Origin: Wenyingzhuangia fucanilytica | GTDB taxonomy: Bacteria; Bacteroidota; Bacteroidia; Flavobacteriales; Flavobacteriaceae | Direction: 5' to 3' | Assembly: GCF_001697185.1 (NCBI RefSeq) | Contig: NZ_CP014224.1 | Span: 1,984,001 to 2,048,000 of the forward strand | Length of the DNA: 64,000 nt | Shown: piece after piece, positions 1 to 64,000 of the stretch | How the letters are laid out: each line of letters begins with the position of its first letter | Position numbering within the stretch: the stretch's first letter is position 1 | Notes under the pieces: model-generated | Databases searched by the model: none | What the model saw: only the letters and a program-made list of their open reading frames with translations | What the model was told of the DNA's origin: nothing | Made by a program: the position numbers and the translations under genes

Positions 1-315
1 TCCCATTCTTAAAAAGATAATATCCACATCTTTTACTGTTGCTATTTTTTCTTCGTAATGTTTACTTCCTAATAACCTTTTAGCGGTTTCTCCTCCTTTT
101 CCAGCATTAATTACTTCTAATTCGGGTAAACCTTCTACCACAGCTAACTGCTCTATCATTTGTTCTAAATGTGGCCCCTCTGGATTTACTTCTCGTGGCA
201 TATTACCAATAGTAGTACTATCTCCTACTAGTAAAATTTTTGTCTTTTTTTGCTGACTATACCCAATACTTATTATTAATAAAATAAGTAAAAAATGAAT
301 TTTATTTTTTTTCAT
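1..315 (-). CDS. SGNH/GDSL hydrolase, N-terminal part (cut by window edge)
   Basis: Reading frame open from an ATG at 315 to the window edge, 105 codons, C-terminus missing. It begins with a signal peptide (MKKNKIHFLLILLIISIGYS) and continues KTKILLVGDSTTIGN, the block I GDS motif of SGNH hydrolases with the nucleophile serine. NAGKGGETAKR matches the block II glycine, and the frame is cut at IFLRMG, just where a block III GxND would be expected. Likely a secreted carbohydrate esterase. It is 18 bases beyond the GH2 gene, so it is the distal gene of the same PUL operon. The substrate cannot be judged from the fragment. Confidence 0.8.
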   Translation of the reverse strand, partial: MKKNKIHFLLILLIISIGYSQQKKTKILLVGDSTTIGNMPREVNPEGPHLEQMIEQLAVVEGLPELEVINAGKGGETAKRLLGSKHYEEKIATVKDVDIIFLRMG

Positions 316-333
316 AATATCTCTTAATTTCTA

Positions 334-2799
334 TTATTCTTCTACGGTTAAATTAACTTTTGTGGTTTTTAATCCTTTAGAAGTAGCTGTTACTGTAATT
401 TTTCCTGTTTGTCCTTTTTTAGATTTTACCACAACCAATGCCATTCCGTTAAACACTTTTCTTGTGGTAGCTTGAAAAGATTCGTGACTTGTAGTATCGC
501 CATTTCCTACAGCAACAATTTCTCCGGGTCCGCTAATAGTATAATTAACAACATTGTGAGTTCTAGGAACTGTTTGTCCTTTTTTGTCTTTAATTTCTAC
601 AGTTATAAAAGACAAATCTTGTCCGTCTGCTTTTATTTTAGTTCTGTCTGCCGTTAAAGAAACTTTGTTTGCAGTACCTGTAGTTTTTACTTTTTCTGTA
701 GCCCATTTTTTTCCGTTTTTATAGGCAACTACTTTTAATTCTCCTTTTTGATAAACTACATCTTTCCAAATCAATCTATATTCATATTGACCTTTCTTTT
801 TTCTCCCTAAAGATTTACCGTTTAAAAACAGTTCTGCCTCATCACCAGAAGTATACACCAAAACAGGAGTTACTTTTCCTACTCTTTCTGGCCAATTCCA
901 ATGTGGTAAAATATGTGCCATTGGCAATTCTGGTTTCCATTTAGATTGATACAAATAATACCTATCTTTAGGAAAACCACATAAATCTACAATTCCAAAA
1001 TAAGAACTACGTGGTGGAATTTGTTTACCCATTTTAGCCAATTCGGCTTTCATTCTAGCTTTTTCTTTAGGATCCGAAAAGTTTAACAAGTTGGTTTTGT
1101 CTTTGTTATAAGGAGTAGGTTCTCCAATATAATCAAAACCTGTCCATACAAACTGACCAAACAACCAAGGGAATTTATCTTCTGCTTCAAAATCTTTTTC
1201 AGGAATATCTGCCCAATTTGGAGCCGAATAATCGTAACTACTTACCTGAAAGAAACCTCCGTTTCCTTGTTTTTTATCATCAAAGTTTACAGGAAAAAAG
1301 TATTCTCCTCTAGAGCTAATTGTAGAAGCGGTTTCACTTCCATACAATGGCATATTGGGATTTTCTTTTCTAAACTCTTCGTACATATGAGGCTTGTAAT
1401 TAAATCCAAAAACATCTGCTGTGAATTGAAATCCATTGGTTGCAGCCTCGGGTCTACTATTCCCAAAAGTAGTAGGTCTAGTAGTATCTACAGAGCGAAT
1501 AATATCTGCTAGTTTTGCTGCCAAAGGAGCATCGTTTCCTTCTCTTAATTCAATTAATTCATTTCCTGTACTCCACATTACTACAGACGGATGATTACGA
1601 TCTCTTTTTACCATCGTGATTAAATCTTTTTCGTGCCAAGCACCAAATAAAGAAGCATAATCGTTATCTACTTTTTTCTTTCCCCAAACATCAAAAGCTT
1701 CTACTTGTACCAAAACTCCCATTTTGTCACACATTTCTAAAAATTCTGGAGCAGGTGGGTTATGAGACGTACGAATAGCATTGACTCCAAAAGATTTTAA
1801 AATCTCTATTTGACGTTCCATTGCTCTCACGTTTACTGCGGTTCCCAAAGGACCTAAATCGTGATGTTGACAAACACCATTCATTCTTACTTTTTTACCG
1901 TTTAAGAAAAAACCATTGGCATTATATTCTATAGAACGAATTCCGAAAGTGGTGTTATACACATCTAAAATTTTTCCGTTCTTAGTTAAAGTAGTTTTTA
2001 AAGTATATAGATTTGGATTTTCTAAATCCCACAATTTTGGATTTGAAATAGTAATGTTACTTGGTTGATAGTATGGTATTTTTTGCTCTGCTACTTTTAC
2101 TGCATTTTTACCTGTTGTATAAATTTCATGCATTACCTGAACATCTTTTTTATCTCCAACAACTTCTGTTGTAATTTCTACAGTAGCTTCTTTGTTAGAA
2201 ACGTTAGGTGTGATTACAAAAGTTCCCCAATGAGCAATATGAGTTGGATTGGTTTTTACCAAACGTACATTTCTGTAAATTCCTCCCCCAGGGTACCAAC
2301 GAGAAGATGCTGCTTTGTTATTTAATCTTACAGCAATGGTATTGTTTCCTTGTTTTAAATAACGAGAAATTTCAAATCTAAAAGAAGAGTATCCGTAAGC
2401 CCACTCTCCTACATAACTTCCGTTTACAAAAACAGAAGTGTTAGACATAGCCCCATCAAATTCTATAAATACTTTTTTAGATAAATCTGACTCTGTAGCG
2501 GTAAATACTTTACGATACCATCCTATTCCTGCCCATGGTAACTTTCCTGTTTGGTTAGGTAAATCTGCTCTAAAAGGACCTTCTATTCCCCAATCATGAG
2601 GTAAATTTAAAATTCTCCAATGGGCATCATCATAAGCTACCTCATCTATATCTTTAGGTTCAGCTTTGGTAGAACCATCTGGCATTTCTCCAAAACGAGC
2701 AAATTTCCAGTTTTCATTAAATGATGTAGTTTCTCTTTGTGCATACGTTATGAATGACACAAAGCATAAAATTGATAATAGATATTTCTTTATTTTCAT
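334..2799 (-). CDS. GH2 family beta-galactosidase-like enzyme (DUF4982/GH2_C5 type)
   Basis: 821 aa with a Sec signal peptide ending near residue 20. Order of domains: GH2 sugar-binding jelly roll (about 25-185), Ig-like domain (190-290), TIM barrel (295-590), a DUF4982-like Ig domain (about 640-705; ELFLNGKSLGRKKKG) and a C-terminal Ig-like GH2_C5-type domain. The acid/base is E414 in WSTGNELIE and the nucleophile is E489 in PLYGSETAS. Family members are retaining exo-beta-glycosidases, mostly beta-galactosidases, acting on oligosaccharides in the periplasm. In this PUL it would remove non-reducing beta-galactose once sulfates are gone. It has no lipobox and no T9SS tail, which fits a periplasmic enzyme. 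The gap to the esterase gene behind it is 12 bases, so they are cotranscribed. Confidence 0.9.
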   Translation of the reverse strand: MKIKKYLLSILCFVSFITYAQRETTSFNENWKFARFGEMPDGSTKAEPKDIDEVAYDDAHWRILNLPHDWGIEGPFRADLPNQTGKLPWAGIGWYRKVFTATESDLSKKVFIEFDGAMSNTSVFVNGSYVGEWAYGYSSFRFEISRYLKQGNNTIAVRLNNKAASSRWYPGGGIYRNVRLVKTNPTHIAHWGTFVITPNVSNKEATVEITTEVVGDKKDVQVMHEIYTTGKNAVKVAEQKIPYYQPSNITISNPKLWDLENPNLYTLKTTLTKNGKILDVYNTTFGIRSIEYNANGFFLNGKKVRMNGVCQHHDLGPLGTAVNVRAMERQIEILKSFGVNAIRTSHNPPAPEFLEMCDKMGVLVQVEAFDVWGKKKVDNDYASLFGAWHEKDLITMVKRDRNHPSVVMWSTGNELIELREGNDAPLAAKLADIIRSVDTTRPTTFGNSRPEAATNGFQFTADVFGFNYKPHMYEEFRKENPNMPLYGSETASTISSRGEYFFPVNFDDKKQGNGGFFQVSSYDYSAPNWADIPEKDFEAEDKFPWLFGQFVWTGFDYIGEPTPYNKDKTNLLNFSDPKEKARMKAELAKMGKQIPPRSSYFGIVDLCGFPKDRYYLYQSKWKPELPMAHILPHWNWPERVGKVTPVLVYTSGDEAELFLNGKSLGRKKKGQYEYRLIWKDVVYQKGELKVVAYKNGKKWATEKVKTTGTANKVSLTADRTKIKADGQDLSFITVEIKDKKGQTVPRTHNVVNYTISGPGEIVAVGNGDTTSHESFQATTRKVFNGMALVVVKSKKGQTGKITVTATSKGLKTTKVNLTVEE

Positions 2800-2811
2800 A
2801 ATTCTTATTTG

Positions 2812-4218
2812 TTATTCTTCGGTAGTAAAACTAGATGCAGGCAATCCTGCTGTATTATACAAACTACCATCTATATAGCTTTTCCATCCGTAACGTACAT
2901 TTACAGGATGCTTGATTTCATCACTCCAAACTTCTATATTCCCTTTTTTAGTTAATGTGACTTTTGCTTCTACGTATTTCCCATCTTTCCCCGCAATTTC
3001 AAAATCACTAAACTCTTTTTCTAAAGAAGTTAGTCCTCCAGGAGCATAATCAAATGATAACTGAATTTTATTTTCCTTAATCTGTTTAGATTTATAAACA
3101 GGCCCACTAAATTCAACTCCTGTATAACCATAATCATTAGCCAAAGCCCAATAAGCCAAACGCTCTCCTACTTGTCTTTTTTTAGGAGGATGAATACAAT
3201 CTTTACTTCCAATATCATTAGTTACAACCATTCCTGTATTTGGAACCGACAACATTGTTTTTAACTGAGCTTGTTGTAAATCTACCCACTTTGGACCTGG
3301 CCATTTTTCATTTCCTAAAGATGCTAATTGCACAAAATAAAAAGGAAAATCTCCCAAGTCCCATTCTTTTCTCCAACTTTTAATCATGGCAGGAAATAAC
3401 TTTTCATATTCCTTTGCTTGTTTATAATTCCCCTCTCCCTGATACCAAACTGTACCTTTGATAGTGTAAGGAATAATTGGACGAACCATCGCATTAAATA
3501 ATACACTTGGAGTTGTTCTGTCTATCTCCTTAGTTTCTTTTAAAACTTTTAAAATTCTTGTAAACTTTTCTTCTTTAAGAGTTTTTAATGGTGTCCAAGC
3601 TTCTGCGGGAGTAGCTCCATAACTACAGTTGATTAATCCTACAGGAACTCCTAATTGTTCTTGTAACATTTTCCCATAAAAATAAGTAGTTGCACTAAAC
3701 TGAGCAGCTGTTTGTGGGGATGATAACTGCCATTCTCCTTTACAATTATCTTGAGCTTCTAAACTAGTCACTTTGCTTACTTTAAAAATTCTTAATTGAT
3801 TGTTTTTTGATGTTGCAATAGCATAATTACTTTCATAAATAGGTTGTCCTGGATTTCCTTTTAAAGTAATTTCCATATTCGACTGCCCTGAACACAACCA
3901 AACTTCCCCCAACATCACATCTTTTATATAAACTTTAGAAGTACCTTCAATATTTATTTCATACGGACCACCCGCTTGGATTGTTTTTAACTTTGTACTC
4001 CATTTTCCTTCTTTATTGGTAGTTACCAACAAACTTTCTCCCCAAGTAGTTTTAATATTGATTTTTGTGTTTGGTGTATCTGTTCCCCAAATAGCTACAT
4101 TAGTGTTTTGTTGTAAAACCATATGATTGCTAAATAAAGAAGCTAATTTTGTTTGAGCTATATTAATAGACGAAAACAAAATACAGATAGTAAATACTAT
4201 TTTTCTAGTTTTATTCAT
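2812..4218 (-). CDS. SASA-domain (sialate O-acetylesterase-like) carbohydrate esterase
   Basis: 468 aa, Sec signal peptide (cleavage near residue 21). An N-terminal beta-sandwich is followed by the SGNH-type SASA domain: catalytic serine S113 in LCSGQSNME, SYGATPAEAWTP, then GTVWYQGEGN, and a late IGSKDCIHPPKKRQVGERLAYWAL segment that supplies the His (and perhaps Asp) of the triad. The length and layout match the sialate O-acetylesterase family (PF03629), whose bacterial members deacetylate many sugars. It sits 4 bases from the sulfatase gene and 12 from GH2, inside one operon. Sialic acid is not a plausible substrate here; removal of an O-acyl group from an algal galactan oligosaccharide is the inference. 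Periplasmic by signal. Confidence 0.85.
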   Translation of the reverse strand: MNKTRKIVFTICILFSSINIAQTKLASLFSNHMVLQQNTNVAIWGTDTPNTKINIKTTWGESLLVTTNKEGKWSTKLKTIQAGGPYEINIEGTSKVYIKDVMLGEVWLCSGQSNMEITLKGNPGQPIYESNYAIATSKNNQLRIFKVSKVTSLEAQDNCKGEWQLSSPQTAAQFSATTYFYGKMLQEQLGVPVGLINCSYGATPAEAWTPLKTLKEEKFTRILKVLKETKEIDRTTPSVLFNAMVRPIIPYTIKGTVWYQGEGNYKQAKEYEKLFPAMIKSWRKEWDLGDFPFYFVQLASLGNEKWPGPKWVDLQQAQLKTMLSVPNTGMVVTNDIGSKDCIHPPKKRQVGERLAYWALANDYGYTGVEFSGPVYKSKQIKENKIQLSFDYAPGGLTSLEKEFSDFEIAGKDGKYVEAKVTLTKKGNIEVWSDEIKHPVNVRYGWKSYIDGSLYNTAGLPASSFTTEE

Positions 4219-4222
4219 TTTT

Positions 4223-5752
4223 TTAGTGTTTAGCTCCTTTTACTCCCATACTTTCTCCTGTATCATAATTAAACTGTTTTCCATAATACTTGTAATGATC
4301 AAAAACTTCTCCTTTTCCTAAAGTTCTTGGGTCTCCTTGTGCTATCAATTCCTTTTCCATTTGATCACGTAATTCTTTACAGGTATTTCTGTAAGCAGGA
4401 AGCGTAGCCAAATTCACCATACAATGAGGGTCTTTCTGAATATTATACAATTCTTCTTCTGGTCTTTTAGCAAAACTCATCTCAAAAAAACGATAATCAT
4501 TATCGTATGGGTCAATGTTCATTAAAAATGTTTTTGTTGGCGAACCATCTACATTTCTAAAACCATATTCAGGATTCCCCACTGGCCATCTTTCTGGTTG
4601 AATGTTATGTGCATACAAATATGTTTTGGTTCTAATAGCTCTTACAGGATACGATAAGTCTGTACCATCTTCATTAGAGCGACCAATATCATGTCTTTCT
4701 TTTCCTAAAAGTGTATGATCTCTAGTAGGGTCTATTTGTCCTGATTTTTTTGAAAGTAAAACATCTACAAAACTTTTCCCTGTCATTTGTTCATCAGGTT
4801 TAAAACCTGCTATTTCCATAAAAGTTGGAGCAATATCTGGAAAGCTTACAAAATCTTCTACTCTTCTTCCTTTGATAATTTTTCCTTTCCAATAAGCAAT
4901 TAATGGTACATGAAAACCTTCTTCATATATTTGTCCTTTTACTCTTGGAAATGGCATTCCATGATCTGAACTAATCACCACCAATGTGTTCTCTAATAAT
5001 CCTCTTTTTTCTAGGGATTTAATGGCTTTTCCTACATGAGCATCAAACCACTCTACCTCCACAGCATAATCTAAAATATCTCCTCTTACCACATCATTAT
5101 CAGGATAAAATGGCGGAACCAATGCATCTTTTAACCTTTTTCCTTCTTTTTTCCACGAATCCAATTCATAAAAACGATGTGGTTCTTTTGTTCCCAACCA
5201 AAAACAAAAAGGTTTGTCATTTCCTTTGTCTGATAAAAACTTCTCAAAATTAGCTGCATAATCAACATTGCTAATTCCTTTGTGAGGCGGTTTGTTTTTA
5301 ATATCACTATACTCTGGCCCAGCTGGGTTGTATTTTCCTTCATACGATCCTGGCCCCCAACCTTTACCTGTAAAACCAACATTATATCCCTTTTCCATTA
5401 ATAAATGCGGGTAAAATTTAAACTCTGATGGAAATTTTGGCCAATGATTGGTAGCCGCTTTTAACTGCCAACTATATTTACCTGTAACTATACATGCTCT
5501 TGCAGGGGCACATTTAGGATTACAATTGTATGCATTTTCAAAAGTCAATCCATCTTTTGCTAATTTATCTATAGCAGGAGTATTGATAAATGTATCTCCA
5601 TAAGTTCCAAAACTTTTTGCCGATGCATCATCTGCAATACAGAATAAAATATTCGGTTTTTGTTTTTTTTGTGACTGAGCTTCTGTAAACATTCCTGTTG
5701 ACAAAATCACCGTCAATAAAAAGCTGTTTTTTATAAAATCGTGAAAATTCAT
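4223..5752 (-). CDS. S1-family sulfatase (formylglycine type)
   Basis: 509 aa, signal peptide in the first 26 residues. The N-terminal metal-binding motif is FCIADDASAKSFGTYGD. The formylglycine site is C81 in NPKCAPARACIVTGK, which fits C-x-P-x-R. Further alkaline-phosphatase-fold motifs are VVISSDHGMPFPRVKGQIYE (about 260-280) and late calcium/sulfate-pocket residues. The overall layout is closer to the heparan N-sulfatase-like branch than to the arylsulfatase branch, but the S1 subfamily cannot be fixed by eye. It hydrolyses a sulfate ester from a sulfated sugar; needs a maturase (anSME or FGE) that is not in this window. Cotranscribed with the SASA and GH2 genes; an 85-base gap separates it from the preceding barrel enzyme. 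Confidence 0.92.
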   Translation of the reverse strand: MNFHDFIKNSFLLTVILSTGMFTEAQSQKKQKPNILFCIADDASAKSFGTYGDTFINTPAIDKLAKDGLTFENAYNCNPKCAPARACIVTGKYSWQLKAATNHWPKFPSEFKFYPHLLMEKGYNVGFTGKGWGPGSYEGKYNPAGPEYSDIKNKPPHKGISNVDYAANFEKFLSDKGNDKPFCFWLGTKEPHRFYELDSWKKEGKRLKDALVPPFYPDNDVVRGDILDYAVEVEWFDAHVGKAIKSLEKRGLLENTLVVISSDHGMPFPRVKGQIYEEGFHVPLIAYWKGKIIKGRRVEDFVSFPDIAPTFMEIAGFKPDEQMTGKSFVDVLLSKKSGQIDPTRDHTLLGKERHDIGRSNEDGTDLSYPVRAIRTKTYLYAHNIQPERWPVGNPEYGFRNVDGSPTKTFLMNIDPYDNDYRFFEMSFAKRPEEELYNIQKDPHCMVNLATLPAYRNTCKELRDQMEKELIAQGDPRTLGKGEVFDHYKYYGKQFNYDTGESMGVKGAKH

Positions 5753-5837
5753 ATGTTATTGAATGATTTATTTTTAAAGTATATTTATTTTTTTGATGAT
5801 AAACAGAAGTAAATTAGCTCATCAAAACAGTATTGTA

Positions 5838-7301
5838 TTATTCTTGATGATAAAAATCTGATAAAATATTTTTAGCCCCTTTTTCATAATCCCATAAATA
5901 CGCTCCTGTTTTTTCAACACATTTTTTTCCAAAATGATGTGGTAAAACAGACACTAATGGATAACCTTTTTTGTTTTTATACATTTCTAAATGCTCTAAA
6001 AACTTTTTCTCCGTAATAGCGCCTGTATCATTTCCTCCAATGTGATCAAGATTTATTCCTCTTCCGGGAGCCGATTTATAACAAATTTCATAGTGCGTTT
6101 TTACACGTCCTTTCCAATTATATTTATCATTTAACCAAACATCATTTGTTCTTACTACATCTACATACTTAGTAAAAAAGATATCTGGTACATGAAATTC
6201 CATTTCTATATTTTTATCTATCAGTTTTGCTGCTTTGTACAAAGCTTTATGAATATCTAACATGTCTGACTTTGTATTATATGACATGTCTATTTTAAAT
6301 TTCATCACTCCCATATTATAAAACCTAGAAATGACTTCTGTTGCATATTCAAAAATGTCTGACTTTCCGTTTAGCCATTGAATATCATCTTTCCTATCAG
6401 CTTTAGAACCTTGTATAAAATTCCCTAATAATTCTGGATATTGTTGCGCTGCCAAACTATTTTTATGAATTTTAGGAAATCCAATCCACAGCCCAGGAGT
6501 AAATCCTTTCTCATTAATCATATCCATGGTTTTTCTAAAATTTGGGAATTTTTCTGGATTTGGAACCCACGAACCAAAACCTGAATTGACACTTCCATCA
6601 GGAAACATTCCCCAACCATGATCTAAAGTCATTTTCCCCTTTGGATAGCCATATTCGATAATTTTATCCAAGTATTTTTTAACAAAATCATGAGTTAACA
6701 AATGAAAATGTTCATGCCTTTTAGTAGATAAATATTTTTGTTCTGACCACGTACAATATTCTACATCTTGCCAAAACTTTGGTATTTGTTTATATGGATT
6801 AATATTTAACCTTTTCATCATAATAGTGTTGTACGCTTTCCAAGCTTCATCACCATTACCAGATTCGTCTAAAAACAATTCTTGACCTTCGGGTACATTT
6901 ATAGTTAAGGTTTTTTTTCCATCATAACTATAAGTAGAATTTTCAAAACCATGCATGGTCATAAATCCTATAAATTTTCCTTTAGCATCTTTAATAACAG
7001 GAGAACCTGACATTCCAGAAGCCTCTAATGTAAAGGGGTTATGCGTAAAAGGAGTGCTTAAATAATAATATGAATTCCCTCCTTTTTCTGCCGGAGTACT
7101 TAAACTATGGTACGGACAAAACAAAGGCGCTGTAACTTTTATATGGATTTGCTTCCCCTCTCCTTTTAAAATAGTTTCTTTATTTTGAAAGAAAGCTTGA
7201 CCATTTAAGTTGGTTAACTCCGTAATTGCATGACTAGAAACACTAGCCATTGCTAAACTTCCTAATCCTGCTTTTTTTAAAAAGTTTCTTCTAGAACTCA
7301 T
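5838..7301 (-). CDS. Tat-exported glycoside hydrolase-like TIM barrel (alpha-galactosidase/GH31-GH36-like)
   Basis: 487 aa. A twin-arginine signal, SSRRNFLKKAGLGS, starts the protein. Residues about 45-150 look like a beta-sandwich. Residues about 175-480 look like a GH31/GH36-type TIM barrel: GWGMFPDG and WVPNPEKFPN (231-254), GFTPGLWIGFP (266-275), and KFKIDMS with D338 in the position of the catalytic nucleophile of clan GH-D/GH31 alpha-glycosidases. A candidate acid/base is D387 in RTNDVW. These are alpha-retaining exo-enzymes, so an alpha-galactosidase role on desulfated oligosaccharides would suit the locus. I could not assign a CAZy family. Tat export is unusual for such an enzyme and suggests it folds in the cytoplasm before export. 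Seven bases separate it from the preceding sulfatase gene. Confidence 0.65.
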   Translation of the reverse strand: MSSRRNFLKKAGLGSLAMASVSSHAITELTNLNGQAFFQNKETILKGEGKQIHIKVTAPLFCPYHSLSTPAEKGGNSYYYLSTPFTHNPFTLEASGMSGSPVIKDAKGKFIGFMTMHGFENSTYSYDGKKTLTINVPEGQELFLDESGNGDEAWKAYNTIMMKRLNINPYKQIPKFWQDVEYCTWSEQKYLSTKRHEHFHLLTHDFVKKYLDKIIEYGYPKGKMTLDHGWGMFPDGSVNSGFGSWVPNPEKFPNFRKTMDMINEKGFTPGLWIGFPKIHKNSLAAQQYPELLGNFIQGSKADRKDDIQWLNGKSDIFEYATEVISRFYNMGVMKFKIDMSYNTKSDMLDIHKALYKAAKLIDKNIEMEFHVPDIFFTKYVDVVRTNDVWLNDKYNWKGRVKTHYEICYKSAPGRGINLDHIGGNDTGAITEKKFLEHLEMYKNKKGYPLVSVLPHHFGKKCVEKTGAYLWDYEKGAKNILSDFYHQE

Positions 7302-7308
7302 ATCCTAC

Positions 7309-8697
7309 CTAATTTAAATCCTTCATAATTTTTTGCATTTTAGCGACCATTTCTGGCTTACTTGCAGCAATATTATGAGTTTCTCCTATATCATTAGACA
7401 AATCATATAACTCAAAAGCAGCAGTATGTTCTTTGTGTTTTTTTGATTTATTATAGTGAATTGAAATTCCTTTGAAATTACCTATTCTTACCGCTTGTTT
7501 TGTTGCCTCCCAATTGGTAAACTTCCAATACAAATAATCGGATTTTTGTTGATTTTTTGTATTTCCTAATAAGGTTGGTAAAAACGAAATACCATCACTT
7601 TGTTTAGGAATTGGCTGATTTGTGATATCTGCCATCGTGGCCATTACATCCCAAAAAGCACTTGGTAAATTTGTAGTAGATCCTGCTTTAATTTTAGTAG
7701 GCCAATAAGCCAACATAGGAGCTCTAATTCCACCTTCATACACATCTCTTTTACCTCCTCTTAAATCACCATTAGAATTCCAAAATTCTGGATCATGACC
7801 TCCTTCGTGATGCGCTCCGTTATCACTTGTAAAAATGATTAAAGTGTTTTTATCTACTTTATACTTTTTTAACATTTTTACAATTTGCCCTACCTGATTG
7901 TCTAAATGTTCTACCATAGCTCCAAAACCAGCAATGGGATTAATAACATCTGGTGTAGGCTCTGGATCGGCATAATATTCTCCTATAATAGTATCAAACT
8001 GAGGTAATTTTTTTCTCCACTTATTATGCAATTTTTCTGGTGCATGCATGGCTGCATGTGGTATTGCTGTGGGTATGTAACAAAAGAAAGGTTGTTTATT
8101 TTTTGCATTTTCTTTGATAAAATCAAATGCGTGATCCATAATTATATCATGCACATAAGTTCCTTTTTTAATGGCTACTTCTTGTCCGTTGTGAACCATT
8201 TTTGTTGGGTAATAAGTATGAGCGGTTACCTGAGTTTTCCAACCATAAAATTCATCAAACCCTTGATTTAAAGGATTACGATTGTCTTTTGCAGTAGTAT
8301 CTCCTAATCCCCATTTACCAAATGCTCCTGTAGCGTAACCTGCATTTTTAAAAAGCTCTGGTAAATTAGTCATCGCTGCATCCATACCAGGCTCCTCTTT
8401 GGAATTTCCTGTAATGTATACATGTGCAGGATTTTGTCCTGTCATTAACACGGCTCTTGACGGACTACAAACTGCATTTCCCGAATAATGATCTGTAAAC
8501 TTTATTCCTTTTTTAGCTAGTCTATCAATATTTGGCGTCTTTAATATTTTTTGACCGTAACAACTTAAATCTCCATACCCCAAATCATCGGCTAAAATAT
8601 AAATGACATTGGGCTTGGTTTGGGCGTTTATATTTATTGCAGATATAAAAAAAGCAACAAAACTTATAACTTGGAATATGATTTTATTTTTCTTCAT
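7309..8697 (-). CDS. S1-family sulfatase (arylsulfatase A-like)
   Basis: 462 aa, Sec signal peptide ending near residue 26. YILADDLGYGDLSCYGQ is the metal-binding start of arylsulfatase A-like enzymes; C77 in AVCSPSRAVLMTGQ is the formylglycine cysteine with a perfect C-x-P-x-R. IFTSDNGAHHEGG and LRGGKRDVYEGGIRAPM are classical later family motifs (sulfate-binding Lys/His and metal Asp/Asn). It would be periplasmic. The overall form resembles exo-acting galactose sulfatases of marine PULs, but the regiospecificity cannot be read from the sequence. Part of the tight string of genes 10122 to 5838 (gaps of 7-15 bases). Confidence 0.93.
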   Translation of the reverse strand: MKKNKIIFQVISFVAFFISAININAQTKPNVIYILADDLGYGDLSCYGQKILKTPNIDRLAKKGIKFTDHYSGNAVCSPSRAVLMTGQNPAHVYITGNSKEEPGMDAAMTNLPELFKNAGYATGAFGKWGLGDTTAKDNRNPLNQGFDEFYGWKTQVTAHTYYPTKMVHNGQEVAIKKGTYVHDIIMDHAFDFIKENAKNKQPFFCYIPTAIPHAAMHAPEKLHNKWRKKLPQFDTIIGEYYADPEPTPDVINPIAGFGAMVEHLDNQVGQIVKMLKKYKVDKNTLIIFTSDNGAHHEGGHDPEFWNSNGDLRGGKRDVYEGGIRAPMLAYWPTKIKAGSTTNLPSAFWDVMATMADITNQPIPKQSDGISFLPTLLGNTKNQQKSDYLYWKFTNWEATKQAVRIGNFKGISIHYNKSKKHKEHTAAFELYDLSNDIGETHNIAASKPEMVAKMQKIMKDLN

Positions 8698-8712
8698 TTT
8701 GTATAAATCAAA

Positions 8713-10122
8713 TTAATTAACCAAAGGCTTTAACTCTTCTCTAAACTTTTTTAAAACTTCTTTGTTTTTTGAATCTTTAGCAATATTGTTCCACTCCATT
8801 GGATCATTTTTATGATCGTACAATTCTTCAAAACCATCAGCATATACTATATATCTATAATTTTCACTTCTTAAAGTATAGTTTCCTTCTCCTTTTGAGG
8901 TTAAAGCTGAGTGGTTCCATTTTCCTTTAGGATTGGTTACCAAATGTGCAAAACTGTTTCCATCTAAATCTGTTTTATTAGGCAAACCACACATTTCTAA
9001 CAAGGTTGGATATACATCTATTAAAGAAACCGTTCTAATACTTTCTCCTTGAGTACCATTAAAAGGATTGTATACAATTAAAGGAGTTTTAGTAGCTTCT
9101 TCCCAAAGTGTTTGTTTAGACCAGTGCTCTTTTTCTCCTAAGTGCCAACCATGATCTCCCATTAGTACCACAATGGTATTGTTTTTATATTCGCTATTTT
9201 CTAATTGGTTTAATACATTCCCCACACAAGCATCTGCATAGGCCAAACAAGCCAAATATGCCTTTACTACAGATTTCCAATTATTGGTTCTTAAAATTTC
9301 ATGATGTAATTTACTAGCAGCCCAATTGCTCCCTATTTTTCCTACATCTTCTAAATCATTTTTTAAAACTTTAGGAAGTTGAATAGTTTCTTCATCAAAC
9401 ATATCAAAATACTTTTGTGGAGCATATAAAGGCAAGTGAGGTCTAAAAATTCCACAAGCTAAAAAGAAAGGCTTGTTGTGTTTTTGTTTTAAAAAACGAG
9501 CCGCATAATCTGATGATTTCCAATCGTGTGTTTTTTCATCTTTTATATCAATCCCTAGCCAATCAAATGATTTTGTTTTACTTCCTTTCACACCAGCTCC
9601 TTTAAAATCAATTCCATGTTGAAGACGTAATTCCTTTGCAGGATATTGACATCCTAAACCACCTTTGTGTTCTTGTTGAAAAGAACCTGGATCACTACCA
9701 GGTTTAGGTGTTGGCTTGGTACCTCTTGGGCTGTGAAAAATTTTACCAGCTGCTGCTGTTTTATACCCATTAGCAGCAAAATATTGTGGTAATGTAATCG
9801 TATTTTCAAATCCTTTTTGTTCTCTAAAATTTTCTTCATTACCATGAACTCCCGTTTTAAAAGGTTGATAACCTGTTAACATACTCGTTCTTGATGGGTT
9901 ACACAATGCAGCAGAACAATAAGCTTGTTTAAATACAGTACTTTTTTTTGCTAAAGCATCCATATTAGGAGTAATAGCTTGCGGATGACCTCCGTATGCA
10001 CCAATCCAATCATTCATATCATCTACCATAATTAACAAAACATTAGGTTTAGATGATTGACTATATCCTGAAATTGTAACAAACAATACAAGAATTTTAA
10101 TTATACTTTTATAGATTTTCAT
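8713..10122 (-). CDS. S1-family sulfatase (iduronate-2-sulfatase-like, S1_7 type)
   Basis: 469 aa, signal peptide of about 21 residues. Metal motif LLIMVDDMNDWIGAYGGHP; formylglycine site C74 in AALCNPSRTSMLTGYQP; then KIFHSPRG and GDHGWHLGEKEHWSKQT, which are typical of the iduronate-2-sulfatase-like branch. This branch (S1_7) occurs in carrageenan loci of flavobacteria, as I recall. Periplasmic; removes one specific sulfate from an oligosaccharide. It begins a tight gene string (15 bases to the next sulfatase). A 149-base gap with a dyad separates it from the sulfatase gene upstream. Confidence 0.92.
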   Translation of the reverse strand: MKIYKSIIKILVLFVTISGYSQSSKPNVLLIMVDDMNDWIGAYGGHPQAITPNMDALAKKSTVFKQAYCSAALCNPSRTSMLTGYQPFKTGVHGNEENFREQKGFENTITLPQYFAANGYKTAAAGKIFHSPRGTKPTPKPGSDPGSFQQEHKGGLGCQYPAKELRLQHGIDFKGAGVKGSKTKSFDWLGIDIKDEKTHDWKSSDYAARFLKQKHNKPFFLACGIFRPHLPLYAPQKYFDMFDEETIQLPKVLKNDLEDVGKIGSNWAASKLHHEILRTNNWKSVVKAYLACLAYADACVGNVLNQLENSEYKNNTIVVLMGDHGWHLGEKEHWSKQTLWEEATKTPLIVYNPFNGTQGESIRTVSLIDVYPTLLEMCGLPNKTDLDGNSFAHLVTNPKGKWNHSALTSKGEGNYTLRSENYRYIVYADGFEELYDHKNDPMEWNNIAKDSKNKEVLKKFREELKPLVN

Positions 10123-10217
10123 AATTTATACTTTTGCTTATAACGAAGAAAAACAAATCCTTTTAATAAAATATATCTGTGAGTTAAACAGATGTCTTTG
10201 TAAATATTTTTCACCAC

Positions 10218-10244
10218 AAATCCAGCTCTTATTTTGCTGGATTT
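10218..10244. repeat. Short inverted repeat between two sulfatase genes
   Basis: Nine-base perfect arms (AAATCCAGC and GCTGGATTT) around a nine-base loop, in the 149-base gap between two sulfatase genes. On the transcribed minus strand no clear U-run follows, so it is not a classical terminator; it may be an mRNA processing or attenuation hairpin that sets the ratio of the two sulfatases. Confidence 0.5.
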
Positions 10245-10271
10245 AATGTTTGACTGGAAAAAAGCTCTTTT

Positions 10272-11774
10272 TTAATTTTTTAAAACTGAATTTGGAGGCA
10301 ATGGTACTTGGTTCTCTTTTCTCCATGCTACCAATTCGTTTAACATTTTTTTAGCTTGTCTGCTATTACTAATAGCAATATTATTAGCTTCTTTAGGATC
10401 TTTTTCTAAATTATATAGTTCTACTTTTCCTGTTGCCAAATACTGAATTAATTTATAATCATCTTTTCTAATGACTGAACAAGCTTTTTGTTTGTTATTA
10501 TTACTAGCTAAGTGCCAAAAAAGTGGTCTTTTCTCAAATTTCTTATCATCTTTTTTAAACAAAGGAACTAGAGAATTTCCATCTAACACATCTTTAAAAC
10601 CATGAATATTAGCGACCTCTAAAAATGTTGGAAAGAAATCTAATAAAGTAATTGGTGCCAAACTTCTTCTTGCTTTAATACTCCCTGGCCAACTAATTAA
10701 ACCTGGTACACGAATTCCTCCTTCGTAAACCTCTCTTTTAGAACCACGCATTAAATTATTTCTACTTTCACCTCCGTTGTATCCGTTGTCAGAAGTTACG
10801 ATAATGATTGTGTTTTCTCTTAAATTATTTTGATCTAAATAGGTTACAATACGTTTAATATTTTCATCAACAGACTCAATCATTGTTGCGTAGCCTGCCA
10901 TGACCTCACGCCTTTTTCCTAATCCTTGACCAGTAATAGAATCTCCAGGTTTATTGATATATTTTTCAAACAATTCATCATTTCTATTCTTAATAGGTTT
11001 ATGAACTGCATAATAGTCTAGATTCACAAAAAAAGGCCCATCCTCTTTTTGCTCATCCATAAACTCAATAGCTTCATCTGTCAATCTATCTGTTAACCAT
11101 TCATCGGTAGGTTTATTAATAATAAATGGATTGCTAAATGGAGCCCTGTAACCTCCTTTATAACTTTTATAGCCTCCAAACTCAAAAGCAGGATCTCCTT
11201 TATAGGTTCCTCCTACATTTTTTATAAAACCACGTCCTTGTGGGTAATATTGTAAAACTTCTTTGGTTTTGTGCTCTGCCAACCAACAATAGTCTCCTGG
11301 TTCAGGTTGATCTAATTTTTCTTTAAAAGGATATGGTAAATTCAACTCTTTATTAGGATAAGGCCCTACAATATGATATTTACCGATATGAATAGCTTTG
11401 TAACCATTTTCAGACAATGGTTCTGCATAAATTTTATGATCTTTTGTTACCGTCCATCTAGAAAAAATATTTTCATCTGCAGTACCTTGTTCTAACACAG
11501 GAACATTATACACCCCTGTTCTAAATGATTGTTGTCCTGTAAACAAAGCTGTTCTTGATGGCGAACAAGTAGGATACATATACGCGTTTTCAAACACCAA
11601 ACTTTCTTTAGCTAATGCATCTAAACCAGGAGTTTCATAATAAGTAGACCCGTTAAAACCGACATCTGCATACCCTAAATCATCTACCATTATAAATACA
11701 ATATTGGGCTTTTTTTGAGAAAATCCTTTTATTGTAAAAACTAAAATAGCAACACATAAAACCTTAAACTTCAT
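10272..11774 (-). CDS. S1-family sulfatase
   Basis: 500 aa, Sec signal peptide (about 19 residues). FIMVDDLGYADVGFNGSTYY is the first metal motif; C70 in YPTCSPSRTALFTGQQ is the formylglycine cysteine. VTSDNGYNGGESRNN and LMRGSKREVYEGGIRVPGLI are the later metal and sulfate motifs. The insertion at about 120-200 (rich in Tyr/Gly) is longer than in the neighbouring arylsulfatase-like enzyme and may define the substrate pocket. Periplasmic by signal. Gaps of 149 bases on one side and 112 on the other suggest that expression may be adjusted here rather than strictly cotranslated. Confidence 0.92.
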   Translation of the reverse strand: MKFKVLCVAILVFTIKGFSQKKPNIVFIMVDDLGYADVGFNGSTYYETPGLDALAKESLVFENAYMYPTCSPSRTALFTGQQSFRTGVYNVPVLEQGTADENIFSRWTVTKDHKIYAEPLSENGYKAIHIGKYHIVGPYPNKELNLPYPFKEKLDQPEPGDYCWLAEHKTKEVLQYYPQGRGFIKNVGGTYKGDPAFEFGGYKSYKGGYRAPFSNPFIINKPTDEWLTDRLTDEAIEFMDEQKEDGPFFVNLDYYAVHKPIKNRNDELFEKYINKPGDSITGQGLGKRREVMAGYATMIESVDENIKRIVTYLDQNNLRENTIIIVTSDNGYNGGESRNNLMRGSKREVYEGGIRVPGLISWPGSIKARRSLAPITLLDFFPTFLEVANIHGFKDVLDGNSLVPLFKKDDKKFEKRPLFWHLASNNNKQKACSVIRKDDYKLIQYLATGKVELYNLEKDPKEANNIAISNSRQAKKMLNELVAWRKENQVPLPPNSVLKN

Positions 11775-11886
11775 CTTTATTCATCTTTTATAATTCTATC
11801 AGATAAAATTAAACAGAGGTCAATAATTATATGTAGTTCTAAGTCTATATGATGTATCTCTTATTATATTTACTGATATAAGATGA

Positions 11887-12771
11887 TTATTTAAGAAGCA
11901 AAATCAATTCTTTTGCCATTGCAGTACCTAATCGTTTTTGTCCTTCGGTATTGTAATGTAAATTATCCGAATGTTTTGGATAATCACTCCAAGAAGAATC
12001 TCTAGATGTTTTTACAATCCCTGTATTTTTATCTTGATTAGCCACTTCTTCCATTGCTTTTCTTACCAAGTCTGGACCTTCTTTATATTTTCTAGACAAC
12101 GGATTTACCTCACCGATAACAAAAGGCATTTGTGGCATTTCTAAAGAGGTTCTGCATCCTTTTATTAAAGCAGTAAGATTTTCTTTATAACTTTTTGCTG
12201 TTATTTCTTTATTTGTATCTCCTTCACCTTGCATCCAAACCATTCCAAGAATTTTGTATGGTTTTCCTTCAGCTTTCAATCTTTTTAAATCGTTTTGAAC
12301 ATGTGTTAAATGAGCTTCATACAATTTCATGGCTTTTCGCTCCGCTCCTCTTTCTGCCAGATTTGCTTTTTCTTGACTCCAATTAGGATTCCAAGCTCCG
12401 TACAAAGAAGTTCCTCCAACAGCTGTCTTAATCAATAAAAATTCTTGATTAGGAAACTTTTCTGCCAGTGTTAAACCAATCATTATTTCTGGCCCAAAAT
12501 GTTTTGTAAACTTATATTTTTCAGGTTGATTGGTAGACACAAAATAAGACAACGGTCGTGCTGCTACATTTGGATTGTTAGAAGTACTTAACAAAACCCT
12601 ATTGGCAATTTTTTCTATTCTTTGTTGAACAGAAACCTCTAAAGCTTCATAATTTCCATGTCCTTGCATATTAGATTGTCCTGCTAACAAGACTACTTGT
12701 ACTTCTTTTTTTTGAGCAAAACAAAGTGCGCAAAACAAAGAACAAATCAGAATAATTTTATTTTTATACAT
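11887..12771 (-). CDS. SASA/SGNH carbohydrate esterase (paralog A)
   Basis: 294 aa, Sec signal peptide (cleavage near residue 19). The compact single-domain SASA type: VVLLAGQSNMQGHG with the nucleophile serine, GGTSLYGAWNPNW, MVWMQGEGD, and the C-terminal SDNLHYNTEGQKRLG, which carries the triad Asp/His. It looks like a paralog of the gene 3 bases upstream and was probably formed by tandem duplication. Such proteins (CE6-like or acetylxylan-esterase-like) remove O-acetyl groups from polysaccharides. In this sulfated galactan locus the acyl substrate is unknown. Confidence 0.88.
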   Translation of the reverse strand: MYKNKIILICSLFCALCFAQKKEVQVVLLAGQSNMQGHGNYEALEVSVQQRIEKIANRVLLSTSNNPNVAARPLSYFVSTNQPEKYKFTKHFGPEIMIGLTLAEKFPNQEFLLIKTAVGGTSLYGAWNPNWSQEKANLAERGAERKAMKLYEAHLTHVQNDLKRLKAEGKPYKILGMVWMQGEGDTNKEITAKSYKENLTALIKGCRTSLEMPQMPFVIGEVNPLSRKYKEGPDLVRKAMEEVANQDKNTGIVKTSRDSSWSDYPKHSDNLHYNTEGQKRLGTAMAKELILLLK

Positions 12772-12774
12772 CTT

Positions 12775-13650
12775 TTAATTTTGTAGTGATATAATTTCTT
12801 TAGCAAAAGCAGTTCCTAAACGTTTTTGTCCTTCTGCGTTGTAATGTACATTGTCTGGGTTTTTAGGATAATCGCTCCAAGAAGTATCTGTTGATGTTTT
12901 TATAATTCCAACATGATTATCTTCACTAGCAACGGTTTCCATGGCTGCTCTAACTCTAGCAGCTCCGTTTTTAACACCATATCTTGAGTTAATCTGTCCT
13001 ATCACAAAAGGCATGTTTTTAACATCAAATTCATTTCTGTATTTCGCTATCAACTTTTTTAAAGTGGTTGCATAAGTATCAGCAGAAACATCTAAAACAG
13101 CATCATTTTCTCCTTGCATCCATGCCATTCCAATGATTTTGTAAGTTTGACCACTAGCCTCCAATGCTTTTAAATTTTTATGAATAGCAGTGATGTGCAT
13201 TTTATTTAGATCTAACTTTTGCTTAAATCCTTTTTCTATTTGTTGTGCTTTTTCTACAGACCACTCAGGATTCCATGCTCCATACAAAACAGTCCCTCCT
13301 TGTGCTTTTTTAATCAATAAAAATTGTTGATCTGGATATGCTTCTGCCAAAGTCAATCCAATAAATAATTCTGGACCAAAACTTTTAGTATATGGAAACT
13401 TTTTACTTGGTTTAATGGTATTGTAAGAAAGTGGCTTTGCTTCTTTTCCGTGATTGCTATACAATACCCTATCTTTAATTTTATCTATTCTTGCACGAAC
13501 AGCTTCGTCTAATTCTTCATAATTCCCATTCCCTGCCATGTTAGATTGTCCTGCAAGCAAAACTACTTGTACTTCTTTTTTTTGTGCATGGCCTAAACCA
13601 AAGGCTCCTAATATACAAATCACTAAAATTTTAATTCCTATTTTTTTCAT
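12775..13650 (-). CDS. SASA/SGNH carbohydrate esterase (paralog B)
   Basis: 291 aa when begun at the ATG at 13650, which places the signal peptide MKKIGIKILVICILGAFGLG at the very N-terminus. A longer frame begins at a TTG at 13671, but that codon lies inside a promoter -7 match, so I prefer 13650. Motifs: VVLLAGQSNMAGNG (serine nucleophile), GGTVLYGAWNPEW, MAWMQGENDA, PDNVHYNAEGQKRLG (Asp/His). It looks closely similar to the next gene, which follows after 3 bases. First gene of the operon that runs to the left end, because a terminator lies just upstream. Confidence 0.88.
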   Translation of the reverse strand: MKKIGIKILVICILGAFGLGHAQKKEVQVVLLAGQSNMAGNGNYEELDEAVRARIDKIKDRVLYSNHGKEAKPLSYNTIKPSKKFPYTKSFGPELFIGLTLAEAYPDQQFLLIKKAQGGTVLYGAWNPEWSVEKAQQIEKGFKQKLDLNKMHITAIHKNLKALEASGQTYKIIGMAWMQGENDAVLDVSADTYATTLKKLIAKYRNEFDVKNMPFVIGQINSRYGVKNGAARVRAAMETVASEDNHVGIIKTSTDTSWSDYPKNPDNVHYNAEGQKRLGTAFAKEIISLQN

Positions 13651-13668
13651 GAAAATTAATTTATAACT

Positions 13669-13676
13669 CAAATCTA
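13669..13676 (-). promoter_or_regulatory. Candidate Bacteroidota -7 promoter element
   Basis: On the minus strand this reads TAGATTTG, a full match to the Bacteroidota -7 consensus TAnnTTTG. It lies 18 bases upstream of the ATG at 13650 and downstream of a terminator, where a new transcript must start. The -33 TTTG is only approximated (TTTC). Confidence 0.45.
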
Positions 13677-13743
13677 CCTCTCTATTAAAATGAAAATGTA
13701 GCTATGTATACAAAAAATGTATGTATGCTTATATTTATCACAA

Positions 13744-13777
13744 AAAAACCGATAAACATAGCTGCTTATCGGTTTTT
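13744..13777 (-). terminator. Rho-independent terminator after the clan GH-A gene
   Basis: Stem CCGATAA/TTATCGG extended by five A-T pairs, ten-base loop, A-run on one side and T-run on the other. It lies just past the stop codon of the 764-aa enzyme gene and separates two transcription units. Confidence 0.85.
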
Positions 13778-13795
13778 ATATTTTTGATTTAAAGA

Positions 13796-16090
13796 TTATT
13801 TACTAGCATCTACAACCTCTACAAAAAACACTTCATTTGGTTTTAGTGTTGGTGTATTAGTTACATTAATTCCTTTTAATAAATCTTTACAAACGGTTCC
13901 TTTTTTAGCTCCTTTTAAAGATATTTCTAGGTTTGCACTACTTTTACCCACATTTACGATAGATAAAATGTACTTTCCATCTTTGTTAGTAATCGCTTTC
14001 CAAAGACATCCTTTTTGACCAATTGCATTTTGTTCTTTTACTTTAACTGGAGATAATAAGTTTTTTTGAGCTAATAACTCCATTGCTTGATGCTCCATTT
14101 CTTCTAAAGAATTCACCAAAATCAATGTTCCTTTACTAGCTTTTAATGTTGATTTTAAAGGTTGTCCATATTCATTTTTCTTAAAACTAACTTTATCTAT
14201 AAAAACAGTTCCTCCTTTGTTTAAATAAGATTGAACAGCATCTAATTCTTCTTGTGTTACAAATTGAGTATTGGCTACCAATACTACATCCCAATTTGTG
14301 TTTTCTTGTTTGTTAATAATATCTTTAGTTACAAAACCAATAGGTGTTCCATTAAACTCTAAATCCTCATACAATTCAAAAACATCATCCATGTGTTTGG
14401 CTTTATTAATTGCCGATGTTTTTGAATAGAACAAACGCAATGATTTTCTTTGACGTTGCATGGCCATAATTTCTTCTGAAAAACTATTCAAATCAATCAT
14501 AGTCATCGCAACTTCATTTGTTACTCTTGGTTGCTGATTATTAGAACCTGCGTATCCTTTATCATTTTGAGCTTTCTTAGAAATAGCACCGTTTGCCTCT
14601 CTTGGCCAATACCATATTTGACTTGCTGTCATTCCATAAGTATGTGCCAACCAAAAACTAGCTCTTGCATATGCAGGATCTAAATATAAATCTCTAGATC
14701 TTACCGTAGATAAATAGTGTAATTCTGAATTGAAATTAACTTTGTTTGGACTTACGGATTTCATAAAATCAAATCCCATACACAACTCTCTCCATTCAAA
14801 CTTATAATCTTTTTCCCATTCTAAATCTTTTCCCCATAATTTAGAGTGTGCTGCTCCAGAATCGTTCCCAATAATTCCACTTAAATCTGTAAGAGCTTCT
14901 AAATCTATTCCGTGAATTCTTTGGTTATCTGTCCATAAATTAGGCATAATTTTTAAGTGTACTTTGGCATTTGCATCATACTTTTGAGTAGTGTTTTTTA
15001 TAAATGTGTACCACTCTGTAACACGTTCCATATTAAAATATGCCCAATCATACCATTTTGGAGTTCCTTTTAAACTAATATCAATTGGAATTTCAATTTC
15101 AACAGTCTCAAAACTCTTAAAATCTGTTTCCCAAACTTTATTTAGTTCTGTAATTGTTTTGTGTTTTTTAGACAACCAAACTCTAAACTTTTCTATAGTA
15201 TACTCTGAAACTCCTCCAGAAGCCCAAAGTTTTTTGTTTTTAGTTTTATCTCCTTGTGTAAAAAAATGGGGTTCATTGCACATCATATATCCTAACTCAG
15301 AAAACTTTTTTCCTGCCATATAAGGCACCATTCCTCCAATTAATTTTTCTTGAACATCACGAGCTCCAGGATTATCTATATCATAAGCCGTATAGGTATC
15401 TTCTCTCATTTTTAAACCTGGACCAAATTTTTCTTCAGCCCATTTTGGAACACTTTTATGATTCATAAAAATAAACCCTAAAGAACCATTAGGTTTGCTT
15501 TTTAATTCTTCTAATTTTTTAGGATTGATGGTTCCATCTTCTTTAACCACATAAGACGGAGTTATAAAAAAACCATCTTGATTTCCATGATACTCTGTTA
15601 ATTCTTTGGTTTTAGGCTTCCAAGTATAATCTGCTAAAAAAACAGGTCTATTCTCATAAGTTAATTGGTCTCCCTCTACCTCTACTTGTTCCCAATTTAC
15701 TTTTGGACTTGGAATTCTTTTTATTTTTCCTTGAGACACCAATGTTATTTCCTCAATAGCTTTATCAAGCATCTTTACCACATCTGCTCTTTCAAAATCA
15801 GGTAAATCCTGAGCTAATTCTGCTGCCTTTTTTTTATAAATAGGCACCAATTCAAAAGCTTTTTTGTTTACTTCTATATTTTTTTCATCCCAATTCGCAT
15901 ATTTTAAAAATACTTCAGCTGTACGAATAGTTGTTTTTTCTTTTAAAACATCAATCTTTTTCTTTTCTGCCTTTTTGATTAATTTTTCTAATTTTTCCAT
16001 TTTAGCTCGTGCCTCTTTTTCAATAGACTGAGCTGAGCACACTCCTGTTATGGCAACAAAAAGAGCTACAATACATTGTTTTTTAAACAT
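13796..16090 (-). CDS. Clan GH-A glycoside hydrolase, GH42/GH167-like (periplasmic paralog)
   Basis: 764 aa with a signal peptide (about 20 residues). Residues 22-120 form a charged helical N-terminal region. A TIM barrel covers about 130-500, with a candidate acid/base E273 in MMCNEPHFF and nucleophile E456 in FNSELHYLS. Residues about 545-670 resemble the flavodoxin-like GH42 trimerisation domain (IGFVTKDIINK, VVLVANTQFV, GGTVFIDK), and a small beta domain closes the chain. Retaining beta-galactosidases of GH42 and the related GH167, which acts on carrageenan oligosaccharides, share this plan. I infer an exo-beta-galactosidase or a neocarra-oligosaccharide-releasing enzyme. No T9SS tail, so probably periplasmic. 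It follows its larger paralog by 13 bases and ends the operon at a terminator. Confidence 0.75.
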   Translation of the reverse strand: MFKKQCIVALFVAITGVCSAQSIEKEARAKMEKLEKLIKKAEKKKIDVLKEKTTIRTAEVFLKYANWDEKNIEVNKKAFELVPIYKKKAAELAQDLPDFERADVVKMLDKAIEEITLVSQGKIKRIPSPKVNWEQVEVEGDQLTYENRPVFLADYTWKPKTKELTEYHGNQDGFFITPSYVVKEDGTINPKKLEELKSKPNGSLGFIFMNHKSVPKWAEEKFGPGLKMREDTYTAYDIDNPGARDVQEKLIGGMVPYMAGKKFSELGYMMCNEPHFFTQGDKTKNKKLWASGGVSEYTIEKFRVWLSKKHKTITELNKVWETDFKSFETVEIEIPIDISLKGTPKWYDWAYFNMERVTEWYTFIKNTTQKYDANAKVHLKIMPNLWTDNQRIHGIDLEALTDLSGIIGNDSGAAHSKLWGKDLEWEKDYKFEWRELCMGFDFMKSVSPNKVNFNSELHYLSTVRSRDLYLDPAYARASFWLAHTYGMTASQIWYWPREANGAISKKAQNDKGYAGSNNQQPRVTNEVAMTMIDLNSFSEEIMAMQRQRKSLRLFYSKTSAINKAKHMDDVFELYEDLEFNGTPIGFVTKDIINKQENTNWDVVLVANTQFVTQEELDAVQSYLNKGGTVFIDKVSFKKNEYGQPLKSTLKASKGTLILVNSLEEMEHQAMELLAQKNLLSPVKVKEQNAIGQKGCLWKAITNKDGKYILSIVNVGKSSANLEISLKGAKKGTVCKDLLKGINVTNTPTLKPNEVFFVEVVDASK

Positions 16091-16103
16091 GTGGTTACTT
16101 GTA

Positions 16104-19100
16104 TTAATTTATGATTATTCTTTTAACTATTGTTTTACCTTGATAAGCTGTTTTAAAAAAAAACACTCCCTTTCCTAAATTTTCTAAAGAAACAGATAAT
16201 GGATTTGATACATTTTCAATTGTTTTTACTTTGCTTCCTAAAACATTATAGACTTCTATATCATACCTAAAATCATCTGGTACTTCAATCAGTACATTTC
16301 CCGTACTAGGGTTTGGTGATACCATTAATTTTATATCATTATTAATGATTTTTGAAGATAAAGACCCTTCTGTAAATTCCAAATTATCAAAATACAGAAC
16401 AGAGGGTTTTGTACCAATATCTGAATCGAGTATTTTAAATGTTAATTTTGATGCTATGGTTTCCGACAAAGTTACTTCTTGAGATAGGTAATGCCATGTT
16501 CCTGTACTCAAACCTGATAAATTCCATGTAATGGCTTTAAACGGACTAGCAATATTTGTTTGTACTTTAGATGGGCTATTATTATCTATATAAACGGCCA
16601 ATTTAGCTGTATAAGTTCCTGCTGCTAAATTTAATTTTGATCCAGCTGGAGAAGTATTTCCACCTCCTTGTGCTTGATAAGCAGTTTCAGAACCTACAGA
16701 AGAATCAAACTTTAAGCTATAATCACCAAATGCTTTTTCTTCATCAGAAAAAGAAAAATTTTGATGTTGAAAAAACCATCCTGTACTAGCTGCATTTCCT
16801 GTAGGATTGGGTTCTATAACTCCTGGGGTTTCAGCATCTGCTTTTTCAAACTCATAATATTCTTCGATAGATTCATCATACGAAGTTTCTGAAACTTCTA
16901 CAAAATAAACTTCATTAGGTTGTAATGTAGGTGTTGTGGTTACCGGAATTCCTTTTAACAAGTCTTTACAATAAACTTCACTTGCTCCTTTCAATCCAAT
17001 GGTTAATGTTGATGCTGTTTTTCCTAAATTAACCACAGAAATTACCTGTTTACCTGCATTATTTTGTACACATCTCCAAACACAGGTCTTTATTCCTTGA
17101 CTGTTAGTTTCATTAATGGTTACCGCTGGAAACCTATTTTTACTATTTAATATTGAATAAGCTTGAGATTTTATAGATGATATTGTAGATGCATTTATAA
17201 TTGTTCCACTACTTACTTGTAAGGTACTTAATGATGTTTGACCATATTCGTTTTTTTGCAAACTGATATTATCTATAATAATCGTTCCTCCATTATCTAA
17301 ATAATCTTGTAAAGCCGCTATTTCATCTTCGGTAGCAAACTCAGTTTCGTGAACCAAAATTACATCCCATAAATTTGCATCTTGTGCATTGATAATATCT
17401 TTGGTAGCAAAACCAATAGGAATTCCATCAAAATGCATGGCTTCATACAACTCAAACAAATCATCCATATGATTCGATTTATTAATTGCCGATGTTTTAG
17501 AATAAAAAATTCGAATAGGCTTTCTTAAGCGTTGCATCTCCATAATTTCATCAGAGTAGGCATTCAAATCAATCATCGTAGAAGCTACCTCATTTACAAT
17601 TCTAGGTTGCTGATTATTTGACCCCCCATAACCTTTCCCGGCATTTGGCCTAATTGATCCATCCACTTGTCTTGCCCAAAACCATGTTTGACTGGCAGTC
17701 ATTGCATACACATGTGCCAACCAAAACGTAGCTCTTGCATACATTGGATCTTGATATAAATTTCTTGACTTTCCTGTAGATAAATAGTGAACTTCTGTAT
17801 TATAAGTTATTTTCTCTGGACTTACAGATTTCATAAAATCAAACCCCATACATAGTTCTCTCCAATCAAAAGCGTAGTGGGTTTCCCATTCATAAGGCCC
17901 TCCCCACATTGGCGAATTTTCTGACCCTGAATCGTTTCCTATAATATCACTTAATGTAGTAAGTGTTTCAAAATCTATTCCGTGAATTCTTTCATTCTCC
18001 GTCCATAGATTAGGCATAATTTTTAAATGCACTTTGGCATCGGTATCGTATTCTCTTATTTTTGATTTTAACCAAGTGTACCACTCTGTAACACGATACA
18101 TATTAAAATAAGCCCAATCATACCACATAGGAGTTCCTTTTAAACTCACATCAATAGGAATATCAATTGTTACATCGTTAAAAGAAGTAAAAGAAGTACC
18201 CCACAAATTATTTAACGATTGGATAGAGCCATGTTTATTCCCCAACCATGTTTTAAACTTCTCAATAGAATAAGATGATACAGGCCCTGATGCCCAAGCT
18301 AATTTATCTCCATCCTTTTGAGTAAAAAAATGAGGCTCATTACACAACATATACCCTAATTCCGAATATTTTTTATCGGCCATATTAGGTACCGTACCTG
18401 CCAATAACATCCCCATCATTTCCTTTGCTCCAGGATTATCTATATCGTAATTAGTATAGGTATCTTCACGCATTTTAAAGCCTAGTCCATATTCTTGTTC
18501 TGCCCAATTGGGTACATTTTTATTGTTTAAAAAAATAAAACCTGTAGAACCATTTGGTTTACTAGACAATTCACTCGCTATATTATTTCTAATGGTTCCG
18601 TTCTTATCCGTAACATAAGAGGGTGTTAAAAAAAAGCCATCTTGATTTCCGTGAAATTCTGTTAAAGAATCTACAGAAGGTTTCCAAGTATAATCTGCTA
18701 AAAAAACTGATTTCCCTTGATACACCAAACGATCACCTTGATGTGTAACTTGCTCCCAATTGATATGTGGACTTGCCTTTCTCTTAACCGTTCCAGCATT
18801 TAACAACTTTAAATAATCAATAGCATCTTGTAGCATGATATTGATTTCAGTTCTTTCAAAATCCGGCAATAAATTGGCCATTTCTGCTGCATTGTCTTTA
18901 TACCTGGCTACTAGTTCAAAATAAGTAGTATTTTCAGTAATATTATTCTCATCCCAATTCGCATATTTTAAAAAGACCTCTGCAGTACGAACTGTTGTTT
19001 TTTCTTTTAATACATCTATCCCTTTTAGTTCAGCAATAGAAATTAAAGCATTTAAAGTATCTATTTTAACTTTTGCTTGCTGTGTTAATGTCTGAGCTCT

Positions 19101-19163
19101 TACCATTGTTGTTAGTAAGAACAAAACAATTAAAAAGTTTTTCTGTTGTAATTTTATTTTCAT
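16104..19163 (-). CDS. Clan GH-A glycoside hydrolase, GH42/GH167-like, with binding module and T9SS tail
   Basis: 1019 aa from the ATG at 19163; a longer frame starts with a TTG and would bury the signal peptide. Residues to about 770 parallel the 764-aa neighbour: helical N-terminal region, barrel with E276 in CNEPHFFTQ and E457 in YNTEVHYLS, GH42-like middle domain. After it come a beta-sandwich module (about 780-930: YYEFEKADAE, GDYSLKFDSS, ITWNLSGLSTGTWHYL, VLYFDNLEF) and a type A T9SS sorting domain in the last 75 residues (SPNPSTGNV, YNVLGSKV, VKRIIIN). So this paralog should be exported across the outer membrane and probably anchored at or released from the cell surface, while its neighbour stays periplasmic. 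A 144-base gap separates it from the GH110 gene. Confidence 0.78.
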   Translation of the reverse strand: MKIKLQQKNFLIVLFLLTTMVRAQTLTQQAKVKIDTLNALISIAELKGIDVLKEKTTVRTAEVFLKYANWDENNITENTTYFELVARYKDNAAEMANLLPDFERTEINIMLQDAIDYLKLLNAGTVKRKASPHINWEQVTHQGDRLVYQGKSVFLADYTWKPSVDSLTEFHGNQDGFFLTPSYVTDKNGTIRNNIASELSSKPNGSTGFIFLNNKNVPNWAEQEYGLGFKMREDTYTNYDIDNPGAKEMMGMLLAGTVPNMADKKYSELGYMLCNEPHFFTQKDGDKLAWASGPVSSYSIEKFKTWLGNKHGSIQSLNNLWGTSFTSFNDVTIDIPIDVSLKGTPMWYDWAYFNMYRVTEWYTWLKSKIREYDTDAKVHLKIMPNLWTENERIHGIDFETLTTLSDIIGNDSGSENSPMWGGPYEWETHYAFDWRELCMGFDFMKSVSPEKITYNTEVHYLSTGKSRNLYQDPMYARATFWLAHVYAMTASQTWFWARQVDGSIRPNAGKGYGGSNNQQPRIVNEVASTMIDLNAYSDEIMEMQRLRKPIRIFYSKTSAINKSNHMDDLFELYEAMHFDGIPIGFATKDIINAQDANLWDVILVHETEFATEDEIAALQDYLDNGGTIIIDNISLQKNEYGQTSLSTLQVSSGTIINASTISSIKSQAYSILNSKNRFPAVTINETNSQGIKTCVWRCVQNNAGKQVISVVNLGKTASTLTIGLKGASEVYCKDLLKGIPVTTTPTLQPNEVYFVEVSETSYDESIEEYYEFEKADAETPGVIEPNPTGNAASTGWFFQHQNFSFSDEEKAFGDYSLKFDSSVGSETAYQAQGGGNTSPAGSKLNLAAGTYTAKLAVYIDNNSPSKVQTNIASPFKAITWNLSGLSTGTWHYLSQEVTLSETIASKLTFKILDSDIGTKPSVLYFDNLEFTEGSLSSKIINNDIKLMVSPNPSTGNVLIEVPDDFRYDIEVYNVLGSKVKTIENVSNPLSVSLENLGKGVFFFKTAYQGKTIVKRIIIN

Positions 19164-19307
19164 AATCATCATAGTTAGTACTAACAAAAAAACAACAGAA
19201 CAGTAGTTATTATGTATTTATCACAAAAAACAATGTATTTGTTAGTAAATAATTACTCTAAAAGAAGAAAACGAATAATTATTTATTAATAAAAACCATG
19301 AACTATT

Positions 19308-21125
19308 TTACTCTTTAATACCTTTATTACGTTTTACTTTTAACGTCTTTTTAGTCAATTTATCTGCGTTGATATGGTGTGTATTAGTTCCTTTATAGCT
19401 GTTTTTAGATATTTCTACATTTTTACAATTGATTAATTCAAACATATACGCATTAGGGAATTGAGGCTTTTCTGTATTTGTTTGTTTGATTGTATTTCCT
19501 TTAATGATCAATCCGTCTACTCTATCTGCCCAAATAATTGTATTATCAAATGTTTCAATAGTATTGTTCTCAAAAAGAATGTTTCTATCATAACTCATTG
19601 TTTGATCAAAAGACTTCCCTAATCTTGGTGATACTTTTAACACAGCATGTTCTGATGCTCCTCCATACGCTACATGTTTAAAACGATTGTTACGAATTAC
19701 TACGTCTTCTACATTTCCTGATTCAAACCAAAAATAAGTTTCACCTCTTAACATAATTGATGACATCATTGATGATAAATCATTGTCTTCAATAATAATT
19801 TTTAATGGAGTTTTGATGATAATATTTCTTGCTCTATGATCACGAATGGTACATCCTCTCATAGTAAATACTGGGTTCCAAGTTTTGTTCTCTACTACAT
19901 CTCCCGTCTTTAAATCCGAAGAAATCTCATTAGTAAAAGTTAAATCGGTATATACATCATTAATGTATTTCACATTGCTTACTGTATTTACTTCACCTCT
20001 TCCTGGGTTTGGTGCTTTGATAAACCAAACCTCATCCCCTTTTCCTGCAAATTCAAAACCTGTTTGTTCAAAGTGCATTAGTTTTACTCGAACTGTATTT
20101 TTATTGATGATTTTTGCTACCTCAACATAAGTTCCATGTACATTGGTTCCATCGTCTAACATTCCTTCAAAACGACAATTTTCTATTAAAATATCCCCTT
20201 TACAGTTTGCAAAATGTGTTGCATCTGCAATGGTAGAAATAGCTCTATCTGATCCTTCTTTGATATAAATTCCAGAGTTGATAATTTTTATATTCTCTGT
20301 TCTTTCAAACAAGAACCCCATTCCTAAAGCATGATGAATCACTACTTCATTAAAAAGAATATTTTTAGAATTGGTTACCTGAAATGCTGGTGCATATCTG
20401 TTTTGCTCGTGAGGCCCTTTTGAATGAAACACAGAACCTACTTTTGGATAATGCTTTATATTTTCGTCATAAACACGTAAAACACCATTTGCTCTTCTCT
20501 CAACTTTATTAGGTCTTAAAGTCATGTCAAAAGCTCCATAAGCAACTTGCTTGGTGTCCTTATCAAAAGCCAAAGTACTACCTAAAGAAGCAAAATGAAA
20601 ACCATCTATATTAGGAAAATATATGCGACCTTTATTTAATTTCCATGAATATCCTTTAGTATAAGGTTTAATCTCGTACCAATTTTCTTTAGGATTTACT
20701 GCCGTAATATCTCCTTGAAAACTAAAAGGAATATCCCAATCTATACTTATATTTTTTACAGATACTTGTCCACAATTATTAAACTGAAAAGGTTCTACTT
20801 GTCCATGAAAAACAAACTCAGCCCCATTTCCTTCTATTTCTACATGATCAAAATCTGAAAATAAAAAAATGATTTTTTTTAGTCCATTCCCGTGATTGGT
20901 CACAAAAGAAAATTTTTCTTTTGCATAATTTGGCAAAAAGGTATAAGTCCCTTTTTCAAAAACTAATTTAATTTCCTTGTCTTTAACTCCCTCTATAGCA
21001 TCTCTAACTACAGTGGTCATATCCTCATTATTTGGTTGAATTCTTATGATTTCCTTTGCGTTTACAGATATTGTAAAAGCCATAAACAATCCTAAAACCA
21101 ACTGACATCTTCTTTTTATCCCCAT
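19308..21125 (-). CDS. GH110-like exo-alpha-1,3-galactosidase
   Basis: 605 aa, Sec signal peptide (about 23 residues), then a right-handed beta-helix rich in NxxI/NxxF rungs. D301 in ADATHFANCKG and the pair D324/D325 in GMLDDGTNVHG are spaced 23 and 24 residues apart, the spacing I recall for the catalytic aspartates of GH110. Family members are inverting enzymes that cleave terminal alpha-1,3-linked galactose, known from blood-group B antigens and from lambda-carrageenan-type oligosaccharides. In this PUL it would release the alpha-galactose of desulfated carrageenan fragments. Periplasmic by signal. It follows the FMN-motif gene by 11 bases, so alpha-galactose release is cotranscribed with the flavoprotein pair. 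Confidence 0.82.
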   Translation of the reverse strand: MGIKRRCQLVLGLFMAFTISVNAKEIIRIQPNNEDMTTVVRDAIEGVKDKEIKLVFEKGTYTFLPNYAKEKFSFVTNHGNGLKKIIFLFSDFDHVEIEGNGAEFVFHGQVEPFQFNNCGQVSVKNISIDWDIPFSFQGDITAVNPKENWYEIKPYTKGYSWKLNKGRIYFPNIDGFHFASLGSTLAFDKDTKQVAYGAFDMTLRPNKVERRANGVLRVYDENIKHYPKVGSVFHSKGPHEQNRYAPAFQVTNSKNILFNEVVIHHALGMGFLFERTENIKIINSGIYIKEGSDRAISTIADATHFANCKGDILIENCRFEGMLDDGTNVHGTYVEVAKIINKNTVRVKLMHFEQTGFEFAGKGDEVWFIKAPNPGRGEVNTVSNVKYINDVYTDLTFTNEISSDLKTGDVVENKTWNPVFTMRGCTIRDHRARNIIIKTPLKIIIEDNDLSSMMSSIMLRGETYFWFESGNVEDVVIRNNRFKHVAYGGASEHAVLKVSPRLGKSFDQTMSYDRNILFENNTIETFDNTIIWADRVDGLIIKGNTIKQTNTEKPQFPNAYMFELINCKNVEISKNSYKGTNTHHINADKLTKKTLKVKRNKGIKE

Positions 21126-21136
21126 TGTTTCTATTA

Positions 21137-22327
21137 TTATAATCTTTGTGAATATTTCTTTTTAAACTTTTTTATACTCTTTTTTTGCTTGCGTGTTAAT
21201 TCTTTTTCTTGATATGATAAAAACCAATACGCTCTTCTTGCAATTAAAAAATCATCGGATGTTAATAAATCAACCAACTCCTCTAATAACACTGGAGAAA
21301 TAAAGTTGTTTCTCTGAAAAATAGACAAGACCATTTCAACTTCTTGATAAGTAAAACCTGACAATTCTCTACTTAATGTATTATAATACGCTGTGTTTTC
21401 TCCTTTATTGGTCTGTGAAATTGAATTTAAACAGGCAACTCTTTTCTTAAAATCTCCATTATCAAACAGATATTTAATTCCATCGTAATAATTGTTTTTT
21501 GAAGCATTTTCAACATATACAAGCGCTGTTTTAAACACTTTATAGTCACCTGTTACAGCTTGTTCTTTTATTGCTTTGAATGCAACAGAATCATATGCTT
21601 TTTTCTCTAACAAAGCTTCTATTGCAAATACTTTGTAATCAGCATCATTATTCGTTAAATACGCTTCTCTAAGCTGAGCTACAGACAATTCATTTGTAGT
21701 TATTTCACGTATTTTAGAAACAATTTCTCCATTAGCCCAGTGCCATAAAGTGTAACAAGTCCACACAGCTCCCTCTACAGTTTCATTTGGACTGACTGTT
21801 GAAGTTGCTCCCGAAATAGCATCTACATTAATATCTCCATGAGCTACAAAATCACCTGTAACTAAATCGTCCTTAAAAACTGTTTTTAGTTCTGAGTTTT
21901 TATTGTGTAAAACCTCTTCTAATTTTTTATAATCTTCTTTTGTAAAACGAATTCCCTCTTTCTTTTCTAATTCATCTCCTTCTTCTAAATCAATACTTAT
22001 ATAACGTCCCAACTCATCCCAAAACATTCTAACAACAACAACTTCGCAAATGTTTTCTCCACAGTTTACAGAATTAACATCTAAGTGAAAAAGTCTGGTT
22101 TGATGATTCATTCTCTCTGCAACCAAATTGCAAACCACAGGTGTTTCTTTGTCTATTGCAGGTTGAAGAATACTTACTTGATATGTTTTTATGTCATTAG
22201 GAGGCATACTTGACTGTAAAGACCAAGCAAACAGAAAAAATAAACACACAAATATCTTATTAACCGAAGGAAAAATATTTTTCCTTCGGTTAATCATCAG
22301 ATTCATCTGTAAATTCATTTTTCTCAT
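21137..22327 (-). CDS. Exported protein with covalent-FMN attachment motif, function unknown
   Basis: 396 aa. A hydrophobic segment at about 24-40 serves as signal peptide or anchor. Residues 169-175 read DAISGAT, an exact fit to the ApbE flavin-transfer motif D-x-x-[ST]-G-A-[ST], so T175 could carry FMN through a phosphoester bond, as in RnfG/NqrC-type FMN-binding domains. Two cysteines (C89, C94) precede the motif. The C-terminal half (220-396) is helical, HEAT-repeat-like and ends in a basic stretch. The gene sits 33 bases after a secreted FAD oxidoreductase and 11 before GH110. I infer an electron donor or acceptor for that oxidoreductase. The FMN claim rests on one motif; no ApbE gene is in the window. 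Confidence 0.6.
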   Translation of the reverse strand: MRKMNLQMNLMINRRKNIFPSVNKIFVCLFFLFAWSLQSSMPPNDIKTYQVSILQPAIDKETPVVCNLVAERMNHQTRLFHLDVNSVNCGENICEVVVVRMFWDELGRYISIDLEEGDELEKKEGIRFTKEDYKKLEEVLHNKNSELKTVFKDDLVTGDFVAHGDINVDAISGATSTVSPNETVEGAVWTCYTLWHWANGEIVSKIREITTNELSVAQLREAYLTNNDADYKVFAIEALLEKKAYDSVAFKAIKEQAVTGDYKVFKTALVYVENASKNNYYDGIKYLFDNGDFKKRVACLNSISQTNKGENTAYYNTLSRELSGFTYQEVEMVLSIFQRNNFISPVLLEELVDLLTSDDFLIARRAYWFLSYQEKELTRKQKKSIKKFKKKYSQRL

Positions 22328-22360
22328 CTCTAAAAAATCATTTAAAATTGTAAGCTTTTT

Positions 22361-24313
22361 TTAAGCTTCATAAGCTCTAACCTCAAATAGCTTTACGCTA
22401 TCTTTTCCATAAGTTTCTTTCATTTTAATCCTAATAGCAGTTGTTTTTACTTGATCAAAATCAAACTTGATTAAACGAACTATATTTCTATCTTTCGACC
22501 CAACTTTTACCCAAGAACCGTTGACTCTAACTTCTAAATCCAATACCTTTAGTAACTCTGGTGGCACCGTAGTTATAAAACTCTTTTTCAGAAATTCTGA
22601 AAGAGGCTGCTTACGCATAGTAATATTTTTATGCAAATTGGTATCGCACTTAATTTCTACTTTAGATAGTTTTACAGGATTATTCCATTCCATCTGAAAA
22701 GTAGCTGGTAATCCATCGGACATCCAATGATTAATTTCACCATCAATATCTCTTGAAATTCCGTTAATTACATTTTTAGCATTACCCGATTTTGTTGAAG
22801 AACCAAAAATAGCACTGGCTTTTTTAGCCAAATCTTTTGGATCATTTGCCACTACTTTAGGAATATATACATCATCACGCATCAACATTTCTTGTAATTG
22901 TTTGATGTGTTTGTTTTTTACTTCTCTAGGTGTAATTCCTTTATTTACACATATAGTGGCTGCAGTTCCTGTTGCTTGTCCCATTAAAGCACAGGTTCCT
23001 TGAATTCTTGTTGAGGATAAAGCAATGTGTGTTAAACTAGCATTACGACCAGCAAACATTAAATTTTCTATATTTTTAGAGTATAGAGAACTAAAAGGTA
23101 CTTGATAAACTGTTTTAAATTTTTGATGAAAAAAACTTGGACGTTCTTTAATATCTAAAATTCCTCCAGGGTTATGTTCATCTAAAGACCAACCACCAAA
23201 ACCGATTGCATCATCAAAATGTTTATGTTCTGTTAAATCTGTTTCAGACAAAATATGATCTCCTATAAAACGACGAGACTCTCTTCTACCTGGTAAAGAT
23301 CCCACCCACTCTAATGCATAATTTTCTGACTCTGGGAACTTACCTGAATTTTTAATATAATCCCAAACTCCGTGTAAATATCCCATTAAATCATGTCTGT
23401 TATCTTCTTGTACATCAATAATATCATGATCGCTTCCTAATTCTACCCACCAATAACCATCTAAAAAGTTATTGATTTTTCTTTCGTGATGCGCATTATC
23501 ACCATCATATTTTTTAACAAAAGTAGGTGGCGTATAAGGCATTGGTCTTCCATAGTCTTTTCCTTGTAATAAAATTGAAGCCCCCATTTGCCATCCATCT
23601 GGTTTGTCTGGAGCATAAGTTTCATTAAACTCCTCTTTTCCCTCTCTTCCTGTTCTATACAAAGCACCAGCTTTAGCAGCCATTAAACCATCACCTGAGC
23701 AATCTATAAAAACATCACCTTTAACCGTAAACTCCGTTTCTGTGGTCAACTGCCAACAACGTGCAGAAATAATTTTTGCTCCATCCATTTCTGCATCAAT
23801 AGCTTGTGTGTTGAGCATAACTGTTAAGTTTGGCTCCCTAACTACATAATCATAAACTATATGATCCCAAACAGGATAAGATTCTTGTGGATTGTACAAT
23901 CTGTTTTCTAACATTATTTCTTCAACAATCCCTGTTTCACGTTCCGCTTTTCCGGTCTCTAATCTATTTACACCATTAAGTGTAACTCTAATTTCACTAG
24001 AAGCATTTCCCCCTAACACAGGACGATCATTAATTAATACCGTTTTAGCTCCATTTCTTGCAGCGGCTACAGCAGCAGAAATACCAGCAACACCAGCTCC
24101 AACAACAACCACATCATAATTGACTATTTCTTTTCTATCTGGATTCGGAACTTTTTTTCCTGTTCCTAATTGATACCATTGTTCTTCATTACCATTTCCT
24201 TTATTAATTTCTTTTGCAACACCATCAAAAGACTTACATGAAACCGTTAAAGGAACTATACTTGATGCAGCAGCGACACCTGCAACGTTTCTTAAAAATT
24301 TTCTTCTTTCCAT
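22361..24313 (-). CDS. Tat-exported FAD-dependent oxidoreductase (FAD_oxidored type) with discoidin-like domain
   Basis: 650 aa. MERRKFLRN is a twin-arginine signal and LTVSC (C26) a lipobox, so the protein is exported folded and lipidated. A Rossmann dinucleotide fold begins at about 66 (VVVVGAGVAGIS, glycines 72, 74, 77) and continues with VLGGNASSEIR and IDCSGDGLMAAKAGA; FAGRNASLTHIALSSTRIQG is the C-terminal FAD contact. Residues about 510-650 look like an F5/8-type (discoidin) sugar-binding sandwich. Similar PF12831 proteins recur in Bacteroidota and Planctomycetes glycan loci, with mostly unknown roles; oxidising or reducing a sugar hydroxyl is the inference. Neighbours: 11 bases after a sulfatase gene and 33 before the FMN-motif gene. 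Confidence 0.85.
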   Translation of the reverse strand: MERRKFLRNVAGVAAASSIVPLTVSCKSFDGVAKEINKGNGNEEQWYQLGTGKKVPNPDRKEIVNYDVVVVGAGVAGISAAVAAARNGAKTVLINDRPVLGGNASSEIRVTLNGVNRLETGKAERETGIVEEIMLENRLYNPQESYPVWDHIVYDYVVREPNLTVMLNTQAIDAEMDGAKIISARCWQLTTETEFTVKGDVFIDCSGDGLMAAKAGALYRTGREGKEEFNETYAPDKPDGWQMGASILLQGKDYGRPMPYTPPTFVKKYDGDNAHHERKINNFLDGYWWVELGSDHDIIDVQEDNRHDLMGYLHGVWDYIKNSGKFPESENYALEWVGSLPGRRESRRFIGDHILSETDLTEHKHFDDAIGFGGWSLDEHNPGGILDIKERPSFFHQKFKTVYQVPFSSLYSKNIENLMFAGRNASLTHIALSSTRIQGTCALMGQATGTAATICVNKGITPREVKNKHIKQLQEMLMRDDVYIPKVVANDPKDLAKKASAIFGSSTKSGNAKNVINGISRDIDGEINHWMSDGLPATFQMEWNNPVKLSKVEIKCDTNLHKNITMRKQPLSEFLKKSFITTVPPELLKVLDLEVRVNGSWVKVGSKDRNIVRLIKFDFDQVKTTAIRIKMKETYGKDSVKLFEVRAYEA

Positions 24314-24324
24314 GTTTTTTTATT

Positions 24325-25794
24325 TTATAATTCTACCCCTGCTCCTTGTAAAGAACTATCGTGATTCCACATAATAAACCATGGGTCTTGAGTTATTTTT
24401 TGAAACCCTTGTAATTCTTTTTTCATTCTATTTAAAACATCATCAAACTCTGGATCTTTAGATAAGTTTTTTACTTCTCCAGGATCCTTGTCTAAATCAT
24501 ACAGTTCAAATTCTGCTCTATATAAAAAATCATCAATATTACGTTCTCCAAAAGTTTTGGAATGATTTCTATAACTACTTTGCCAAGTAGAAGCTGCCCA
24601 CAAATCCGAAGCAAATGGGTACTCTAATGGCCATGCAATGTTCCAAATCAGCTTGTAATTTTTATCAATTACTACTCTCATTGGATAATACATGGTTATT
24701 TCATGAAAAGTATGCGATGCATATATTTGATCCCATCCTTTTGGGTTTTCTTCATCAATAATCTTGTTGAATGATTTTCCATGGAAGTCTTTAGAATTAT
24801 ATACAACTCCTGTCATATCTAAAATAGTAGGTGTTAAATCCACCCAAGATATTTTAGCATTATTTACAGCTCCATGTTTATTTTTAAAAGGGTCTTTTAT
24901 AATACAAGGAAGCTGAATACCTGGTTCATATACCGTTGTTTTTGCTCCTGGAAAAGCCATCCCGTTATCCGAAATATAAATAACAATGGTATTGTCTATT
25001 TTACCTGCTTCTTTTAAATATTGCATCAATTTTCCAAAACCTTGATCTATTCTAGAAATACTTTGATAATATTGAGCAATCTCCTCTCTTGTTTCTTTAG
25101 TATCAGGTAAAAAACTTGGTACTAAAACTTTTTCAGGGTCATAAACTATTTCATTCACACCTTTATAACCACCTTTTTTGTTTCCAAAATTATTGGGTTT
25201 GTTCCAAGGTGTAGATTCAAAAGGTGCTCCCCTATGTGGATCATCGGTACAAAAATATAAGAAGAAAGGCTTGTCTGTATTTAATACCTCTACACAAGCA
25301 TCTGCCATTTCTACCGTATTTCTAGGATCTGCTTCTAAAACGGTGTTAAAATGATACACTTTTTCTGGAGCAACATGATATTTCCCTATCCTAGCTGTTT
25401 CGTAACCATTTTCCTCTAACAGAACTGGCAAAGATTTTTCGTTATCATAAGTGCTAAAATGATGATAATCGTGCACATGCCCATAAGAACCTGTAGCATG
25501 ACCATATTTACCTGTAAGAATAACCGATCTACTCGCAGCACAACTTGCACTAGTACAGTAAGCATTGTTAAACAATACTCCTTCTGATGCCATTTTATCT
25601 AAATTAGGGGTTTGTATTACAGGGTTTCCATAACATCCTAATGCATCTTTACCATGATCGTCAGACACAAATAAAATAACATTTGGTTTAGAAGTTTTTT
25701 TTTGTTTTACTTCTGTTTTTTTGGAGGATTCACAAGCTAATAATAAACAACTGCTAAAACCTACAAAAATTAATGATTTGATTATTTTCTTCAT
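24325..25794 (-). CDS. Lipoprotein S1-family sulfatase with CxAxR active-site motif
   Basis: 489 aa. CLLLAC gives a lipobox with C21, so unlike the other four sulfatases it is membrane-anchored. Metal motif ILFVSDDHGKDALGCYG. The formylglycine site is C85 in SASCAASRSVILTGK, that is C-A-A-S-R, with alanine at the position where the canonical motif has proline. C-x-A-x-R is a rarer known variant accepted by some anaerobic maturases. YISDNGMAFPGAKTTVYEPG supplies the later metal and lysine residues. The layout resembles the heparan N-sulfatase-like branch. It heads the group FAD-FMN-GH110. A near-perfect dyad lies about 65 bases upstream of its start. Confidence 0.92.
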   Translation of the reverse strand: MKKIIKSLIFVGFSSCLLLACESSKKTEVKQKKTSKPNVILFVSDDHGKDALGCYGNPVIQTPNLDKMASEGVLFNNAYCTSASCAASRSVILTGKYGHATGSYGHVHDYHHFSTYDNEKSLPVLLEENGYETARIGKYHVAPEKVYHFNTVLEADPRNTVEMADACVEVLNTDKPFFLYFCTDDPHRGAPFESTPWNKPNNFGNKKGGYKGVNEIVYDPEKVLVPSFLPDTKETREEIAQYYQSISRIDQGFGKLMQYLKEAGKIDNTIVIYISDNGMAFPGAKTTVYEPGIQLPCIIKDPFKNKHGAVNNAKISWVDLTPTILDMTGVVYNSKDFHGKSFNKIIDEENPKGWDQIYASHTFHEITMYYPMRVVIDKNYKLIWNIAWPLEYPFASDLWAASTWQSSYRNHSKTFGERNIDDFLYRAEFELYDLDKDPGEVKNLSKDPEFDDVLNRMKKELQGFQKITQDPWFIMWNHDSSLQGAGVEL

Positions 25795-25856
25795 TCTAAA
25801 TTGTTATATGATAGGTAAATTTAATTTCCATATAACAACAAACTGTATCTTGTAAT

Positions 25857-25896
25857 AAGAATAATGTATCTATTGGTAAATAGACACATTATTCTT
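25857..25896. promoter_or_regulatory. Long near-perfect dyad upstream of the lipoprotein sulfatase gene
   Basis: Two 18-base arms with 17 matching positions around a GGTA centre; core AATGTATCTATT and AATAGACACATT. It lies between the stop of the 379-aa gene and the start of the sulfatase gene. No U-run follows on the minus strand, so an operator or mRNA-stabilising hairpin is more likely than a terminator. Confidence 0.5.
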
Positions 25897-25916
25897 TCTT
25901 AACTCTCTAGATATCT

Positions 25917-27056
25917 TTAATCTATAATCAACTTTTTTAGATACACGTTTCCTTTTGAAGTAATTTTTACAGGATAAATTCCCCTTGTAAATGATGATAC
26001 GTCTAATACCGTAGAAGCATCTGCTTTATCTATTTTATGAACTACTACTCCTAATGAGTTATACACAACTACACTAGCTAGATCTTGTAAATTAAAGTAC
26101 ACTTTTTCATTTGCAGGATTAGGATACACCATATTATTTCCTACTCTAGAATGATTTTCATCTATACTTAAGCTCTCTTTTGGTTCAATATGTATATCAT
26201 CTAAATAAAAAGCCCCTTTTCCTCCTCCATAGCTAGGATCGTTGTTTACGCTAATTCTAAATTCCGAATTATCTGCCGGTTCATCAATTGTAAATTCGTT
26301 TTTTAAACTTACCCACTCTCCCTTTTGTAATCCGTTAAGATCCCAATAAGAAGCAATCCATGGCTCTGTGATATAGGTATAAAAACTCTTTAAAGTTGTT
26401 GAATTATCAACCCAAACTTTAAGACTAATCTCATAAGTTCCGGCATCTAATGTCACTCCATTTTCTACTATCGTATTGATTTCTGATATAAAAGGAATCT
26501 GCTGTTGATCTAACAATGTATGTAGTTCAATATCATCAATATACATTTCTCCTTTTCCTCCTGCAGATGTATCAACTTGAACTAGTAAATTTCCATCAAC
26601 AATGGCCTCATCTAAAACCAAAGTTGTTTCAACAGCTACCCATTGTTCTTTTGGCAAACCTGACAAATCAAAAACAGCATTCACAAACAATGGTTTTACC
26701 ACCATTTTAAGCGCACTTATTTCTGCATCTACTGCAAGCCACACCATTGCATTCATGGTATAAGTTCCTTTTACTAGATCTATTTTCATGGCTGTATCAC
26801 TACTTCCATGGGCTTTTTTATTCCCTGTAATAATCTCCGAACTCGTATATTTTAAGCTGTGACTAGAACCATTACTTCCTTTATCACTTACAATACTAAA
26901 ATTTTCTGGGTGTTGCATCCACCACCCTGTATCAGTACCTGTAACTTCAAAACCATAATACTCTTCATCAAAAATATTTGCTCCTGAGTTTTGAGCACAA
27001 AGCTGTAAACACCCTGTGATTAGCCAAAATCCTATTATTTTTAAAACCTTTTTCAT
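25917..27056 (-). CDS. T9SS-secreted protein with two tandem binding-like modules
   Basis: 379 aa, signal peptide to about residue 21. Module 1 (about 27-180) starts YYGFEVTGTDTGWWMQHPEN and ends GEMYIDDIEL. Module 2 (about 190-290) is shorter at its start and ends GAFYLDDIHIEP; each carries the core DLSGLPKEQWVAV or DLNGLQKGEWVSL. The last 70 residues are a type A T9SS sorting domain (YPNPANEKV, YNSLGVVV, LKKLIID). No catalytic motif is visible. The modules are of the same kind found in five other proteins here, and are best read as carbohydrate-binding beta-sandwiches. It follows the GH150-like gene by 9 bases, so it may be a substrate-capturing partner of that enzyme. Unassigned to a CBM family by me. 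Confidence 0.75.
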   Translation of the reverse strand: MKKVLKIIGFWLITGCLQLCAQNSGANIFDEEYYGFEVTGTDTGWWMQHPENFSIVSDKGSNGSSHSLKYTSSEIITGNKKAHGSSDTAMKIDLVKGTYTMNAMVWLAVDAEISALKMVVKPLFVNAVFDLSGLPKEQWVAVETTLVLDEAIVDGNLLVQVDTSAGGKGEMYIDDIELHTLLDQQQIPFISEINTIVENGVTLDAGTYEISLKVWVDNSTTLKSFYTYITEPWIASYWDLNGLQKGEWVSLKNEFTIDEPADNSEFRISVNNDPSYGGGKGAFYLDDIHIEPKESLSIDENHSRVGNNMVYPNPANEKVYFNLQDLASVVVYNSLGVVVHKIDKADASTVLDVSSFTRGIYPVKITSKGNVYLKKLIID

Positions 27057-27065
27057 ATACTATAT

Positions 27066-30002
27066 TTAATTTAAAGGTGAACTTAAAGTGATATCTATAA
27101 ATCTAAATCCTCCACAAGGAATTGTAACTTCTACCGCAGAAGGGCTATTGATATCAAACGTTTTTCCATCTAAAATATCTTTCATATTTGTAGGTTGTAC
27201 ACTCTGAAACTTCACAATGGCTTTCTTTTCACTTGGGTTTAAATATCCACCATCAATAACTGTCAATCTCAAATTAGTTGGAGAGGTTTGTGCTACCACC
27301 CATGCTACTTCACCTGTAACTGTTAATGGAATTAATTGTTCGCTGTCTTTTAAATCATTTTTTATCACAGAAGCATAAGTATCGGCATTCATTTGTTGTG
27401 TTTTGTCTGCCGAATAATAATACCGACCATCAGTATAATATTCTTTCATAATGTTTTGATACAAAGGATGTAAATGTGAGGTTAAACTTCCTCTAGGAGC
27501 CGTAGCATCTACATAAGCCCCACTTTGAGGAGGCGTTATCAACACCAATCCATGTGGATAGTTTGGTAAATAGTTTTGTCTTCTATCTTTTACCCCACCT
27601 GCATAACTAGAAAAATCCCATGAGGTTACAGGAGATGCCATCCAAGTAGCATTTTGCCTACTAAACACAAAAGGATTGTTGTCTTCAAAATCAGAATTAT
27701 AATATGTAGACCATTTTGCACTACTTCCTTCAAGCAAATAATGTTCGTCAGGTTCAAACATGCTTAAATGTACTGGAGAATAACTTACAATTTCATTTGT
27801 TTTAGGAATGTACAAAGCTCCTTTAGCTACCAATTCCCAAAGAATACTAATATAGTCTGAATCTACCGCTAAATTGTTAATGTACTGAGCTCCATTGGCC
27901 ATATGATAGATCAAATGACGTAAAAAATGATTAGGCAATCTTTGGTTACTAAATTGTCTTGATCTGTCAAAACTAGGATTGTCTGGCACAGCTCTAGTCC
28001 CCCAACTATCAGTGGCTCCACTAGCCCAAATTCCTGCTCTACCTGCAATACTAATATCCATAGCCTTGTCTGTTGTTTCTTCCATAGAAGGTACAAACAC
28101 GTTTGAAAATTCCCCAGAAAGCAAGCGACTCCACATAGGCAAATACGCATTTCCTTGCCAGAAATTATGCTTAGTTCTCACAAAAATATTTGCGTTTTTA
28201 TCAGAAGCATAGTTAGCTAAAGGATAAAACAAATCATTTAATACCCAAGCAAAATCATCTGAATGATCTTCTAATTCTGGATAAATCAATACTGTTTTTT
28301 TACCATTAGCAAAATCTATAATTTGTTCTGTAGTGCTTCTTTGGAACATATAAGGATCATTTCCATGACCTCCCCAATAGGCTATTCCAGGTTTCCCTGT
28401 GTACCATGGCGTAATATGATCAATAGCTCCTTGTTGAGTTAAAGTATAATTTCTTCTACCGTCTCTTTTATTCTTATATTTTTCATTTTCCATGGCAGAT
28501 CTATCCCAATCTTCTGCTACAGACATATGACTTCCTCCTAAAAATAAAGGACTGTTATAATTCGCAATAATATGATCTGCTGTGGTTTTTGATAATCCAC
28601 TATCTATATCTGGAGTCATTAAATAAACAGGTAAAGGATCTCTTTCGCTTTCTGGTTTTTGATAGTTAGCTAACTGATTTCTTGTTTTTTCCGTGTTATT
28701 AATAATCTCTTCTAGTTTTCCTTTAGGCTTTAGTTCTTCATAAGCCCCTTTCCAACCCGTTATTTGAGTGTCTATGATATGAATGTTACTTCCTCCGCTT
28801 TCGCTACTAGCCAAAATAATTTTTCCTGATACGGGATCTTTCCACATATCATTGTATGAATATTTGGTTTCTAATTTTTCTTGACTTTCAGGGTCTAAAT
28901 CTGTATCCACCAAAAACATAAATTGCCCAACCAAAAACATGTATTTCTCTACACCTTCATCATTTATAAACTCAGGTTGTGTTACAGAGTATCCAAAACC
29001 TAATTTTGTTAAATCATATGCTTCAAGGCTATCATCTATTATATTAAAACGGATGGTAGACATGGTATTATGATGTCCTGAAGTTCCTAATAAAATTTCT
29101 TGCACACCATCATTATCATGATCTGACACTTTAAATTCCCCTATTACTGTTGGAGCCTCTATTCCTGTTATTTTAAATGGTGTATTCTCTAATACATCAA
29201 AAAAATACAAAGACCCTCTGTCTTGCATATGGTTATTGCTTCCTAAAACCACCAACATTTCTGTTCCATCTGCTTTTTTTACAGGTCTTAAAAAGTTTGC
29301 ATAGTGAACAAAAGAAGGAGGTTGATTGTCTCCCCAAGGTTTTTCTACTGAATATGTAGATGATTTTATTTCTTTAACCAAATCACCAGTTGCAGAAATA
29401 TAATAAATACTTAAATCTAAACCTCCACAAACCACATAAGGAGTTCCGTTGTCATGAACCACACAAACAGCATACATTGGAGGTTTGTTTTGATGGTTTG
29501 TTTTAAAAGTCCAAAGTAATTTTCCGTTTGCATCTATACAATATAAATTTCCATCAGCATTGGCTGCTAACACCTCATCATTTCCGTCTCCAGTAAGATC
29601 TGCACACCAAATATCATGATTCATAAATCCTGATAACTTATTTTTCCATAAAATAGCTCCATCAAATCCAACTGACAGTACTGTACCTTCGTAGGAATTG
29701 GCAATGATTTGTGTTTTATCTCCAATTATTGCTGTTCTTACTTTCTGAATAGTAAGCTCTGTATCTATACTGGTAATTGCAGGAACCTCATAGGTTAAGT
29801 TTTCTGGAACAGTATACTTTAGTGCATAACTTCCACTAACCGATTGTTCTGTGTTTACTTTCCAATAACTTGAATTCTTAAAACTCCAATCCAATCCTTG
29901 ATCTTCAAAATCAAAAACTTTTTGAGAAAAGCCATATTGTAGATTACTTACAATTAGTAAAAAGGCTACAAAATATTTAAAATTTAATTTTAACACACGC
30001 AT
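27066..30002 (-). CDS. GH150-like lambda-carrageenase candidate (copy 1)
   Basis: 978 aa, Sec signal peptide (to about residue 26). Residues 28-70 (FDFEDQGLDWSFKNSSYW, GSYALKYTVP) look like the beginning of the locus binding module, cut short. A beta-propeller follows at about 75-440 with FG-GAP/PQQ-like blades (DLTGDGNDEVLAANADGNLY, YCIDANGKLLW). The C-terminal half (about 480-978) is an alpha/beta catalytic region with WGGHGNDPYM, VPSMEETTDKAM and SWGTRAVPDN. The known lambda-carrageenase of Pseudoalteromonas carrageenovora, the founder of GH150, has about the same length and an N-terminal propeller fused to a novel domain. GH110 next door supports this. No T9SS tail or lipobox. I could not align to the family. 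Confidence 0.65.
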   Translation of the reverse strand: MRVLKLNFKYFVAFLLIVSNLQYGFSQKVFDFEDQGLDWSFKNSSYWKVNTEQSVSGSYALKYTVPENLTYEVPAITSIDTELTIQKVRTAIIGDKTQIIANSYEGTVLSVGFDGAILWKNKLSGFMNHDIWCADLTGDGNDEVLAANADGNLYCIDANGKLLWTFKTNHQNKPPMYAVCVVHDNGTPYVVCGGLDLSIYYISATGDLVKEIKSSTYSVEKPWGDNQPPSFVHYANFLRPVKKADGTEMLVVLGSNNHMQDRGSLYFFDVLENTPFKITGIEAPTVIGEFKVSDHDNDGVQEILLGTSGHHNTMSTIRFNIIDDSLEAYDLTKLGFGYSVTQPEFINDEGVEKYMFLVGQFMFLVDTDLDPESQEKLETKYSYNDMWKDPVSGKIILASSESGGSNIHIIDTQITGWKGAYEELKPKGKLEEIINNTEKTRNQLANYQKPESERDPLPVYLMTPDIDSGLSKTTADHIIANYNSPLFLGGSHMSVAEDWDRSAMENEKYKNKRDGRRNYTLTQQGAIDHITPWYTGKPGIAYWGGHGNDPYMFQRSTTEQIIDFANGKKTVLIYPELEDHSDDFAWVLNDLFYPLANYASDKNANIFVRTKHNFWQGNAYLPMWSRLLSGEFSNVFVPSMEETTDKAMDISIAGRAGIWASGATDSWGTRAVPDNPSFDRSRQFSNQRLPNHFLRHLIYHMANGAQYINNLAVDSDYISILWELVAKGALYIPKTNEIVSYSPVHLSMFEPDEHYLLEGSSAKWSTYYNSDFEDNNPFVFSRQNATWMASPVTSWDFSSYAGGVKDRRQNYLPNYPHGLVLITPPQSGAYVDATAPRGSLTSHLHPLYQNIMKEYYTDGRYYYSADKTQQMNADTYASVIKNDLKDSEQLIPLTVTGEVAWVVAQTSPTNLRLTVIDGGYLNPSEKKAIVKFQSVQPTNMKDILDGKTFDINSPSAVEVTIPCGGFRFIDITLSSPLN

Positions 30003-30100
30003 CTAAATCTTTTTTTATCTTATAAAATTAACTAGACATACTAGTTATTTTGTGCTTAATAGTTTATTAAATGTTGTTTGCAGTAATTTATTACTACAAA

Positions 30101-30130
30101 AAAAAAGACCACCGTTTGGTGATCTTTTTT
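30101..30130 (-). terminator. Rho-independent terminator after the 184-aa module gene
   Basis: Stem GATCACC/GGTGGTC (one mismatch) with a four-base loop, flanked by long A/T runs; on the minus strand ten T follow. It lies between the stop of the 184-aa gene and the start of GH150-like copy 1, so copy 1 needs its own promoter. Confidence 0.85.
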
Positions 30131-30148
30131 GATTAGATGATTTTAGAA

Positions 30149-30703
30149 TTACTTTTGAGTAATTTTAAAATCATCTATATAAACTGTTCCAGAACCTGAC
30201 TTTGGAAACACAAAAAACGATACAGACAACCAGTTCTTTTTAGCATCTTTGTCTATGGTAAATGTTGAGGTTAATGTTTGCCAAGAGTTTTTTGCTTGCT
30301 TATCTAAATCATCAAATTTAGAGTTAACTTTTGCTGGCCCTGATAAAGAAATTTGAAGAAATCTAGGTACTTCACCTTCTGTATATACTTTTACTGACAT
30401 TTCGTAAGTTCCAGCTTTAAGATCAAAAAAACCAGGTGCTGCTGCTTTACCTCTAAATGATTGCAATTTTGGTCCTTTACCTACATTGCTATAATCATCA
30501 AAAGCAACTTTCATACTTTTTTCACCAGAAGCTACTTGCTCTGTAGATGATTCAAACCCTTTCATTTGTGTCCAATGCTCTGGAGATCCATTTTCAAAGT
30601 CAAAAGAAGCTTGATCCGCTCCTGTTATTTGTGCATTAGCTGTAATAGACAACCCTAAGATTGCAAAAGTGATGAACGAAATTTTAAATTTGTTTTTTAA
30701 CAT
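30149..30703 (-). CDS. Secreted single binding-like module protein
   Basis: 184 aa: a signal peptide (MLKNKFKISFITFAILGLSI...) and one beta-sandwich module only (about 28-184). It begins ASFDFENGSPEHWTQMKGF, carries GEKSMKVAF, KAGTYEMSVKVY and NSWQTLTSTF, and ends SGTVYIDDFKITQ, the same landmarks as the modules in neighbouring proteins. No lipobox and no T9SS tail, so it should be periplasmic, unlike its relatives. It may shuttle or buffer oligosaccharides, or it may be a fragment that kept only the module. It lies between two hairpins, so it may be transcribed by readthrough. Confidence 0.75.
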   Translation of the reverse strand: MLKNKFKISFITFAILGLSITANAQITGADQASFDFENGSPEHWTQMKGFESSTEQVASGEKSMKVAFDDYSNVGKGPKLQSFRGKAAAPGFFDLKAGTYEMSVKVYTEGEVPRFLQISLSGPAKVNSKFDDLDKQAKNSWQTLTSTFTIDKDAKKNWLSVSFFVFPKSGSGTVYIDDFKITQK

Positions 30704-30732
30704 ATTTTATTTTTTAAAATTTATAAATACAA

Positions 30733-30763
30733 AACACACTGTTACACAAAGCAACAGTGTGTT
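30733..30763 (-). terminator. Hairpin/terminator after the 423-aa gene
   Basis: Perfect eleven-base stem AACACACTGTT/AACAGTGTGTT around a nine-base loop. On the minus strand an A-run precedes it and TTTTG follows; on the plus strand a ten-T run follows. Probably a partial terminator or attenuator between the 423-aa and 184-aa genes. Confidence 0.7.
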
Positions 30764-30782
30764 TTTTTTTTAACTTATTATA

Positions 30783-32054
30783 CTACAAAACTACCTTTAT
30801 AGCATCTTGCTTATTTCCTTTAGAAATTCTTACAATATAAACTCCACTAGCCAAATCAGAAGACTTTACTTGCTGCCCTGTGATAGAGTATACCGCATCT
30901 AGATTTGCTCCTGACACCGAAATAGTTCCGTTTTCTGCTTTTACAGAAGCTCCTTCTATTTTAGAGTATGATGATGATAAAGTAGGTGAAGTAATTGATG
31001 CAGACATTTGATCTATATAAACAACATCTCCGTTTAATAAGTTCTCTGCTGCTCCATCTGAATAGTTTAAAGCAAACCAGAACGTAACTCCATCAAAATC
31101 ATCTATCGTTGCAATATCAAAAGTTAACTCTTCCCATTCCATTGCTGTGTTTGTAGTAGTCAATGCCGTAATAGGCTTTGTTGAAGTTTCCACACCTCCA
31201 TCAGTTAACTTGACTCTAGCAGACAAAGATATTGGAGTTGCTCTATTCGTTTTTACCCATAATTTCACTTGTATGGTAGAACCTGCTGAATATTTAGATC
31301 CATACACTTTTTCATAATTACTAAAAGTCCAAAAAGGAGCTGTTGCATCAGCAGTATAAACAAAACGTAAACTTTGGTCTCCATCATGTGATTCTGTAGA
31401 TGTAATAGTTCTATTAGCAAAAGCTTGGGTTCCTGAAAAATGAGCAACACCTGAAGGTCCATCAAAACTTGGGTTTTTAATAAACTCAGAATACGTTTCA
31501 GCTGGAGCAGTTTCTAAAAACTCAATTTCATCTAAATAAAAAGCATCTCCAGCAGTATCTGGTGCATTTTGCCTAACTAACATATAAAAATTAAGCAAAT
31601 CTCCTTTCCACGATGTATAACTACTCATATCAAGATAAGAGGTTACATACTCATCCGAGTTGGCACCAATAGTTAATTCAATGTTTCCATTAGAATTATC
31701 TTTAATAGCTATATCCTCATCATTTTTACCTCCAATTCTTATTTTAGTTCCATTGGTTTCATTTTTATATCTAATTCTAATGTACTTTTTGGTAGTAGCA
31801 TCAATTCCTGTGGCTGTTACACCTCCGCCAACTTTAATTCCAAAATTAGCGTTATCACCACTTCTCTCAAGTTTTAAAGCTCCTTGATCCACTCCTAACC
31901 CTTCAGTATCATCATGAGTAACAGTACCATCAGTACCATAACTAACACTCCAATTTTCTAAATCCGTATTAAAATCTGTTGTCTGTGCATTTACCTGTAC
32001 ACTGGCACCTAACAACAATGCTAAACCTGTTATTTTAAGTATTTGTTTTTTCAT
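30783..32054 (-). CDS. T9SS-secreted protein with two beta-sandwich binding-like modules
   Basis: 423 aa, signal peptide to about residue 23. Module 1 (about 27-185) begins FNTDLENWSVSYGTDG and ends DAFYLDEIEFLE. Module 2 (about 195-350) begins FIKNPSFDGPSGVAHF and ends GDVVYIDQMSA. The C-terminal 65 residues form a T9SS-type tail (DAVYSITGQQVKSSDLASGV, YIVRISKG, AIKVVL). Both modules have the DDxI-type last strand of CBM4/9/22-like folds. No catalytic signature. It follows GH150-like copy 2, echoing the pairing of copy 1 with the 379-aa protein. A carbohydrate-capturing surface or extracellular partner is the inference. A 21-base perfect inverted repeat lies 64 bases upstream. Confidence 0.75.
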   Translation of the reverse strand: MKKQILKITGLALLLGASVQVNAQTTDFNTDLENWSVSYGTDGTVTHDDTEGLGVDQGALKLERSGDNANFGIKVGGGVTATGIDATTKKYIRIRYKNETNGTKIRIGGKNDEDIAIKDNSNGNIELTIGANSDEYVTSYLDMSSYTSWKGDLLNFYMLVRQNAPDTAGDAFYLDEIEFLETAPAETYSEFIKNPSFDGPSGVAHFSGTQAFANRTITSTESHDGDQSLRFVYTADATAPFWTFSNYEKVYGSKYSAGSTIQVKLWVKTNRATPISLSARVKLTDGGVETSTKPITALTTTNTAMEWEELTFDIATIDDFDGVTFWFALNYSDGAAENLLNGDVVYIDQMSASITSPTLSSSYSKIEGASVKAENGTISVSGANLDAVYSITGQQVKSSDLASGVYIVRISKGNKQDAIKVVL

Positions 32055-32117
32055 AATAAAAAAATATTTTAATTAGTTAATACAACAAAGCAACTAAACA
32101 ACAAAGATTTATATGTA

Positions 32118-32167
32118 ATTACCCGTACATAAAATGTAGTTTTTAATACATTTTATGTACGGGTAAT
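32118..32167. repeat. Perfect 21-base inverted repeat
   Basis: Arms 32118-32138 and 32147-32167 are exact reverse complements, with an eight-base loop. It lies 24 bases past the stop of GH150-like copy 2. No U-run follows on the transcribed strand. It could act as a stabilising 3' hairpin for the carrageenase mRNA, or as an operator for the 423-aa gene. Confidence 0.75.
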
Positions 32168-32190
32168 GTGTGTATCTCTTTTAAAATGGG

Positions 32191-35055
32191 TTATTTCTTT
32201 AAACTTTCTTTTAATTCAACATCTATAAATCTAAAACCTCCTAAAGGTATTTCTATTTCTGTTTCATTTTTTAACACCTTAAATTCTTCTTTATTCAAGA
32301 TGTCTTTTACTTTTACAGGGCTTATAGTGTTAAATTTTACTAACGCTTTACTTTTTTGGGGATTGATGTATCCATTATCTATAATTGTTATTCTTAAATG
32401 ATTAGGAGCTGTTTGTGCAACTACCCAAGCCACATCACCAGAAACCGTTATTGGTAGTTTTTTAGCACTTTCTTTTAAATCTGCCTCTATTACCTTATAG
32501 TATTCATCTGCCTTATATGTTTGTTTTCCATCAGTGCTGTAGTAATTACGTCCATCCGTAATATATTCTTTAAGGATGTTTTTATAAATAGGGTGCATGT
32601 ATTTTTCTAATGAACCACGAACGACATTTTTAGCTGCAAATACTCCATGTTGTGGAGGCGTAATTAATACCAATCCGTTTTCATAAGGTGCTAAGAAATT
32701 TAATCTACGTTCTTTTACTCCTGCTGCGTATCTAGAAAAATCCCATGCTGTGACAGAAGCTCCTGGCCAAGTACCATTTAATCTACTAAATACAAAAGGA
32801 TTGTTTTTTTCAAATGCTTCATCATAGAAGGTTGTCCACTTTACATTTGTTCCATCATTTAAAAAGTGTTCATCTGGACTTTTCATACTAATATGAACTG
32901 GAGAAATACTCAAAAGTTCGTTACGCTTAGGTACATATAAAGCTCCTTTAGCAATCAACTCCCAATAAATACTCATGTAATCTTGGTCTACTGCAAAGTT
33001 ATTGATAAACTGTGCTCCGTTTGCTGTATGAAAAATCAACATTCTAAGCGCGTGGTTTGGTAATCTTTGATATCCTAACTGTCTTGCTCTGTCATAAGAC
33101 ACGTTGTCTGGTACTGCTCTTGTTCCCCAACTGTTTACAGCTCCACTTGTCCACATTCCCATTCTACCTGCCAAACTTAACTCCATACTTTTATCTGTAG
33201 TTTCTTCCATAGAAGGCACAAATACATCAGCAAATTCACCAGACATTAATCTAGACCAAGAATCTAAATAATTAGATCCTAACCAAAATATATTTTTAGA
33301 ACGTAAAAACACATTGGCATTTTTTCCTTGTGAATATTTTGCCAAAGGATAAATTAAATTGTTTAATAAGAAGTTTAAATTTTCTTTAGAATGTTCTTCT
33401 ACCTCAGGGTAAATCAATACTGTTTTTTTACCTTTTGCATTGTCTATTACCTGTTTTGTGGTTTCTATACTAAACATATAAGGATCATTTCCATGTCCTG
33501 CCCAATAAGCAACACCTGGCGCTCCATCAAAACCTTTGGTAATATGATCTACTGCCTCTTGATGAGACATGGTGTATTTTTTTCTTCTATCTCTAGTTTT
33601 TTTGTATTTAGCATTTGACAATATAGATCTATCAAACTTTTCTACATTTTTCATAAACATAGAATTCAAAAAAACAGGATTTTTATAAGTATCTACTAGT
33701 TCGTTTTTTAACCCTACTAAATTATCAGGAACAGACTCCGTCATAAAATAAACTGGCTGAGAATTGTAATCTTCTTTACTTTTTTCAAACTTATTTAAGT
33801 CTTCTCTAGTGGTTTTGGTATTGGCCAATATTTCAGAAATTTTTCCTTTTGGGCTTAAGTTCTTGTACTCTTTTTTCCATTGAGTATCTGCTACATCTAA
33901 CACATGAATACAACTACCTCCACTTTGAGCACTCGCCAAAATTACTTTTCCTGTTGTAGGGTCTTGCCACACATCATTATAAGCATATTGGCTTTGAATA
34001 ATTTCTTCTTTCGCATTTTCTTCAGTAGCGTTATAAATACGCATTTGATTTCCAATTCTAGTCAAATACAAATTATCCTTTTTATGTTTTAACAATACTG
34101 TTTGTGCAATATCGTATCCAAAACGAACTTTGTTAATTTCATGAAAATTGAAGGTATTGGTTTGTGCATCATAAGTAGAAACTAACATATCATTAGAATG
34201 TGCAGAAGACCCAAGTATAATTTCTTCATTTCCATCACCATCTACATCAAATGTTTTAAAATCACCAATAGGTCTAATTCTTATTTTTTTCTTTAGCTCT
34301 GGCGTTGCTTTAATAGGTGTTTTTTGATAAGGTAGATCTTCTAAAACCTTAAAAAAATACATTGTTCCCGGAACATTCATATGATTATTACTTGCCAATA
34401 AGACTAATGTTTCCGTACCGTCTGCTTGTTTTAGAGGTCTTATAAAGTTTGCTACCGATTCATGAGCTTTAGGAAGCTCTTTTTTATACTTACTCCATGG
34501 TTTTTCTATAGAAAAAGTAGCGGTTTTTATCTCTTTTACCAAAGCACCTTTTGGAGATAGATAATACAGGTTTTTATCAAAACCTCCTGCCACTACATAA
34601 GCACCATTGCTATTGTGAACAATGGTAACAGCATACATAGGAGCTTCATTTTTCTTAAACTCCCATAATAATTCTCCTTTGTTATTTAAACAATAAATGG
34701 TTCCATTGGCATTGGCTACAACAATCTCATCCTTATCATCACCATCCAAGTCTCCACACCATACATCGTGATTTACAAATCCCGAAAGTTTATTTTCCCA
34801 AAGAACTTTTCCTGTGTATGATACTCCTACTACCGTACCCTCATAACTAGACCCAACAATGTAACTTTCTTCTTTGTTTTTTGCTGTTCTAACTGTTCTA
34901 ATGGTAAGTTTTGTGTCTATACTATACAGACTCGACTTTTCTTTTGCTGACGCTTGTAGTACATGTGGATTTGTTAAGTTTTTTGAAACACATTCAGTTG
35001 TATTAAAAAACGTAATTAAAACAACTAATAAAAAATGATATTGATATTTATACAT
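32191..35055 (-). CDS. GH150-like lambda-carrageenase candidate (copy 2)
   Basis: 954 aa, signal peptide (about 23 residues). Clearly similar along its whole length to copy 1 at 27066-30002: propeller blades (DLDGDDKDEIVVANANGTIY, YCLNNKGELLWEF) at about 45-420, and the same catalytic half (WAGHGNDPYMF, VPSMEETTDKSM, SWGTRAVPDN, VLITPPQHG). It lacks the module-like N-terminal stretch of copy 1. Lambda-carrageenase of the GH150 founder type is about this length with the same order of domains; it cuts beta-1,4 bonds of sulfated lambda-carrageenan by inversion. Lacks lipobox and T9SS tail, so the route across the outer membrane is unclear. It is the first gene after the Sus operon terminator. 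Confidence 0.65.
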   Translation of the reverse strand: MYKYQYHFLLVVLITFFNTTECVSKNLTNPHVLQASAKEKSSLYSIDTKLTIRTVRTAKNKEESYIVGSSYEGTVVGVSYTGKVLWENKLSGFVNHDVWCGDLDGDDKDEIVVANANGTIYCLNNKGELLWEFKKNEAPMYAVTIVHNSNGAYVVAGGFDKNLYYLSPKGALVKEIKTATFSIEKPWSKYKKELPKAHESVANFIRPLKQADGTETLVLLASNNHMNVPGTMYFFKVLEDLPYQKTPIKATPELKKKIRIRPIGDFKTFDVDGDGNEEIILGSSAHSNDMLVSTYDAQTNTFNFHEINKVRFGYDIAQTVLLKHKKDNLYLTRIGNQMRIYNATEENAKEEIIQSQYAYNDVWQDPTTGKVILASAQSGGSCIHVLDVADTQWKKEYKNLSPKGKISEILANTKTTREDLNKFEKSKEDYNSQPVYFMTESVPDNLVGLKNELVDTYKNPVFLNSMFMKNVEKFDRSILSNAKYKKTRDRRKKYTMSHQEAVDHITKGFDGAPGVAYWAGHGNDPYMFSIETTKQVIDNAKGKKTVLIYPEVEEHSKENLNFLLNNLIYPLAKYSQGKNANVFLRSKNIFWLGSNYLDSWSRLMSGEFADVFVPSMEETTDKSMELSLAGRMGMWTSGAVNSWGTRAVPDNVSYDRARQLGYQRLPNHALRMLIFHTANGAQFINNFAVDQDYMSIYWELIAKGALYVPKRNELLSISPVHISMKSPDEHFLNDGTNVKWTTFYDEAFEKNNPFVFSRLNGTWPGASVTAWDFSRYAAGVKERRLNFLAPYENGLVLITPPQHGVFAAKNVVRGSLEKYMHPIYKNILKEYITDGRNYYSTDGKQTYKADEYYKVIEADLKESAKKLPITVSGDVAWVVAQTAPNHLRITIIDNGYINPQKSKALVKFNTISPVKVKDILNKEEFKVLKNETEIEIPLGGFRFIDVELKESLKK

Positions 35056-35084
35056 GATGTTTGATTTTTTAGTAAAAATAAATT

Positions 35085-35092
35085 CAAAACTA
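35085..35092 (-). promoter_or_regulatory. Candidate -7 promoter element for GH150-like copy 2
   Basis: On the minus strand it reads TAGTTTTG, an exact TAnnTTTG, 29 bases upstream of the ATG at 35055. A TTTG occurs further upstream, but at 15 bases rather than the usual 19-21, so the -33 assignment is weak. Confidence 0.4.
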
Positions 35093-35300
35093 AAACAACT
35101 AATATCTCAAAATTTATAAAATGTACTCCACAATAAAAAAGTCTCTTAGTTGTAAGATTCCTTTGACTTACACCAAGAATTAGCGATGTTTTTTTATATT
35201 TCACATTATACTAAAGATGAGCACCTTATCCAAAATTATTTGATTTTTTTTTAAATTCAAGAAACGATCGTTAGCATACCAAACAAACATTTAGTTTATA

Positions 35301-35338
35301 AACAAAAAAGACTGCCTAAGTAGACAGTCTTTTTTGTT
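35301..35338 (-). terminator. Rho-independent terminator at the end of the susCD operon
   Basis: Fourteen-base perfect stem (CAAAAAAGACTG paired with CAGTCTTTTTTG plus flanking pairs), ten-base loop, and A/T runs on both sides. It lies 37 bases past the stop of the 149-aa lipoprotein gene. Confidence 0.85.
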
Positions 35339-35374
35339 TTAATTGATCTTTATTTATACAAAAGAATAAATATC

Positions 35375-35824
35375 TTAGTTATAAACATCTTTTACATCCA
35401 TATTTGCCGTATAGTTTTCTACAACAATTGTTCCTGTACCATCATCATACGATACCTCTATAGTTCCCGTGTTGTTTGCTTTATCTATCTCTATATCAAA
35501 ATTATAATCTCTTGCCTCTGTTTTTTTAGTAAAAGACACCTTATATTCTGTATCTGTAGAAGTATCTTGATAATTTGTTTTTTGATACTTATTGGCTTTT
35601 TGAGAATTAGGAAACTCTATTAAAAAAGTTTTGTCTGCAACTCTGTATACTTCTATTTTAAAAAAACCTCCTATACTATTTGTTCCATTTACATGCGCTA
35701 TTTCTGTAATTTCATAAATAGGTGTTAATGCTATTTCTGGTGTTTCCCATTTAGCCTCTTCTCCACAACTATTCATGAATATAGAAAGCATTATTAAGCT
35801 AAAGAATTTTATTATTTTTTTCAT
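35375..35824 (-). CDS. Small lipoprotein of the Sus operon, function unknown
   Basis: 149 aa. FMNSC places a lipobox cysteine at residue 20. The mature part is short, beta-rich and Thr/Asp-rich (EYKVSFTKK, NFDIEIDKANNTGTIEVSYD), in keeping with a single Ig- or lipocalin-like domain. I do not recognise the family. As the last gene of susC-susD-susE-like operon it is in the place of a surface glycan-binding protein or accessory lipoprotein. A hairpin in the 73-base gap before it may lower its expression. Confidence 0.7.
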   Translation of the reverse strand: MKKIIKFFSLIMLSIFMNSCGEEAKWETPEIALTPIYEITEIAHVNGTNSIGGFFKIEVYRVADKTFLIEFPNSQKANKYQKTNYQDTSTDTEYKVSFTKKTEARDYNFDIEIDKANNTGTIEVSYDDGTGTIVVENYTANMDVKDVYN

Positions 35825-35839
35825 TTTATTATGCTTTTG

Positions 35840-35884
35840 AAATCTCCTTACTATTCAATTTTACTATAAATAATAAGGAGATTT
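35840..35884 (-). terminator. Intra-operon hairpin between the SusE-position gene and the small lipoprotein gene
   Basis: Eleven-base perfect arms (AAATCTCCTTA and TAAGGAGATTT) with a 23-base loop; only a short T-run follows on the minus strand. Likely a leaky terminator or an mRNA end-stabiliser. Confidence 0.5.
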
Positions 35885-35897
35885 TAATGTTAAAAAA

Positions 35898-37529
35898 TTA
35901 AGGTCTTACTTCTACTGGTACTAGTGATATATCATCTACATAAATAGTTGCACCTTCTGTAACAATATCACTTTTATTCACTTGGAATATTAATTTACCT
36001 GCACTTGTATTATCATAATCTGCTAAAGTGATTACTTTTGATAGTTTCACCCATTTTCCTTTTTCAACACCTGTTAAATCCCAAGATTGAGGATTCCAAG
36101 GCCCAGAAAAATTGGTCACTAATTTTGATAAATCTGAACTAGCATCTATATAAATATATAAAGAATAAGTATAGTCACCTGCAGCAACTTTAAAATCAGT
36201 ATTACCCGTACTTTGTACCTTAGCATTAGCTCCCATTGATGCTTTATTGGCAACGCTAAAACTTAAACTACTACTACCAGAGTTGGCAAATGAAGAACTG
36301 AAAGACCATTGAGCTGCGTTCTGTAAAAACCATTCGTTACCCATAGACTCAAAGCTAAAGTGGTCATAATTTAAAATATTCCCACCTGTAAACTCCACTA
36401 CTTCATCAGTAAAACTCTCTAAAGTTCTATTATCCACAGATTGAATATTACCAGGTGTATAAGATACTTTTACCTCATCGGTATTATAAATATCTCCTGC
36501 TAATGTTAGTTCTATTGTTGTTGTATTTGTACTGCTAATAGCTGCATTAGTTACCGCTATATTTCCATTAAACCCATTTGGGTTAACAACACTTACATTA
36601 AAATTAGCTTCTTCTCCTGTAAAGTTTTTAAGCTCACCGCTAACATTAAATGATAATTTGTTAGAAGCTGCTCTAGTAACTCCTGTACTAGCGATAGTAA
36701 AAGGTTGAGAAGATTGTATCACCTTAACCGTTATTGGTATTTCTCTTGTTTCCGATCCTGCTGGTAAATCTCCAGTTCTTTTTAAATTTAGGCTTCCTGC
36801 AGAAAACTCTCCAATTTTAAAAAATGTAAAATTAACAGTTTCTTTAGACTGAGCTGTTTTCTCATTAGATGCAGTAACCCTCCATAAATTTTCATTAGCA
36901 CGACCTACCGTAGATATATCTTGATATGTTAAGTACTCACCAGCTTCTATTTCAATAATACCATCTGTTGGCATAAGCCCCGAAATACTGTTATATAACT
37001 CTGTTCCTGCTTGATTAGAAATTTTGAATTCAGGCTCTAAATTTGCATAAACATCTACTTTCCATGTACGAGTAATTTCATATACATCTCCTTTTTTAAC
37101 CGAAGGAATAATATCTTTTCCAAAAAAGTTTACAGAATCTTTAAAGGTATTAGTAATAGTAACCTCATTAATTCCTGACTTTAAAAACAATACATGAGCT
37201 GCTTTATCTTTAGTAATAGTACCTAAAGAAGAGTTTATAAACAAAGGAAGGCTATCTTTAGCATTAAAACCCGTTTTAAGATATTTGTTCTCTTCATCTA
37301 TTTCCCATTGATGTGTTAATGCATTTTGAGATAAATCTATAAAAGATATATACTCTCCCACTGCTTTTATATAATCAATACCTCCTGTATTAGTAGTTTG
37401 ATTGTTTCCTTCAGACACTGTCCAAGTAGCGTCTGTTAAATCACTAAGGGCAGTAAGTTCGTCATCACTACAACTAACCAATACGGAAAGAAATAGGAAG
37501 ACTTGAATTATTTTAATATATGTTTTCAT
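35898..37529 (-). CDS. SusE/SusF-position surface glycan-binding lipoprotein with C-terminal binding-like module
   Basis: 543 aa. Lipobox VLVSC with C20 followed by SDDE, a surface-export-type signal in Bacteroidota. The N-terminal half (about 20-240) is beta-rich with no family I can name; 255-385 resembles Ig-like/BACON-type strands (VTNAAISSTNTTTIELTLAG). The C-terminal module (about 390-540) reads FSFESMGNEWFLQNAAQWSF, GSSSLSFSV, SWDLTGVEKGKWVKLSKV and ATIYVDDISLV, the same module as in the secreted proteins of this locus. Presumably binds the polysaccharide at the cell surface for the SusCD transporter. It follows susD by 13 bases. Confidence 0.8.
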   Translation of the reverse strand: MKTYIKIIQVFLFLSVLVSCSDDELTALSDLTDATWTVSEGNNQTTNTGGIDYIKAVGEYISFIDLSQNALTHQWEIDEENKYLKTGFNAKDSLPLFINSSLGTITKDKAAHVLFLKSGINEVTITNTFKDSVNFFGKDIIPSVKKGDVYEITRTWKVDVYANLEPEFKISNQAGTELYNSISGLMPTDGIIEIEAGEYLTYQDISTVGRANENLWRVTASNEKTAQSKETVNFTFFKIGEFSAGSLNLKRTGDLPAGSETREIPITVKVIQSSQPFTIASTGVTRAASNKLSFNVSGELKNFTGEEANFNVSVVNPNGFNGNIAVTNAAISSTNTTTIELTLAGDIYNTDEVKVSYTPGNIQSVDNRTLESFTDEVVEFTGGNILNYDHFSFESMGNEWFLQNAAQWSFSSSFANSGSSSLSFSVANKASMGANAKVQSTGNTDFKVAAGDYTYSLYIYIDASSDLSKLVTNFSGPWNPQSWDLTGVEKGKWVKLSKVITLADYDNTSAGKLIFQVNKSDIVTEGATIYVDDISLVPVEVRP

Positions 37530-37542
37530 TATAGTTAAATTT

Positions 37543-39315
37543 TTAGTTCAATAAAGGATTCCTTAAAATTTCATTTAGAGGTATCGGATAATAATCATGT
37601 AGTGATGAATTGTAATTTGTTCTAGCTTCATCATATTCATAATCTATAACATTTAAGCCCGATGCTCCAGGGTCAACATCAACAATACTTGAATTATTTT
37701 TAGTTGTTGTAGCACCTGTTTTTTCTCCTGTTATAGGATCTCTTGCTGGGTATGAATATGCTTCTGCATAATATACCGCGTTTGACAATCTATCTAAATT
37801 ATCGTCAATAATCCCCCATCTTCTTAAGTCAATCCATCTTGTTGCATGTCCTTCTACTGACAACTCTAATGGTTTTTCTATGTACATCAACCTATCCATT
37901 AAACTAGCTTTGTCATATACAACATTATCAAAAGTTGCTGCTGGCCACTCCCCATCAGGTTGTCCTAACAATACTAATGCCCATCTGTTTCTAATTTCAT
38001 TAATCAACTTTAAAGCTCCAGCTATATCATTTTGTTGTATTAAACATTCTGCTTGCATTAAATAAACCTCTGCCAATCTATTTACTACCACATTACTACC
38101 AGCACTTCTAGTTCCTCTTGGATCTGTGTTTTCAAATTCAATATATTTTCTATAATAACCAAATCCCCATCCATTAGTACTTGTTCTTATTGCATCAGCA
38201 GTTCTTTTATCACCAAAAAAAGATAGATCATCATTAATGATTGCTGTCATTATAGAAGTTCTTAACGAAACTGGTTTTTGAGTAGTACTTCCATCTGGCT
38301 CAGTATAAATATTTCTAGCATCGGCAGTATCCATTTCATCATTTTTATAAGCATTAATTACCCATGCAGGCATGAAAAAACCTGTATTTGCAGTACTTTG
38401 ATGAGATAATTGATGAGATAACTTACCTGATTGCCAAACAGTAAAATCTAGTCTATATTGGTTGTTATAAGCTAATTCAAAAATAGATTCTTGATTAAAT
38501 TCCCCTTCTTTAGTAAACATTAAAGATAAATCTGTAACAATACTATATTTACCACTATTTATCACCGCTTCAAAATAGGTTGTTGGTTTTACATAATCAC
38601 CTGTTGCATTTGGTCCGTTTGAGGCTTCGTATAAATAAGACGTTCCTAAAATGGTAGCGGCAGCCCACTTGGTTGCACTACCTAAAAAATTATCATCGTA
38701 TTCTTCAGGTAATTTTTCATAGGCATACTCTAGGTCTTCTCTAAAAAACTTAGTTACTTCATCTGAAGAAGATAATGCTTTCCCAAAACCTGTTGATACT
38801 GTTGGAACTTTATCTCTAATAATTATTTCACCATTATTAAAAGTTGAGTGTAAATAAAAATGCATCAATCCTCTAATAAATCTTGCTTGTCCCATTTGTG
38901 ACTCCCATAACTCTAACTCTACTGGATCTACAGGTAACAAACTATTTAAACCCTCAATTACTTGATTTGCATAATATATGGTTGTGTAACAAGCATTCCA
39001 TTTATCGTTAATAAACTCTTGACCATTTGTATACGTTAAATTATATGCAGGTAAATTACTTGTAGTGTTTGCTACTGGTCTACCGAATCCTGGATACCCC
39101 ATATCTGACCTCCAAGCTTCTTCTTCTATAGATAAAATACTTTCGTTCAATAATGAATTATATACTGAGTTTAATCCTTTTTGAGTATCTCCTAAGCTAT
39201 TCCAGCTTACAATTGGATTATTTGGATTTATTTCTGTTAAAGATTCGTCACTACAAGACCATAAGCCCAACAGCATAAAAACCACTATTATGTTTTTTAG
39301 TTTTATATATTTCAT
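37543..39315 (-). CDS. susD: SusD/RagB-family outer-membrane glycan-binding lipoprotein
   Basis: 590 aa, lipobox GLWSC (C21) followed by SDE. The N-terminal SusD-like domain with NQVIEGLN and GQARFIRGLMHFYL (TPR-like helices) and the C-terminal RagB/SusD part with RLAEVYLMQAECLIQQND and PIPLNEI are typical. SusD proteins form a lid over the SusC pore and bind the incoming oligosaccharide. Length is within the family's usual range. Cotranscribed with susC (18-base gap) and the SusE-position gene (13 bases). The symbol describes the family and not the starch protein itself. Confidence 0.95.
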   Translation of the reverse strand: MKYIKLKNIIVVFMLLGLWSCSDESLTEINPNNPIVSWNSLGDTQKGLNSVYNSLLNESILSIEEEAWRSDMGYPGFGRPVANTTSNLPAYNLTYTNGQEFINDKWNACYTTIYYANQVIEGLNSLLPVDPVELELWESQMGQARFIRGLMHFYLHSTFNNGEIIIRDKVPTVSTGFGKALSSSDEVTKFFREDLEYAYEKLPEEYDDNFLGSATKWAAATILGTSYLYEASNGPNATGDYVKPTTYFEAVINSGKYSIVTDLSLMFTKEGEFNQESIFELAYNNQYRLDFTVWQSGKLSHQLSHQSTANTGFFMPAWVINAYKNDEMDTADARNIYTEPDGSTTQKPVSLRTSIMTAIINDDLSFFGDKRTADAIRTSTNGWGFGYYRKYIEFENTDPRGTRSAGSNVVVNRLAEVYLMQAECLIQQNDIAGALKLINEIRNRWALVLLGQPDGEWPAATFDNVVYDKASLMDRLMYIEKPLELSVEGHATRWIDLRRWGIIDDNLDRLSNAVYYAEAYSYPARDPITGEKTGATTTKNNSSIVDVDPGASGLNVIDYEYDEARTNYNSSLHDYYPIPLNEILRNPLLN

Positions 39316-39333
39316 GATAATTGTTTTTATTGA

Positions 39334-42300
39334 TTAAAAATTAAGGTTAAGCCCAATCATGTAAGATGATGTTATAGGATAGTTTCCTTTGTCTAAGCCT
39401 CTTCTTGAAACATTTCCACCTACAGCAGGGTCATATCCTGTATATTTTGTAAAAGTAATTGGGTTTTGAGCTGTTAAATAAAATCTAAGCCTACTAATCC
39501 CTCCTAAACTTTCTAGCGTTTTTTTAGATAAACTATATCCTAAGGTAATGGCTTTTAACCTTAAGTAGTCACCATCTTCTAACCACAAGTCTGTATTTCC
39601 ATTGTAAGTAGGGTGATTTTTAATTAAATCTTTAAATGCAGGTACAGGTGTATTTTGGTTTACTTCTGACCATTGATAAATTAAATCTTCGTGTCTACCG
39701 TATCCAAAAGCAGTTGCTTTTGCCCCGTTCATAATTTCATGCCCTAAAGCTGCATACCAATTCATAGAAAAATCAAAATTCTTATAATTAGCGTTAAAAT
39801 TGTAACCAACTTCAAAGTCAGGCAAACCACTACCATGGTAAGTTCTATCATCATTGGTTATTTGACCATCTTTATTTGCATCTACAATATAAAGATCTCC
39901 CATTCTAGCAGCTGGATTTATTTTTTGATATTCAGCCAATCTTTCACTAGTATTAATCACACCATCAGTACCATAAATAAAGAATGCTCCGGCTTCGTAA
40001 CCTTTTGCAATAGCTGTTACCTGAGATTCATCTCTAGCACCAGATATTAATCCTGAATCATTTGTTAAAGTAAAACGTCCAAAACCATCTAAAGAAGTAA
40101 CTCTGTTTTTATTGGTTGCAAAAGTTGCTGCCATATTAAATTTTAAATTCCCAATGTTGTCTCTATATCTTCCTGCCAATTCAACCCCTTGATTGGTCAT
40201 ATTACCAATATTTAATACAATTGTTGAGTTGTTTGATGCTCCTGTAGAACCAGCTAATTCAATAGGAAACAACATATCGTTATTTGTTTTATGATAGTAC
40301 TCTGCAGATAACGTGAATTTATTTTTATATAAACCTAAATCTAATCCAAAATTGGTTTGTACTGATGTTTCCCATTTTAACTGATCGTTGGCATATCCGT
40401 TTTGAATACTACCATTGGTTAAGTTATCATTTCCATCGCGTCCATAAACGTATTGATAATCTGTAGTAACAGTAGGTTGGTATAAATAATTCCCTACTCT
40501 TTCATTCCCTACTTCTCCATAAGAAGCTCTCAATCTAAGATTGTTAACTACCGATTTTAAAGAAGATGACCAAAAATCTTCATCTGAGACATTCCAAGCA
40601 AACGAAGTAGATGGAAAAATTGCAGATCTTGCATCTGATGGAAATCTTGAAGAAGCATCTCTTCTGATACTTGAACTAAAAATATACTTATCTTTATAGT
40701 TATATTGTAAACGATACAACAAACCAAATGTTCTATTTGTATAATTACTACCCGATCCTACAATTGGACTCAAAGTAGTTCCTCCTAATACCTTTACTGA
40801 ATTATCTGCAACTCCAAAACCTTCGGCAGAAAAACTTTCTGAACTATATTTTTCATACGAAGTACCTAAAGTAAAGGTCAGTTTATGATCTTTATTTATT
40901 TTTAAGTTATAATTCGCAAATAAATCAAAAGTATTACTTAGTCTTTTTAAAGCTGTATTCTGTACTCCACTACTCTGTACTGGACTTCTTAAATTCCCAA
41001 AAACATCTACTACTTCTTGGTATGGATTGAACTCATGTTGGTATGTATAATAATGAGAAGTACCTACCCTAGATGTTACCTTTAAGTTCTTTGTAAAACT
41101 ATAAGATGCATTAAATGTTGTACTAGCTCTTAATGTATTCAGTACATTTTCGTTTTGAAAACTATCTAATACCCAACCTAAAACATTCCCTGATGCACCT
41201 CCTAAAGTTTCTAATGTTTCATTTGGATCATTATCTCTTAAATCTTCTTGTAAAGGAGAATATTTTATTGTTTGTGTAATTAAACCTCCTGGCGACTGCA
41301 CCTTTTCTTCTGAAGTTACAGCAACAATTGCTTTAATATCCCACTTTCCTTTATTATATCCTGTGTTGGCTCTAATATTAAAACGCTCAAAATCTGAATT
41401 AACTAAACTACCTTCTTGCTTAAAATAACCTGCAGTTACATCATACTTAACTTCTTTTGTACCTCCAGAAACACTTAAAGTGTGGGTTTGTGTAGGTTGA
41501 TTATCTATAACAACATAGTCGTATAAATTTGTGTTATTCTGATAAGAAGATGGTCTTAATGAAAAACCTAAATCTAATTCATCATCACCTAATCCAAGTG
41601 AGTTCGTATTTCTTTTTTGTACTAAAATTGAAAAAAGTTGTTGGTTTGCATCCATTAAACGTGTTGGTGTTCCATTTAATGATTGAATTCCATAGTTTGA
41701 ATTAAGTGTTACTTTTAAAACTCCTTCTTTACCTTGCTTGGTTGTAATTAATATTACCCCTCCTGCTCCTCTGGTTCCATAAATGGCTGTTGAAGCTGCA
41801 TCTTTTAAAACATCTATAGATTCTATTACATTAGGCGGTATTCTAGGGTCTGATTCTTGCATTACCCCATCAACAACATATAATGGTTGATTGCTCCCTG
41901 TTAATGAAGTAACCCCTCTAATTAATATCTCTGAGTCTCCTCCAGGTTCTGCGCTAGACACAACGTTTACACCTGCTACTTGTCCTTGTAAAGCATTTCC
42001 CAAATCAGAAGTAACAATATTTTCTATTTCTTCTGCTTTTACTCTAGCAACGGCTCCTGTAACTTCTTTTTTCTTAACCTCTCCATAACCTATCAAAACA
42101 ACTTCATCTAATGCATCTGCTTCAATCTCTAAAGCTACATTTAGTGTTTTTGATCTTATGGTTAAAGTTTTAGGTTTCATTCCTAAATAAGAAAACTTTA
42201 TAATATCTCCCTCTGTTGCCTTGATGGTATATTGTCCATCAAAATCTGTAATTGTTATTTGATTAGTTCCTACTTTTTGTACAGTAGCTCCAATTAACGG

Positions 42301-42441
42301 TAACTTGTCTTCGGCACTAATAACGACTCCAGTCACTGTTTGGGCGTATATCTTTTCAGACATACCTGATATCATTAAAAACATCAAAAAGAAAAAGCCT
42401 CTTTTTAAGTTTTTGTTTTTTATATTTTTAAATTTCTTCAT
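39334..42441 (-). CDS. susC: SusC/RagA-family TonB-dependent oligosaccharide transporter
   Basis: 1035 aa, signal peptide ending near residue 34. Order: carboxypeptidase D regulatory-like domain (about 35-110; VTGVVISAEDKLPLIGATV), TonB box and start of plug (DEVVLIGYGEVKKKEVTGAV), plug (to about 235; LYVVDGVMQ, ALQGQVAGVNVVSS), then a 22-strand beta-barrel ending LNF. It imports polysaccharide fragments across the outer membrane with energy from TonB-ExbBD. No N-terminal sigma/anti-sigma STN domain is present, so regulation should run through the neighbouring hybrid regulator. It is the first gene of the susC-susD-SusE-like-149-aa operon. Confidence 0.97.
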   Translation of the reverse strand: MKKFKNIKNKNLKRGFFFLMFLMISGMSEKIYAQTVTGVVISAEDKLPLIGATVQKVGTNQITITDFDGQYTIKATEGDIIKFSYLGMKPKTLTIRSKTLNVALEIEADALDEVVLIGYGEVKKKEVTGAVARVKAEEIENIVTSDLGNALQGQVAGVNVVSSAEPGGDSEILIRGVTSLTGSNQPLYVVDGVMQESDPRIPPNVIESIDVLKDAASTAIYGTRGAGGVILITTKQGKEGVLKVTLNSNYGIQSLNGTPTRLMDANQQLFSILVQKRNTNSLGLGDDELDLGFSLRPSSYQNNTNLYDYVVIDNQPTQTHTLSVSGGTKEVKYDVTAGYFKQEGSLVNSDFERFNIRANTGYNKGKWDIKAIVAVTSEEKVQSPGGLITQTIKYSPLQEDLRDNDPNETLETLGGASGNVLGWVLDSFQNENVLNTLRASTTFNASYSFTKNLKVTSRVGTSHYYTYQHEFNPYQEVVDVFGNLRSPVQSSGVQNTALKRLSNTFDLFANYNLKINKDHKLTFTLGTSYEKYSSESFSAEGFGVADNSVKVLGGTTLSPIVGSGSNYTNRTFGLLYRLQYNYKDKYIFSSSIRRDASSRFPSDARSAIFPSTSFAWNVSDEDFWSSSLKSVVNNLRLRASYGEVGNERVGNYLYQPTVTTDYQYVYGRDGNDNLTNGSIQNGYANDQLKWETSVQTNFGLDLGLYKNKFTLSAEYYHKTNNDMLFPIELAGSTGASNNSTIVLNIGNMTNQGVELAGRYRDNIGNLKFNMAATFATNKNRVTSLDGFGRFTLTNDSGLISGARDESQVTAIAKGYEAGAFFIYGTDGVINTSERLAEYQKINPAARMGDLYIVDANKDGQITNDDRTYHGSGLPDFEVGYNFNANYKNFDFSMNWYAALGHEIMNGAKATAFGYGRHEDLIYQWSEVNQNTPVPAFKDLIKNHPTYNGNTDLWLEDGDYLRLKAITLGYSLSKKTLESLGGISRLRFYLTAQNPITFTKYTGYDPAVGGNVSRRGLDKGNYPITSSYMIGLNLNF

Positions 42442-42608
42442 TTAAATTAATTTTAAGTTTTTTTAGTTTGCTTGTTAGTCAGTTTAAAAAATCACCGAAA
42501 TTTTAATACTTGTTTTAGTGAAAAGAAAAATCTCATATTAGTATATAGTTTATGTTTACCTCCAAAGAAACCAAAAACTGATAATTTCTATGTGTTTTAC
42601 CATAAATA

Positions 42609-42634
42609 AAATGTATTTACTAATAAATACATTT
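42609..42634. promoter_or_regulatory. Palindrome upstream of susC, candidate operator
   Basis: AAATGTATTTA and TAAATACATTT are exact reverse complements around a CTAA centre, 168 bases before the susC start. A related AATGTAT...ACATT core occurs in the dyad before the lipoprotein sulfatase gene, which suggests a shared regulator, though the spacing differs. Confidence 0.45.
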
Positions 42635-42837
42635 ACTTAATAATAAAATATTCATATAATAACCTCTTTATTTACAGTTATTTTAAACTTTATACGAAGT
42701 ACTACAAACACTAGGTAAAATACATTTATGTTTAGTCTAAAAATCTAGTTTATATAATTAAATATTCTATAACAAAGATTCCTTTTGTTAATAAATAAGC
42801 ATTTTCTATAAAAAAGATACGTATTATACATAAAACA

Positions 42838-42867
42838 AAAAAGCTTCTTGAAAACAAGAAGCTTTTT
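42838..42867 (-). terminator. Rho-independent terminator after the hybrid two-component regulator gene
   Basis: Thirteen-base stem (AAAAAGCTTCTTG and CAAGAAGCTTTTT) around an AAAA loop, 28 bases past the stop codon; strong and bidirectional in look. Confidence 0.88.
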
Positions 42868-42894
42868 AAAAATTAAAAAATAGAATATCTCTTT

Positions 42895-45800
42895 TTATAA
42901 ATCATATTTCTCCTTTATTGAAGAAGAGTATTTACCAGGAGTTACCCCATATTTTTCTTTAAATACTTTTGTAAAATGAGTTCTACTTTTAAAACCTGTC
43001 ATCATAAAAACTTCATTTACAGATAAATTTTGTTGTGTTAAAAATTCTGCGGCTTTTTTTAACCTATACATTTTAAGTAATTCAAAAGGTGTTTGGTCTG
43101 TTAAGGCTTTTACTTTTTGATAAAAATGTGTACGGTTTAAATATAATTCTTTGGCAAACCTATTAATATCTAACTCTTGGTTGTCTAGGTTTTCTGCCAT
43201 TAAATCATATAGCTTTTCTAAAAAAGCATTGTCATTTCTATTGTTTAGGTTATTTTCTTTGGTTAATGGTATTCCTACCTGAAAACGCTCTGCCAGTTTT
43301 TTTCTATTTACCAGTAATGCCTCTGTACGTGTAACCAAATGCTGAATATTAAAAGGTTTATGGATATAAGCATCTGCTCCATCTCTTAACCCTTGTATTT
43401 GGTCTTCTATATTGTTACAGGCTGTTAGTAATATAACAGGGATATGGCTCGTTTTAATATCAGATTTAATTGCCTTACACAATTCTAATCCATTTAACTC
43501 TGGCATTAATAAGTCTGTAATAACAATATCTGGCCATTCTTCTTCCATTCTATCCAAGCATTCCTGACCATTAGTAAATACTTGAACATTAAAGAAATTA
43601 GACAACATACTAGACACAAAGTTTCTCATGTCTACTTTATCTTCTACATAAAATACAACTTTATCAGAAAAAGATTCATCTCTCTCTATTTCTGTATGCT
43701 CTACCTTTTGTAACACTATCTCTTCGTGATCAAAAGCATCTTCTGCTTTTAGAATAATCTCTTCTCTTTTAACTTCGTTAATGATAGATTTATCTTTAAC
43801 TACAGGTAACTGCACATTTATTGTTGTTCCTACTCCTTCCTCACTTTCGGCACTTATATAACCATAATGCATTTCTACCAATCGCTTAGAAAAAGCCAAA
43901 CCAATACCAGAGCCTCCTGAATAATTACTTCCTTTTTTTATGGATTGGAAAAAACGTTCAAAAATATGAGGTAAATCGTCTTCACAAATACCGATTCCTG
44001 TATCAGAAACGCTTACTAATAAATCTTTGTCATTGCTTTTAAAATCAATTTTTATGGTATCACCTTCTCTAGTGTACTTAAAAGCATTGTTAATTAAATT
44101 ATTAAATATTTTTTCTAGTTTATCCTTATCTGCCGATACGGTTATGTTAGATTCAGAACTTGTTACTTCTATTTTTTTCTGTTCACTTGATGCCATGAAC
44201 TCAAAATCTTTTACTAATTCTTCGATAAACGTATTAAAGTAAAACCTTGAGTAATTTAATTTTAATAAATGAGCATCAGCTTTTTGAAAATCGTGAACTT
44301 GATTTATAAGGTGAAGAATATTTTTAGACTGGCGTTTAACTAATGATAGCTTTTCTGTTACATCTAAATTGTTTTTAAACTGTTTTAACAAATAATCTAT
44401 AGGACCACAAATTAATGTTATTGGCGTTTTTATATCGTGAGATATATTAGAAAAAAATCTAAGTTTTGCACTATTTAACTCAGTTATAGTGTTACGCTCT
44501 AATTGCTCAATTTCTAAATTGTAATTTAATTTTTGAATTCTTAAGGTTACGTATAAAGCAATAAGTGCTACAGTAAAAAACAGAAGTACATATAAAGTAT
44601 ATGCCCAATTTGTTTTCCAATACGGAGGGCTTATTACAATTTTTATTTCTTTTGGTTTTGTCCACTTATTTAAGGAGTTTGATGCCATAACACTAAATAC
44701 ATATTCTCCTGGCTGTAAACCACTATAATATACATTTTGTTGGCTTGATGGCACTTCTATCCAATCATTGTTAACTGGTGATAGTTTATATTTTAAAAAA
44801 TGATTTTCTGGATTTGAAAAATGTAAAGATTTTAATTGAATTGAAAATACATTTTCATTGTGCTTTAATGCTATTTCTTTAGTATCATTTAATCTTTTAT
44901 TTAAAAGTACACGATCGTTAATGGTATCATTAGGTAAAATACTTTTATTAAAAATTTTAAGGTCGCCAAATTCAAGTCGTGGTAATATCTCTTTACTTGG
45001 TAACTTTGTTGGATTAAAATAACACACTCCTTCTACTCCAGAAAAAATTAAATTTTTGTTTTTTAACTTTTTTGAAGTGAACCAAAAATCATCAAAAGGT
45101 AAACCATCTTGTGTACTATATTTAATAAATCTATTAAGTCTTGTATCTAATTTGTTTAGACCTATATTGGTTGTAATCCACAAATTATTTTCATCATCAA
45201 ACAAAATACTTTTTACTGCATTGTTAGACAATCCTTGATCTTCGGAATAACTTATAAATTCTGGTGTTGTATCACTATTTATGACTTTACATACTCCTCC
45301 TCCTTCGGTTGCAATCCACAATTCATTATTAGGCAGTCTAATTACATCAGAAACAAAGTTGCTAGATAGTGATGTTTTAACATTCTCCTTTTTTAAATAA
45401 TGATCTATTTTTAATTCTTTTAAAGGCTTGTTATCTTCTAGATGAACTCTAAAAAGTCCTTCAGAATCTGCACCTATCCATAAAAATGGAAATGAAGGGT
45501 CTAAGAAAATGGTTCTAGCCAATTTTAACTTTTTATCATTAAATACTGGGTTTGTATTTAATGATTGTACGTTTAAAAAGTTGTTATGATCATCTAATGT
45601 AATTTTAAATACATCCTGACCTGTTCCCAACCAAATTTCATCATCCTTAATTTGTGTAACACTTCTAAGCTCTATATTGTTAAAAAATGGAATTGTATTA
45701 TTTGTAATTTGCTCCATTTTTTTGGCACCAGGACGTAACCTAAACAAACCTTTTTCTCCGGTTATTCTAAACCATACATTCTTTTTTGCATCGATAAAAA

Positions 45801-47010
45801 TAACTTGGGTAGATGCTTTATACTCTTTTGGAATTACAAATGGTAAGGGTTCTAACTTATTTGATTCGGTATTTAATAGGACAGGTTCTTCTCTAAATGA
45901 ACTTAAAAAAACACTACTACTATCTACTGGAACAATAAAAGAAATTTTACTTGACAATAATTCTTTTTCATGCTCTTGTTTTGCATTAAAACTTTTAAAA
46001 GGATTTTCTTCTATATTAAACTGAAATATTCCTTTATTAAAAGTACCAACCCAACATTTATTTTCTACGGTAGAAATAATACTACTTGTACGTAATACTT
46101 TAGAGTTAGACTTAAAAGTACTAATCTTTACATCGTTTCCATTTATTAATTTATGAACATTGTCTATATGAATTATTCCATCATTTAAAGCTCCTAACCA
46201 CAAATTATTTAAGTTATCTATTAAAAGACTGGTAAATCTAATCCCTTTATAATATTTTTTATGATAAGTAAACTTACTCTTGTCACTACTAACCTTTATA
46301 AGATCAATTCCGTTAGAAGCTGCTACTAATAAGGTATTATCATCTATTTTTTTTATAGCGTTACAAGATGTGATTTCTGAACTTAAAACTTCATTAAACC
46401 TTTCTGTTTCTATATCAAACAGCATTAAACCATTAGAAGTTGTAAATAGGTAGGTTTTTGGAGTTAATTGTACTCCATCAAAAAACAATGTTTTTTGATT
46501 TGTCATTTTATTTTCTGGTATGTACTTCTTTTTTAATTTATACTCATTATCAAAAAATAATACACCACTGTCTTCTGTTAAGCAGAAGACCTTTTGCTTG
46601 TTTTTACTAAAAATAATTTTTCTAACTATTGGCCCAGTTCCTTTATTAGCATAAATAGCACTAATTTTTTCTGTGTCATATCTATATAAAGAAATCCCCT
46701 CATCTGTACCAATCCATAAGTTTCCATTAGCATCTTCGCTTAAAGCTCTAACCCTATTACTTACTAGAGTACTCTTGCTTACTCTATTCTTAAATGTTGT
46801 TAAATTATAACCATCATATTTATTAATTCCATCATAAGTTCCAAACCATAAATATCCTTTAGAATCTTGTAATATTGAAGTTACTCCATTATGAGCTAAC
46901 CCATTGGAAATAGTTAAATTCTGCTTTAATTCAAGTATGGATTTTTGAGCAAAAACAAACGTGCAGACTAATAAAAGTGTAACAAAAAGTGAATATTCCC
47001 TTTTTAACAT
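42895..47010 (-). CDS. Hybrid two-component system sensor/regulator (HTCS)
   Basis: 1371 aa. Signal peptide, then a periplasmic sensor of two seven-bladed Reg_prop propellers (about 25-690; repeats such as GLWIGTDEGISLY), a Y_Y_Y Ig domain (about 715-790), a membrane span (802-824), histidine kinase with H858 in NISHDIKTP, ATP-binding N/G boxes (NLINNAFKY, DTGIGICEDDLP, GGSGIGLAFS), a receiver domain (1117-1230) with phospho-acceptor D1166 in VITDLLMPE, and a C-terminal AraC-type HTH (about 1265-1368). In Bacteroidota such proteins sense an oligosaccharide in the periplasm and switch on the adjacent PUL. Its gene lies between susC and the GH127 gene, with its own candidate promoter. Confidence 0.97.
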   Translation of the reverse strand: MLKREYSLFVTLLLVCTFVFAQKSILELKQNLTISNGLAHNGVTSILQDSKGYLWFGTYDGINKYDGYNLTTFKNRVSKSTLVSNRVRALSEDANGNLWIGTDEGISLYRYDTEKISAIYANKGTGPIVRKIIFSKNKQKVFCLTEDSGVLFFDNEYKLKKKYIPENKMTNQKTLFFDGVQLTPKTYLFTTSNGLMLFDIETERFNEVLSSEITSCNAIKKIDDNTLLVAASNGIDLIKVSSDKSKFTYHKKYYKGIRFTSLLIDNLNNLWLGALNDGIIHIDNVHKLINGNDVKISTFKSNSKVLRTSSIISTVENKCWVGTFNKGIFQFNIEENPFKSFNAKQEHEKELLSSKISFIVPVDSSSVFLSSFREEPVLLNTESNKLEPLPFVIPKEYKASTQVIFIDAKKNVWFRITGEKGLFRLRPGAKKMEQITNNTIPFFNNIELRSVTQIKDDEIWLGTGQDVFKITLDDHNNFLNVQSLNTNPVFNDKKLKLARTIFLDPSFPFLWIGADSEGLFRVHLEDNKPLKELKIDHYLKKENVKTSLSSNFVSDVIRLPNNELWIATEGGGVCKVINSDTTPEFISYSEDQGLSNNAVKSILFDDENNLWITTNIGLNKLDTRLNRFIKYSTQDGLPFDDFWFTSKKLKNKNLIFSGVEGVCYFNPTKLPSKEILPRLEFGDLKIFNKSILPNDTINDRVLLNKRLNDTKEIALKHNENVFSIQLKSLHFSNPENHFLKYKLSPVNNDWIEVPSSQQNVYYSGLQPGEYVFSVMASNSLNKWTKPKEIKIVISPPYWKTNWAYTLYVLLFFTVALIALYVTLRIQKLNYNLEIEQLERNTITELNSAKLRFFSNISHDIKTPITLICGPIDYLLKQFKNNLDVTEKLSLVKRQSKNILHLINQVHDFQKADAHLLKLNYSRFYFNTFIEELVKDFEFMASSEQKKIEVTSSESNITVSADKDKLEKIFNNLINNAFKYTREGDTIKIDFKSNDKDLLVSVSDTGIGICEDDLPHIFERFFQSIKKGSNYSGGSGIGLAFSKRLVEMHYGYISAESEEGVGTTINVQLPVVKDKSIINEVKREEIILKAEDAFDHEEIVLQKVEHTEIERDESFSDKVVFYVEDKVDMRNFVSSMLSNFFNVQVFTNGQECLDRMEEEWPDIVITDLLMPELNGLELCKAIKSDIKTSHIPVILLTACNNIEDQIQGLRDGADAYIHKPFNIQHLVTRTEALLVNRKKLAERFQVGIPLTKENNLNNRNDNAFLEKLYDLMAENLDNQELDINRFAKELYLNRTHFYQKVKALTDQTPFELLKMYRLKKAAEFLTQQNLSVNEVFMMTGFKSRTHFTKVFKEKYGVTPGKYSSSIKEKYDL

Positions 47011-47098
47011 AAACCTATTGAGATTATGGGATTAATAAATATTTTAGACGTTTTGTGAAATATGGAATTACAATATATTAAAACACCATAAACAATCT

Positions 47099-47106
47099 CA
47101 AATGTA
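47099..47106 (-). promoter_or_regulatory. Candidate -7 promoter element of the HTCS gene
   Basis: The minus strand reads TACATTTG, an exact TAnnTTTG, 88 bases before the start codon. No convincing -33 TTTG at 19-21 bases, so the call is moderate. Confidence 0.4.
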
Positions 47107-47147
47107 ACTAAAAAATTAAATTTCTTTTTCTAATTTAATTTTAAACA

Positions 47148-49160
47148 CTAGTTTTTATTCCAAATTATTGGCATAAAAACAGTCATTTCGCTAACTCCTC
47201 TATTACTCCAAGCATAGTAAGGAATAAAAGTAGCATTATATGTTTCCCATTTTGGTTTTTCTAATGTTCTGTACATGTTATTATCTCTATCTTTAGATAA
47301 CATTACGTCTCCTTTTAAGATTGATAACCCTCCTAAAAAGTCTGACTCATTTTGAGAAGTTAACTTAATATCCGATGGAAGATACACATCTAAAACATTT
47401 GTATTTTCTGGTAAATCTGGAGATTCTATACAATATACAACAGGACCTTTTTTTATGGCTGCTTGATTTCTTACTTCCTCTATTTTTCTATGTCCAACAA
47501 CTAATTCTGGTTTCATTGGCATAATTAAAGAAACAACGTCTCCTTTTTTCCATTTTCTATGGATCGTAAAATAAGTACCTTCTTTAATTTCTACATTTTC
47601 TTTTTTTCCATTTATAGAAACAGTACTTCCTTTTGCCCATTCTGGAATTCTTAACAAAATATCAAAAGCTTCTTTTTTACTTTTGGCTACTTCAATAGCA
47701 ACAGCCCCATCCCATGGATAATCAGTTTTTTGAATCAATTTAATTTTTGACCCATCTAACAAATTGGTTTCTAATTTATTTCCTCCATATAAATTTACTG
47801 CCAATCCATTATTTGTTAAACTATAAGACCAGGCTGATAATTTAGCTATGGTTCTCACCAAGTTTGGAGGACAACAAAAACATGGAATATATGGCACTCT
47901 TGTAGTGTAATCTGTAATCCCCATTTTATGATCTAGGCTTCTTCTTAGTGGATTTGTATAGAAAAAATTTGTTCCTTTAATATCAATTCCAGACAAAGCA
48001 CTATTATACATTACAGTTTCAATAACATCTGCATATTTAGCTTCTCCTTTTACACCCAACATTCTATAATTAAACATTGCATTACACAAATTAGCACAAG
48101 TTTCGTTATAAGAATGTGCATTGTGCATTTCGTAATCTATGGTAAAAGCCTCATGTACAAAATCTCTATTTGAAGAACCTCCATCGTGTTTTTGCCCACA
48201 AGCTCCAGTAATAAACATTTTCTGATTCACAATATTACCCCACAAACGATCTAAAGCATCAATTAAAGCTTGTTCTCCTGTTTCTGCATAAATATCTGTA
48301 GCTCCAGCATAATAATACAATGCTAATACAGCATGCCCAACAGCTTCTTTAGACTCTCTTAAAGCGGTTCTTTCTTGTACCATATCTCCAAGATTTAAAT
48401 ACCTTACTGTTTCATCAGGTTTTACTTTAGATTTCCCTCTCATATTCACAAAAATCTCTGCAAGTTCTAAGTACTTTTTATCCTTTGTAGTTCTATATAA
48501 CTCCACCAAACCCATTATTTGAACTTGATTAAACCCAAACCTTGCTAATTCTTTAGGTTGAGGTTGAAAAACATCGTATAATTGATTTGCATTTTTAATA
48601 GCAATGTCTAAGAAATTACGTTTTCCGGTAATTCTATAATGTATAATTGCTGAAATATATAAGTGACCAGCATTATACATTTCATGAAATCTTCTTTCTG
48701 AAAAAGGCTTATTTACAGGAATTGTTATTTGGGTTTGTAAGTAACCGTTTTCTTGTTGAGCTTTTCCAATAATATCAATGTACTCATCAATTTCTTTTAA
48801 GATTTTTTCATCCTTATTAATTGCATATATATACAAAGCAGCTTCCATCCATTTGTAAAAATCTCCATCGTGCCAAAACATTCCTTGATGTTTTCCTTCT
48901 TGTAAACCAGCTGCTATTTTAAAGTTATTTAAGGCATGACCTGTATCACCTGTTAACAGTTTTCCCATATTTGGCACCATAGATTTTTCGGCAATCTCAA
49001 ATTTATCTGCCCAAAAACCATCCGTCCATACACAATCTCCAATATTGATGCTTTTAAACTTTACATACTTACTGTCTGCATTATTAATAATTCCTTTTTC
49101 TTGAGAAAATAAATTCCCTAAACAAAATACTGTAACAAGTATAAGTCCTACTTTTTTCAT
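47148..49160 (-). CDS. GH127-family glycosidase, candidate 3,6-anhydro-D-galactosidase
   Basis: 670 aa, signal peptide to about residue 19. An alpha/alpha barrel of the DUF1680/GH127 type: MFWHDGDFYKWMEAALY, ENGYLQT, then HEAF (E337), YNETCANLC (E353, C355) and PCFCCPPN (C427, C429, C430). These match the Glu and the cysteine cluster that bind zinc and supply the nucleophile cysteine in beta-L-arabinofuranosidases of this family. Other GH127 members from marine flavobacteria remove 3,6-anhydro-D-galactose from carrageenan oligosaccharides, which is the likely role here. Four bases separate it from the GH2 gene. Periplasmic by signal. Family certain, substrate inferred. Confidence 0.88.
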   Translation of the reverse strand: MKKVGLILVTVFCLGNLFSQEKGIINNADSKYVKFKSINIGDCVWTDGFWADKFEIAEKSMVPNMGKLLTGDTGHALNNFKIAAGLQEGKHQGMFWHDGDFYKWMEAALYIYAINKDEKILKEIDEYIDIIGKAQQENGYLQTQITIPVNKPFSERRFHEMYNAGHLYISAIIHYRITGKRNFLDIAIKNANQLYDVFQPQPKELARFGFNQVQIMGLVELYRTTKDKKYLELAEIFVNMRGKSKVKPDETVRYLNLGDMVQERTALRESKEAVGHAVLALYYYAGATDIYAETGEQALIDALDRLWGNIVNQKMFITGACGQKHDGGSSNRDFVHEAFTIDYEMHNAHSYNETCANLCNAMFNYRMLGVKGEAKYADVIETVMYNSALSGIDIKGTNFFYTNPLRRSLDHKMGITDYTTRVPYIPCFCCPPNLVRTIAKLSAWSYSLTNNGLAVNLYGGNKLETNLLDGSKIKLIQKTDYPWDGAVAIEVAKSKKEAFDILLRIPEWAKGSTVSINGKKENVEIKEGTYFTIHRKWKKGDVVSLIMPMKPELVVGHRKIEEVRNQAAIKKGPVVYCIESPDLPENTNVLDVYLPSDIKLTSQNESDFLGGLSILKGDVMLSKDRDNNMYRTLEKPKWETYNATFIPYYAWSNRGVSEMTVFMPIIWNKN

Positions 49161-49164
49161 CTTT

Positions 49165-52416
<3,252 letters not shown>

Positions 52417-52451
52417 TTAATATTTATAAATATAGATAGTATATAATAAAA

Positions 52452-52465
52452 CATATCAAATTAAT
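52452..52465 (-). promoter_or_regulatory. Repeated 14-base promoter-like motif (copy 1)
   Basis: CATATCAAATTAAT occurs here, 45 bases before the GH2 start, and again at 53664-53677 before the next gene. On the minus strand it contains TTAATTTG, one change from the -7 consensus. Confidence 0.35.
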
Positions 52466-52516
52466 TTATCTTATCCTTACCTATTCTTACCTTAACTAAG
52501 GCTACTATTGATTGAG

Positions 52517-53644
52517 TTATTTTTCTTTTTTTACATTTTTTTTCATGTATTTATCAAAGCTTTTTCCATCAAAAGGAACAATCACAATTTTACTTGCGTG
52601 GTTATCACTTCCTTTGTCTTCTCCTTTTTTAACATCTATAACAGAGAATATAAAGTGAGTAACATGTCCATTTTCTACATGTACAGTTGGACGTTCTATA
52701 AATTGCCAATCATTAATAGTCCCATCAGTATATTCAAATATTTTTGATGTTTCTTTTTTAAAAGCAACTCCTCTGTATTTCCAATTTGTTATTCCATCTA
52801 AAGAAGTAAAATGATGAGAAGTTTTTGATGGCCAATGATTGTAAACTATGTGATACATTCCCCCACTATACCAAATAGTTGGATCTTCATTTTTAGTTTG
52901 AGGCAATTCTGGATAATTTTTATAAATTCTATCTCCCATTATTTTATAAGGACCTAAAATGCCATTTTTACTTAACATTGGTGCTGTAGATCTAGCAATA
53001 ATCATATAATCCCCATCTGGTCTTAATAAAACTTTTACATTAGACATACGTCCATTTTTAGAGTAACGAGCAAGACTCGGTTCAAATCCATTGTTATCAA
53101 CTTTAATTTTGCCTAATAGTTTAAAAGGACCATTAGGTGAATTTGAAACAAATATTTCTCCATCAGTAATTTCACTAGTAACAACAGCATATCTTCCATC
53201 ATGCATTCTTAACCCCATAATATTGTGCCCCATTCCTTCTCTCCATTCTGGATAAATTAAGCCTTTATCTAAATATGGCCCCATAATGTTATTACTTACT
53301 GCATGAATCCCTTTTGACCCCAAATGCCAACCTTCAGTGTGAGACATTTTTTGATTCCAGCGACTAGCATATAAATGGTACATTCCGTCATCGCTTTTTA
53401 CGATTCTCCCATCCCAGTAACACCAGTTTTTTAGGGTTGAATCTTCTAAACCATTATTAATGTCACGTGGTAAAACATTTGGAGCTCCCCAAATATTTTC
53501 CGAGACCAATTTACTTTGTGGTTTCATTGGAAGGAAAAAATCTACCAACGTTTTTTTTGATTGAGAAAACACATTAAAATCAACAAAAAGTAGGGCTATC
53601 ACTAACAACAACTTTACTTTTTTATTTTGCCTATTAAAATTCAT
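52517..53644 (-). CDS. Five-bladed-propeller glycosidase-like protein (GH43/GH117-like), function unknown
   Basis: 375 aa, signal peptide to about residue 27. Blade-like repeats: WDGRIVKSDDGMYHLYASRW (about 74-93), GHNIMGLRMHDGRYAVV, KVLLRPDGDYMIIARS, NEDPTIWYSGGMYHIVYNHW and FIERPTVHVENGHVTHFIFS. Acidic residues at the inner strand starts (D75, D in NEDP, E in IERP) fit the catalytic trio of the GH43/GH62/GH117 fold. In an algal galactan PUL an alpha-(3,6-anhydro)galactosidase or another exo-enzyme is plausible, but I cannot assign a family. It is the first gene of the minus-strand PUL at its right end; 109 bases separate it from GH2. Confidence 0.7.
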   Translation of the reverse strand: MNFNRQNKKVKLLLVIALLFVDFNVFSQSKKTLVDFFLPMKPQSKLVSENIWGAPNVLPRDINNGLEDSTLKNWCYWDGRIVKSDDGMYHLYASRWNQKMSHTEGWHLGSKGIHAVSNNIMGPYLDKGLIYPEWREGMGHNIMGLRMHDGRYAVVTSEITDGEIFVSNSPNGPFKLLGKIKVDNNGFEPSLARYSKNGRMSNVKVLLRPDGDYMIIARSTAPMLSKNGILGPYKIMGDRIYKNYPELPQTKNEDPTIWYSGGMYHIVYNHWPSKTSHHFTSLDGITNWKYRGVAFKKETSKIFEYTDGTINDWQFIERPTVHVENGHVTHFIFSVIDVKKGEDKGSDNHASKIVIVPFDGKSFDKYMKKNVKKEK

Positions 53645-54103
53645 GCTTTAATTTGTTTTACAGCATATCAAATTAATACAACCTTTAAAATACAAATGTC
53701 TTTCATGGTATATCATATGTTCCTCACAATAATAAAAGGATTACTTTTTAATTAATGTGATAAGATTAGAATCCAAAACAATATGTTATTGATAGGTGAA
53801 ATATACAGTATTCTAAAATTTCAGAAATATACTCCATAAAACAACGTTTGTAACGATAGTCTACACAAAGTTAGCTCAATGGTATCATTTAGTAAAAAAC
53901 CTAGATTTAAAGCATTCAATACAGTTTCCTATACAATATATCTAAACGAGATATCCAACTTATTTTTTTAATAATAGATGTACCGATATTTATTTAAAAT
54001 CTTTTAATGCTAAAAAAGTTTTTAGAGTTCAATTCAGAAGTGTGAAAAATTTAGAATTCTTTCTCGGATCAATCACAAAAGTTGTGTTTTAATATAAAAT
54101 AAA
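53645..54103. other. 459-base gene-free region at the PUL boundary
   Basis: AT-rich, with frequent stops in all frames. It contains the second copy of CATATCAAATTAAT at 53664-53677 and an exact minus-strand TAnnTTTG (TAACTTTG) at 53866-53873, so it probably holds the promoter of the right-most PUL transcript. Nothing else is recognisable. Confidence 0.6.
53664..53677 (-). promoter_or_regulatory. Repeated 14-base promoter-like motif (copy 2)
   Basis: Exact second copy of CATATCAAATTAAT, 20 bases upstream of the propeller-enzyme start. The shared sequence before both adjacent enzyme genes suggests a common promoter or operator. Confidence 0.35.
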
Positions 54104-54131
54104 AAAGCTCTCAAATTTCTTTGAGAGCTTT
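54104..54131 (-). terminator. Terminator behind the tRNA 3'-end fragment
   Basis: AAAGCTCTCAAA and TTTGAGAGCTTT pair around a short loop, with a run of T on the minus strand. It directly follows the tRNA 3' end on that strand, as a native tRNA terminator would. Confidence 0.85.
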
Positions 54132-54133
54132 CG

Positions 54134-54155
54134 CGGTCTGGACGGGACTCGAACC
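54134..54155 (-). other. tRNA 3'-end fragment (probably tRNA-Asp), candidate attachment site
   Basis: On the minus strand GGTTCGAGTCCCGTCCAGACCG is a T-loop, the 3' strand of the T-stem, the 3' acceptor strand (CCAGACC) and discriminator G. The bases that should form the 5' side of the T-stem (AATGG) do not pair, and no D- or anticodon arm lies upstream. So only the 3' end is present. G73 and the acceptor sequence fit tRNA-Asp, by memory. Such a partial copy is the usual scar of an element integrated at a tRNA gene; the native terminator on the left implies the element extends to the right. Confidence 0.7.
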
Positions 54156-54231
54156 ATTTTCGCTATACCTTATAAAACAGTACCTAGTGATACTTTATGT
54201 TTTCAATACTAACCGATTTACTAACCTAAAA

Positions 54232-54255
54232 AATTGATACTATTTGTTATCAATT
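54232..54255. repeat. Inverted repeat near the element border
   Basis: AATTGATA and TATCAATT are exact reverse complements around an eight-base loop, between the tRNA fragment and the HTH gene. It could be an integrase arm or excisionase site, or the operator of the HTH gene. Confidence 0.45.
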
Positions 54256-54322
54256 GACTTTCATTCGTTCCTACAAATTTACAAATTAACTACCTTTAAA
54301 TCAATATAAAACGTATCAAATA

Positions 54323-54526
54323 TTATGATACTTGTTTAAGATAGTTATTGATAATTTCGATATTTATTCCACTGTATTCAGCGAATTCTTCTGAGGTAAT
54401 AAATTGGTGTGGTTGCTTATCAAAATATGCTCTAATCTCTTTTATAAGCCTCCTACCATAACGTTCACTTCTTCCAGTAATACACTGAATATCTTTTGGA
54501 TAAATACATGCTCTGGTAATTTTCAT
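54323..54526 (-). CDS. Small HTH-like protein, possible regulator or excisionase
   Basis: 67 aa, ATG start. Predicted all-helical and basic in its first half (RACIYPKDIQCITGRSERYG, RRLIKEIRAYF), then TSEEFAEYSGINIEIINNYL, which reads like a helix-turn-helix. No signal or membrane segment. It stands alone next to the tRNA-derived border and diverges from the plus-strand cassette. Position and size fit an excisionase or repressor of an integrated element; the family is not recognised. Confidence 0.6.
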   Translation of the reverse strand: MKITRACIYPKDIQCITGRSERYGRRLIKEIRAYFDKQPHQFITSEEFAEYSGINIEIINNYLKQVS

Positions 54527-54627
54527 GATTTAATACTTTAACTATGCCTTATCTATACTTTATCCATAGGGTAAATATACTCCTTTTCGGAAAGAAAAGC
54601 TTTTAACGGCCTTTACAACAATCTGTT

Positions 54628-54659
54628 TTTGATTTCTATATAAGATAACAATTCTTTTG
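54628..54659 (+). promoter_or_regulatory. Promoter of the plus-strand four-gene cassette
   Basis: TTTG at 54628-54631, 20 bases, then TTCTTTTG at 54652-54659, one change from TAnnTTTG. This is the standard -33/-7 spacing in Bacteroidota. The ATG at 54685 follows after 25 bases. Confidence 0.6.
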
Positions 54660-54684
54660 CTATAAATCTTTAAATCATATTATT

Positions 54685-55440
54685 ATGGCAAAACAAACAG
54701 GTATTATCAAACTAAAAGGAACTATCGGAGATATTTCTTTTTACAAAACAACAGATGGACATTTGGCTCGTGCCAAAGGTGGAATCGAAAAAAGTAGAAT
54801 TCAAAATGATCCTGCTTTTCAAAGAACTCGTGAAAATGGTTCTGAATTTGGAACTGCTGGTAAAGGTGGAAAGCTTTTACGTAACGCTATCCGTATTCTT
54901 TTGCAGAATGCTAAAGACAGACGTGTTACAAGTAGATTGACTACTTCAATCTTAAAAGTAGTGAAAACAGACACTACAAACGTTCGTGGAGAAAGAACCA
55001 TTCAAGATGGAACATTTGGTTTGTTGGCAAACTTTGAATTCAACATCAATGGTAAATTGGGAGCAACTTTATTTGCTACTTACACTAATGCTTTTGATAG
55101 AGCGACTGGGGAAGCAACTGTAAACATTCCGGTATTTAAACCAACAACTCACATTGCAGGTCCTTCTGGAACTACTCACTTTAAAATTGTGACTGGGGTT
55201 GCGGAATTGGATTTTGAGAATGAATCTTTCGCTTTTGACAATGATGAAACAGCTATTTTACCATACGATGGTAATGATACTGCTGTTATTGACTTGACTG
55301 CTTCAGCTCCTGCAAACTCTGTACTACCAATAGTACAGGTAATTGGTATTGAATTTTACCAAGAAGTAAATGGTCAAATGTATTCATTGAAAAATGGGGT
55401 TTACAATGCATTAGCTATCAAGATTGCTGATAAAGTGTAA
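54685..55440 (+). CDS. Conserved-looking 251-aa protein of a phage-like cassette, function unknown
   Basis: 251 aa, no signal peptide or membrane span. The N-terminus is short and basic: GIIKLKGTIGDISFYKTTDG, HLARAKGGIEKSRI, DPAFQRTRENGSEFGTAGKG. The pattern recalls small Bacteroidota proteins of the DUF6266 kind and phage virion-like proteins, but that is a loose impression. Residues about 130-250 look like a beta-rich domain (FKIVTGVAELDFENESFAF). The codon choice is more balanced than in the PUL. First gene of a tight plus-strand group with a DUF5675-like protein and two tiny hydrophobic proteins. A structural or particle-forming role is a guess. Confidence 0.7.
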   Translation: MAKQTGIIKLKGTIGDISFYKTTDGHLARAKGGIEKSRIQNDPAFQRTRENGSEFGTAGKGGKLLRNAIRILLQNAKDRRVTSRLTTSILKVVKTDTTNVRGERTIQDGTFGLLANFEFNINGKLGATLFATYTNAFDRATGEATVNIPVFKPTTHIAGPSGTTHFKIVTGVAELDFENESFAFDNDETAILPYDGNDTAVIDLTASAPANSVLPIVQVIGIEFYQEVNGQMYSLKNGVYNALAIKIADKV

Positions 55441-55444
55441 GGAT

Positions 55445-55840
55445 ATGGATATCTATTTACATAGAACTTATTTTAAAGAGAGTACCAACGGTGCTCTCTT
55501 TATCCAAGATTCATTTTTTGGTTTCTGTATCGAGTTGCCCTGGTTAGAGAATCGTAGAAATGTGTCTTGTATTCCAGAAGGAGTCTATGTATTAAAACCA
55601 AGGTATTCTCAAAAATTCAAACATCATTTGATTTTGGAAAATGTTAAAAATAGGACACTTATTTTAATTCATCCTGCCAATGATGCTTTGAAAGAATTAA
55701 AAGGCTGTATCGCTCCTGTAACCTGTTTATCAGGTATTGGAAAAGGTACTTCTTCCAGAAATTTATTAAACAAATTGGTTTCTAAATGTTATCAGGCTTT
55801 TGACAGAAATGAAACCGTTAAACTCATTATTAAATCTTAG
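55445..55840 (+). CDS. DUF5675-like protein
   Basis: 131 aa from the ATG at 55445, 4 bases after the previous stop; a frame opening at a TTG at 55424 would overlap the previous gene. The sequence IYLHRTYFKESTNGALF, GFCIELPWLENRRNVSCIPE, GVYVLKPRYS, ILIHPAND and LKGCIAPV has the layout of DUF5675, a family I recall from phages and prophage-like islands: a compact beta domain with a conserved HPAN and GCI. A cell-wall lysis or L,D-transpeptidase-like role has been suspected for such proteins but I cannot confirm it. Its partners here are two hydrophobic mini-proteins. Confidence 0.7.
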   Translation: MDIYLHRTYFKESTNGALFIQDSFFGFCIELPWLENRRNVSCIPEGVYVLKPRYSQKFKHHLILENVKNRTLILIHPANDALKELKGCIAPVTCLSGIGKGTSSRNLLNKLVSKCYQAFDRNETVKLIIKS

Positions 55841-55845
55841 AACTT

Positions 55846-56055
55846 ATGAATATTCAAGAACGATTAAAACATCCAACACCATCCTTTTTTAGAAAACTTA
55901 GAAACATTGGTTTGGCTCTTGCAGCTGCAAGTGGAGCCATCTTGGCGGCTCCGATTGCATTACCTGCTGCTGTGATTACTTTAGCTGGGTATGTTGCAGT
56001 TGCCGGAACGGTGGCCACTGCGGTCAGTCAAGCTGTGGTTTCAGACAAAAAGTAA
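55846..56055 (+). CDS. Small hydrophobic, holin-like protein
   Basis: 69 aa, starting 6 bases after the DUF5675-like gene. A basic N-terminus (RLKHPTPSFFRKLRNIG) is followed by a long Ala/Gly/Val-rich hydrophobic stretch (residues about 22-64), enough for two short membrane helices. Size, charge pattern and place after a DUF5675 gene resemble a phage holin, but no holin family is recognised. Confidence 0.6.
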   Translation: MNIQERLKHPTPSFFRKLRNIGLALAAASGAILAAPIALPAAVITLAGYVAVAGTVATAVSQAVVSDKK

Positions 56056-56061
56056 AAAGCT

Positions 56062-56226
56062 ATGGGAAATCTTCAATTAAAATCAACCGTATTTGGAGGA
56101 ACATTGTTCACAACCATAGCCAATATAAAACTACATGATGTTTACTTCACCATTATCATGGCGGTCATTGGTGCTGTGGTCAGCTTCTTTGTTTCGCTCC
56201 TGTTACGTAAGATTTTTTTGAAGTAA
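56062..56226 (+). CDS. 54-aa single-span membrane protein
   Basis: ATG at 56062, 6 bases after the previous stop; 54 codons. Sequence MGNLQLKSTV..., then a hydrophobic span at about 29-48 (YFTIIMAVIGAVVSFFVSLL), ending in a basic tail (LRKIFLK). Too short to classify. It ends 22 bases before a terminator and closes the cassette. A membrane partner of the preceding protein is the simplest guess. Confidence 0.65.
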   Translation: MGNLQLKSTVFGGTLFTTIANIKLHDVYFTIIMAVIGAVVSFFVSLLLRKIFLK

Positions 56227-56248
56227 ATCTATTGTAAGATCATAAATT

Positions 56249-56272
56249 AATGCCTGGAATTCTCCAGGCATT
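56249..56272. terminator. Bidirectional terminator between the cassette and the 143-aa gene
   Basis: AATGCCTGGA and TCCAGGCATT pair perfectly around ATTC, followed by a T-run. It ends the plus-strand cassette and probably also the convergent minus-strand gene, whose stop is 3 bases away. Confidence 0.88.
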
Positions 56273-56274
56273 TT

Positions 56275-56706
56275 TTATGCACTTATTTTTTGTTTCTTTT
56301 GGTTAAAGCAAGATTGTATATAAGCTTTTTTTAGCTGTTCTATTTTCAGAACTGTATTTCTTAAACGTTCTAATTCTTTTTGAATAGTAGTAACATTATG
56401 AATATGTTTTTCAACCTCAACCAGTGAATTTAAACCATTTTTTAACGTATTACAACAGTCTTTTATAGTGATAAATGGAATAACACTTCCTTTTAAATAA
56501 TAAGCATAAAAACCTCCTATTTGAAGCATCATTGATAAGTGGAATAAAGTGTTTTTATCCTCTTCGGTGGTAGTGGTTACCACAAAACAGTTCGGACAAG
56601 GATTGTACAGCGGTTTACCGCTGTTCAATCCTTTGTTTAAAATGAAAAAGTGAGGTTTGTTGTAGGTCGTTCCTACACAGTGGGTTTTGATTTCAAAATA
56701 AAGCAT
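56275..56706 (-). CDS. Uncharacterised 143-aa cytoplasmic protein
   Basis: 143 aa, ATG at 56706, no signal peptide. Starts MLYFEIKTHCVGTTYNKPHF, then FILNKGLNSGKPLYNPCPNC and VTTTTEEDKN, then a helical/coiled C-terminal half (VEVEKHIHNVTTIQKELERL). Cys pairs (PCPNC, DCC) could bind metal. I recall similar proteins in Bacteroidota mobile islands, possibly the DUF6943 family, but not with certainty. It converges on the plus-strand cassette across a shared terminator and lies just before the high-GC region. Confidence 0.6.
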   Translation of the reverse strand: MLYFEIKTHCVGTTYNKPHFFILNKGLNSGKPLYNPCPNCFVVTTTTEEDKNTLFHLSMMLQIGGFYAYYLKGSVIPFITIKDCCNTLKNGLNSLVEVEKHIHNVTTIQKELERLRNTVLKIEQLKKAYIQSCFNQKKQKISA

Positions 56707-57774
56707 AGCTATCCAATTTAAATTGCTTCGCTACGCTTCGCCATCATATTTTTTTGGAGAAAAAAGATGCCTATAACATTGTTGCTGTGGCGGATGCTGT
56801 CAAGGTTTTTGGTGAAAAGTTTGGTTTAAGATATTTATTGTTTTTAAAATACTAATCAAAGTTTTTATCAAAACCCGTAGGGCTTGACCTTTACTGCAAA
56901 AAGCGTTGGCAGAAGGAAAGCAACTATATTTGCATGCTTTTTTAATCAAAATAACCTCATCATAGATTAAGAAAAGGCATAAAGCAAGTGCTTGGAAGTG
57001 TAACTCAGTGGAATGGACAAGCTCTTGCTGTGCGGTGCTGAGGGGATTGTTATGTGAACTTTATTATTTCTTAAAAGCTTCCAATGCCCACAAGCACATG
57101 GGAAATTGGAATTGTAAACTTTCTTATAATAGCAAACTAATTATATCCTTTTTAATAAAATGACTAATTGGATTGAGATGAGGTAAAACAGCCTTGAGCC
57201 AAACGGTGGGCTGAGTGTGCAAATAGTGGAACGGTTTGCGGACACAGACCAAGCGCTAGCGAGCCGCCTTGCGAGTGGAGCAACGGGTGGTGCAAAAAGT
57301 GCATGAGGTAACGAATGTGGTTTGCAGCTATGTGTGGAGTTGAACGGCAGGTTTTTGTAATTTTTTCAAACAAAAACCTAGAGAGAAACGGAACAATACA
57401 CAAGGCTACCTATTTAATTGCTAGAGCCTATGTGTTGGATGATGTAGTTGGCAAAAAGGCGGAGGCAACACAATCAAAAAGCCGCAGCCCGTAGCGACCT
57501 GCAAGGCGAGCTAAAATTATGGCAATGGTTGGATGCGTTGTGGCTGAACGAAATGAACCGAAGCCATGAGTGTGAATGCAGTGAAGTGACAAAAGCAGAC
57601 AAAGGAATTGCCGTGAGGACTGATTGAGGAACGCAACAACCGTGACAAAGTGCCACTGGCACACTTGTGTAAAATAGCTCTTTTTTTAAACTTTAAATAA
57701 ATTAGAAATGCTTAAAAAAAGTGCTATTTACTTTGGCGGGGTTGTTTGCTGACTATTGAAGGAGGAACACCGCT
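56707..57774. other. Gene-free region of about 1 kb with anomalously high GC
   Basis: No credible gene in either strand; short minus-strand frames here are low-complexity-looking and lack start context. The stretch from about 57170 to 57665 is far richer in G and C (sample 60-base lines counted by eye: 36 and 28 G+C) than the flanking genes. Purine-rich and dyad-rich runs such as GTGCCACTGGCAC occur at 57650-57662. Left part (56707-57160) is mixed. It may be a structured RNA, a transfer origin or decayed foreign DNA. Confidence 0.55.
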
Positions 57775-58011
57775 TTACCTTTTTATTATTCTATAATCAA
57801 ACCTAATTCTAATTAGATCAATTAACTCTTTATCATCAATATCTACTTCATTAAAATTATTAGAAGGAAAAGTAAAATTAGAATAGAATGGATAAACTGT
57901 ATTTTGTTTAAGTACCTTGAAAGGATCTATTTTATTTTTACTTTTTGGTATAGTAATAAAACGTTTTTTTTCTGCTCCTGTTTTTAATGCTATTAGCTTA
58001 AATCCTTTCAA
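57775..58011 (-). CDS. Small ORF behind the PHP-ATPase gene, possible gene remnant
   Basis: 78 codons. The only start in frame is a TTG at 58011 (a stop precedes it), so translation is uncertain. It follows the PHP-ATPase gene by 11 bases on the same strand. Content: KGFKLIALKTGAEKKRFITI, then KVLKQNTVYPFYSNFTF and DDKELIDLIRIRFDYRIIKR. The first 40 residues remind me of the N-termini of some AAA ATPases of defence systems, so this could be the broken front part of another gene, cut by the high-GC region. Equally, it may be a small real fourth gene of the operon. Confidence 0.4.
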   Translation of the reverse strand: MKGFKLIALKTGAEKKRFITIPKSKNKIDPFKVLKQNTVYPFYSNFTFPSNNFNEVDIDDKELIDLIRIRFDYRIIKR

Positions 58012-58022
58012 ATATACTTAAA

Positions 58023-60812
58023 TTAAACTAATTTATATCTATCAGAACGCATTTTGAAAGCTTTTTCACTTCCTTCCATGACATCACAAATCTCTTTTTT
58101 AATCTCTTCTATTTCTACTGTACCAGAATGTAAAACAGATGTATGTTGACTTTCTGAATCCATTGAAATAATATATTCTGCATCACCATTTACAGGAATA
58201 TTTGCATTATGAGTTACTACAATAATTTGCCTACTTCGTTTAGCTATTTTTAATCTATCTACTATTAAATCGTAGACTAATCTATTATCTAAATCATCTT
58301 CTGGTTGGTCTAATATTAATGGGATTGTTCCAAAAGATAATAAGAAAGTTAGAATTGCAGTAGTACGTTGTCCTGCAGAAGCAGTAGATAACGATTTAAA
58401 CGTAACAGCATTTTCAGGTTTATATTCTACAACCACTTCATCCTCTGGCATAAATAACTCTAATTCATCCATACCTGCATCCGTTATACCTTTGACAGCA
58501 TTCTTAAAATGACCACCAACTACATCAGCATTATCATCAAAGTAATTTTTGCGGAATACCTTTTTTACTTCTTCTATTTTCTGTTCTACGTTACCTTGGA
58601 AACATAACTCTTTTAACTTTTTAAAATCTTCTTCAAAAGAAGTGTCTTTACCAATAATCTTACGGACTTGTAACTCGAAACTTGTTTGACTTCTGAAAGG
58701 TTTAATTTTTACTCTAATTTTCCCATCAGTTACATTTTCATCAATAAATGCCTTACGTTTTACAGTTATATCTTTAGATAATTGAATAAATTCTTCCTGA
58801 TATTTGGCTCTTTCTACAAGTTCTAAACGTTCTTTCTCTTTTATAATATCGAGAGCAACTAATTCTTCTTCCTTAGTTTCAATCTCTTTTGTAATAGCTT
58901 CGTATTGATCTATGTTTTCAACACCTTCTGCTTCAAGTTCAGCTTTCTTTACATCATAATTAGTTAATGCTGTAGTATATGCCTGCTTCCATTGTGAGGA
59001 TGTTAGTTTAGTTTCTAAATCAGTTTTTATCTGTGATATTGATGTTATTAGTGCTTCATACTCCGTTGCTTTTGTAGATAGAGCTTCTTTTACCTCAGTT
59101 AAGATTATTTTAAGTTCTTCTCTATTACTTTCAGAAAAACCAGTTTCATCTGGTTGTTCAATATCAAACTCTGTTTTTAGCCCCTCTAATTGATTAACTA
59201 ATACTTGAATTTGTTCTTTATAATCGTTTAGTAATTTCTCTTCTTCAGCAAATGACTTTTTTTCTGCCATTAACTCTTTTATTCCTGCCTTATCTAAAGT
59301 TTCTAATTTCTTTTTTAAGTCCTCAATGTCAGTTTTTAATTTAAGTCTTGATTTTAAACTTACTTGATGTGTTCTAATCGTAATACAAGACTTTAAGAAG
59401 TTTTCTTTTGCAACCTTTCTTTTATCTTTTAATTGACCTATTTCTTCAACATTCAAATCAACCCTATCTAACAAGGCGTTGTGGTCTTTTGAAATTTCAA
59501 ATATTTGCTTTTGAGAATATTGCTCAAACTCTAAGAAGTTTAAAAACTCTTCTTCCTCAATTTTCTCCCAATTTCCATCAACTAACTTATTAATCTCTAT
59601 AGTTTGATTGACAGAGCTTACTATTTCAGATGCTATTACACGATATAAAAAGTCTTTACGAACAAATTCTACTTCAATGGTAGATACATCATTAAATACA
59701 CCTACAGACTCTGTTCCTTTTACTTCATTCGTTTTATAGAAACTATTATGCTCTTTTACTAAATCAGCAAAATTTTCAAGATTACTCGTACGGTTAAATA
59801 CACCTCTAATAAATCTTAAAATGCTTGATTTACCACTACCTCGACCACCAATTATTGTATTTAATTGTGGATTAAATCCTATTTTAAAAGGCACTGTTCC
59901 TGTTAACGTAGTATTAGTTATGGTTATTGATTTTATCCAAAATTCAGGTTTATTTGTTGTAGAAGTTGCATCAACAAAATCATTAACTATTCTATGAGAT
60001 GGCAATAAAAATGCTTGCCTTAACCCTTCTAAAGAAGGCGTTTCGTCCATTTTTATATAAGTGAATCTTGAACCAATACCGTTTAAACCGTGTATAGAGT
60101 TTTTAGGTTCGTGTGGATTATCCGAAAAAGTTAATAACGCTAAATCACTTTCCTTAGATAGCTTTACTGTATTATACCACTTCTTAGCTGTAGCTTCATC
60201 TATTGCAGGTGTAGGATTATTGTAAAAATCATTTAAACTTGGAACAACACTACCGATTGTTGCATTAGAATATTCCTTTTCATAAAATGCTTTATGTACA
60301 ATTTGAACTGCATTTATATCTTCTCTACTGTAGAACTCTTGTAAAATTTGATTACCAATAGCCTCTAAACCATTAAATTCGTCAATGTGAGCAGGAATAA
60401 TAATAGCACCATATTTTAAAGCCATATCTGCTATTTCAATTATACTTTTATTTGTTTTAGCATCTTGATTACCAAAATTAGCTTCATCTATATCACATCT
60501 TATTAAGAAATCACGAACATCAGTATTTGTTTTGGTTGGGTCAAATAATACTAATAAATGAACCTTAGATGTATCACAAGTAATTTCAACACCAGGAAAG
60601 ATGGTTAAATTAGTGTTTTTAGCTATTTCTTGAATTGCTTCAATACCATTTGCACTATTGTGGTCAGTAACCGCAACACAATCTAGACCCTGTTCTATAG
60701 CTTTGTCAACCCATTGTTGAGCTGTTACCTCTCTATCTTGAAAACACCTACTTGCTGTTGTATGTAAATGTAAATCGCACTTATACCACCTTGCTCCTTT
60801 AAAATCGTTCAT
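58023..60812 (-). CDS. PHP-phosphoesterase/SMC-like ATPase fusion (TrlF-like)
   Basis: 929 aa, ATG start, cytoplasmic. PHP domain at about 8-280: KCDLHLHTTAS (H15, H17), AVTDHNSANG, FPGVEIT, IIPAHIDEFNG and FSDNPHEP, the metal-binding histidines and aspartates of a phosphoesterase or nuclease. ATPase head: Walker A GGRGSGKSS (322-330), coiled coil at about 440-690, signature-like STASAGQR (809-816), Walker B LILDQPEDD (832-840), then VVTHNANIP. PHP-SMC fusions of this type (annotated TrlF-like in databases, as I recall) occur in defence islands. It follows the helicase-nuclease gene by 14 bases, so it is part of one operon. Confidence 0.85.
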   Translation of the reverse strand: MNDFKGARWYKCDLHLHTTASRCFQDREVTAQQWVDKAIEQGLDCVAVTDHNSANGIEAIQEIAKNTNLTIFPGVEITCDTSKVHLLVLFDPTKTNTDVRDFLIRCDIDEANFGNQDAKTNKSIIEIADMALKYGAIIIPAHIDEFNGLEAIGNQILQEFYSREDINAVQIVHKAFYEKEYSNATIGSVVPSLNDFYNNPTPAIDEATAKKWYNTVKLSKESDLALLTFSDNPHEPKNSIHGLNGIGSRFTYIKMDETPSLEGLRQAFLLPSHRIVNDFVDATSTTNKPEFWIKSITITNTTLTGTVPFKIGFNPQLNTIIGGRGSGKSSILRFIRGVFNRTSNLENFADLVKEHNSFYKTNEVKGTESVGVFNDVSTIEVEFVRKDFLYRVIASEIVSSVNQTIEINKLVDGNWEKIEEEEFLNFLEFEQYSQKQIFEISKDHNALLDRVDLNVEEIGQLKDKRKVAKENFLKSCITIRTHQVSLKSRLKLKTDIEDLKKKLETLDKAGIKELMAEKKSFAEEEKLLNDYKEQIQVLVNQLEGLKTEFDIEQPDETGFSESNREELKIILTEVKEALSTKATEYEALITSISQIKTDLETKLTSSQWKQAYTTALTNYDVKKAELEAEGVENIDQYEAITKEIETKEEELVALDIIKEKERLELVERAKYQEEFIQLSKDITVKRKAFIDENVTDGKIRVKIKPFRSQTSFELQVRKIIGKDTSFEEDFKKLKELCFQGNVEQKIEEVKKVFRKNYFDDNADVVGGHFKNAVKGITDAGMDELELFMPEDEVVVEYKPENAVTFKSLSTASAGQRTTAILTFLLSFGTIPLILDQPEDDLDNRLVYDLIVDRLKIAKRSRQIIVVTHNANIPVNGDAEYIISMDSESQHTSVLHSGTVEIEEIKKEICDVMEGSEKAFKMRSDRYKLV

Positions 60813-60826
60813 AGCTTTTTTTGATT

Positions 60827-63430
60827 TTATAGTTTATTTAATTTTTCAACAAAAACATCTTCTCTGTTAGCTTTGTTGTAGAATGGCATACCAATCAATT
60901 TATATTGTTGACTTTCGTATAATTCTATAACTGCTTCCTTTTCTATTTCTTGAAGGAATTGTTCTTTCCATTCATCATTGTATAATAAATGATCTCCTTT
61001 AGGTTCTATGAACAATTGATATATGACTTCATCATCTGATTTTTTTTCTGTCATGTATAATACAAAGTCTGGTTCTGTTGCCTTTGCATCGCTAAATCTG
61101 TATAGCTTGAAAAACCGTTCGTTTCTTAACAAATATATATTTGTAAACTTTTCCTTTAAATCATCTATGTTATCATGGAAATATTTCACTAAAAACTTTT
61201 CTTCTGACGAACCATAGTTTTCATTATAAGCATACCAATCTGCTTTATTTAAATCTACAAAATATTCTTGTGGAATATCATTACGCATTGTTGGTTTTCC
61301 TGTTTCTGCTGTTGTATTTGTGTTAACAGAAAATGATAGTTTTTTATTTTTAAAATACTTTCTTAATGGTTCTCTATAAAAGGATTTTGTACCTCTATAA
61401 TCACCAAACTTGGTTGATATTTCATTAGCAATTTTGGTTGCTACACTTATAACAATTTCTAATTTTTGATGTGATGATAAATTATTAGTGTCTTTTTGTA
61501 AACCAGTAACTTCTACTATTATACCACCAAAATAATTTTCATTAGTTATAAAATCATGCATTGATTTAATACTAGGAAAAAACTGTTTTAAGTTGCTAAA
61601 CTTATAAAAAGGTATTTTATTCAATCCTTTTTGAATAATGGTTTTATCCCAAATAGAAAAATGGTGTTTGTTAGCAAAATTTGCTTGAACTTTATTTTGT
61701 TTTACAGATGTATTATCTAGTATAGTAGTAGAAGCAGAACGATTTGTTCTTAATGCATACGTATGTTTTTTTACAATTGTTGGTTCTTGAAATTCTAATA
61801 ATGTTTTAGGATTGTTTTTTACTTTCTTATTTAAGAAAATAAATCCATTTTTATAAAGGGATGTTTCTTTAAATTCATCTTTTAAAATTAAATCTACTTC
61901 TACTTTTTCTTCAGGAAACATTCCTATTTGACGAAGTGCATTGTTTAATTCTGTAATATAACGTGGATTGTGTGAACAATGATAATGTAAGGTTTCACAA
62001 TGACGCATGATATTGTCTAAATCATTGTCGTATTTACGTTTGTCTAACTCTTGATTTTCTTCTAATTGAAAAGGATAATATCTTGCCCCTCTACCAATTA
62101 ATTGTGCTTCTGCTACTGTTGTTTTACCAGGTGTACTCCCTTTGGCATCACGAGTATCATATAATCTTACAATATCATACAGGTTTAGGACATCCCAACC
62201 CTCGTTTAATTTATCTACTGCAAAAACTGCCCTGTATTCATTACTATTATCTTCAAGACTGTTTATTACTATTTGTTTATCATCTGTATCATTTTTAGAG
62301 TTTACAGATATTATTTTATCTTCTGAAAAGTCTTCCTTTATTTCATCTATTAAACCTTGAAGTGAAATATTAAGTTCTTTAAAATATGTTATTGCTTTAT
62401 CTAAAATTTCATTATCTAACTTAATTAAGTCTTCTAATTTAGTTACGGTTAAGTTTTTAATTTCATCAATAAAAGCTTTTTCCATTTCTGCACTCTCAAT
62501 AGTAGTTTTAGATTTAAACATTACTACTGGTTTTGCTAAAATACCTTTAGATGCAAATATTTTCTTTTTGAATTGACTAATTAACACTGCAACAACAGCA
62601 CGTTGTATAGGTTGATAATCTACTTGATTTGTTTGTACTTCTTTAGAATATCCATCTTCTCTAAACTTTGCTAATGAATAATCATATAATAATTTATTAG
62701 CATATTTAGAAGCTATACTTGGATGACTTAATTCTAATGTAGCAGTAAACTCCATCATTATATTTTCTGGACTTGCTAATAAAATACGTTCTACTGTGTG
62801 TTCCCAACTTGTCAAATTTTCTTTTTCACTAGCTGAGTGCTTCTTTTTGGTTAACGCATTGATATGGTGAGCTTCATCACTTATTAGCACCGTTTTTCTA
62901 TCTATAAAATCATCAAAAGTTATACTGTTTTCACGTGGTGCATTAAGTTTTTTATGTAAGCCTTGTATGGTAGAAAATAATATACTAATATCATCTGTAT
63001 TGGTACTTTCAAAACTATCTACTTCTGTAATATTTACATTTACACCCTCTATATTTATTTGTTCTTTAAATAAATACTTAGAGCTATTTGCATTTAAAAA
63101 ATTCTCTTTTGTTTTACGTATAATAGTATCTGTGTTAACAAAGAAAATAAAATTACGATAACCTAGTTTATACAATTCTAAAATAGCACCTGCCATTACC
63201 AATGTTTTACCAGAACCAGTTGCCATATGAAACAACACTTGTGTAGGTTTAGCTCTTAAACGTGGGTTGTTTAAGTAGTAATTGAACGCTGTAAATGCTT
63301 CTATTTGATAAGGTCTAGGAGTAAACTTTAGGTTGTTTTTTATAATTGGTGATAATTCTACAACTAAATCTCCATCTTCTATTTTACTTGCAATACGCTT
63401 GTCTAGTCTTGTTATGCCTTTTTCAATCAT
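60827..63430 (-). CDS. DEAH-box helicase with C-terminal PD-(D/E)xK nuclease (type III restriction Res-like)
   Basis: 867 aa. Superfamily 2 helicase: Walker A MATGSGKT (69-76), DEAH in LISDEAHH (185-188), VDKLNEGWDVLNL and AQLIGRGARYYPF (motifs V and VI). Residues about 700-867 end in a nuclease-like part with D788 in EPDFVLYM and E809-x-K811 in LFIEPKGDH, a D...ExK motif as in type III Res subunits. No methyltransferase gene is near, so modification-based self-protection is not evident. It overlaps the upstream 187-aa gene by 4 bases (ATGA-type), indicating translational coupling. Likely cuts or unwinds invading DNA together with its neighbours. Confidence 0.88.
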   Translation of the reverse strand: MIEKGITRLDKRIASKIEDGDLVVELSPIIKNNLKFTPRPYQIEAFTAFNYYLNNPRLRAKPTQVLFHMATGSGKTLVMAGAILELYKLGYRNFIFFVNTDTIIRKTKENFLNANSSKYLFKEQINIEGVNVNITEVDSFESTNTDDISILFSTIQGLHKKLNAPRENSITFDDFIDRKTVLISDEAHHINALTKKKHSASEKENLTSWEHTVERILLASPENIMMEFTATLELSHPSIASKYANKLLYDYSLAKFREDGYSKEVQTNQVDYQPIQRAVVAVLISQFKKKIFASKGILAKPVVMFKSKTTIESAEMEKAFIDEIKNLTVTKLEDLIKLDNEILDKAITYFKELNISLQGLIDEIKEDFSEDKIISVNSKNDTDDKQIVINSLEDNSNEYRAVFAVDKLNEGWDVLNLYDIVRLYDTRDAKGSTPGKTTVAEAQLIGRGARYYPFQLEENQELDKRKYDNDLDNIMRHCETLHYHCSHNPRYITELNNALRQIGMFPEEKVEVDLILKDEFKETSLYKNGFIFLNKKVKNNPKTLLEFQEPTIVKKHTYALRTNRSASTTILDNTSVKQNKVQANFANKHHFSIWDKTIIQKGLNKIPFYKFSNLKQFFPSIKSMHDFITNENYFGGIIVEVTGLQKDTNNLSSHQKLEIVISVATKIANEISTKFGDYRGTKSFYREPLRKYFKNKKLSFSVNTNTTAETGKPTMRNDIPQEYFVDLNKADWYAYNENYGSSEEKFLVKYFHDNIDDLKEKFTNIYLLRNERFFKLYRFSDAKATEPDFVLYMTEKKSDDEVIYQLFIEPKGDHLLYNDEWKEQFLQEIEKEAVIELYESQQYKLIGMPFYNKANREDVFVEKLNKL

Positions 63431-63990
63431 AGTATCTGGCTTGATATAGGTTTGTAATGTTTTGATAATTCAGTTAAATAATTATCAATTTGGCTAACTG
63501 TACCAAATCTTGTTTTTTCACCTGCTTTAATTATTTTACACTCATTAATAACATCTGTAGTTATAGAACCAACTATTATTAATTTTTTTAGAGATTCTAT
63601 GTTTTTAATATCACTAACGATGTAATATACAAGAATCATAAAATCTTTACCCTCTTTAGAAGCCTGAACAACTGGATACATAAAAACCCAATTTTGATTA
63701 GGTTTTTTTGCCGTATAAGCTGTCTTTACGTCACAATAAAGAGTTTTGTTATTTATTTCAATTTTTATATCCCATTTGTCATAAAAATACTCCTTCACCA
63801 AAGAGCTACTTTCCGAAGAATAATCATTTGACTCAATAATTTCTATAATTCTTTTTATGTCGTGATTCTTTTCCCAACTAGAAACTTTAACGTTATTAAA
63901 ACTATTTAAAAAATAATCTGAAATTACTGCTTCTGTAACATATCCTATAAAAGAATCGTGACCAACTATTGTAAATTTATCAAAATTCAT
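63427..63990 (-). CDS. Putative restriction-endonuclease-fold protein of the defence operon
   Basis: 187 aa, ATG at 63990, ten bases from the window edge, so upstream genes may be missing. SFIGYVTEAVISDYF, then DKWDIKIEINNKTLYCDVKT with D74 and D87-V-K89 spaced as in a PD-(D/E)xK nuclease core, and a following beta strand (FMILVYYIVS). No signal or membrane span. Its last 4 bases overlap the helicase gene. Most likely a target-recognising or cutting subunit. I do not recognise a named family. Confidence 0.65.
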   Translation of the reverse strand: MNFDKFTIVGHDSFIGYVTEAVISDYFLNSFNNVKVSSWEKNHDIKRIIEIIESNDYSSESSSLVKEYFYDKWDIKIEINNKTLYCDVKTAYTAKKPNQNWVFMYPVVQASKEGKDFMILVYYIVSDIKNIESLKKLIIVGSITTDVINECKIIKAGEKTRFGTVSQIDNYLTELSKHYKPISSQIL

Positions 63991-64000
63991 ATTTACTTTT

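Follow-up and report, generated by a model that had tools for sequence, protein, structure and literature searches.

A type III restriction-modification operon with two accessory genes, X and trlF, in Wenyingzhuangia fucanilytica, and comparative evidence that TrlF changes restriction partners

The DNA analysed here, referred to as the window, is a stretch of 64,000 bases (G000:C1:1984001-2048000) within the 3.43-Mb single-contig genome of Wenyingzhuangia fucanilytica. Near its right-hand end three open reading frames lie on the minus strand. These are trlF (58023-60812, 929 aa by ORF translation), res (60827-63430, 867 aa, likewise) and a small REase-like gene, here called X, which extends from 63427 to 64000, where the window edge cuts it. 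The genes res and X overlap by four bases (63427-63430) and 14 bases (60813-60826) separate trlF from res, as an earlier sequence-only reading of the window had stated; its claim that they form one operon is supported. The flanking genome sequence adds a further minus-strand gene, mod, which begins 76 bases past the window end (64076-65920 in numbering continued from the window; G000:C1:2048076-2049920; L003:2076-3920), overlaps X by 14 bases and encodes a 614-aa type III methyltransferase. It is near certain that mod, X, res and trlF constitute a type III restriction-modification operon.

The sequence-only reading had proposed a three-gene set without a methyltransferase, in something other than a standard restriction-modification layout. 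The three genes are real, but the operon has a fourth, outside the window, and it went unseen because the window edge cuts the operon. With mod present in the flanking sequence, an operon lacking a methyltransferase is ruled out, and Mod and Res make up a type III pair. That reading had itself named a methyltransferase just beyond 64000 and a match to a known restriction system as evidence that would overturn it, and this is largely what the locus holds. Its nuclease, helicase and PHP-SMC assignments are borne out, as are the individual residues it cited (the Walker lysine K75 in Res and H15/H17 in the PHP motif), and a role in defence is supported by the type III genes and by the family membership of TrlF.

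In profile searches Mod matches Pfam N6_N4_Mtase (1.2e-51) and TypeIII_RM_meth (1.3e-24) as well as PADLOC MTase_III (8e-184), and its sequence matches in the PDB include EcoP15I Mod and other type III Mods. Both the type III domain and the N6-adenine methyltransferase motifs are present. Res matches ResIII (4.6e-30) and, across nearly its full length (residues 27-864), PADLOC REase_III (1.4e-139). It has the SF2 helicase motifs GSGKT (K75), DEAH (185-188), TATL and GRGAR, followed by a C-terminal nuclease motif, D788...E809-P-K811. The locus thus resembles systems of the EcoP1I/EcoP15I kind in having a Mod with a type III N-terminal domain and N6-adenine motifs, a Res with a ResIII helicase and a C-terminal PD-(D/E)XK motif, and mod and res genes that are adjacent and co-directional. 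It differs in the small gene X between mod and res and in the TrlF gene appended behind res. The kind of operon is already known; these two accessory genes are its unusual part. Since Mod and Res belong to a well-known family and their motifs are intact, Mod would be expected, by analogy with known type III enzymes, to methylate an asymmetric site and the Mod-Res complex to cut unmodified incoming DNA. Relatives of Res occur in 14 of 397 genomes of the family (our own genome included) and also on plasmids.

Gene X is present as the sequence-only reading claimed, but the start it chose, the in-window ATG at 63990 (187 aa), is very probably too short. The open frame runs on past the window edge, and the start is probably the ATG at 64089, giving 220 aa, because two remote relatives carry a similar N-terminal extension; in both, about 48-54 residues precede the conserved glutamate helix, as in the 220-aa form. 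The protein has a PD-(D/E)XK-like motif, E53...D107-x12-D120-V-K122, whose spacing is common to the two remote relatives, with D/I variation at one position. The predicted structure model was too poor for a fold search. X gave no profile match and no sequence match in the PDB, and no close relatives were found in plasmids, viral contigs or 395 Bacteroidota genomes. When 397 genomes were scanned with a three-row profile, nothing came up beyond the three copies already known. On these two results we reject the idea that X is a widespread family. X is a rare small protein and, from its sequence, a candidate PD-(D/E)XK nuclease; as a further putative nuclease of this type it may assist cutting.

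On sequence evidence the operon lies in a tRNA-Asp integrative element of about 21.8 kb. A 23-base copy of the 3' end of tRNA-Asp marks its left border (54133-54155, no strand assigned), a second copy marks the right border (75879-75901 in continued numbering) and a tyrosine integrase gene (74411-75658, continued numbering) sits beside the tRNA-Asp. This arrangement, with an integrase next to a tRNA and a repeat of the tRNA 3' end at the opposite border, is the pattern expected of a tRNA-targeted element. When sister genomes were searched for the unoccupied integration site, just short or partial matches came up. With the integrases of related islands this one shares only about 30% identity; TrlF has therefore also passed from one element to another. 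The 91 bases at the left border (window 54066-54155) recur with 96% identity at G000:C1:1178243-1178333, which may mark the end of a further element.

TrlF is a full-length member of NCBIfam NF045780, scoring 643 bits against a curated cut-off of 350, with residues 5-927 aligned to profile positions 1-944. The metal site of its PHP domain (H15, H17, D50, H51, E76, H142, D231) and its ABC ATPase motifs (Walker A K328, Walker B D835) are invariant or nearly so across 29 relatives. The protein combines a PHP nuclease domain with an SMC/Rad50-like ATPase that has a coiled coil. In an AlphaFold model built from 19 relatives (pLDDT 78, pTM 0.58) the PHP domain is N-terminal and long helices divide the SMC/Rad50-type head. 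Foldseek placed Wadjet JetABC, Mre11-Rad50 and further SMC heads at the top of the PDB matches, with RNase AM and PolC for the PHP part; whole-chain TM-scores were low, so only the domain-level fold match is used. On this model TrlF is an SMC-type ATPase combined with a PHP phosphoesterase. In one genome (G020) the trlF gene is seemingly split into two ORFs (L037:8905-11016 and 11115-11735), probably a decayed copy.

A defence role for TrlF is indicated by its family annotation and by its relation to the anti-phage protein Ppl. The two share a related PHP domain and ABC ATPase across the C-terminal two thirds. They are only distantly related, however, and Ppl is a solitary gene whereas TrlF here stands behind res; TrlF scores 345.9 bits against the Ppl profile, whose curated equivalog cut-off is 1000, which rules it out as a member of Ppl. 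TrlF of the Photorhabdus Temperature Restricting Locus belongs to the same NF045780 family, but it adjoins trlR and the RecG-like trlG and was studied for growth temperature, whereas our trlF lies behind type III restriction-modification genes (PMC7554251). The Photorhabdus TrlF had no phenotype of its own, and type I methyltransferase genes lie inside the Temperature Restricting Locus on Yersinia ruckeri plasmid pYR3 (PMC7554251). We found no description of the TrlF-restriction link as a general pattern in the openly licensed literature; on TrlF, Ppl, PHP-SMC proteins and PHP domains in restriction, this literature offers just the Photorhabdus paper and a single brief mention of Ppl. No TrlF was found in viral contigs with the patterns used.

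A sequence scan of about 85,000 species genomes yielded 28 near-full-length relatives of TrlF. Linkage was counted by reading the loci of 25 TrlF lineages with enough upstream sequence (ours included, two identical rows taken once, short-contig loci left out); the counts that follow describe relatives of this TrlF only and carry no matched random-gene control. In nine of the 25 (ours, L039-L043, L047, L053 and L057) type III mod-res genes are directly upstream and co-directional, with TrlF directly behind res in our locus and in the eight others. Because seven of these belong to a single close clade, the TrlF tree requires a minimum of three changes of the type III label rather than nine. Type I genes occur within about 4 kb in four of the 25 lineages (L048, L049, L050, L061), and a type IV GmrSD gene lies downstream of TrlF in two (L052, L062). 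The large neighbours in L048 and L064 are not HsdR; that of L048 is a TonB-dependent receptor, and that of L064 clusters with it. TrlF adjoins an Eco57I/MmeI-like type IIG enzyme in one genome of our own family (G022). Outside Bacteroidota, TrlF proteins 27-30% identical to ours are found on E. coli F-like plasmids, where TrlF follows a type I-like HsdR and an HsdM/S pair, and on Klebsiella/Raoultella plasmids, where it adjoins a cytosine methylase and a type II endonuclease. Of the TrlF relatives examined, about half lack a restriction-modification gene nearby, which implies that TrlF can act without one.

Comparison within the close clade amounts to a natural swap experiment: TrlF stays almost unchanged while the restriction enzymes in front of it have hardly any sequence in common. 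Between our TrlF and the TrlF proteins of the other six members identity is 84-89%; our Res is 19-20% identical to theirs, which are 87-98% identical among themselves, and our Mod is 30-34% identical to their Mods. In all six comparisons DNA homology starts at window position 60813, one base before the TrlF start codon. A second pair, L050 and L053, behaves similarly. Their trlF genes have 85.5% DNA identity over 9988-12806 in both loci, with homology that begins 13 bases ahead of the ATG and ends 10 bases past the stop, and one TrlF follows a type I HsdR while the other follows a type III Res. These comparisons of gene sequences show that TrlF moves as an accessory and switches from one restriction partner to another, the breakpoints falling at the ends of its own gene or close to them.

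Downstream of trlF the locus has been altered by loss. In relatives an intact pair of PtuA-like ATPase and HNH genes sits behind TrlF. Compared with the nearest relative, L040, homology in our locus extends about 200 bases into the ATPase gene and resumes only at the very end of the HNH gene, from which it follows that our copy lost the pair by deletion. The scar (57777 to 58011, minus strand) joins roughly the first 200 bases of a PtuA/PDC-M62A-like ATPase gene, whose start codon is now TTG, to the 3'-terminal bases of a PDC-M62B HNH gene. The span given in the sequence-only reading does contain trlF, but its portion from about 57775 to 58022 is this scar of the neighbouring pair and lies outside the gene.

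We propose that the type III mod-X-res-trlF operon on the tRNA-Asp element couples restriction to TrlF as a second-line effector that senses a common DNA state, with X assisting; taken as a whole, we place this at a little under even odds (about 0.45). TrlF would be a nuclease effector that tolerates unrelated restriction partners. Its SMC/Rad50-like ATPase would sense a DNA state common to all restriction systems, either cut ends or replicating DNA that escapes cutting, and sensing would license the PHP domain to degrade nucleic acid. That TrlF is functionally coupled to restriction at all is the part towards which we lean, by a narrow balance. If it is so tied, the trigger must be generic, unlike that of a guard relying on contact with one enzyme. 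The partner proteins are unconserved and we infer that a trigger at the level of DNA fits better than a dedicated protein contact; we hold this only tentatively. The broadest form of the idea, that TrlF is a general-purpose restriction guard, a one-gene module that sits behind type I, II, IIG or III systems and fires on a common signal (foreign DNA ends or restriction failure) through its SMC-like sensor and PHP nuclease, is doubtful.

A serious rival, which we regard as somewhat unlikely, is that co-location is all there is. TrlF would then be a self-contained anti-phage gene, like Ppl, which uses the transcription of defence operons and is uncoupled from restriction. Ppl, annotated as an anti-phage protein that stands alone, is related to TrlF in sequence, many TrlF genes lie away from restriction-modification genes, and AbiD, pAgo and OLD-type genes are also found in the slots of mod-res operons. 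At L086, where the type III Res is 84% identical to ours, an AbiD/Abi_2 gene (L086:6502-7449) has its place between mod and res. L087 has an X-like gene in that position and, directly after res, a prokaryotic Argonaute of 687 aa (PADLOC pAgo, 4.6e-265), giving mod-X'-res-pAgo. The slot around res holds a TOPRIM protein and a helicase on a Streptococcus plasmid and a 1612-aa AAA protein on a Chryseobacterium plasmid. With so many unrelated defence genes in these slots, TrlF may be one cargo among them. Against this, the link recurs across distant TrlF lineages and with types I, II, IIG and III, and the same Res subfamily is followed more than once by another family of PHP-ABC proteins. This is PDC-M49A, a PADLOC candidate of about 670 aa, whose gene lies directly behind a type III res in L095 (10146-12158, 974 bits) and in the same order in L096. 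Like TrlF it combines PHP with an ABC ATPase, but it is a separate family, against which our TrlF scores just 47 bits; it is a second PHP-ABC family linked to type III restriction. The slot contents fit both readings: the slot may take in any defence gene as cargo, or PHP-ABC proteins may have been favoured there repeatedly.

TrlF might instead be a DNA end-processor, a one-chain Mre11-Rad50-like machine that degrades the ends made by restriction and so finishes off cut phage DNA. In agreement with this, Wadjet JetABC, Mre11-Rad50 and SMC heads lead the fold matches, among which the PHP region of the DNA polymerase PolC also appears, and a double-strand break is the one product common to partners of every type. 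The PHP domain is nevertheless nearest, by sequence and by fold, to the RNA exonuclease RNase AM (7ug9), and solitary copies of TrlF exist; we consider this reading unlikely. A PrrC-like guard, in which Mod-Res holds TrlF inactive by contact until release by a phage anti-restriction protein lets it arrest the cell, has precedents in PrrC, which occurs within type Ic loci and is described as a guardian of restriction-modification (PMC12707154), and in RloC, 8 of 72 cases of which lie at type I or III loci (PMC2610378), and the last place in the operon would suit an appended guard, but it is very unlikely, since nearly the same TrlF stands behind Res proteins 19-20% identical and behind both type I and type III enzymes, leaving little room for a conserved interface, and TrlF has a PHP domain in place of an anticodon nuclease domain. 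PrrC and RloC do resemble TrlF in joining an ABC ATPase to a nuclease, in their linkage to type I or III systems and in their similar place in the sequence of defence; they differ in that the effector of TrlF is a metal-dependent PHP phosphoesterase and that its type of partner is not fixed. The natural E. coli plasmid versions, in which a type I system is paired with TrlF, make the relation between TrlF and restriction testable in a laboratory strain.

The element carries other genes beside the operon. A 712-aa protein (L003:7268-9406; 69268-71406 in window numbering) joins a region of GHKL-type ATPase to a C-terminal nuclease region that is HSDR_N-like; its Pfam matches are weak and it has no PADLOC match. 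It is possibly another defence gene. Just upstream of the operon are genes for UmuC-like, UmuD-like and SRAP (SOS peptidase) proteins (L003:4618-7143; 66618-69143 in window numbering). A TrlF locus on a Klebsiella/Raoultella plasmid (L103) also has umuD and a Y-family polymerase nearby.
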